From: an uncultured Bacteroidota bacterium
Lineage (GTDB): Bacteria > Bacteroidota > Bacteroidia > 2-12-FULL-35-15
Assembly (NCBI GenBank): GCA_903911435.1
Contig: CAIWDF010000049.1
Coordinates: 1 to 32,674, forward strand
DNA: 32,674 bases
Reading direction: 5' to 3'
In this document: piece after piece, positions 1 to 32,674 of the stretch
How the letters are laid out: each line of letters begins with the position of its first letter
Numbering within the stretch: position 1 is the stretch's first letter
Made by a program: the position numbers and the translations under genes
Notes under the pieces: model-generated
Databases searched by the model: none
Told to the model about the DNA's origin: nothing
What the model saw: the letters and a program-made list of their open reading frames with translations, nothing else

Positions 1-1
1 A

Positions 2-994
2 CTTGTAAGTTTAAAAGACGAACTTGAATTTCAAATGAAAAGAGCTAAAAGTTTTGACATAGCTACTGCATTTATCTCAAATGAAGCCATTGAACTAATC
101 AATATATTTCTCAACGAGAACAAAACACGACTACGTATGGGAAGATTAATTACGGGCTTTTATAATTGCTTTAATTCACAAGAAGTTTTAATTAAACTAC
201 AAGAATTAGCAAAGCATTCTAAAGGAAGACTATTGGTACATATTTCAAGAAATGAATGGTTCCATTGGAAATACTATAACTTTGAAACGAATAACCAAGA
301 CATATCGTTTATTGGCTCTGCAAATTTCACAGGCGCGGGAATGAATGACAAAGGAGAATTAGTATTGAAACTTTCATTAAATAATAGAGACAAATCTGAT
401 AGAAAAAACATTAAAGATTTATTCAAAAAAGAATTTGAAAATTCAGTTGATATTACAAAAATTCCATTAGAGGATTATGAACAATCTGAATCGGCTAAAA
501 CAAACAGCAAAGGATTACCCCCTTCCATTCGTAATATTTTGTTATCACAAGAAAAAACAAAACCAAATAAAAAAGCTAAAACACAAATTCTAGTTATAAA
601 GATTGATGGTTATATATCTAACAAAACAGAAAAGATTATACAAGAAAAAAAATCTGAATGGTATAAAAATAAATGGGATTATTTCTGTTGTGAGGGACAA
701 TCAGATTATGATGCCTCTTTAAAAATAGAACGCATTTTTATAATTTGGTGCTTCAATAGAAAATATTCATTTAGTATAGTAGAAGTTATTGGCAATTGTC
801 AAATAAGAACACCAGATGGTAATCATTTCATTGCTTATAAAGTCATTAAAAACATAAACAAGGAAAGCATAACTCTGAAGGCTAAATTAGAAGGATTAGG
901 ATTAAGGTATCATACTCATAAAAAGTTTAAAGAAAAAACTTTAAGAAACAGAAAAACAGAACAATTATTATCATTATTCCCTTGTAGAAAATAA
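2..994 (+). CDS. PLD-like (HKD) nuclease-type protein, 5' end outside the window
   Basis: The reading frame is open from base 2, so the first ATG (35) is probably internal and the true N-terminus lies outside the window. Numbering from that ATG, residues 5-115 resemble a phospholipase D-like domain of the nuclease type: a 'KSFDIATAFIS' strand, an H77-x-K79 pair, then GSAN at 94-97 with a following acidic residue E108. One HKD half-motif suggests that two subunits form the active site, as in related nucleases and restriction enzymes (family knowledge). The Asp normally four residues after the Lys is not obvious. Residues about 185-319 form a Lys-rich C-terminal region I do not recognise. The gene is AT-rich compared with the core genes to its right. 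A restriction or defence role is plausible but only inferred. Confidence 0.6.
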   Translation, partial: LVSLKDELEFQMKRAKSFDIATAFISNEAIELINIFLNENKTRLRMGRLITGFYNCFNSQEVLIKLQELAKHSKGRLLVHISRNEWFHWKYYNFETNNQDISFIGSANFTGAGMNDKGELVLKLSLNNRDKSDRKNIKDLFKKEFENSVDITKIPLEDYEQSESAKTNSKGLPPSIRNILLSQEKTKPNKKAKTQILVIKIDGYISNKTEKIIQEKKSEWYKNKWDYFCCEGQSDYDASLKIERIFIIWCFNRKYSFSIVEVIGNCQIRTPDGNHFIAYKVIKNINKESITLKAKLEGLGLRYHTHKKFKEKTLRNRKTEQLLSLFPCRK

Positions 995-1006
995 ATAAAT
1001 AAAAAC

Positions 1007-1270
1007 ATGAAAAACAATAGTGAAGAAGTAGAACTGAATACTTGCGGTAAGTGTTCAAAAATAATTCCATTTGGACAGAAATACTTTTCAATTGTAAAAT
1101 CATTTGAGCAGTATGTTAGGGAAACCCCAACCAGTGAAGCAGAAATTGAAGTTGATGAAGCAATTGAAGTTGTTGCTCTTTGCGAAGATTGTGGAATATG
1201 CTTTAACGAAGAAAACTTGGCAGCAATCCTAAAAGCCCTACCAATTAGAGGACAGGAAGGTAGAAACTAA
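1007..1270 (+). CDS. small Cys-rich protein, possible zinc ribbon
   Basis: This 87-residue protein starts 12 nt after the PLD-like gene and so is probably co-transcribed with it. It has a CxxC pair (C13, C16) near the N-terminus and a second cluster (C59, C62, C65) near the C-terminus, separated by an acidic stretch. This spacing suggests a single structural zinc site. There is no signal peptide, so it is probably cytoplasmic. I do not recognise the family. It could be an adaptor or regulator of the neighbouring nuclease-like protein, but only its position suggests that. Confidence 0.6.
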   Translation: MKNNSEEVELNTCGKCSKIIPFGQKYFSIVKSFEQYVRETPTSEAEIEVDEAIEVVALCEDCGICFNEENLAAILKALPIRGQEGRN

Positions 1271-1312
1271 CGCAACACAATATTGTTTCTTGACAGTTTG
1301 AAATAAATTCAT

Positions 1313-1954
1313 ATGAAAAAAACAGCATTAATATTAATAACAAACATCTGCATTTATTTAAGTGCGAATTCTCAAACTACATATACTAAAGAAAGCGATG
1401 TATATAATTGTAATAAAATTATCTTCTATGGTTATGACTTTTCTGATTTTCAACTTTCAGATGCGAAAAGAATGGGGCAAGACATAAGGAAGTTTATCCT
1501 CTATTTAGATGCAGAGTTTTTTCCAGAGCACTTACCCGAAAAAAAACTACAGAAATGGTTGGAAAAGGATTATATCATTTACAACTTTAATCCTACAATT
1601 CAGTTTAATAAAAAAATTACAAATGATGGAATTAGTTCTGCATTTATTCATAAAATTAGCAAAGACACTTTACAATCATTTATAAATCGCTATTCAATAA
1701 CAGAAAAAGAAGGAATAGGATATGTAATAATTTATGAATGTTTTGATAAAGAAACTAAAAGTGCCTCCGCATACTCTGTGTTTTTTGACATTGCAACAAA
1801 GAAAATTTTATTAACTGATTATGTTAGCAAGTATGACAATAACGGCTTCAATAGAATTAGGGATTGGGAACCTCTTTCATTTAAAGTTATTTACCTATTA
1901 AGTGAAAAATATTTAGACAGAGTAGAAGCAATTAACAAAGGAACAAAACACTAA
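1313..1954 (+). CDS. hypothetical exported protein
   Basis: The 213-residue protein begins with a typical Sec signal peptide: MKK, a hydrophobic core to about residue 17, and a likely cleavage near SANSQ. The mature part is rich in aromatic and charged residues, with no repeat or catalytic motif I can name. It lies 42 nt after the Cys-rich gene in the same direction and shares the AT-rich base composition of this edge. It may belong to the same accessory unit or be independent. No function is assigned. Confidence 0.6.
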   Translation: MKKTALILITNICIYLSANSQTTYTKESDVYNCNKIIFYGYDFSDFQLSDAKRMGQDIRKFILYLDAEFFPEHLPEKKLQKWLEKDYIIYNFNPTIQFNKKITNDGISSAFIHKISKDTLQSFINRYSITEKEGIGYVIIYECFDKETKSASAYSVFFDIATKKILLTDYVSKYDNNGFNRIRDWEPLSFKVIYLLSEKYLDRVEAINKGTKH

Positions 1955-2013
1955 CACGACCTGAAACCAGCGACACGAAAGAAAAACATCTGATAACAAG
2001 AACTGTGGTAAAA

Positions 2014-2160
2014 AGCCCGTGGCTACCAGCTGACGCACGAACTCGCTCAAACAGCTACGGGCTGTTTGCCGCCCTAAAGGGGTTTAGGAGGATGGTGGGG
2101 ATTTGATTTACCACGGGTTAAAACCCGTGGCTACAAACATAACACCCCTGACGGGGTTAA
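2014..2160. repeat. cluster of REP-like palindromes
   Basis: Three GC-rich hairpins occur close together in an otherwise AT-rich region. AAACAGC/GCTGTTT is at 2049-2055 and 2061-2067. CCACGGGTT/AACCCGTGG is at 2111-2119 and 2122-2130 with a 2-nt centre. ACCCC/GGGGT is at 2144-2148 and 2153-2157. The word CCCGTGGCTAC also appears at 2016-2026 and again at 2124-2134. The layout fits REP-type intergenic repeats, which in Bacteroidota can be linked to REP-associated tyrosine transposases. No such transposase is present in the window. Confidence 0.6.
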
Positions 2161-2167
2161 CTGGAAG

Positions 2168-2195
2168 AAGCTCTGAACAGAAATGTGAGGGGCTT
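2168..2195 (+). repeat. hairpin repeat, copy 1
   Basis: AAGCTCT (2168-2174) can pair with GGGGCTT (2189-2195), using two G-U pairs, around a 14-nt loop. The 18 bases at 2178-2195, covering most of the loop and the 3' arm, are identical to bases 2563-2580 downstream. The copy here has no long T run, so terminator function is doubtful. Confidence 0.6.
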
Positions 2196-2254
2196 GTTTT
2201 GGAAAAAATACCATAATTTGAAACGTTCAATAATTTTTTTTCTGTACTTTTTTG

Positions 2255-2262
2255 TATATTTG
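2255..2262 (+). promoter_or_regulatory. -7 promoter box of the small basic gene
   Basis: TATATTTG matches the Bacteroidota -7 consensus TAnnTTTG and ends 4 nt before the ATG at 2267. I see no clear -33 TTTG at the usual 17-21 nt distance. If used, the mRNA would be leaderless or nearly so. Confidence 0.5.
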
Positions 2263-2266
2263 CAAT

Positions 2267-2443
2267 ATGAAAAGGGATAAAAAAATACATCTTGATTTTG
2301 TAATAAATAGCAGACCTTTGACCAAAGAAGAGGAAATTAGTATTAGCGAATACATCCGTGCATACAAAGCAAAACATAGTCATAAAAAAGGTGCAAGTAA
2401 GCGTGTAGTAAAGTCGACAGCAAAGAAGAAAGCTGTTGCCTAA
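2267..2443 (+). CDS. small basic hypothetical protein (58 aa)
   Basis: The start is taken as ATG 2267 because it directly follows a -7 box. An upstream in-frame TTG at 2252 overlaps the promoter and is unlikely. The protein has an N-terminal half reading 'LDFVINSRPLTKEEEISISEYIRAY' in overlapping pieces, which looks like a short beta strand followed by an acidic helix. Its tail is rich in Lys, Arg, Ser and Ala, like a nucleic-acid-binding extension. No membrane segment or signal peptide is visible. The gene sits between two copies of a hairpin repeat. It resembles other short Bacteroidota hypotheticals, but I cannot name a function. Confidence 0.6.
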   Translation: MKRDKKIHLDFVINSRPLTKEEEISISEYIRAYKAKHSHKKGASKRVVKSTAKKKAVA

Positions 2444-2550
2444 CAGAAGCCATTTTACTTTGCGGGAAGACCGCATAGAAGCTAACAATAAGCAATTGTT
2501 GCACAACCTTCATTTTTGCAACAATAATAAAACAGAAACATTGAAGAATT

Positions 2551-2586
2551 AAGAGCCCTAAGCAGAAATGTGAGGGGCTTTTTTTT
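2551..2586 (+). terminator. Rho-independent terminator, hairpin repeat copy 2
   Basis: AAGAGCCC (2551-2558) pairs with GGGCTTTT (2575-2582) through one G-U pair, and the T run continues to 2586. It lies about 110 nt after the small basic gene. Its loop and 3' arm share 18 identical bases with the hairpin upstream of that gene. Confidence 0.7.
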
Positions 2587-2743
2587 ATGTGTATACGTGA
2601 AGATTACGAAGAGTGATGCGCTGAATAAATGCACCTGATAGAAGCGAAAAGCCCGAAGCGGGTGAGCCTGTGCGTTGGGCGGACTTGTAGCGGATAGCAG
2701 GAAGGAGGGAAACGAAGAGTGATGAACTGCCTGCCATAATTTA

Positions 2744-2778
2744 GTTGTTGGTTGTTAGTTGTTAGTTGTTGGTTGTTG
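2744..2778. repeat. heptad tandem repeat (GTTGTTR)x5
   Basis: Five uninterrupted 7-bp units of GTTGTTG or GTTGTTA run head to tail. Nearby sequence also repeats itself: ACGAAGAGTGATG occurs near 2608 and 2714, and GAAGTGTCGGGA near 2803 and 2823. Together they suggest a region that expands and decays by slippage or recombination. No gene is seen here. Confidence 0.85.
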
Positions 2779-2908
2779 GGAACTTTACGAAATACGAATC
2801 CCGAAGTGTCGGGACAGGTACAGAAGTGTCGGGAGTGGCAACTTTAATCTTTTCAAATTATTTGTTAAAAACCCAAAACCGAATTAAATTTTATTTTATC
2901 TTTGTCGT

Positions 2909-2986
2909 GTTACATTTAATCTTGGTAGTTTTTATGTAATAAATGAAAATTCGAAGCCCTATCCTAAACCGGTAGGGCTTTTTTTC
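2909..2986 (+). ncRNA. candidate small transcript with a 10-codon ORF
   Basis: A TATCTTTG -7 box (2897-2904) is followed about 50 nt later by a strong terminator (2954-2985), which delimits a transcript of roughly 75-80 nt. Inside it, ATG 2943 opens a 10-codon frame (MKIRSPILNR) whose stop TAG lies at 2973-2975, in the 3' arm of the terminator stem. No larger gene is available to account for the terminator. It could be an sRNA, a tiny peptide gene, or the remains of a degraded gene. The -33 element is not evident. Confidence 0.35.
2954..2985 (+). terminator. Rho-independent terminator
   Basis: AAGCCCTA (2954-2961) and TAGGGCTT (2973-2980) form a perfect 8-bp stem with an 11-nt loop. T residues continue to 2985. 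It points to the right and has no annotated gene directly upstream. Confidence 0.8.
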
Positions 2987-3040
2987 TACCACCCTCACTT
3001 CAATTCTTAATTGTGAATTATGAATTCTACATTCCCATAC

Positions 3041-3054
3041 GACAAAATTTTGTC
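3041..3054. other. 14-bp perfect palindrome upstream of the T9SS cargo gene
   Basis: GACAAAATTTTGTC is an exact inverted repeat 60 nt before the ATG at 3114. It could be an operator for a dimeric regulator. No regulator gene is adjacent and a chance origin is possible. Confidence 0.3.
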
Positions 3055-3113
3055 AAAATATTTCTCCATCTCAATTATTAATCACACTTTTGAATATTCA
3101 AATTTATGAAGCA

Positions 3114-3977
3114 ATGAAAAAACTAATTTGTCTAAGCATCTTTGCCTATCTATTGGCCACATCGGTTGCTTTCGCCAAATCTGCCAATGCCTTAGTATTC
3201 CTAGTAGATAGCACCGCCTGCGATAGCCTACAAACCACCTTTACGGGTGGCAATAGCCAAAAAGGAAACATGTTTGATGTATCGAATATTTACAGCAACG
3301 GGGGAATCACGGTTAGAGGTTTCGATGTAAACCTCACCGGCACTTGTGGCTTCGATATTTTTTATCGTCCTGGCTCTTATGTGAATTTCGAAAACTCTTC
3401 GGTAGGTTGGATACAAGTGGCGCATTACGATACGTTGCATGCTCATGCAGCTGGCACAGCCACACCGGTATTGCTTACCAATCCGGTAACCATACCTGCT
3501 TCGACCACTTATGCATTTTATTTAACCACCAATAATTCGACCACCGCCAATGTGAAATACACTGTTGGAACTAGTGCAGGTAGCCCACTTGCAACTGATG
3601 GCAAAATATTTATCCTCGAAGGATGTGGCATTAAATATCCATTTTCGGGCACACCGTACACCCCCCGAGACTTTAATGGTCGGCTTTTGTACTGTTATAC
3701 CCCTGTAGGGATTGACGAACTAGCATCATCAAAAATAACCACCACGGTAGCACCCAATCCTTTTCAATCTGACGCTATGGTGAGCATACAAGGCTACACT
3801 CCACATAATAGCACCCTCATCATCACCGATATATTGGGCAACCGAGTGAACGAACTAAAAAACATCAACACGCCACAAGTATCCATCGACAAAGGCAAGC
3901 TAAGCAACGGAATGTACTATTATCAACTGTTGAATGGCAGCCAACTGTTGAGCACTGGGAAAATAATAATAGAGTAA
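3114..3977 (+). CDS. secreted protein with type IX secretion C-terminal sorting domain
   Basis: The ATG at 3114 is preferred because the signal peptide (MKKLICLSIFAYLLA, cleavage near VAFA-KS) starts there. An in-frame TTG at 3090 would add eight residues before it. The mature protein is Thr/Ser/Asn/Gly-rich and beta-strand-like, with a few Cys. The last 75 or so residues are a type A T9SS sorting domain: 'APNPF' followed by the 'LIITDILGNRV' strand, 'LSNGMYYYQL' and a terminal 'GKIIIE'. It is therefore predicted to cross the outer membrane through T9SS and be surface-attached or released. The N-terminal region has no enzyme motif I can identify. Confidence 0.85.
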   Translation: MKKLICLSIFAYLLATSVAFAKSANALVFLVDSTACDSLQTTFTGGNSQKGNMFDVSNIYSNGGITVRGFDVNLTGTCGFDIFYRPGSYVNFENSSVGWIQVAHYDTLHAHAAGTATPVLLTNPVTIPASTTYAFYLTTNNSTTANVKYTVGTSAGSPLATDGKIFILEGCGIKYPFSGTPYTPRDFNGRLLYCYTPVGIDELASSKITTTVAPNPFQSDAMVSIQGYTPHNSTLIITDILGNRVNELKNINTPQVSIDKGKLSNGMYYYQLLNGSQLLSTGKIIIE

Positions 3978-4026
3978 GAAATTACAAATGCAAATTTCTT
4001 TTGAATTTAAAATAAACGAAAACACA

Positions 4027-5262
4027 ATGAACCATACGGTAACCGAACGATTTTTGAAATATGTGAAAATAGATACCCAAAGTGATGCCTCATCGCCTAC
4101 TTGTCCGAGTACTGAAAAACAAAAGGACTTAGCGAGAGTATTGGTGCAAGAACTTTTGGAAATGGGAATAAAAGATGCTCACATGGACGACAACGGTTAT
4201 GTTTACGGCACTTTGGAAAGCAATACTCAAAAAACAGTTCCAGTAATTTGTTTCTGCTCCCACATGGATACTTCACCCGATTGTTCGGGCAAGAATGTGA
4301 ATCCGCAGATACATAGCAACTATGATGGAAAAGACATCACCCTAATCAACGACCCAACACAAATCATAAAAGTAGCCAACCATCCATCGTTGTTGAAACA
4401 AATAGGCAACGACATCATCACTACTGATGGCACCACCCTGCTAGGAGCCGATAACAAGGCTGGTGTAGCCGAAATAATGGATGCCATGCATCAACTCATT
4501 AATCATCCTGAGCGCAAACATGGTACTATAAAAGTGCTTTTTACGCCTGATGAAGAAATAGGAAGAGGAGCCGACAAGGCTGATTTGGCAAAGCTTGGCG
4601 CTGATTATGGATATACCATAGATGGTGAAGAACTAGGACATATTGAAAACGAAACTTTTTCGGCTGATGGGGTAACCATCAATATTCATGGGGTAAGCAC
4701 ACATCCTGGTTTTGCAAAAAACAAAATGGAGAGTGCTATTAAAATAGCTTCAGAAATAGTTGCAGCTTTGCCCGATGACGAAATGAGTCCTGAAAGCACC
4801 GAAAAGAAACAACCCTTTGTACATCCAGTAAGCATTACGGGTGCTGTGGAAGAAGCCAGCATACAGTTTATCATTCGTGCTTTTGAAGAAGAAGATTTAA
4901 AAAAACAAGAAGACTTTTTGAAACAATTGGCCGACCTCATCATCAAAGGCTATCCACATTCTACTTACGATTTCATTGTTAAAAATCAATATCGAAACAT
5001 GAGACAAGTGTTGGACCGCAATCCCGAAATAGTGGAGAATGCCATGGAAGCTGTGCGCAGAGCAGGTGTAGAACCTGTACTGTCGAGCATACGAGGTGGC
5101 ACCGATGGTTCGCGTTTTTCGTACATGGGTTTGCCTTGCCCTAATATTTTTGCAGGCGAACATGCATTTCACTCGAAGCACGAATGGGTTTCGGTACAAG
5201 ACATGGAAAAAGCAGTGAACACAATTGTAAATCTCGCAATGGTTTGGGAAGAGCGAAGTTAA
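4027..5262 (+). CDS. pepT: peptidase T (tripeptide aminopeptidase, M20B)
   Basis: Peptidase T removes N-terminal residues from tripeptides in the cytoplasm using two zinc ions. The 411-residue protein has the family landmarks: H79-x-D81 in 'SHMDTSPD', metal ligand D142 in 'LLGADNKAG', the catalytic and metal pair E176-E177 in 'FTPDEEIGRG', the 'IDGEELG' segment near 198, and a C-terminal His in 'GEHAFHSKHEW'. The length matches the family. The start at 4027 (MNHTVTERFLKYVKIDTQ) aligns with known PepT N-termini; the ATG at 3988 would add 13 unrelated residues. The 3' end of this gene carries the promoter of bshC. Confidence 0.93.
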   Translation: MNHTVTERFLKYVKIDTQSDASSPTCPSTEKQKDLARVLVQELLEMGIKDAHMDDNGYVYGTLESNTQKTVPVICFCSHMDTSPDCSGKNVNPQIHSNYDGKDITLINDPTQIIKVANHPSLLKQIGNDIITTDGTTLLGADNKAGVAEIMDAMHQLINHPERKHGTIKVLFTPDEEIGRGADKADLAKLGADYGYTIDGEELGHIENETFSADGVTINIHGVSTHPGFAKNKMESAIKIASEIVAALPDDEMSPESTEKKQPFVHPVSITGAVEEASIQFIIRAFEEEDLKKQEDFLKQLADLIIKGYPHSTYDFIVKNQYRNMRQVLDRNPEIVENAMEAVRRAGVEPVLSSIRGGTDGSRFSYMGLPCPNIFAGEHAFHSKHEWVSVQDMEKAVNTIVNLAMVWEERS

Positions 5263-5274
5263 TAACTACCTTTG
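5243..5274 (+). promoter_or_regulatory. consensus promoter of bshC
   Basis: TTTG (5243-5246), a 20-nt spacer and TACCTTTG (5267-5274) match the Bacteroidota vegetative promoter. The -33 element lies in the last codons of pepT. The -7 box ends 6 nt before the bshC ATG. Confidence 0.7.
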
Positions 5275-5280
5275 CCACCG

Positions 5281-6822
5281 ATGTCTTTCGTTAAATCCAC
5301 CGTTTCATTATCCGATACCAAGCAATTCTCCAAATTGATCATCAACTATATCAATGGGGATGAATCGTTGCGCAAGTTTTATACCTATACTCCTCATATC
5401 GCCTCGTTTCAGCAGGCTATAGAAGATAAATCGAAAGAGGGCATCAATCGAAAGGTATTGGTAGAGGCTTTGCACAAGCAATACTTACAATCGGGCATAC
5501 AAGATAAATCGTCAACCATCAATTTGCTGTTGAGTGAAAAAACATTTACCGTTTGCACCGGCCACCAACTTTGCCTATTCACCGGTCCGCTTTATTTCAT
5601 TTATAAAATCATCACCACCATCAATCTTGCCGAGGAGTTGAAGAAAACTTATCCAGCGTATGAGTTTGTGCCTGTTTATTGGATGGCTAGCGAAGACCAC
5701 GATTTTGAAGAAATAAGTAGTATTAACATTTTCAACAAACAAATTACTTGGAATCTTCCTTCGGCCAAAGGTGGTGTTGGGCGTTTATCAACCGAATCGC
5801 TAGCACCTTTGCTTGACGAATTGAAACTTATACTTGGCGACACACCCAATGCAACGGAATTAATAGCACTTTTCACCAATTCATATCTAGGCCAGAAAAA
5901 CCTTGCTGATGCAACTCGTGTATTGGTACACCATCTTTTTGAGGCTTATCCCTTAATTGTTTTAGATGCAGATGATGCGAATTTGAAAAACGAATTTCTG
6001 CACATCATTAAAGACGATATTGAACATCAAACCAATTTCCGTCTTGTGAACCAATCGATAGAAGCATTGAAAAAAGAGGGATTCAGCGCACAGGTAAATC
6101 CTCGCGAGATTAATGTGTTTCGAATGAGTAATGATAATCGTACACGGATAGAATCGTCAACAGAAGAAAATCTAAATCTTCGTGCTGAGGAATACAGCCC
6201 GAATGTGGTATTACGCCCACTCTACCAACAAAAGATATTGCCTAATTTGGCTTATGTAGGAGGGCCAGGAGAGATTGCATATTGGCTCGAATACAAGTCC
6301 ATGTTCGACCATCATCGCATACTTTTCCCTGTTTTAATTCCACGCAACTTCGCTTTGATGTTGGAAGAAAAACCAATGAATCAGTTTTACAAACTTGGTT
6401 TCGAAACCAAAGATTTGTTTAAAGAAATTGACGAACTGATAAAAGAATTCATAACAAAAATTACAAGTGACGACATCAGCCTGAAATTGGAAGAAGATAA
6501 AATAATGGTGACTTATCAAGACATCATTTCGAAAGTAACAAAAATAGACACTACCCTAAAAGGCGCTGTGGAAGCAGAAATGCAGAAGGCAATCAATAGT
6601 TTTAAATTAATAGAAAGCAAATTGATAAAAGCTGAGAAGCAAAAACAAGAAATAAATTTGAACCAACTAAAGAAAGTAAAAGAGAAGTTTTTTCCTGCTG
6701 GAAATTTGCAAGAACGACACGATAACTTTATCCCCTTTTATTTAAAATCAGGCAAAAACTTAATCACCGATTTGAAAGAAACATTTAATCCTTTTGAATT
6801 TAAAATGTATTTATTGGAATAA
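5281..6822 (+). CDS. bshC: bacillithiol biosynthesis cysteine-adding enzyme BshC
   Basis: BshC is the putative last enzyme of bacillithiol synthesis, joining cysteine to glucosaminyl-malate. The protein has 513 residues, typical of the family. Family segments include 'CTGHQLCLFTGPLYFIYK', the nucleotide-binding-like 'VPVYWMASEDHDFEE', a central 'PNLAYVGGPGEIAYW' motif, and a long charged coiled-coil-like region in the C-terminal third. The start is ATG 5281. The in-frame TTG at 5272 is part of the promoter -7 box, so it is not a credible start. The stop codon directly abuts the queE ATG, so the two genes are probably co-transcribed. bshA and bshB are not in the window. Confidence 0.92.
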   Translation: MSFVKSTVSLSDTKQFSKLIINYINGDESLRKFYTYTPHIASFQQAIEDKSKEGINRKVLVEALHKQYLQSGIQDKSSTINLLLSEKTFTVCTGHQLCLFTGPLYFIYKIITTINLAEELKKTYPAYEFVPVYWMASEDHDFEEISSINIFNKQITWNLPSAKGGVGRLSTESLAPLLDELKLILGDTPNATELIALFTNSYLGQKNLADATRVLVHHLFEAYPLIVLDADDANLKNEFLHIIKDDIEHQTNFRLVNQSIEALKKEGFSAQVNPREINVFRMSNDNRTRIESSTEENLNLRAEEYSPNVVLRPLYQQKILPNLAYVGGPGEIAYWLEYKSMFDHHRILFPVLIPRNFALMLEEKPMNQFYKLGFETKDLFKEIDELIKEFITKITSDDISLKLEEDKIMVTYQDIISKVTKIDTTLKGAVEAEMQKAINSFKLIESKLIKAEKQKQEINLNQLKKVKEKFFPAGNLQERHDNFIPFYLKSGKNLITDLKETFNPFEFKMYLLE

Positions 6823-7461
6823 ATGGAACTTCAGGAAACACAAAAAACATTATTAGAACAAGGTGCTGAACTGCCTTTAATGGAAGAGTTCTACACCATT
6901 CAAGGTGAAGGATACCATTCGGGCAAAGCGGCCTATTTTATTCGATTAGGCGGTTGTGATGTTGGTTGCCATTGGTGTGATGTAAAAGAAAGTTGGGATG
7001 CATCGTTGCATCCGCTCACTCGCACCGACTTAATTATAGAGCATGCATTTCCTTTTCCAGGCAAGGCGGTAGTAGTAACAGGAGGTGAACCTTCGATGTA
7101 CAACCTCGAATACCTAACAAAACAGTTGAAGTTGCAAGGAATTCAAACTTTTATTGAAACTTCAGGAGCTTATCATTTGACTGGAAATTGGGATTGGATT
7201 TGCCTTTCACCTAAAAAGACTAGCTCTCCATTAATTGAAAATTTGAGGAACGCGAGTGAACTAAAAGTGATTGTTTACAACAAAAGTGATTTTGAATGGG
7301 CCGAAAAAAATGCAGAAACTGTCTCATCCAACTGCAAACTGTTTCTTCAACCCGAATGGAGTAAAGCCAAAGAAATGATGCCTCAAATAGTAGATTATGT
7401 GATGGCGAATCCGAAATGGAATGTATCGTTACAAACCCATAAATACATGAACATTCCTTAA
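6823..7461 (+). CDS. queE: 7-carboxy-7-deazaguanine synthase QueE
   Basis: QueE is a radical SAM enzyme that converts 6-carboxy-tetrahydropterin to 7-carboxy-7-deazaguanine in the queuosine and preQ0 pathway. The 212-residue protein carries the cluster motif C45-x3-C49-x2-C52 in 'GGCDVGCHWCDVK', the 'FYTIQGEG' substrate loop at 23-30, and the SAM-binding 'VVTGGEP'. The short form with the CX3CX2C spacing is the expected one. Its ATG follows the bshC stop with no gap. No other queuosine genes are nearby, so the pairing with bshC looks like an operon of convenience. Confidence 0.93.
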   Translation: MELQETQKTLLEQGAELPLMEEFYTIQGEGYHSGKAAYFIRLGGCDVGCHWCDVKESWDASLHPLTRTDLIIEHAFPFPGKAVVVTGGEPSMYNLEYLTKQLKLQGIQTFIETSGAYHLTGNWDWICLSPKKTSSPLIENLRNASELKVIVYNKSDFEWAEKNAETVSSNCKLFLQPEWSKAKEMMPQIVDYVMANPKWNVSLQTHKYMNIP

Positions 7462-7517
7462 AGGAACAATAATTGGTAATAAAAATTTGGAATACTATTG
7501 AAACAAGATTATCGCAA

Positions 7518-9470
7518 ATGAAAAAACTAATTGTAATTACCACTATTCTACTTCTCAATTTAGTTTGTAGAGCACAATTGCCTCCGGGAGTGTACACTTC
7601 TACTAACAAAAAAGCAATTTCAGCTTTCGAATCGGCAATGAAATATTATCAATCTAACAATGACGAAAAAGCAAGAGAAGAAGCTCTGAGAGCAATTGAG
7701 AAGGATGCAAACTTTGCCGAACCTCATTTACTGATTGCTGAAATTTATCAATCAAAAAAACAAACTCAAGAAGCAATTAATGAATATGTAAAGGCAATAA
7801 CAATTAACCCAGGATATAACCTTAGCAACTTTTACAATATAGCGATGCTCGAAATAAGCATTGGTAAATATGAAGATGCGAAAAAAGATTTCGAACGCTT
7901 TTTGAAAAAGCCAAATATCAATCCCGATTCAAAAGAAACTGCAGAGCGGAATTTAGATAATTGCAATTTCGCCATTGAAGCCATGAAACACCCAGTACCT
8001 TTCAATCCAAAGAATATGGGTGAAGCAATAAATTCTAATCTTGATGAGTATTTCCCTGCGATCACAGCCGATGACCAAACCTTTATATACACTAGAAATA
8101 ACCGAAACGAACAAGTTGCATTGCAAGAAGATTTCTTGGTAAGTAAAAAAGTGAATGGAGTGTGGTCACCCTCTGTATTAATCGGCAATGGAATCAACAC
8201 ATCGGGAAACGAAGGTGCTCCTGCCCTATCGGCCGATGGTGAGCTGTTGTTTTTTGTAGCTTGTCAAGATAGCCCTGATGGAAGCTATACAGGCGGAAGA
8301 AAAGGATTTGGCTCATGTGATATTTTCTATTCGCAAAAAGTTGGTAATGCTTGGTCAAAACCATACAACTTGGGGCCCAATATCAATACTAAAAACTTTG
8401 AATCGCAACCTTCTTTTTCGGCAGATGGCAAAACACTTTATTTTGTTAGCAATCGTGCGGGAGGCTTTGGTGGTGCCGACATTTATTTCTCCACGCTGCG
8501 GGAAGATGGGAGTTGGGGTATCCCTGTAAACATTGGCAATAAAATAAATACCCCAGGAAAAGAAGAGTCCGTATTCATCCATCCTGATGGAAAAACCCTT
8601 TATTTCAGCTCGAATGGACATGTTGGCATGGGAGGCTTAGATATCTATATGTCGCGCAAAGATGAGAAAGGAAACTGGGGAGCACCTGTAAACCTTGGTT
8701 ATCCAATCAATACATTTGTAGATGATAATAGTTTATTGATTAATGGGAATGGCGACATTGCCTACTTTGCAAGCAATAGACCGGGAGGTATAGGAGGTCT
8801 TGATATGTATCAATTCGAACTTTATGAAGCAGCAAGGCCAAGCAAAATAAATTATGTGAAAGGAAAGGTTTTCGATGCCAAGACTAAAGTTCCATTAGGC
8901 GCTCACTTCGAATTGATCGATTTAGAAACTTCGAAAACAATGATTATTTCGGATGCAAATAGCGGCAATGGAGAGTTCTTAGTGACCCTTCCGATTGATA
9001 AAAACTATGCATTAAATGTGTCTCAACCTGGGTATTTGTTCTATTCCGAAAACTTTTCGTTGAAAGGACTTAGTGACAATAGTAAACCTTACACATTGGA
9101 TATTCCTTTGCAACCAATAGATACAGGGAATGTGGTAGAGTTGAAGAACATATTTTTTGAAACTGCAAAGTTCGACTTGAAACCAGAATCGAAAGCTGAG
9201 TTGAATAAGTTAGTTTCGTTTTTAATTCTAAACAAAACGATGCGAATTGAACTAAGCGGACATACGGACAATGTAGGAGATAAAAAATCGAATCAGTTGT
9301 TGTCGCAAAACAGAGCTAAATCGGTTTACGATTATTTAATATTAAATGGAATCGATGCCAAACGTCTTTCCTTTAAGGGATATGGAGATACTAGACCAAA
9401 AGTAAAAAACGATTCAGATAGTAATAGAGCGTTGAACCGAAGAACTGAATTTAAGGTAATAGGGAAATAA
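7518..9470 (+). CDS. TPR / PD40 beta-propeller / CRD / OmpA-domain protein, PorE-like
   Basis: The start at 7518 places a signal peptide (MKKLIVITTILLLNL, cleavage near CRA-Q) at the N-terminus; the frame extends upstream without such a sequence. Four modules follow: TPR-like helices (about 30-155), PD40 propeller blades with repeated 'SADGKTLYFVSNR' and 'GGxDIY' words (about 175-435), a carboxypeptidase-regulatory-like beta domain (about 445-530), and an OmpA peptidoglycan-binding domain (540-650) with 'LSGHTDNVGD' and 'NRALNRRTEFKV'. This order matches PorE (PG1058 type), a periplasmic T9SS component that binds peptidoglycan. Bacteroidota carry many paralogues with this architecture, so orthology is not proven. 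A T9SS cargo gene lies about 3.5 kb upstream. Confidence 0.85.
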   Translation: MKKLIVITTILLLNLVCRAQLPPGVYTSTNKKAISAFESAMKYYQSNNDEKAREEALRAIEKDANFAEPHLLIAEIYQSKKQTQEAINEYVKAITINPGYNLSNFYNIAMLEISIGKYEDAKKDFERFLKKPNINPDSKETAERNLDNCNFAIEAMKHPVPFNPKNMGEAINSNLDEYFPAITADDQTFIYTRNNRNEQVALQEDFLVSKKVNGVWSPSVLIGNGINTSGNEGAPALSADGELLFFVACQDSPDGSYTGGRKGFGSCDIFYSQKVGNAWSKPYNLGPNINTKNFESQPSFSADGKTLYFVSNRAGGFGGADIYFSTLREDGSWGIPVNIGNKINTPGKEESVFIHPDGKTLYFSSNGHVGMGGLDIYMSRKDEKGNWGAPVNLGYPINTFVDDNSLLINGNGDIAYFASNRPGGIGGLDMYQFELYEAARPSKINYVKGKVFDAKTKVPLGAHFELIDLETSKTMIISDANSGNGEFLVTLPIDKNYALNVSQPGYLFYSENFSLKGLSDNSKPYTLDIPLQPIDTGNVVELKNIFFETAKFDLKPESKAELNKLVSFLILNKTMRIELSGHTDNVGDKKSNQLLSQNRAKSVYDYLILNGIDAKRLSFKGYGDTRPKVKNDSDSNRALNRRTEFKVIGK

Positions 9471-9476
9471 TAAATC

Positions 9477-10097
9477 CTAAAGGAATTCTTCGATGATTCC
9501 TAGTCCCTGACGCAATACGGTATAATCACCTTCGGTGCAATCCACAATGGTAGAAGCTTCATTATTGCCGTAACCACCAGCTATCACAATGTCAACAATG
9601 TCCTGATACTTTTCGTGAATCAATTCCGGATCGGTGGTGTATTCAATTATTTCATCATCATCATGAACAGAGGTGCTCATGATGGGATTTCCAAGATGTT
9701 TTACAATTTCCAAACAAATCAAATTATTTGGAATTCTTATCCCAACCGTTTTCTTTTTACTTTTAAATAGTTTGGGTACGTTATTATTTGCTTCCAAAAT
9801 AAAAGTAAAAGGACCAGGAAGGGCTTTCTTCATCAATTTATAAGTGGCAGTGTTGATTGGTTTCGTGAAATCGGAAAGATGACTCAAATCGGAACAAACA
9901 AAAGAGAAATTGGCTTTTTCTGGATCAATTCCTTTTATTTTGCAAACACGCTCTACCGCTCGTTGTTTATTAATATCACATCCGATTCCGTAAACAGTAT
10001 CCGTTGGGTAAATAACAACTCCTCCGTCACGTAAACATGCAACCACTTGAGCAATTTCCTCAAAGTTGGGTTTGTCTGGATTAATCCTAAGTAACAA
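9477..10097 (-). CDS. YciO-type member of the Sua5/YciO/YrdC family
   Basis: The family includes enzymes that make threonylcarbamoyl-AMP for tRNA t6A. This 206-residue protein has the 'YPTDTVYGIGCDI' core at about 33-45 and aligns over its length with E. coli YciO, including 'FSFVCSDLSHLS', 'LMKKALPGPFTFIL' and 'KKTVGIRIPNN'. Two TsaC/Sua5 features are altered: the KxR motif reads 'CKIKGID' with no Arg, and the S-x-N motif reads 'MSTSVH'. The TTG start at 10097 fits the YciO N-terminus, and no ATG is near. It may act in t6A synthesis or have a separate YciO role. It converges on the PorE-like gene with a 6-nt gap. Confidence 0.8.
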   Translation of the reverse strand: MLLRINPDKPNFEEIAQVVACLRDGGVVIYPTDTVYGIGCDINKQRAVERVCKIKGIDPEKANFSFVCSDLSHLSDFTKPINTATYKLMKKALPGPFTFILEANNNVPKLFKSKKKTVGIRIPNNLICLEIVKHLGNPIMSTSVHDDDEIIEYTTDPELIHEKYQDIVDIVIAGGYGNNEASTIVDCTEGDYTVLRQGLGIIEEFL

Positions 10098-10138
10098 AAT
10101 TAGCGAATTGAATATTAATTTAAGTCCTTTCTATGTTC

Positions 10139-10786
10139 TTACTTTTTTGCATCTGCTAAGAACTGAGCTAATCCATTATCCGTAAGAGGATGTTTTAGCA
10201 ATGCGAGTATCGCACTTAATGGACATGTTGCAACATCTGCACCTATCAACGCACAATCAACAATGTGCATAGGGTGACGAACTGAAGCAGCTAGAATTTT
10301 AGTTTCGTATCCGTAGTTATCATATATCACTCGAATATCTTCGATTAAACGAAGTCCATCTGTTGAAACATCGTCCAATCTTCCAATAAAAGGTGAGACG
10401 TAAGTTGCTCCTGCCTTTGCAGCCAACAATGCTTGACCAGCGGAAAACACTAGGGTGCAGTTGGTACGAATTCCTTTATCGGTGAAATATTTAATTGCTT
10501 TTATACCATCTTTTATCATAGGTACCTTCACCACAATTTGTTTATGTAAGGCAGCCAAAGCCTCACCTTCACGCACCATTCCTTCGAAATCAGTGGCAAT
10601 AACTTCAGCACTAACATCTCCAGTAACAATATTACAAATTGCCACATAGTGTTTCAAAATATTGTCCGCCCCTTTTATACCCTCTTTCGCCATTAATGAA
10701 GGGTTGGTAGTCACACCGTCCAAAACACCTAAGTCTTGAGCTTCTTTTATTTGATCTAAATTGGCAGTATCGATGAAAAATTTCAT
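10139..10786 (-). CDS. fsa: fructose-6-phosphate aldolase / transaldolase, small type
   Basis: This is a class I aldolase of the short transaldolase family, acting on sugar phosphates in the cytoplasm. The 215-residue length fits FSA/TalC-type proteins. K87 in '[10 protein letters not shown]' is the Schiff-base lysine. Other landmarks are '[13 protein letters not shown]' at the start, '[13 protein letters not shown]' at 24-36 and '[14 protein letters not shown]'. The start is ATG 10786, since an extension to 10855 would add 23 unrelated residues and cross the promoter. Family members are annotated either as transaldolase or as fructose-6-phosphate aldolase, and the sequence alone does not decide the main reaction. 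Confidence 0.9.
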
Positions 10787-10825
10787 ATTGTATATATTGG
10801 TTGATTTAAAAATTGAATTAGGTCG

Positions 10826-10833
10826 CAAAGTTA
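10826..10833 (-). promoter_or_regulatory. -7 promoter box of fsa
   Basis: Read on the minus strand this is TAACTTTG, a match to TAnnTTTG, and it lies 39 nt before the ATG at 10786. The -33 element is weak. Confidence 0.45.
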
Positions 10834-10938
10834 GAAAATTACCTCCTACTGCCATTGAACTTAAACGAAATGTGAATAAGTCTTAATAACATTTATCGGG
10901 AATTAAAGAAGGAGAAATTTGGAAAAGAGAAAAAAGAA

Positions 10939-11034
10939 GGGGTAAGCTACTTAAATCGCACCGCTCAACCTAGTACCTTTGCTTGCTTCCGCACCTGGAG
11001 GGTTGAAGGGAGCTGGTCGTATAAGACTTACCCC
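10939..11034 (-). ncRNA. ffs: signal recognition particle RNA, small bacterial type
   Basis: The minus strand folds as a 96-nt SRP RNA. The ends pair perfectly (GGGGTAAG with CTTACCCC). The apex carries the universal domain IV signature 'CCAGGTGCGGAAGCAAGCA', with the GGAA tetraloop at 10987-10990 (plus coordinates) and the asymmetric Ffh-binding loop. There is no Alu domain, as expected for this phylum. A consensus promoter begins 5 nt upstream of the 5' end and a T-rich stretch follows the 3' end. With Ffh it targets membrane and exported proteins. Confidence 0.93.
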
Positions 11035-11038
11035 GACA

Positions 11039-11068
11039 CAAAAGTAAATATTTTATTTGATAAGACAA
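11039..11068 (-). promoter_or_regulatory. promoter of the SRP RNA
   Basis: On the minus strand this reads TTG (11068-11066), a 19-nt spacer and TACTTTTG (11046-11039). Four bases separate the box from the start of the mature RNA stem, which gives an internal estimate of box-to-start distance in this genome. Confidence 0.75.
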
Positions 11069-11294
11069 TGAAATAGTTTTGAAATAAGACATCACAAAAA
11101 GTAAATCTTATCAGTCTCCCGATTGAGTAAATTGAATTTCGAGTCGAAATCAAGTTTCATGGAGGTTCCAAACAATTTAGTCATTAAGAATAAACAATCT
11201 GATTAAGCCATCAAAGAAGCTCAGAAGATGTAAATTTTTTTTTTATGCATAAGGAGGGCTAAGAAATTTGTACATAATTATTTTGTTATTTGTT

Positions 11295-11302
11295 TATCTT
11301 TG
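11295..11302 (+). promoter_or_regulatory. -7 promoter box of the family 2 glycosyltransferase
   Basis: TATCTTTG ends exactly 6 nt before the ATG at 11309. The nearest upstream TTTG (11267-11270) is 24 nt away, longer than usual. The gap from the SRP promoter (11069) to here is about 225 nt of AT-rich sequence in which I see no other feature. Confidence 0.55.
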
Positions 11303-11308
11303 CCGCTA

Positions 11309-12259
11309 ATGAATATATCAGTAGTAATACCATTATTTAATGAAGAGGAATCTTTGCCAGAACTTTGCGAATGGATAAGTAAAGTGATGACAACAAATTC
11401 CTATTCCTATGAGATCATACTTATTGACGATGGTTCAAAAGATTCTTCTTGGAAAGTAATTGAGACGCTTTCTGAATCCAATCGTAATATAAGAGGAATC
11501 AAATTTAGACGTAACTACGGCAAATCGGCCGCACTTAATGTTGGCTTTGAAGCTTGTCTAGGTGATGTTGTAATTACTATGGATGCCGATTTACAAGACT
11601 CCCCGGATGAAATTCCAGATTTATATAAAATGATTACTGAGCAAGGACTTGACTTAGTTTCTGGATGGAAACAAAAACGCTACGACCCTATCAGTAAAAC
11701 CATACCAACCAAATTATTCAATTGGGCAACGCGAAAAGCAAGTGGTATAAACAATTTACACGACTTTAATTGTGGATTAAAAGCCTATAAAAAAGATGTG
11801 GTAAAGAATATTGAAGTTTATGGGGAAATGCATCGTTATATTCCTGTAATCGCTAAGTGGGCTGGATTTGTAAAGATTGAAGAAAAAGTAGTGACACATA
11901 GAGAGCGAAAATATGGAGTTACAAAGTTTGGACTAGAACGATTTATCAATGGTTTTCTTGATTTACTATCCATTACATTTGTCTCTAAATTTGGAAAAAG
12001 GCCAATGCACTTTTTCGGTCTCTGGGGTACACTTTCCTTCTTTTTTGGAGGTCTCGTTTCTCTTATTTTGATAGTCGAAAAAGTTTATAAATCACACTAC
12101 CTTATTCCTACACGCGATGTCACCGACAAGCCATTATTTTATCTTGCACTGGCTGCTATGATTATCGGAACACAATTATTTTTAGCTGGATTCTTAGGGG
12201 AGATGATATCTAGAAACTCAAATGACCGAAACCGTTATCAGATTGAAAAAAAAATATAG
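11309..12259 (+). CDS. family 2 glycosyltransferase, GtrB/DPM1-like with two C-terminal TM helices
   Basis: The family transfers a sugar from a nucleotide sugar to a polyprenyl-phosphate carrier on the cytoplasmic face of the membrane. The 316-residue protein has a GT-A domain with 'SVVIPLFNEEESLPEL' at the start, 'ILIDDGSKDSS', and the metal-binding 'MDADLQDSP' near residue 92. The acceptor region has 'DFNCGLKAY', and 'HRERKYGVTKF' follows. Two hydrophobic segments near 230-255 and 272-300 anchor it in the membrane. The start is ATG 11309. An in-frame TTG at 11300 lies inside the -7 box and is rejected. No polysaccharide cluster surrounds it, so the substrate is open. Confidence 0.88.
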   Translation: MNISVVIPLFNEEESLPELCEWISKVMTTNSYSYEIILIDDGSKDSSWKVIETLSESNRNIRGIKFRRNYGKSAALNVGFEACLGDVVITMDADLQDSPDEIPDLYKMITEQGLDLVSGWKQKRYDPISKTIPTKLFNWATRKASGINNLHDFNCGLKAYKKDVVKNIEVYGEMHRYIPVIAKWAGFVKIEEKVVTHRERKYGVTKFGLERFINGFLDLLSITFVSKFGKRPMHFFGLWGTLSFFFGGLVSLILIVEKVYKSHYLIPTRDVTDKPLFYLALAAMIIGTQLFLAGFLGEMISRNSNDRNRYQIEKKI

Positions 12260-12266
12260 GAATTAC

Positions 12267-12977
12267 TTAATTGATTAAAAAGATTGTCGGCTTTTTGTAA
12301 ATGTCCGGCAATTTTTTTTTCCACTCGCTTATTGATTTTGTTTTAATAAATTGAGTTGAGAGAGTAATATCAGTACCGATACATAACTGAGTTGAAGGCT
12401 CACAACTTGATAGAATATCCTCTAATAAATGTAAGTTTCTATAAGGTGTTTCAATAAATATTTGTGTTTGATTTTTCCGATGAGCTAATCTCTCAATATC
12501 TTTCAATTTTAGAATTCGTTCCCCGCGTTCTTTGGGCAAGTATCCATTAAAAGTAAAGTTTTGACCATTAAAACCACTCGCCATTAATGCCAATAAAATT
12601 GATGATGGACCAACCAATGGAATTACTTCAATATTCTTCCGGTGAGCAATCTTTACAACCTCCGAACCGGGGTCAGCAACAGCAGGGCATCCTGCTTCTG
12701 ACAAAACACCTATATTCTTTCCTTGGTCAATGTTGTTTAAATAAGAAGCTATTTCAGTAGATTTAACATGTTGATCAATGGGATGTAATATTATCTCTTG
12801 TAAACTTTTTTTAATTCCCATCTTTTTTAAAAAATGACGGGCAGACTTTTCATTTTCTACAACATACTCATCAATAGTATTTATAATCTGGTTCACACTT
12901 GTAGGTAATACATCGCCAACCTCACTTGTATCTCCTAATGTGGTAGGAATTAAATATAATTTACCTCTTTCGTTCAT
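12267..12977 (-). CDS. SAM-dependent methyltransferase, RsmI-like (tetrapyrrole methylase fold)
   Basis: RsmI 2'-O-methylates C1402 of 16S rRNA. This 236-residue relative has the N-terminal 'LYLIPTTLGD', the SAM-pocket segment 'GVLSEAGCPAVADPG' at about 95-109, 'VIPLVGPSSILLALMASGF', and 'FNGYLPKERGER'. It is shorter than the roughly 280-residue E. coli enzyme and lacks the C-terminal extension, as in a Bacteroidota subgroup annotated only as SAM-dependent methyltransferase. Full RsmI function is therefore inferred. It follows the phosphatase gene after 9 nt on the same strand, suggesting co-transcription. It converges with the glycosyltransferase, leaving a 7-nt gap. Confidence 0.83.
   Translation of the reverse strand: MNERGKLYLIPTTLGDTSEVGDVLPTSVNQIINTIDEYVVENEKSARHFLKKMGIKKSLQEIILHPIDQHVKSTEIASYLNNIDQGKNIGVLSEAGCPAVADPGSEVVKIAHRKNIEVIPLVGPSSILLALMASGFNGQNFTFNGYLPKERGERILKLKDIERLAHRKNQTQIFIETPYRNLHLLEDILSSCEPSTQLCIGTDITLSTQFIKTKSISEWKKKLPDIYKKPTIFLIN
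12283..12320 (+). terminator. Rho-independent terminator of the glycosyltransferase gene
   Basis: ATTGTCGG (12283-12290) pairs with CCGGCAAT (12305-12312) through one U-G pair, followed by T residues to 12320. It lies just after the + strand gene but inside the 3' coding end of the convergent methyltransferase gene. Confidence 0.65.
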
Positions 12978-12986
12978 CTTGAATTA

Positions 12987-13469
12987 TTAATTATTGAGTT
13001 TACTTTCGCTATTCAAAGCAATTAATGAATTCGAAATGCTTTCACAGGCTTTCTCTAAAATGAAGAACACGTTTTCAAAAGCGTCTTCATTTCCATAATA
13101 AGGATCAGGTACAGCTATGTTTGCATTTGGGTAAACTCGGTTCAATATAAGTTCAACCTTTTGTCGATCAATTTCATTTCTAGCCAAAGAAATTACGTCA
13201 TTATAATTATTTGAATCCATAACAAAAATGTAATCGAAGTCATCAAAGTCCTTTACCGTAAATTGTCTTGCTTTTAGTTTCGAAATATCAACATGATGTT
13301 TGAGTGCATTTTCTACCGACCGTTTATCTGGATGTTGTCCTATATGATAATTAGAAGTGCCTGCAGAGTCGATGAAGACATTGGCGCTTGTAACTTCTGA
13401 TCTTAAAATACCTTCAGCAAGTGGAGATCTGCAAATATTCCCTAGACAGACCATTAATATTCTTGTCAT
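12987..13469 (-). CDS. low-molecular-weight protein tyrosine phosphatase
   Basis: The 160-residue cytoplasmic phosphatase has the P-loop C8-LGNIC-R14-S at the N-terminus and the general-acid D122 in 'PDPYYG'. A Tyr pair follows that aspartate, as in the active low-molecular-weight class. Bacterial members act on tyrosine kinases of polysaccharide export or on arginine phosphate. No kinase partner is nearby. It lies between dnaA and the RsmI-like gene. Only about 20 nt separate its ATG from the dnaA terminator hairpin, so its promoter must overlap that hairpin or depend on read-through. Confidence 0.92.
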   Translation of the reverse strand: MTRILMVCLGNICRSPLAEGILRSEVTSANVFIDSAGTSNYHIGQHPDKRSVENALKHHVDISKLKARQFTVKDFDDFDYIFVMDSNNYNDVISLARNEIDRQKVELILNRVYPNANIAVPDPYYGNEDAFENVFFILEKACESISNSLIALNSESKLNN

Positions 13470-13490
13470 TTCGATAATGATTAATTGCTT

Positions 13491-13535
13491 AAAACAAAAA
13501 CAGGAATCAGATTTCCTGATTCCTGTTTTTGTTTT
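13491..13535 (-). terminator. strong terminator downstream of dnaA
   Basis: A perfect 20-bp inverted repeat (13491-13510 and 13516-13535) with a 5-nt loop begins one base after the dnaA stop codon. On the minus strand the 3' arm ends in TTTTTGTTTT. The symmetry would allow it to act on both strands. Confidence 0.85.
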
Positions 13536-13536
13536 A

Positions 13537-14976
13537 TTATTGAATGGTGATTTTTTTATTCAAATCGTCAATGTATGTTTTGAATCGTTTGTCTGTATCC
13601 ATCAAATTGTTTACGGTTCGACAAGCATGAAGAACAGTCGCGTGATCCTTACCTCCACAATGTAAACCAATAGTTGCTAATGAAGACTTTGTCATACATT
13701 TAGAAAAATACATCGCTATTTGACGAGCCTGAACCACTTCACGTTTCCGTGTTTTTGATTTCAATAATTCGAGTGGTAATTCAAAATAATCACAAACTAC
13801 TTTTTGTATATAATCAATCGACACCTCTCTAGCTGTGTTTTTCACAAATTTGTCAATCATCTGTTTCGCTAACTCAAGCGTAATTGCCTTTTTATTCATT
13901 GAAGCTTGAGCTAACAATGAAATAAGAGCTCCTTCAAGTTCGCGAACATTGGTAGAAATACTATACGCTAAATATTCGATTACATCATATGATATAATAT
14001 CAACAAGACCGTCAGCATATACCTTCTTCTGGAGAATTGCCACCCTAGTTTCCAAATTTGGTGTTTGTAAATCTGCTGCTAAACCCCATTTAAAACGAGA
14101 AAGTAAACGCTGCTCAAAACCTTGCATTTCAACTGGAGGTTTATCAGCAGTTAATATAATTTGTTTACCAGATTGGTGTAGGTGATTAAAAATATGAAAG
14201 AATACATCTTGTGTTTTTTCCTTACCCGCAAAATATTGAACATCATCTATTATCAAAACATCAATCATTTGATAAAAGTGAATAAAATCATTCTGATTAT
14301 TATTTCGAACAGAATCAATGTATTGTTGAGTAAATTTTTCGGATGAAACATAAAGAACTGTCTTATTAGGGAATTCACTTTTTATTTGAATACCAATCGC
14401 GTGAGACAAATGTGTTTTTCCAAGTCCAACACCGCCATAAATCAATAGTGGGTTAAAAGAAGTTCCGCCTGGTTTTTCAGCGACTGCAAACCCCGCAGCC
14501 CTTGCTAAACGATTACAGTCTCCTTCAATAAAATTATCAAACGAATAATTAGGATTAAGTTGCGAATCTACATTAACCTTCTTTAATCCCGGAATAATGA
14601 AAGGATTACGAATGCTATTATTATTTAAATCAATCGGCATAGAAACCGAAGGGTTTTTTAATTCCTTTTTATTGTTAGTGGGAATTTTAACAGTATATGG
14701 TTTCGAAGTATTATTATAATTGTTCTCCATAATAATGCTGTATTCCAACCTTCCCTCATTCCCTAACTCCTTTTTAATAGTCTTCTTCAATAAAACTATA
14801 TAGTGTTCTTCTAACCATTCATAAAAAAATTGACTCGGAACTTGAAGAGTAAGTACACTATTTGTTAGTTTAATTGGTTTAATAGGCTCGAACCAAGTTT
14901 TATAACTTTGTGAACTCACGTTGTCTTTAATTACTGAGAGGCAACTCTCCCATACTTTTGTAAATGATTTCTCCAT
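13537..14976 (-). CDS. dnaA: chromosomal replication initiator DnaA
   Basis: DnaA binds oriC and opens it in its ATP form. The 479-residue protein has an N-terminal DnaB-interaction domain (1-85), a variable linker (about 86-140), the AAA+ domain with Walker A 'GGVGLGKT' at 181-188 and Walker B 'LIIDDVQ' at 241-247, and a C-terminal DNA-binding domain with the signature 'GGKDHATVLHACRTV' at 441-455. The length is normal. The start at 14976 fits the family N-terminus (MEKSFTKVWESCL). parA and parB lie about 8 kb away, which suggests that this part of the chromosome is near the origin. Confidence 0.97.
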   Translation of the reverse strand: MEKSFTKVWESCLSVIKDNVSSQSYKTWFEPIKPIKLTNSVLTLQVPSQFFYEWLEEHYIVLLKKTIKKELGNEGRLEYSIIMENNYNNTSKPYTVKIPTNNKKELKNPSVSMPIDLNNNSIRNPFIIPGLKKVNVDSQLNPNYSFDNFIEGDCNRLARAAGFAVAEKPGGTSFNPLLIYGGVGLGKTHLSHAIGIQIKSEFPNKTVLYVSSEKFTQQYIDSVRNNNQNDFIHFYQMIDVLIIDDVQYFAGKEKTQDVFFHIFNHLHQSGKQIILTADKPPVEMQGFEQRLLSRFKWGLAADLQTPNLETRVAILQKKVYADGLVDIISYDVIEYLAYSISTNVRELEGALISLLAQASMNKKAITLELAKQMIDKFVKNTAREVSIDYIQKVVCDYFELPLELLKSKTRKREVVQARQIAMYFSKCMTKSSLATIGLHCGGKDHATVLHACRTVNNLMDTDKRFKTYIDDLNKKITIQ

Positions 14977-15398
14977 CCGGTACTAAATGTCTAAAAAATG
15001 TGTATTTTATATTAATATCTTGTAGTTATTGTCTTTTCGGCTATTTCGCTGTAAATATATACAACTTTATCAAAGTCGGAACAAAATATTCAAAAAAAAA
15101 GTTGAAAATATTTTCAAGTTCCTATTGACTTTTTGAAAAATTTAATTTTGGGTGTGCACAAAAAGATATTAATAATATTTCTGTATCGAATTCCTTAAAC
15201 CCCCTTTTAAAAAAGGCATTTGGAGCACTTAGACTCAAATTACTCATTAAACCATTAATCGCAAATAATTGAACATCAAAAAATCAACACAATGGTACGT
15301 AATTAAAAATCGAAGTTAAAATTTTCTCTTAAAAATATAATTATTAAAATTAATTTTGGTTCGAGATTTATTGTATATTTCCAACAATTTCTTGAATT
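14977..15398. other. AT-rich spacer upstream of dnaA
   Basis: This 422-bp non-coding stretch separates the divergent dnaA and thioesterase genes. It holds a perfect 16-bp palindrome TTGAAAATATTTTCAA (15102-15117) and, on the minus strand, TTGTGCACA (15161-15153), one base from the DnaA-box form TTATNCACA. A TAnnTTTG match on the plus strand (15143-15150) has no suitable -33. I do not see the clustered DnaA boxes needed to call an origin, nor a clear dnaA promoter. Confidence 0.5.
15351..15358 (+). promoter_or_regulatory. possible -7 box of the thioesterase gene
   Basis: TAATTTTG matches TAnnTTTG and lies 40 nt before the ATG at 15399. No -33 TTTG is present at the usual distance. Confidence 0.35.
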
Positions 15399-15812
15399 AT
15401 GTATACATCAGAAACAACAGTGCGAGTACGTTATGCAGAAACCGACAAAATGGGCTATGTCTACTATGGGAATTATGCACAATACTATGAAGTAGGGCGA
15501 GTAGAAGCATTGAGAACATTAGGAAGCAGTTACAAGGAAATGGAAGACAATGGTATTATGTTGCCTGTCTATTTATGTGATATAAAGTACATCAAACCTG
15601 CTGTGTATGACGACTTGCTTGTTATAAAAACTACAATTAAAGAAATTCCTACCGCAAAAATCACATTTGATTACGAAATTTATAATCAAAAAAATGAATT
15701 AATAAATAAAGGAAGTACGTCTCTTGTATTTATCAATATGACTAATAATAAGCCATGTGCAGCGCCAGAATCATTCTTAGCTAAAATAAGAAAGTACTTT
15801 GAAACTAAATAA
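15399..15812 (+). CDS. acyl-CoA thioesterase, YbgC/4HBT hotdog family
   Basis: The 137-residue protein is a single hotdog domain. The N-terminal '[19 protein letters not shown]' is the active-site signature of the 4-hydroxybenzoyl-CoA/YbgC group, with the conserved Asp in 'ETDKMG', followed by the '[11 protein letters not shown]' helix. Members hydrolyse short acyl-CoA or acyl-ACP substrates in the cytoplasm, and YbgC is linked to the Tol-Pal envelope system in proteobacteria. No tol genes are here. Its last 8 bases overlap the end of the convergent lolD-like gene. Confidence 0.88.
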
Positions 15813-16455
15813 AGTTCCCATCCCTCATAACTAATTTCCTATCCGCCATGTTTGCCAGCTCTTCATTGTGAGTTACGATTACAAACGTTTGATTGTACGT
15901 TTCCCTAAGATTGAAGAATAATTGGTGTAAGTCTCTTGCGGTAACAGAATCTAAATTTCCTGAAGGTTCGTCTGCCAAAACAACGGATGGACCATTAATC
16001 AATGCACGAGCGACTGCAGCACGCTGCTGTTCCCCTCCAGATAACTCACTGGGCTTATGGTTTGCCCTTTCTTTCAATCCAAGAAAATCAAATAACTCAT
16101 TTGCTTTTTTTTCTGCTTCCAATTTTGTTGCACCTGCAATAAAAGCAGGAATACAAGTGTTTTCAAGAGCTGTAAACTCAGGCAATAAATGATGAAACTG
16201 AAAAACAAAACCAATGTTTTTGTTTCTAAAATCGGCTAATTTCTTTTCCGCTAAAGATGAAACTATCGTATTATTAATTTCTAAAACACCTTTGTTTGAT
16301 TTATCCAAGGTGCCGAGAATATGCAACAAGGTTGTCTTACCTGCTCCAGAGGCGCCAACGATTGAAATAATCTCTCCTCGATTGATGGATAGAGAAACAT
16401 CTTTTAATACATTTAACTCTCCGTAACTTTTGAAGATATTACTCGCTTTAATCAT
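15805..16455 (-). CDS. lolD: ABC transporter ATPase, LolD-like
   Basis: This 216-residue ATPase has Walker A 'GASGAGKTT' (34-42), Q86 of the Q-loop, signature 'LSGGEQQR' (138-145), Walker B 'VVLADEP' and switch His 196. It belongs to the MacB/LolD/FtsE type that couples ATP hydrolysis to lipoprotein release from the inner membrane or to related mechanotransmission. The '[15 protein letters not shown]' segment is typical of LolD. No LolC/E permease is adjacent, so the partner is elsewhere. It follows the DUF5916 gene by 11 nt and is probably co-transcribed with it. Confidence 0.85.
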
Positions 16456-16466
16456 AGAATAAAAGA

Positions 16467-18932
16467 CTATTTATTTTGCTTTTTAACAAGGTAAAGATAA
16501 TCTAAATAATACAACACTTTTAAAGAAATTGTATTCAATTGTTTTGACTGTATCGTATTTCTAAAATTATGAGAGTAGCCATTTATTATTTCGTCACTTT
16601 GATTGTAAATTGAGTTCTTCCAAACAAGGTTTAAATTACTACCTGGTGCGAATTGCCATTGGAACAACATGTCGATATTAAAAGCGTTAAAGTTGAAATC
16701 GTGCTTTTGATTATAACTGATATTATCTATCAAATACCCATCTGCACTTAAATCGTAATAACTCTTATATTCTCCTCTTGACCAATAATGCCTACCTCTT
16801 AGACTAATTGACAAATTATTTCTAAAGAGATATTTTATCATTAAACTATTTGTCCAATCGGTTAGATATCTTTTTCCAAAAACAATTGTACCAAATTCAT
16901 CAGTTTTCACATATCCCCTATCACCATTATCTTTAGAGAGGTTTGAGGTTAATTCAAACGAAATTCTATCATTAAATCTCAAGCGAGGAGTAATATCAAA
17001 ACCATAAAATCGATTATAACCAATTGTAGGTGAAATCAAATTTGTGGTACCACAATAACCAGAGAACGAAATATTAATCTTTTTTCTCGAATCAGTATTG
17101 AATCCGCCTAATAAATAATAATGCGGAGCTCGAATAAATACTCTACCTGCACTCCTTGCCTCATAATAATCTACCCTTTCCCAGGGTTCCAGAGTACACC
17201 CAAGATAAAAGTTGTGATACGATTTTAAGGTTGCATTGTACGACAAATTAATAGTAACGCTATTTATTCTATTTGTTTTAAAATTATCACTTTCTTCAAT
17301 TCCTATATTCTCTGAAGAATTTAAAAAAATGCTGTAAGGCTTAAATTGATTGTAACTTAAATATAATCCATCAATATTAAAATTCGTCTCACGGGTTATA
17401 CCAAACGTATTATTATTATAGGTTTCATTCATAGAATTCCGATATAATGAATATTGAAACTTTCCACTTATTTTACTAAAAGATAAATTATATTTAAAAC
17501 CAATAGAGTCTTTGGCAATATTGATTAAGGTATCGTTATTCCTAAATAAATCGCTGATGGCGAAATCGCCAGCCAAGTTATAACTGCTGTGTTTATTATT
17601 TAAACTACCCCCAACTCCAGTTACATTCGCTCCTCCATAATTTTTCCGTCTGTCAACATTTGTATTTATCAAATAAACATCCGAACTGTTCCTAAGTTGT
17701 TGATCGAAAACTATGATGTTGTAATTTGAAAAAGGTTCTGTTAATATTCTTGATTTATTTCCGACACTATCTGTGATTCGAGCATAAGTATTTCCAACAA
17801 CTGCATTCAAAATACCAATTCCTAATCCACTAGGAGTTCTTCCTGTAATTTTTGTCGCATTCAGCAATTTGGACTGTGTAGGATTGGTAAGTACAACTTT
17901 ATTTTTGCTTGTGTCGGAGTAAACATCATAATACCCCATTGGTTGCTCACCTATTCTACGGGAGTAAAACAAATTACCTTTCTGAAACAAATCAGTTCCT
18001 TCTTCAAAAAATGGTCTTTGTTCATCATAAGTCAGCTCAAAGGCAGATAAATTTTTTATCACATTGTCACTTTGTACTTGAGAAAAATCCGGAAGAAGAG
18101 ATGCATCAATTGTAAAGCTTTCATTAATTCCATACTTTAAATCAAGACCACCAGAAAGATGTGATGTAAAATTTCGTTGACCCTGAATATCGATTGGATA
18201 ATGAGATAAGGAAGAAATTATGTAAGGGGTTACCGAAAGCCGAATGGGTTCCCGAATTCCATTCATTCCTTTTAAGTATCCCCAGAATTTAAAAACATTT
18301 GATTCTTCGTGAGGTGTTAAACTCCATTGATCATATTCTCCATTTCTTGTAATGTTTCTGGTTATTTGCATTCCCCATAACTGTTGTTCCATTTTTGGAA
18401 ACCTCAAAGCAGAATATGGAATTCTAATTTCCACAGCCCAACCTTTATCGCTTATTTTGACCGCACTTTCCCACACGGCATTGTACAGCATATCCGAAAA
18501 CCGTGAATCCAACTGAACACCAGAGGCTGTAACAGAAAAATCAAATGCATCTTGTTCTTTATTATACGTATCAAATACTATTCTGAATACATCTGCATTT
18601 AATGCATCATCTCTATTCCCAAGTTGTCGAGCAATGCTATCTGGAGAATTATCATATAGCATGGCCGCTATGTACAAAGCAGTATTGTCGTATACTATCT
18701 TGACTTCAGTTCGTTGAGAGACAGGTTTTCCGAAATACGGGAAATTTTGTTTAAAATCATCAATAAATGGTACCCTTTCCCAAGTTTTATCATCTAGCAA
18801 ACCGTCAATCTTTGGAGCAAATACAGCTCTTTCAATATTATATTGTTTTTTTGTAGAAGCGGTATCAGATATCGCTCCTGCATTTAGTACACCAACAACA
18901 CATAAATATAAAATTGGGACGAAAATTTTCAT
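16467..18932 (-). CDS. DUF5916 outer-membrane protein with CBM9-like domain
   Basis: The 821-residue protein has a signal peptide ([20 protein letters not shown]). Residues about 30-215 match a carbohydrate-binding family 9-like domain: '[16 protein letters not shown]', '[11 protein letters not shown]' and '[14 protein letters not shown]'. The rest is a DUF5916 region with many alternating aromatic strands, as expected for an outer-membrane beta barrel. The segment '[19 protein letters not shown]' is typical of this family. The function of DUF5916 is not established. A surface sugar- or ligand-related role is suggested by the CBM9 fold. It is transcribed ahead of the lolD-like gene. Confidence 0.85.
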
Positions 18933-19068
18933 AAGTGTAAATATATCTCAAAATTTAATTTTAATGGAATATTTTATACTCAATAAAACGAGAAAACGCA
19001 TTGAGTTGAACTTAAGTGAACCAATGTTCTCCTAAAATTCAAATCAATCTTAGAGCAAATATGAAATG

Positions 19069-20772
19069 TTATTTTGTTTTTTCTGCTCGTTTTCTTCTGA
19101 AATAAAAGTAGCCGCTTATACTCGCAACAATTATAATAAAGTGAATTAGATAAGAATGTGATAATCCATCCTTACCAACAAAGCAAAAGAAACGAGCTCT
19201 ACGAGAGGGGTCTTCAAAAAGTGATGTCTTCAGCTTTTTCAGAAAACCAGATTGTGCACCTCTTTCACCAACGATATTTTTATTGTCTTCTTTAATACTC
19301 ATCCAAACAAAAACAGGCTTGCCAACAATATGATCTTCTGGTACAAATCCCCAGTATCTTGAATCAGCTGAATTATGACGGTTATCGCCCATCATAAAAT
19401 AATAATCAAGCTTAAATGTATAAGACTTTGTTTCCTTTCCATTTATAAATATTTTATCCCCTTTTATTTCAAGAGAGTTTAACTCATAATTAATAATTAT
19501 GCGACTATAAAGTACAATATTACTTGTGTCTATTGTTACCGTAATACCTTTTTGGGGAATAAATAAAGGTCCGAAATTATCATTATTCCATGCGTAAGTT
19601 GGACTATGGGGAAAAATGTGAGAACTATACTTACCTTGAGGCTCGATAATAGGTGAAAATGATTTTATATTTTCTAAACTTTTAAATTCATCAACCTTGT
19701 TATTCGGAAGATTAACTATATAGCTCATTCCCGATGAATCTTGTTGAGATTGTATCGGATCCGTTATATCAAACTTCTCTAGTGTTTTGGGATTAAACCC
19801 ACTTCCATCGGTTGTTACTCTGTAGGTATATTGCATTGTTGGAGCCACATACGAAAGTTCTCCATTAATAAACAATTCTTTATTTCTAATCACCAGTGTG
19901 TCTCCCGCTATTGCAACACAGCGCTTCACATAATTCTCTCGCTTGTCCGCTGGACGTGAAGCAATATCACCAAAATAGGATTTTCCTGTTTCTGGATTTA
20001 TTTCCTTGTTCGTCCAAACAACATTCCTTCCATAGGTTCTGCACAATTGATAATAACTTTGATCTTGAGCATTCAATGCTACTGTATCACCATCGGGGTA
20101 ATTGAACACAACAATATCATTATTCTTGACTGAACCAAAACCTGGCAAACGGAAATATGGTAATTTAAACCACTCTAGATAAGATTTTGTACTTGACGTC
20201 AAAGGTAAGGTATGATGAGCAAAAGGGAATGAAAGAGGAGTATTAGGTATCTTAGCTCCATAACTAACTTTACTCACAAACAAATAGTCTCCAACCATCA
20301 TTGATTTTTCCAATGAGGAAGTAGGAATTGTAAATGCTTCGAAAAAAAATGTCCGAATGACTGTAGCCGCAATAACAGCAAAAACAATCGCTTCTGTCCA
20401 TTCCCGAACCATTGAAGAACTTTGTTTACTTCTGTCTTCAGGTCCTACAAATCTTGTATCCTTCTGAAATCCTATGTAAAACAAGTATACAAATCCTAAA
20501 ACTGAAGCTAACATTTTTTCAAAAAAACTCCTTTTATTAAATGCTTTCGCCATCAATAAGCACATAATAACATACATTAGGAAATTCACACCTGGTGTGA
20601 TGATAAGGAAAATCCACCACCAAGGTTTTTTAATTATTTTCAGCCAAACAATAAAATTATAAATTGGAACAAATGCCTTCCAACTAGCTTCCCCTGCTAA
20701 CGGAAACAACTTCCACAATCCAATGATTGTACTTATTGAAAAAATAATTAAGAACAAATAAGACGAATCCAT
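19069..20772 (-). CDS. lepB: signal peptidase I with N-terminal membrane extension
   Basis: Type I signal peptidase cleaves Sec signal peptides on the periplasmic face. The catalytic Ser is S153 in 'IPTSSLEKSM' and the general-base Lys is K283 in 'YVKRCVAIAGD'. The box 'MMGDNRHNSADSRYWGFVP' is at 460-478. The protein has 567 residues, far longer than the roughly 324 of E. coli. It has about three extra N-terminal TM helices (1-105), an insertion between Ser and Lys, another before the GDN box, and a C-terminal TM helix (541-557). Such long forms occur in Bacteroidota. The gene is last in the par-dapB cluster, 40 nt after dapB. Confidence 0.93.
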   Translation of the reverse strand: MDSSYLFLIIFSISTIIGLWKLFPLAGEASWKAFVPIYNFIVWLKIIKKPWWWIFLIITPGVNFLMYVIMCLLMAKAFNKRSFFEKMLASVLGFVYLFYIGFQKDTRFVGPEDRSKQSSSMVREWTEAIVFAVIAATVIRTFFFEAFTIPTSSLEKSMMVGDYLFVSKVSYGAKIPNTPLSFPFAHHTLPLTSSTKSYLEWFKLPYFRLPGFGSVKNNDIVVFNYPDGDTVALNAQDQSYYQLCRTYGRNVVWTNKEINPETGKSYFGDIASRPADKRENYVKRCVAIAGDTLVIRNKELFINGELSYVAPTMQYTYRVTTDGSGFNPKTLEKFDITDPIQSQQDSSGMSYIVNLPNNKVDEFKSLENIKSFSPIIEPQGKYSSHIFPHSPTYAWNNDNFGPLFIPQKGITVTIDTSNIVLYSRIIINYELNSLEIKGDKIFINGKETKSYTFKLDYYFMMGDNRHNSADSRYWGFVPEDHIVGKPVFVWMSIKEDNKNIVGERGAQSGFLKKLKTSLFEDPSRRARFFCFVGKDGLSHSYLIHFIIIVASISGYFYFRRKRAEKTK

Positions 20773-20812
20773 AAGTTAAGTTTAAGATTATTAATTTTAT
20801 ATTTTAGTTAGA

Positions 20813-21535
20813 TTAAATTTTCGAACTTGATAATAAATCCTCCATTCCGAAAACACCCTTTTTCCCGATTACCCATTCGGCTGCTATTACTGCACCTATT
20901 GCAAATCCCTCTCTGTTGTTTGCTTTGTGAGTAATCGTAAGTTCATCAATTAATGATTTGTATGATACCGTATGTGTTCCGGGCACTTCATTTTCTCTTT
21001 TTGAAATAATACTAATTTCGTTTTGCTTTTCTGAAGCTGAATTTACCCATTCCGATTTCGTGTCAAGTTCTTTCATCAACTGATTTGCCAATGATATTGC
21101 TGTTCCACTTGGAGCATCTAACTTATGAATGTGATGAATCTCCTCGATATCCACATTGTATTCGGGATGCACATTCATTAAATTTGCCAAGAATGAATTT
21201 AACTTATAAAACAAGTTAACACCTATGCTGAAATTTGAAGCAAAAAACAATGTTTTATCTTTTTGACTACAATTCTTTTTCACCTCGTCCAACTTGTCCA
21301 TCCATCCAGTTGTCCCAACAACTATTGGAACATTGAACTCGAAACAATTATTAATATTGTCTATCACCGATTGAGGTGATGTGAATTCTATAGCAACATC
21401 AACTAAGTTCAAATCATGAGTGTAATGTTTTGAGTTTCCCTTATCAACTATTAAAGAGACAGTATGACCTCGAGAAATAGCGATTTTCTCAATTTCCTTT
21501 CCCATCTTACCGTATCCTATTATAGCGATTTTCAT
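20813..21535 (-). CDS. dapB: 4-hydroxy-tetrahydrodipicolinate reductase
   Basis: DapB makes tetrahydrodipicolinate for lysine and meso-diaminopimelate, the peptidoglycan cross-linking residue. The 240-residue protein has the NAD(P)-binding 'IGYGKMG' at 6-12, 'VVGTTGW' at 72-78, and the catalytic 'EIHHIHKLDAPSGTA' (132-146) containing His134/135 and Lys138. It is shorter than E. coli DapB (273), as is common in Bacteroidota. It lies 60 nt after the DUF5683 gene, which carries a consensus promoter in its 3' end, so dapB and lepB can be expressed apart from parAB. Confidence 0.95.
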   Translation of the reverse strand: MKIAIIGYGKMGKEIEKIAISRGHTVSLIVDKGNSKHYTHDLNLVDVAIEFTSPQSVIDNINNCFEFNVPIVVGTTGWMDKLDEVKKNCSQKDKTLFFASNFSIGVNLFYKLNSFLANLMNVHPEYNVDIEEIHHIHKLDAPSGTAISLANQLMKELDTKSEWVNSASEKQNEISIISKRENEVPGTHTVSYKSLIDELTITHKANNREGFAIGAVIAAEWVIGKKGVFGMEDLLSSSKI

Positions 21536-21590
21536 TAATTACTTACTTGTCTTGATTTCAGAATAAAATCTAAATTTAAAAATTATGCCG

Positions 21591-21619
21591 CAAAATTAAA
21601 ACTTAATCTCTAAAGCAAA
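21591..21619 (-). promoter_or_regulatory. internal promoter for dapB-lepB
   Basis: On the minus strand TTTG (21619-21616), a 17-nt spacer and TAATTTTG (21598-21591) form a good consensus. It overlaps the last codons and the stop of the DUF5683 gene and gives a leader of about 50 nt to dapB. Confidence 0.6.
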
Positions 21620-22192
21620 CCCTGTTTTATATTGATTTACACAAGCGGTATTTATCAATGTTGGACGGAATCTAAATGACAAATCCTCACTTACGTCAAA
21701 TGCAAATAGATGAGCGTCAACAGTGGCATCTACAATATTCAATAAATATAATGCTAATGCTCCAATTACAGATAAATCTCGATAACGGTGATAATAAGTT
21801 TGTAATGAATTAAGATTATCATTCGTATACAATTTGAATTTGTCATCCGTTACTCCATCCAATCTGTCCTTATACGCATTGAGAAACGTTCTGTATTTAG
21901 TATGATTAAAATTAATTGAATATGCTAAAGCTCCAAATCCAACATATATAATTGGTACTTTCCAGTACTTCTTATTATATACCTGACCAGAACCAGGAAG
22001 AAAAGTAGACATCAAAGTAGCTTTGCGTGGTGAATGAAATTGAGAAGTCAGATTTTTTGTTGAACCAATCAAACTAACTTTTGATGTATCATTGAGCTGC
22101 GCTTTGGATGATACTACAACAAAAAACAAAAAGGTTATTACATAAAAGTGAACAAACCATTCTGATAGTAGTTTGTTTATCGATTTATGCAT
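21596..22192 (-). CDS. DUF5683 membrane protein
   Basis: The 198-residue protein has an N-terminal hydrophobic segment (about 14-31) reading as a signal peptide or anchor, then the family region 'SPRKATLMSTFLPGSGQVYN' (in overlapping pieces) with 'KKYWKVPIIYVGFGALAYS', which suits a P5-type outer-membrane-associated protein. A second hydrophobic patch lies near 140-152. The family function is unknown. Its ATG overlaps the parB stop by 8 nt (ATGCATAA), which implies translational coupling with parB. This gene is commonly found between parB and dapB in Bacteroidota. Confidence 0.85.
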   Translation of the reverse strand: MHKSINKLLSEWFVHFYVITFLFFVVVSSKAQLNDTSKVSLIGSTKNLTSQFHSPRKATLMSTFLPGSGQVYNKKYWKVPIIYVGFGALAYSINFNHTKYRTFLNAYKDRLDGVTDDKFKLYTNDNLNSLQTYYHRYRDLSVIGALALYLLNIVDATVDAHLFAFDVSEDLSFRFRPTLINTACVNQYKTGFALEIKF

Positions 22193-23093
22193 CTAACAAA
22201 TCCAGAATGCGCTTTAAATCATTATCGGATTTGAATGGGATAACTATTTTACCCTTACCATTCGCTTCTTTCTTAATCTGAACCTTCGTATTAAAAACTG
22301 CTCGTAAATCCTCTACTAAGGTTGCCTGTTCAACGGATAAAGAAGCTTGAGTTGTTGTGTTTTCTTTTACTTTTCGAGTAACATTATTAGTTTCCGCTTT
22401 CACACCTCTAGCTAAATCCTCAACTTCTCTTACAGAAAGATTATTTAAAACTATTTGATTGTAAATATCAAGTTGCTTATCTTCATTATCAATATTAATT
22501 AAAGCACGGGCATGCCCCATTGAGATATCGGCATTACGAATTGCCAATTGAATTTCTACAGGAAGTTTCAACAAACGTAAATAATTGGTAATGGTTGAGC
22601 GCTGTTTACTGACTTTTTGCGAAAGCTGTTCTTGTGTCAAACTACATTCATCAATCAACCTTTTATAACTAATTGCAACTTCTATCGCATCAAGCTCTTC
22701 TCTCTGAATATTTTCAACTAAGGCCATTTCAAGCATTGCTTGATCATTGGCTATTCTTATGTATGCAGGAACGCTTTTAAGTCCAGCCAACTGTGAAGCC
22801 CGGAAACGTCTCTCTCCAGATATTAATTGATACTTATCGTATCCTAACTTACGAACCGTAATTGGTTGAATGATTCCATGTTCTTTTATGGATGCAGCTA
22901 ATTCGTTTAATGCATCTTCTTCAAAATTTGTTCTCGGTTGAAATGGGTTAGTTTCAATATTTTCAATTTCTATATTGGCAACAGCTCCTACCACTTTGCC
23001 TTCCCCTTCCAATTTATTACTGGTAATATCTGTGTTGGCATCCTCTAACAATGCGCTTAGACCTCTTCCTAGTGCGTTTCTCTTAACTGACAT
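22185..23093 (-). CDS. parB: chromosome partitioning protein ParB
   Basis: ParB is the parS-binding CTPase that loads around the origin and recruits ParA and SMC. The 302-residue protein starts with the typical 'RNALGRGLSALLED' box that contacts ParA. The ParB/Srx domain follows, with 'NPFQPRTNFEEDALNELA' and the CTP-binding 'LISGERRFRASQLAG', then the helix-turn-helix region 'LTQEQLSQKVSKQRSTITNY' and 'MGHARALI'. The C-terminal dimerisation region contains 'IVIPFKSDNDLKRILDLL'. It lies 53 nt after parA on the same strand. I saw no parS-like 16-mer in the window. Confidence 0.95.
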   Translation of the reverse strand: MSVKRNALGRGLSALLEDANTDITSNKLEGEGKVVGAVANIEIENIETNPFQPRTNFEEDALNELAASIKEHGIIQPITVRKLGYDKYQLISGERRFRASQLAGLKSVPAYIRIANDQAMLEMALVENIQREELDAIEVAISYKRLIDECSLTQEQLSQKVSKQRSTITNYLRLLKLPVEIQLAIRNADISMGHARALINIDNEDKQLDIYNQIVLNNLSVREVEDLARGVKAETNNVTRKVKENTTTQASLSVEQATLVEDLRAVFNTKVQIKKEANGKGKIVIPFKSDNDLKRILDLLDA

Positions 23094-23146
23094 TTTATTT
23101 AATAATTACTTTGTGATTATATTTCTAGTGACAAAAAATGTGACAT

Positions 23147-23956
23147 CTACTCTATCTCGTTTATAAACTTTTCCGAATCATCCATTCTTGTAAGTTTATT
23201 TTTTTGAAGAATTTCGCGAGCCAAATTTAGATAATTTACTGCAGCTTTCCCGCTTGCATCATGCATTATTATGCTTTGACCAAAACTTGGGGCTTCTCCA
23301 AGTTTTGTATTGCGCTGAATGATGGTGTCGAATACCAATTGTTGAAAATGGGTTTTTACTTCATCCACAACCTGGTTGCTCAATCTAAGTCGCATGTCAT
23401 ACATGGTCAACAATATTCCTTCTATTTCAAGATCTGGATTCATGCGTGTTTGAACTATCTTTATTGTGTTTAGTAATTTACCCAATCCTTCCAAAGCAAA
23501 ATATTCGCACTGAACAGGAACAAGCACTGAGTTCGCAGCAGCAAGAGCATTAACGGTGATCAATCCCAGCGATGGCGAACAATCAATGATTATAAAATCA
23601 TAAGTGTCCTTTATCTTATCCAAGGCTAATTTCATCATTTTTTCTCTATTTGGCAAATTAATCATTTCAATTTCAGCGCCAACCAAATCAATGTGTGCAG
23701 GTAAAAGAAACAAGTTTGGTGTTTCTGTCTGTAGAATAATATCCTTAGGATCTACTCCATCTATTATACACTCATAAATACCTGTTTTGATATTTCTAGG
23801 ATCAAACCCGACCCCTGAAGTAGAATTTGCTTGTGGATCTGCATCAATCAATAATGTTTTAAACTCCAACACCGCCAAACTTGCTGCAAGATTAATTGCA
23901 GTTGTTGTTTTCCCAACTCCACCCTTTTGATTTGCTATCGCAATTATTTTTCCCAT
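23147..23956 (-). CDS. parA: chromosome partitioning ATPase ParA (Soj)
   Basis: ParA is the Walker-type ATPase that moves ParB-parS complexes on the nucleoid. The 269-residue protein has the deviant Walker A 'KGGVGKTTT' at 11-19, Walker A' 'LLIDADPQANST', and Walker B 'FIIIDCSPSLG'. It lacks an N-terminal HTH, which marks it as a chromosomal Soj type rather than a P1 plasmid type. It starts 15 nt after the UPF0173 gene and is followed by parB, so it is the second gene of the cluster. Confidence 0.95.
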   Translation of the reverse strand: MGKIIAIANQKGGVGKTTTAINLAASLAVLEFKTLLIDADPQANSTSGVGFDPRNIKTGIYECIIDGVDPKDIILQTETPNLFLLPAHIDLVGAEIEMINLPNREKMMKLALDKIKDTYDFIIIDCSPSLGLITVNALAAANSVLVPVQCEYFALEGLGKLLNTIKIVQTRMNPDLEIEGILLTMYDMRLRLSNQVVDEVKTHFQQLVFDTIIQRNTKLGEAPSFGQSIIMHDASGKAAVNYLNLAREILQKNKLTRMDDSEKFINEIE

Positions 23957-23971
23957 TTATCTTTTATAATA

Positions 23972-24673
23972 TTATTGCTTTGTTATTAGTTCTTTACTTG
24001 ATTTTGTCTCTCCTATTTCGAACAGGATCAACTCTGCCCCCGCTTCTTCGAATTTCTTGACAGATTCTGTTTTGTTTATTTTGATATATCCGAATGTATC
24101 GTAATGCATCCCTATTATTTTTTTGCATTTAATAAATTCCGTTGCAATAAGTGCACTATCCACAACCATTGTGAAGTTATCTCCTATGGGAAGTAAAGCG
24201 AAATCAATTTTATTATAATCACCGATAAGCTTCATGTCATAGGTCAAGGCAGTATCTCCAGCAAAATAAAAGTTACCTTCACTCGATTCGATAACAAATC
24301 CCATTGGACTTCCTGCTGCACTTCCATCGGGCAAAGAACTTGAATGAACAGCTGACACACACTTTACACTTCCAAAGTCAAATTTCCAACTGCCACCAAC
24401 ATTCATCGGATGAGAATTAGCAATTCCTTGTCCTACTAGCCAATTTATTATTTCGAACGAACTAACGACCTTAGCTCCCGTACGTTTTGCGATTAATAAA
24501 GCGTCATCTATATGGTCGTGATGCCCATGTGAAATTAAGATATAGTCTGCCTTCACTGAATTCACATCAATGTGTTTCGCCAAATCATTTCCTGTGATAA
24601 AAGGATCGAATAATAAATGGCTTCCATTCACTTCAATCCCAAAACAAGAATGACCGTAATATGTAATATTCAT
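23972..24673 (-). CDS. UPF0173 metal-dependent hydrolase
   Basis: This 233-residue metallo-beta-lactamase-fold protein has the metal motif H49-x-H51-x-D53-H54 in 'SHGHHDHID' and a further 'YFAGDTALTYDMKLIG' segment with a metal-bridging Asp. Family members are annotated as UPF0173 hydrolases and their substrate is unknown. The start is ATG 24673 (MNITYYGHSC), which matches the family. The open frame continues upstream but gives an unrelated 31-residue extension. It is the first gene before parA, with a 15-nt gap. The upstream TATTTTCG is only a near match to the -7 consensus. Confidence 0.9.
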   Translation of the reverse strand: MNITYYGHSCFGIEVNGSHLLFDPFITGNDLAKHIDVNSVKADYILISHGHHDHIDDALLIAKRTGAKVVSSFEIINWLVGQGIANSHPMNVGGSWKFDFGSVKCVSAVHSSSLPDGSAAGSPMGFVIESSEGNFYFAGDTALTYDMKLIGDYNKIDFALLPIGDNFTMVVDSALIATEFIKCKKIIGMHYDTFGYIKINKTESVKKFEEAGAELILFEIGETKSSKELITKQ

Positions 24674-24732
24674 AATTATTGATTTACTTTGTGCCGTTAA
24701 AAATCGCACGAAAATACAATTTTTGTGCATTA

Positions 24733-24761
24733 TTGCACTTAAAAATTCAACACTACTTTTG
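24733..24761 (+). promoter_or_regulatory. promoter of the FMN reductase gene
   Basis: TTG (24733-24735), an 18-nt spacer and TACTTTTG (24754-24761) match the Bacteroidota promoter pattern. The leader to ATG 24792 is 30 nt. Confidence 0.6.
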
Positions 24762-24791
24762 AACAATTTATATTAAACACATACAAATCCA

Positions 24792-25313
24792 ATGATTACG
24801 ATTATTTCAGCAACCAACCGATCGAACAGTAATACCTTAAAGATTGCTAAATGTTATGAAGAACTTATGAAAAACCAAGGGGTCGTTCCTAAGCTCCTTT
24901 CTCTTGAATCTCTGCCTATTGATATTGCATTTAATGAATTGTATGGCAAAAGGTCGCAAAAATTCCAAGATATTGAGACAGAATATATGATTCCAGCCAA
25001 GAAATTCGTATTTATTGTCCCTGAATATCAAGGAAGTATTCCTGGTATACTGAAAGTGTTTTTAGATGCATTACCACCTGACCAGAATCGAAATAAAAAG
25101 GCTGTACTGATTGGCATTTCAACTGGTAGAGCTGGAAACCTCAGAGGAATGGACCACCTAACCACCATTCTACATTATCTTGGCATTCATGTTCACCCAA
25201 ACAAACAACCTATTTCACAAGTTGCTAATCTGCTTGATTTGGATGGAAAAATTAAAGACGAAAACACTCTTAAAGTACTGAACAAACAAATTACTGATTT
25301 TTTAAATTGGTAG
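24792..25313 (+). CDS. NADPH-dependent FMN reductase family flavoprotein
   Basis: The 173-residue protein has a flavodoxin-like fold. The phosphate-binding loop is 'SATNRSNSNTLKIA' near the start, and 'VPEYQGSIPGILKVFLDALP' is the isoalloxazine-side segment typical of the FMN_red family. Members reduce quinones, azo dyes or FMN using NAD(P)H in the cytoplasm, and the physiological substrate is rarely known. It is transcribed divergently from the UPF0173-par cluster. The next gene (folK) has its own promoter box and starts about 130 nt later. Confidence 0.87.
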   Translation: MITIISATNRSNSNTLKIAKCYEELMKNQGVVPKLLSLESLPIDIAFNELYGKRSQKFQDIETEYMIPAKKFVFIVPEYQGSIPGILKVFLDALPPDQNRNKKAVLIGISTGRAGNLRGMDHLTTILHYLGIHVHPNKQPISQVANLLDLDGKIKDENTLKVLNKQITDFLNW

Positions 25314-25431
25314 TTAAAAATAGTGCCTTATCTTTTATGATATTAAAATTAACATCTAATTAATAGCACACTTGGTCAAATGTAAAAACTACACATTCAT
25401 GATTAATATAGAGCAGCGCTATTGTTTTTTT

Positions 25432-25439
25432 TACCTTTG
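25432..25439 (+). promoter_or_regulatory. -7 promoter box of folK
   Basis: TACCTTTG ends exactly 6 nt before the folK ATG (25446). A -33 TTTG is not seen at the normal distance. The box is identical to that of bshC and sits at the same distance from its ATG. Confidence 0.55.
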
Positions 25440-25445
25440 TCAAAA

Positions 25446-25940
25446 ATGAATACAGCATTTCTAATTTTAGGTGGAAATCAAGGCGAAAAGTTCAAAAACA
25501 TTTCGATTGCGAAAGAGGCAATAAAAATCAATATAGGGAACATTCGAAAGGAATCTCATCTGGTTTTAACCAAAGCTTGGGGTAATGTTCATCAACCAGA
25601 TTTCCTAAATCAGGTCATAGAAATTACAACCGTGTTACCTGCTGAAAAATTGCTTGAAGAACTACTTAAAATCGAAAAGAGTTTGGGTAGAGTTCGAACT
25701 GAACAAAAATGGATAGAACGCACAATGGACATAGATATATTATTCTATAACAATGACATCATCAATACTTCCAATTTAATTATTCCGCATCCATTACTAC
25801 ACGAACGGAACTTTGTCTTAGTCCCTTTGCAAGAAATAGCGAAAGACTATAAGCATCCTATCTTCAATAAAAGTGTGACTGAAATGTTAAATTCTTGTCT
25901 TGATGAATTGGAGGTAATTCGCGTTTATTCACACTTTTAA
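25446..25940 (+). CDS. folK: 2-amino-4-hydroxy-6-hydroxymethyldihydropteridine pyrophosphokinase
   Basis: HPPK transfers pyrophosphate from ATP to 6-hydroxymethyl-dihydropterin in folate synthesis. The 164-residue protein shows 'LGGNQGEKFKNI' at the N-terminus, the pterin-binding 'FLNQVIEI', 'LGRVRTEQKWIERTMDIDILFY' in two overlapping pieces with the Mg-binding D-x-D, and 'IPHPLLHERNFVLVPLQEI'. The start is ATG 25446. An in-frame ATG at 25422 would lie upstream of the -7 box. No other folate gene is adjacent. The deoxynucleoside kinase gene follows after 56 nt. Confidence 0.95.
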   Translation: MNTAFLILGGNQGEKFKNISIAKEAIKINIGNIRKESHLVLTKAWGNVHQPDFLNQVIEITTVLPAEKLLEELLKIEKSLGRVRTEQKWIERTMDIDILFYNNDIINTSNLIIPHPLLHERNFVLVPLQEIAKDYKHPIFNKSVTEMLNSCLDELEVIRVYSHF

Positions 25941-25996
25941 ACTTTTGCAATATGTTAACAAATAAGCTCCCTACCAAATAAAGTCATTTAAGCCAA

Positions 25997-26632
25997 ATGG
26001 AAAATTACAATTTCATCACCATCGAAGGGAATATAGGAGCTGGGAAAACCACTCTTGCCACAAGTCTTTCAAATGAATTTAATGCAAGGCTGATATTGGA
26101 ACAATTCGCTGACAATTCTTTTTTGCCCAAGTTTTACGAACAACCCGACAAATATGCATTTCCGCTCGAACTCTCCTTTCTTGCCGAAAGGTATCATCAA
26201 TTAAAAAACGAATTGAGCAAACAAGACATTTTTAAGCCCAAAATCATTACCGATTATTACTTTTTGAAATCCCTCATATTTGCCAAAGCTAATTTGGATG
26301 AAGATGAATATGCCCTTTATTCAAAACTTTTTCACATTATCAACGATTCTCTTCCTAAGCCCGACTTGTTTGTGTATTTATACCAAAACATTGAAAGGTT
26401 GCAAGAGAATATTAAGAAAAGAGGGCGGACTTACGAACAGAAAATATCAGACGAATACCTTATTAAAATCCAATCGGCTTATTTCGATTATATAAAGCAG
26501 GTGCCCGATTTAAAGATTGTGATCATTGATGTAAACAAAATTGACTTTGCTCATAATTTGAACGATTATGAGCAAATAAAAAGTATTATAGACAAACCAT
26601 ATAATATAGGCATAACTAGGATAACCGCCTGA
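25997..26632 (+). CDS. deoxynucleoside kinase family protein
   Basis: Deoxynucleoside kinases phosphorylate salvaged deoxynucleosides with ATP. The 211-residue protein has the P-loop 'GNIGAGKTT' (11-19), the 'AERY' segment, a 'TDYYFLKSLIFAK' motif corresponding to the DRS region but with D-Y-Y, and the LID-like 'KKRGRTYEQ'. The preferred base cannot be read from the sequence; dAdo/dGuo kinases share this form. It follows folK on the same strand. Confidence 0.9.
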   Translation: MENYNFITIEGNIGAGKTTLATSLSNEFNARLILEQFADNSFLPKFYEQPDKYAFPLELSFLAERYHQLKNELSKQDIFKPKIITDYYFLKSLIFAKANLDEDEYALYSKLFHIINDSLPKPDLFVYLYQNIERLQENIKKRGRTYEQKISDEYLIKIQSAYFDYIKQVPDLKIVIIDVNKIDFAHNLNDYEQIKSIIDKPYNIGITRITA

Positions 26633-26704
26633 TTATTTAATTTGCAATTGTGTTTACAAACCTATTTATTGAATAAAAAACCTTCGATTGTTTGAAAATT
26701 TAAT

Positions 26705-26712
26705 TATTTTTG
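26705..26712 (+). promoter_or_regulatory. -7 promoter box of the TPR lipoprotein gene
   Basis: TATTTTTG matches TAnnTTTG and lies 60 nt before ATG 26773. The leader is A-rich, as is usual before well-translated Bacteroidota genes. The -33 element is not clear. Confidence 0.4.
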
Positions 26713-26772
26713 CACCTTATTAAGAATTTAAAAAGACATAAAAACTCTTAAAAGAACTAACAAAAAATAAAA

Positions 26773-28527
26773 ATGAAAAATAAATCATTACAATCTTTAG
26801 CTTTAGCTGTCGTTACAGTAATTGGCTTTTCGTCATGTGACGGGCTTGGCAAATTGGTAAAAAATGCTGACAAAATTACTTACAAAGTCACCCCTGATCC
26901 AATGGAAATGCATGGTGATAGTCTTGGAATAAAAATTACTGGAACTTATCCAGCTAAAATATTCCCTAAAAAGGCTACTGTAACTGTAACTCCTGTGATT
27001 AAATACAATGGTGGAGAAAAAGCACTCAAACCAGTTGTTTTAGTTGGTGATAAGTCAGAAGCTAAAGGTCAAAAGATTTCCAACGAAAAAGGTGGATCAT
27101 TTAGTTATACTTCTGATAAAGTTGCTTACATGCCCGAAATGAAAGTTGCAACGTTAGAGCTTAGAGCACAAGGTGCTGTAAAAACAAAAACCAAAGACTT
27201 ACCTGCAAAAAAGGTTGCAGATGGCACTGTGGTTACCCCTCTACTTGTTAGAAATGACGAAAAGCCTATCATGGCGAAAGATAATTTCACAAAAACAGTT
27301 CCTCGCTCAATTACTGGTAGTATTTATTTTTTAATTAGCCAATCTCAAGTACGTTCTACTGAGATGAGCAGTCAAGATATGAAAGCGTTTAGCGAATTTA
27401 TAGCTAACGGTTTGCAAAAAAATTATGCATTCAAAGGTATTAATGTTTCTGCTTATGCTTCACCTGATGGAGAATTAGACAAAAACGCTAATCTTGCCGA
27501 AGACCGTGCTAAAGAAACTATTAAGAAATTAATGGAATTGTCTAAGACCAACATATCTAAAGACAAAAAGGTGAAATTAAGTTTGAAAGCTGGAGAAGCT
27601 AAAGAATTTTACAATACTGTAACTACTGCCGAAGATTGGGATGGTTTCAAAAAAGCAATGGAAGCCTCTTCAATTAAAGACAAAGAATTAATCTTACGCG
27701 TGCTTACTATGTATTCTGACGCACCTACCCGTGAAAAAGAAATTAAAAACTTAGCGAAAACTTGGACTGAACTAGCTGATAAAATTCTTCCTAAATTACG
27801 TAGAAGTGTTATCACTTTAAATGCTGACGAAAACAGTCGTACTGATGCGCAAATAACTGCTGCACTTACTGCTGCTCCAGATAGTTTATCTATAGAAGAA
27901 ATGCTTTACGGTGCCACTCTTACTCAAGACCTAAACACTAAACTAAGTATTTATAAAAAAGCAGAAGCGAAATATGCTAGCGATTGGAGAACTTCTAATA
28001 ATGTTGGATACATCTATATTATGCAAAACAAATTAGCTGATGCCGAAGCTGAATTCAAAAAAGCAGATGCTCTTTCAGCTAACAATCCAATTATCAAAAA
28101 CAACCTTGGTATTTGTGCTCGTTGGAAAGGAGACCGAAAAGCAGCAATGGATTTATACAAATCAGCAACTTCTGCTGGTTCAGAAGCTACTTACAACATG
28201 GGTGTTATTGAAATCCAAAATGGTAATTACGGTGCTGCCGTTTCCGATTTTGGAAGCAACAATACATTTAATGCAGCTTTAGCCAAACTTTTAAATGGTA
28301 GCAATGATGGTGCAATGTCCGCAATTGACGCATCTCCTGAAAAAGATGCAGCAAGTTCTCTTTACTTAAAAGCAGTAATAAGCGCTCGTCAAGGAAAAGC
28401 TGAAGGAGTTAATGCTAACCTCAAAGCAGCTATACAAAAGGATGCTTCATTCAAACAAATGGCAAAAGATGATGCAGAATTCATTAAATTCCGCGACAAT
28501 GCCGACTTTAAAGGAATGGTGAACTAA
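26773..28527 (+). CDS. lipoprotein with OmpA-like segment and TPR repeats
   Basis: The 584-residue protein starts with a lipoprotein signal (C22 in 'IGFSSCDG'), so it is anchored in the outer or inner membrane facing the periplasm. Residues about 30-170 look like beta-sandwich repeats. Residues 178-265 resemble an OmpA-like domain: 'GSIYFLISQSQVRS', then 'VSAYASPDGELDKNANLAED' and RAKETI, where 'YASPDG' and the N-x-x-L-x-x-x-RA pattern are the clues. Residues about 395-500 are TPR helices. The name and function are not known. The combination suggests a peptidoglycan-linked envelope scaffold. A strong terminator follows, so it is probably a single-gene unit. Confidence 0.8.
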   Translation: MKNKSLQSLALAVVTVIGFSSCDGLGKLVKNADKITYKVTPDPMEMHGDSLGIKITGTYPAKIFPKKATVTVTPVIKYNGGEKALKPVVLVGDKSEAKGQKISNEKGGSFSYTSDKVAYMPEMKVATLELRAQGAVKTKTKDLPAKKVADGTVVTPLLVRNDEKPIMAKDNFTKTVPRSITGSIYFLISQSQVRSTEMSSQDMKAFSEFIANGLQKNYAFKGINVSAYASPDGELDKNANLAEDRAKETIKKLMELSKTNISKDKKVKLSLKAGEAKEFYNTVTTAEDWDGFKKAMEASSIKDKELILRVLTMYSDAPTREKEIKNLAKTWTELADKILPKLRRSVITLNADENSRTDAQITAALTAAPDSLSIEEMLYGATLTQDLNTKLSIYKKAEAKYASDWRTSNNVGYIYIMQNKLADAEAEFKKADALSANNPIIKNNLGICARWKGDRKAAMDLYKSATSAGSEATYNMGVIEIQNGNYGAAVSDFGSNNTFNAALAKLLNGSNDGAMSAIDASPEKDAASSLYLKAVISARQGKAEGVNANLKAAIQKDASFKQMAKDDAEFIKFRDNADFKGMVN

Positions 28528-28550
28528 CTAATTGAACCTTAAAAGATATT

Positions 28551-28583
28551 AAAAACGTTCCATAGAAATATGGAACGTTTTTT
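28551..28583 (+). terminator. Rho-independent terminator after the TPR lipoprotein gene
   Basis: A 13-bp perfect stem (28551-28563 with 28570-28582, AAAAACGTTCCAT and its complement) surrounds a 6-nt loop and ends in a T run. Confidence 0.9.
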
Positions 28584-28622
28584 GTTTATATCTATGTTGA
28601 TATATTATTAGATATTTATTTC

Positions 28623-28630
28623 TATATTTG
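28623..28630 (+). promoter_or_regulatory. -7 promoter box of the 28672 gene
   Basis: TATATTTG with TTG at 28597-28599 (23-nt spacer, at the long end of the range). The leader to ATG 28672 is 41 nt. Confidence 0.45.
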
Positions 28631-28671
28631 TCTAATCATTTTAATTTTGTATAAACATTAATCCATTTCAA

Positions 28672-29400
28672 ATGAATAAGAATTTCACCCTTTTAGTGAT
28701 AACCTTACTATCACTTTTTTCGTTTTCATTTCAAAATTCTTCAATTGCACAATCAGGGAAAATTCCTGTAATTATTGATTCTGCTAAGGCAAAGGACTAT
28801 TATCTAGAAATGAGAGGTACTATCAAACGTTTTGTTGGAGCTGCCGAAATAAACGAAGAAAAACTTCCAACTTTAGAAGGTGCAACCATTTCTGTATTTG
28901 ATGGAATGAATATGTTTATGAAGGTTGAAACCAACGAAAAAGGAAAATGTACCTTCCGACTTCCACTCGAACACACCTTCAAAATTCAAGTTTCGAAAAA
29001 AGGATACGTCACCAAGTTCTTCTTCGTAAATACCATTGTTCCAAAACTTAATCTGGGAGCATTTTCCTTCAATTTCGATTTAGATATCTTTGAAGAAATC
29101 AACAAACTGGATGTTTCTATCCTCAAGAAAGCCATTGCCAAAGTTACTTACGACCCTATTTACAACCGTTTTCAATACGATGATAGTTACACTACCCGAA
29201 TTAATTTCGATATAAAAAAGATGTATAAAAATTATTACGAGATAGAGAAGGCAAGAAAAGATTCAATTGCGAAATTTAATAAAGGAGATGTTGAATCTCC
29301 TAAAGAAGAAGCTAAGAAACCTGCGCCAAAACCAGGTCAAAAGACTGCTAATCAAAAACCAGGCGCAGCCCCGGCCAAAGAGACTTCGCAGAAAAAGTAG
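28672..29400 (+). CDS. hypothetical exported protein with a CRD-like beta domain
   Basis: The 242-residue protein has a signal peptide (hydrophobic 6-20, cleavage near SIAQS). Residues about 45-125 resemble a carboxypeptidase-regulatory-like beta sandwich: 'LEGATISVFDGMNMFMKVET' then 'NEKGKCTFRLPLEHTFKIQV' then 'SKKGYVTK'. The last 45 residues are rich in Lys, Pro, Ala and Gln, and are probably disordered or wall-interacting. I do not recognise a named family. It ends one base before the convergent TrmH stop. Confidence 0.7.
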   Translation: MNKNFTLLVITLLSLFSFSFQNSSIAQSGKIPVIIDSAKAKDYYLEMRGTIKRFVGAAEINEEKLPTLEGATISVFDGMNMFMKVETNEKGKCTFRLPLEHTFKIQVSKKGYVTKFFFVNTIVPKLNLGAFSFNFDLDIFEEINKLDVSILKKAIAKVTYDPIYNRFQYDDSYTTRINFDIKKMYKNYYEIEKARKDSIAKFNKGDVESPKEEAKKPAPKPGQKTANQKPGAAPAKETSQKK

Positions 29401-29401
29401 T

Positions 29402-29932
29402 TTATCCTTTTAGTTTACAAAACAAGTCCCAAATAACAATACCAGCACTCACCGAGATATTGAGTGAGTGTTTGGTTCCAAGTTGAGGAATTTCAATCAC
29501 CCCATCGCAAGCACTTACCACAGCTTGCTCCACACCTTTCACTTCGTTGCCGAAAACAATTGCAATTTTTTCCTTCGTTTTAGGCACAAACTCATCCAAT
29601 AGCACTGAATGTTCGGCCTGCTCAATGGCCACTAACCTATAATTAGCTGCCTTTAGCTCCATCACAGCATCCAATGCCGATGGATAATGTTTCCAGCTCA
29701 CGCTTTCAGTAGCACCCAAAGCTGTTTTCTGAATTTCCTTATTGGGTGGGCAACCAGTAATTCCACATAAATAAACAGCTTCCACCAAAAAAGCATCAGC
29801 CGTGCGAAACACCGAACCCACATTATGCAAACTCCTCACATTATCCAGCACTATAATTATAGGTGTTTTTTCCGACTCCCTAAACTCTTCAACCGATTTG
29901 CGGTCTAGCTCTGCGTTTTCTAGTTTTCTCAT
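29402..29932 (-). CDS. TrmH/SpoU-family RNA 2'-O-methyltransferase
   Basis: SpoU enzymes methylate ribose 2'-OH in tRNA or rRNA using SAM bound in a trefoil knot. The 176-residue protein has all three family motifs: 'LDNVRSLHNVGSVFRTADAF' (motif 1, with the catalytic Arg), 'IAIVFGNEVKGV' (motif 2) and 'IEIPQLGTKHSLNISVSAGI' (motif 3). It is a minimal knot domain with no N-terminal RNA-binding extension. Its start overlaps the stop of the membrane glycosyltransferase gene as ATGA, so the two are translationally coupled. The RNA target is unknown. Confidence 0.92.
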   Translation of the reverse strand: MRKLENAELDRKSVEEFRESEKTPIIIVLDNVRSLHNVGSVFRTADAFLVEAVYLCGITGCPPNKEIQKTALGATESVSWKHYPSALDAVMELKAANYRLVAIEQAEHSVLLDEFVPKTKEKIAIVFGNEVKGVEQAVVSACDGVIEIPQLGTKHSLNISVSAGIVIWDLFCKLKG

Positions 29933-31383
29933 TGATTAATCTTTTTATCCAAAATGTACAAATCAAGGAATTTTGTTTTCAAAGGAAATGCCTTATAGTG
30001 TTTAGGAACTAATGCCTTCGATAAATTTTTCCTAATCATGAAGTAATGATTATCCTTATTGTAAATATCAAGACTTAAATAATAGTATCTTAATAGATAA
30101 TATCGTGTACTCCAATCTTCCATCATTTCGGAAGGGATGCTAATAATATCCCCATGAGGTAAAATTTTTCCAAAGGAATTGATGTCCGAAAGAGCATCAG
30201 CATCTCTTTTTACTTTTCCAACCATAGAAACTGTAAAGATGATACTTGCCATAAATAATAGTGTACATATAATTAAGGTGATTTTAAATCCAAGTTTATT
30301 GGTATGTAGTGAATCAATTAATGAAGTTAATTGCGGAGCAATCAACATAGAAATTGCTATTGCAAAGTAAGGAAGACATGTCACTAAATAGAAATTTCTC
30401 TGTTCTAGTGTGACCATTAATGGTAATGAACCAGCTAACCCAATTAAAACGAACCAAAACATGAGCTTATATTGCAACTGAATTCCTTCTTTTTTCCTTC
30501 TTTTTTTAGTCATGCCTAAAAAAAGTGTACTAATTGAAAGAATTGGCAGAATTTCCATAAATAATTGTATAATTATATCTAACCTATTCGTTGTAGTTGA
30601 TTCTACATTATTAAAGGAACGCACATATCTTATTTTAAAATAATAATCATAGAAAATCAACACATCCTTATTCGTTAATATTAGAAAGCCGTATATTATA
30701 ATAGGTACTGAGAACAATATCAACGAATAGTAAAGCATTTTTTTGAAAGAAATATTAAATGAAAGTATCCAAAATGCTCCAACACCAATCAAAGGGAACA
30801 TTCCTTGAATGCCCTTTGTTAAACTTGAAAGGAAAATAAAAACACCTGCAACTATTAGGTTGTAAACCATTCTTTCGTTATTTATGATTGCGATATAGAT
30901 ATGATAAACGGATGCAATCGCAAAAAAGGACATTACAACCTCTTCTACATTGTTTGTATATGCCCAAAAACATATTGGAATTGTACTCCAAAACAGAATA
31001 GGTAACCAACTATGTTTCGATATTTCGAGTTTATCTTTATAAATTCTTTTCCAAATTATATGAATATAGAATGCTGTACCAGTGAAGAAAACTAGACTAA
31101 AAAGCCTCTCTACGTACATGCTACTCCCTAATACTTTGTAGAACACTGCTAATATTCCAAAATAAAGTGGTGGTTGAACGTGGAATGTATACATATAAGT
31201 TTTACTCAAATGAGGATTCCAAAATGAACCTAACCCGTCAGCCAAGTTCTTCCCTACGCATGTATAAAATAATCCATCCATAAACATACCTTCTTGAATC
31301 AATTGTGAGACTACAAGTATCATAATTAATGACAAGGTAAAAAGCCAAAAAGGGATAGTATTATTGATTTTAAAATCTCTCAT
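29929..31383 (-). CDS. polytopic glycosyltransferase, GT39/ArnT-like (PMT_2)
   Basis: The 484-residue protein has about 10-12 hydrophobic helices, beginning near residue 11. The first external loop carries an Asp in 'MFMDGLFYTCVGKNLADGLG' (D36) and 'HVQPPLYFGILAVFYKVLG', matching the GT-C first-loop acid and the following Pro-rich acceptor loop of ArnT/PMT-type enzymes. These enzymes transfer a sugar from a polyprenyl-phosphate donor to an external acceptor. Donor and acceptor cannot be read. It sits 8 nt after the GH16 gene and overlaps the TrmH start. Confidence 0.82.
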   Translation of the reverse strand: MRDFKINNTIPFWLFTLSLIMILVVSQLIQEGMFMDGLFYTCVGKNLADGLGSFWNPHLSKTYMYTFHVQPPLYFGILAVFYKVLGSSMYVERLFSLVFFTGTAFYIHIIWKRIYKDKLEISKHSWLPILFWSTIPICFWAYTNNVEEVVMSFFAIASVYHIYIAIINNERMVYNLIVAGVFIFLSSLTKGIQGMFPLIGVGAFWILSFNISFKKMLYYSLILFSVPIIIYGFLILTNKDVLIFYDYYFKIRYVRSFNNVESTTTNRLDIIIQLFMEILPILSISTLFLGMTKKRRKKEGIQLQYKLMFWFVLIGLAGSLPLMVTLEQRNFYLVTCLPYFAIAISMLIAPQLTSLIDSLHTNKLGFKITLIICTLLFMASIIFTVSMVGKVKRDADALSDINSFGKILPHGDIISIPSEMMEDWSTRYYLLRYYYLSLDIYNKDNHYFMIRKNLSKALVPKHYKAFPLKTKFLDLYILDKKINQ

Positions 31384-31391
31384 TTTTAAAA

Positions 31392-32360
31392 CTAATATGA
31401 ATAATATCTAATATAATCAACATTATAAGCACTCGGAAAAGGAGAATCCTCATCAGGAGTATTTTTACCTGATTGAATTCCAAAACCAAAAATGATAGTC
31501 ATTTCATTTTTAGGATACCAATCGTTACGAAATACAACTTGAGCAGGTTTAATGTTTTCGGGTGTCACCAACTCTCCTCGTATATCATACCATTGCCCAA
31601 CTTGTTTCATCAATTCTCCATCAACGTACCATTCAATTGTAAACCTATTCCAAATTAAAGTAAAAGTGTGATATTCTTGAGAAAAATCTGTCCCGAATTT
31701 ATGGGTAGAACCACAATTATGGTCTACACTTTGCTTTGGTACTGATTTTTCCCAGAAATGATAATGCATCTTGACCTCTTTTGCCAATTTTTTAGGGTCG
31801 TATTCTCTCAGTACATTATCCTCATTCCAAAATTCAAAAACATCAATTTCATCACCTCTACCATTCTTTTCCCCATAAAGCCAGAACGCTGGCCAAAATC
31901 CTTTTCCTTTTGGTACTTTACATCGAATTTCATATTTACCCCAACCAAATTGCTGCTTCGATTCAATACTTGCCGATGTGTAATTGTAGGTAACTGGTGC
32001 TATTGATGGATCCCAAGAAACTGGTGGCCTTATAACCGTTTCTTTGTTGGCTATTATTTTACAAACGCCTTTGGCAGATGAATAACCTGCCGTAAATAAC
32101 TCAGGAGATACTTTCACATTATCTAACGTAAAATATGCACCCGTACCGTCTAATGCTCCTTGCGATGAAATTGGCAAACCCCATTTACCCAAATCAAGTG
32201 TATCTCCCAGAAACTCCTCATCAAAAACCAATTGCCAATTAGGCTCCACATTATAATCGATAGAATCGAGCAAAATCACTTTCGTACCACTACAAAGTTG
32301 AGCATACGTAGGTGTAATCACAAGAAATAGAAGAAAAACGGAAAGCTTACTTAAGTTCAT
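31392..32360 (-). CDS. secreted family 16 glycoside hydrolase
   Basis: GH16 enzymes hydrolyse beta-1,3 or beta-1,4 glucans and galactans. The 322-residue protein has a signal peptide (cleavage near TPTYA-QL), a jelly-roll fold with 'WQLVFDEEFLGD' near the start and 'GWGKYEIRCKVPKGKGFWPA', and the catalytic signature 'DEIDVFEFW' with nucleophile E171, D173 and acid/base E176. The cluster has no SusCD pair or regulator, and the substrate (laminarin, lichenan or other) cannot be fixed. It has a consensus promoter and leads the operon with the GT39-like gene. Confidence 0.92.
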   Translation of the reverse strand: MNLSKLSVFLLFLVITPTYAQLCSGTKVILLDSIDYNVEPNWQLVFDEEFLGDTLDLGKWGLPISSQGALDGTGAYFTLDNVKVSPELFTAGYSSAKGVCKIIANKETVIRPPVSWDPSIAPVTYNYTSASIESKQQFGWGKYEIRCKVPKGKGFWPAFWLYGEKNGRGDEIDVFEFWNEDNVLREYDPKKLAKEVKMHYHFWEKSVPKQSVDHNCGSTHKFGTDFSQEYHTFTLIWNRFTIEWYVDGELMKQVGQWYDIRGELVTPENIKPAQVVFRNDWYPKNEMTIIFGFGIQSGKNTPDEDSPFPSAYNVDYIRYYSY

Positions 32361-32381
32361 TTCGGGTTAAGGTTCATTCTG

Positions 32382-32412
32382 CAAAACTATAAAATAAGAG
32401 GTTGCCAACAAA
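32382..32412 (-). promoter_or_regulatory. promoter of the GH16 operon
   Basis: On the minus strand TTTG (32412-32409), a 19-nt spacer and TAGTTTTG (32389-32382) fit the consensus. The leader to ATG 32360 is 21 nt. Confidence 0.75.
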
Positions 32413-32438
32413 AAATTAATGCCCATCATCATAGTTCG

Positions 32439-32672
32439 TTAAATTTCATTCGTATTGCACAAACAGGCAAAAGGATCATCATCCTTGTTTCTGCACATTT
32501 TACGGAACACCAACATGGGCGAAAAGAGTGAAGTAGCTGATTTACTGCCGAGGCTAGCCAATTTATGTATAAAGGCAGGCTTATCATCATTTCGTGTCAA
32601 ATTTAAGATTTTGACACAGTTTATTGAATAGACTCCAACATCATTACCATTGACAACAACATCATTACCATT
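32439..32672 (-). CDS. possible 3' end of a truncated gene
   Basis: This minus-strand frame has no stop for 77 codons from the window edge and has no start inside it. Its N-terminal visible part reads 'NGNDVVVNGNDVGVYSINC', carrying a 7-residue repeat that corresponds to the 21-bp tandem repeat. The C-terminal part is basic, with several Cys, and not recognised. The in-frame repeat is mild support for coding. A chance open frame in this short region is equally possible. The opposite strand also has a 38-codon frame (32515-32631) with no support. Confidence 0.25.
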   Translation of the reverse strand, partial: NGNDVVVNGNDVGVYSINCVKILNLTRNDDKPAFIHKLASLGSKSATSLFSPMLVFRKMCRNKDDDPFACLCNTNEI

Positions 32673-32674
32673 GA
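32636..32674. repeat. 21-bp tandem repeat at the window edge
   Basis: The 18 bases at 32636-32653 recur exactly at 32657-32674 with period 21, and may continue past the window. A nearby inverted repeat, GTGTCAAA (32594-32601) with TTTGACAC (32610-32617), is separate. Confidence 0.8.

Follow-up and report, generated by a model that had tools for sequence, protein, structure and literature searches.

The closest described systems to the hairpins reported here are intrinsic (Rho-independent) terminators with a tetraloop, the REP/BIME repeats, and the Flavo-1 RNA (RF01705). GTAG-tagged REPs have been described (PMC3733652), and a flavobacterial transcriptome study describes Flavo-1 matches in both orientations and gives no clear role for them (PMC9723704). 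In literature on Flavo-1, tetraloop terminators, repeats, and toxin-antitoxin systems with terminators we found no description of the hairpin considered below.

The locus lies in a 32,674-nucleotide stretch of a contig from an uncultured Bacteroidota bacterium (the window, in whose coordinates all positions are given). Its initial annotation described two hairpins with an identical 18-base loop and arm on either side of a small gene of 58 residues, and sequence matches, folds and the open reading frame all bear this description out. The features of the region are as follows.

2007-2158, strand not given: REP-like palindromic repeat; copies at C307 of the same genome (94% identical) and at C7 of congener G004 (92%), others partial
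2161-2202, + strand: hairpin 1; fold z -5.5; 50.3 bits with covariance model R1, whose own alignment includes this copy
2178-2195, + strand: 18-mer copy 1, by sequence match
2255-2262, + strand: promoter-like word TATATTTG, 4 nt before the ATG of the 58-aa gene, read directly
2267-2443, + strand: small basic gene of 58 aa; ORF with ATG at 2267 and stop ending at 2443
2551-2586, + strand: hairpin 2, terminator-like; fold z -3.5; 52.8 bits with R1, whose own alignment includes this copy too
2563-2580, + strand: 18-mer copy 2, by sequence match
2627-2708, + strand: Flavo-1 (RF01705) element, within a dispersed repeat at 2622-2760; 36.6 bits against a gathering cut-off of 42, E 7e-6
2953-2985, + strand: separate terminator-like hairpin with a different apex

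The two copies of the 18-mer CAGAAATGTGAGGGGCTT are identical and, with up to 3 mismatches allowed, are its only sites in the window, where shuffles predict 0.02. Both form a stable GC-containing stem-loop on the transcribed strand, at -17.9 kcal/mol for copy 1 (equalled by 0 of 200 shuffles) and -16.8 kcal/mol for copy 2 (equalled by 1 of 200), and the opposite strand of each folds weakly (-6.8 and -2.5 kcal/mol). Hairpin 1 has an outer stem CUGGAA/UUUUGG, an inner stem AAGCUCU/GGGGCUU, a 2x2 internal loop and the apex ACA-GAAA-UGU; hairpin 2 has the stem AAGAGCCCU/GGGGCUUUU and the apex GCA-GAAA-UGU. Directly after the stem, hairpin 2 carries a T8 tail (2579-2586), and the inner stem of hairpin 1 is followed by GTTTTGG, without an uninterrupted long T-run. 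Upstream of hairpin 1, the first ORF with 80 or more codons ends about 208 nt away, with the REP-like repeat between them, and hairpin 2 lies about 107 nt downstream of the stop of the 58-aa gene. Neither a terminator scan nor our own terminator caller detects either window hairpin, which we attribute to their internal mismatches. The 5′ arms of the two copies pair differently, partly via G-U pairs or mismatches. The initial annotation took them for compensating arms, a reading that the window pair alone cannot establish because its 3′ arm is the same in both copies.

The compensation is seen at the level of the genome (4.19 Mb in 312 contigs), in which the 18-mer occurs within 3 mismatches at 23 sites, including 8 exact ones, whereas a reversed control gives 2. 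Six exact copies lie outside the window, so the sequence is not confined to it, and all eight have a pairing 5′ arm; five of the eight show a GA/GA internal loop by eye. All 23 sites were read, one (L023) was dropped for poor folding, and the other 22, of which 21 are distinct, were aligned. Each of these 22 folding copies has a GC stem and a tetraloop, which by our count is GAAA in 17, and most have a T-run. Among the 21 distinct copies 91.8% of cells are paired, compared with 86.3% after shuffling, and 7 of 14 pairs change on both sides, compared with 3.8 after shuffling; structures slid along the alignment as a control are 31-63% paired. Selection for the folded form, which had been proposed from the window alone, thus finds support at family level in this covariation, together with the T-runs and the position of the copies behind genes.

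The covariance model R1, built from family copies that it later scores, finds at least 111 places in its own genome with E no higher than 1, for 150 candidates scored out of 2330. Thirty of these reach E 1e-5 or better and, less 4 opposite-strand readings, represent 26 distinct hairpins, 24 of which have TTTT within the 3′ part of the match. Our caller detects 18 of the 26 and misses 8, including both window copies. Position relative to genes could be counted for 20; for the other 6 the locus extends less than 300 nt upstream. A same-strand ORF ends within 60 nt upstream of 12 of the 20, compared with 12.2% of intergenic positions (p 5e-7), and a same-strand ORF of at least 80 codons ends within 300 nt of 17, compared with 33.9%, for a control of 63,812 positions and strands that omits positions within ORFs and uses the nearest ORF end, with hits unfiltered and the longest ORF used. 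One of the 12 ORFs, of 87 codons amid repeats (L045), is doubtful and reduces the hairpins close behind genes to 11. Of the genes preceding own-genome copies, 14 were read over their first 70 residues, and by eye they look ordinary.

Since the copies are repeated, their stems covary, T-runs follow them and they lie behind genes, we are confident, though short of certain, that both window hairpins belong to a family of intrinsic terminators repeated across the genome; our confidence is slightly lowered because the callers miss both window copies. Its members have a GC stem, a tetraloop at the apex that in most cases reads CA-GAAA-UG, and, as a rule, a T-run. Hairpin 2 is a plausible stop for the 58-aa gene: it would fold in the nascent RNA after that gene, and polymerase would be released at the T8 run. 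Hairpin 1 is doubtful as a terminator and may be a degenerate or weak member of the family, located in the spacer that separates the ORF at 1313-1954 from the 58-aa gene. That the 18 bases are identical is most likely due to shared ancestry, through duplication or conversion among the repeats of the spacer, combined with constraint acting on both the apex and the 3′ arm.

Beyond this genome the hairpin is unevenly distributed. At 1e-5, R1 has 0 to 21 matches in 25 congeners. A scan of one genome per species finds the core CCTTACAGAAATGTAAGG in at least 115 public stretches, and by title the 80 matches listed comprise 54 from Bacteroidota, 23 from Bacillota and 3 others. The 113 distinct contexts of this core among those 115 stretches include 95 with TTTT at most 14 nt downstream and 60 with an A-rich 5′ side, and an ORF ends within 150 nt of the core in 80, on the same strand in 47 and convergently in 45. 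The apex CAGAAATG accounts for 7 of 95 strand-wise terminator calls, or 4 of 80 distinct hairpins, in a sample of the own genome; in loci fetched for holding the hairpin it occurs in 8 plus 3 of 168 other terminators. A pattern scan for this apex matches 81 of 118 genomes, with 22 placements in the own genome against 1 for the reversed pattern, counts in which overlapping placements are taken repeatedly and for which we do not regard the reversed pattern as a neutral control. In 1.2 Mb of sequence sampled by coordinate, 60 kb from each of 20 Bacteroidia genomes, the apex is found in 0 of 240 hairpins, for a non-random sample (16 genomes from the pattern-scan match list and 4 congeners) and a caller that finds 18 of 26 known copies. 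The idea of a class-wide preference for the apex was abandoned because of this result. Taken with the varying congener counts, it makes the hairpin look like a type amplified locally, which some lineages have and others lack. A conserved position beside the M20 peptidase gene (3988-5262) was also considered and rejected: that gene has DNA matches in relatives, and the match there stops short of 2168-2586. R1 scores in nine M20 peptidase loci (L203-L211) are 28 bits or less.

Such uneven copy number, from 0 to 30 over the congeners and the own genome, would also be expected of a REP-like palindromic family kept by a Y1 transposase rather than by termination. The own genome has two Y1 transposase matches, and several hairpin copies lie in repeat DNA or close to contig ends. 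However, T-runs on the transcribed side, the position behind genes and the covarying stems all speak against this origin, and neither window hairpin has a GTAG or CGTC end tag by eye, so that we regard it as very improbable. As separate observations, the REP-like palindromes CCACGGGTTAAAACCCGTGGCTAC of the neighboring repeat (2007-2158) begin with GTAG on the other strand; on contig C173 (L015:1-760), two exact 18-mers lie 334 nt apart within a duplicated GCGAATAGGCAATAG-type repeat block near the contig end; and the window holds an inverted repeat TTGTTGCA...TGCAACAA at 2483-2539, with similar sequence at C30, C304, C254, C130 and C5 of the own genome.

The gene between the hairpins has a 58-aa product, or 63 aa from an alternative upstream TTG start in the ORF listing. 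The word TATATTTG before it is a putative promoter element, which fits the Bacteroidota -7 promoter word TAnnTTTG. The protein is present in 5 of 31 genomes searched (the own genome, 18 congeners and 12 others of the class), namely the own genome and four congeners. In three of these congeners (G012, G008 and G016) its homologue directly follows a gene for a 175-aa protein; in G015, the fourth, a gene resembling a tyrosine recombinase by eye lies upstream of the homologue, which is preceded by an apparent broken start of the 175-aa gene. A two-gene unit, a 175-aa protein followed by a basic protein of 46-59 aa, is seen at L034:1495-2207, L035:1489-2187 and L036:1492-2164, and its basic protein is related to the window's 58-aa gene. 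The 175-aa protein has no own-genome match at E 0.001. Because the partner found in congeners is unmatched here, the window's gene is probably the orphan second gene of such a unit, left behind in a repeat-rich spacer, and its start may derive from the start of the lost partner. Functional naming of the two proteins was given up, Pfam matches being well below cut-off (E 0.05-0.1) and NCBIfam matches absent; the 175-aa protein looked acetyltransferase-like by eye, and a toxin-antitoxin role is a guess. That an unnamed two-gene unit (175 aa plus about 50 aa, in neither Pfam nor NCBIfam) occurs in the genus is possibly a useful side result.

The placement of this gene between two identical 18-mers had suggested a mobile cassette, with the hairpins as the ends at which a unit carrying it recombines or transposes, and congener G015 has five such hairpins around two two-gene units, one of them with a PemK-like product just under its Pfam cut-off. 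However, the 58-aa gene has a single match in its own genome, the two window copies have different sequences outside the 18-mers, own-genome copies elsewhere follow other genes, and the loci of the four congener homologues lack a strong R1 hairpin (best 20.4 and 16 bits). The same gene with the same flanking repeats was not found at another site in the own genome, or in the 30 relatives searched for the gene. We judge the cassette to be extremely improbable. A new type of mobile cassette is not indicated by the evidence, and the hairpins of this spacer are ordinary; the value of the result is mostly that a confusing arrangement, a small gene flanked by identical hairpins, can be read with good confidence as repeated terminators.

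The five hairpins of G015 lie within 2.57 kb (L304:1-2571, contig C5), four of them each inside a 128-nt direct repeat that is 85-94% identical to the reference copy. The repeats bracket the two two-gene units and a minisatellite with a period of 21 nt. One unit ends in the PemK-like protein, which scores 22.9 bits against a Pfam cut-off of 23.1, and the other may be a toxin-antitoxin pair. This locus suggests, and is the best basis for, a broader model in which one terminator hairpin spreads through the genus with spacer repeats and builds insulated plug-in units of terminator, promoter, small toxin-antitoxin-like or orphan gene, and terminator, which would be gained and lost by recombination between the repeated terminators. 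We consider this model, taken as a whole, unlikely.

The spacer downstream of hairpin 2 raises a further alternative. The Flavo-1 match there falls below the Rfam gathering score, which other own-genome copies exceed. With 120 candidates scored in each genome, Flavo-1 matches number 26 in the own genome and range from 0 to 119 across 15 congeners. The stretch at 2622-2760 has a BLAST match in 17 of 22 loci compared and none in 5, with copies that were partly picked for similarity to the window, are often partial and are mostly about 80-93% identical. The Flavo-1 counts fit a dispersed repeat, and in this genus Flavo-1, typed by Rfam as an sRNA gene, would seem to behave as one, unlike a single gene, possibly a second useful side result. 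With one duplicate locus and one copy truncated at a contig end excluded, 16 Flavo-1-like copies, including that of the window, can be assessed. In four of these (the window, C295, C277 and C179), a hairpin with a T-run, then ATGTGTATAC and a AAGATTACGAAGAGTGATGCGCTGA-like spacer, precede the Flavo-1-like stretch at the same distance by eye, and C275 has the T-run and spacer without a clear hairpin. Hairpin 2 could thus be partly kept as a neighbor of Flavo-1. The stronger form of this proposal, in which hairpin 2 makes up the left-hand portion of a dispersed Flavo-1 repeat unit and is not the terminator of the 58-aa gene, appears distinctly unlikely: the arrangement is missing from 11 of the 16 copies, among them C240, whose hairpin is spaced differently; the four copies that share it have hairpins of differing sequence; and R1 matches nothing at 1e-5 in congener G002, which has 119 Flavo-1 matches (120 candidates scored). 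The same pattern would result from elements that landed next to terminators.

The terminator reading can be set against each of the described systems. Flavo-1 RNA begins 40 nt behind the T-run of hairpin 2 and follows such a hairpin in 4 of 16 assessable copies, but its structure is different and most assessed copies are without the hairpin. REP/BIME repeats are likewise dispersed, intergenic and palindromic, and vary in copy number among species, whereas the hairpins described here usually have a T-run and follow genes, and the two in the window show no GTAG or CGTC tag; the REP-like repeat at 2007-2158 is an element separate from them. Relative to intrinsic terminators with a tetraloop, the family is unusual in that one apex and nearly one stem are reused about 25 times in this genome, and hairpin 1 is without a T-run; the family shares with them the GC stem, the T-run usually found behind it, the place behind genes and the covarying stem.
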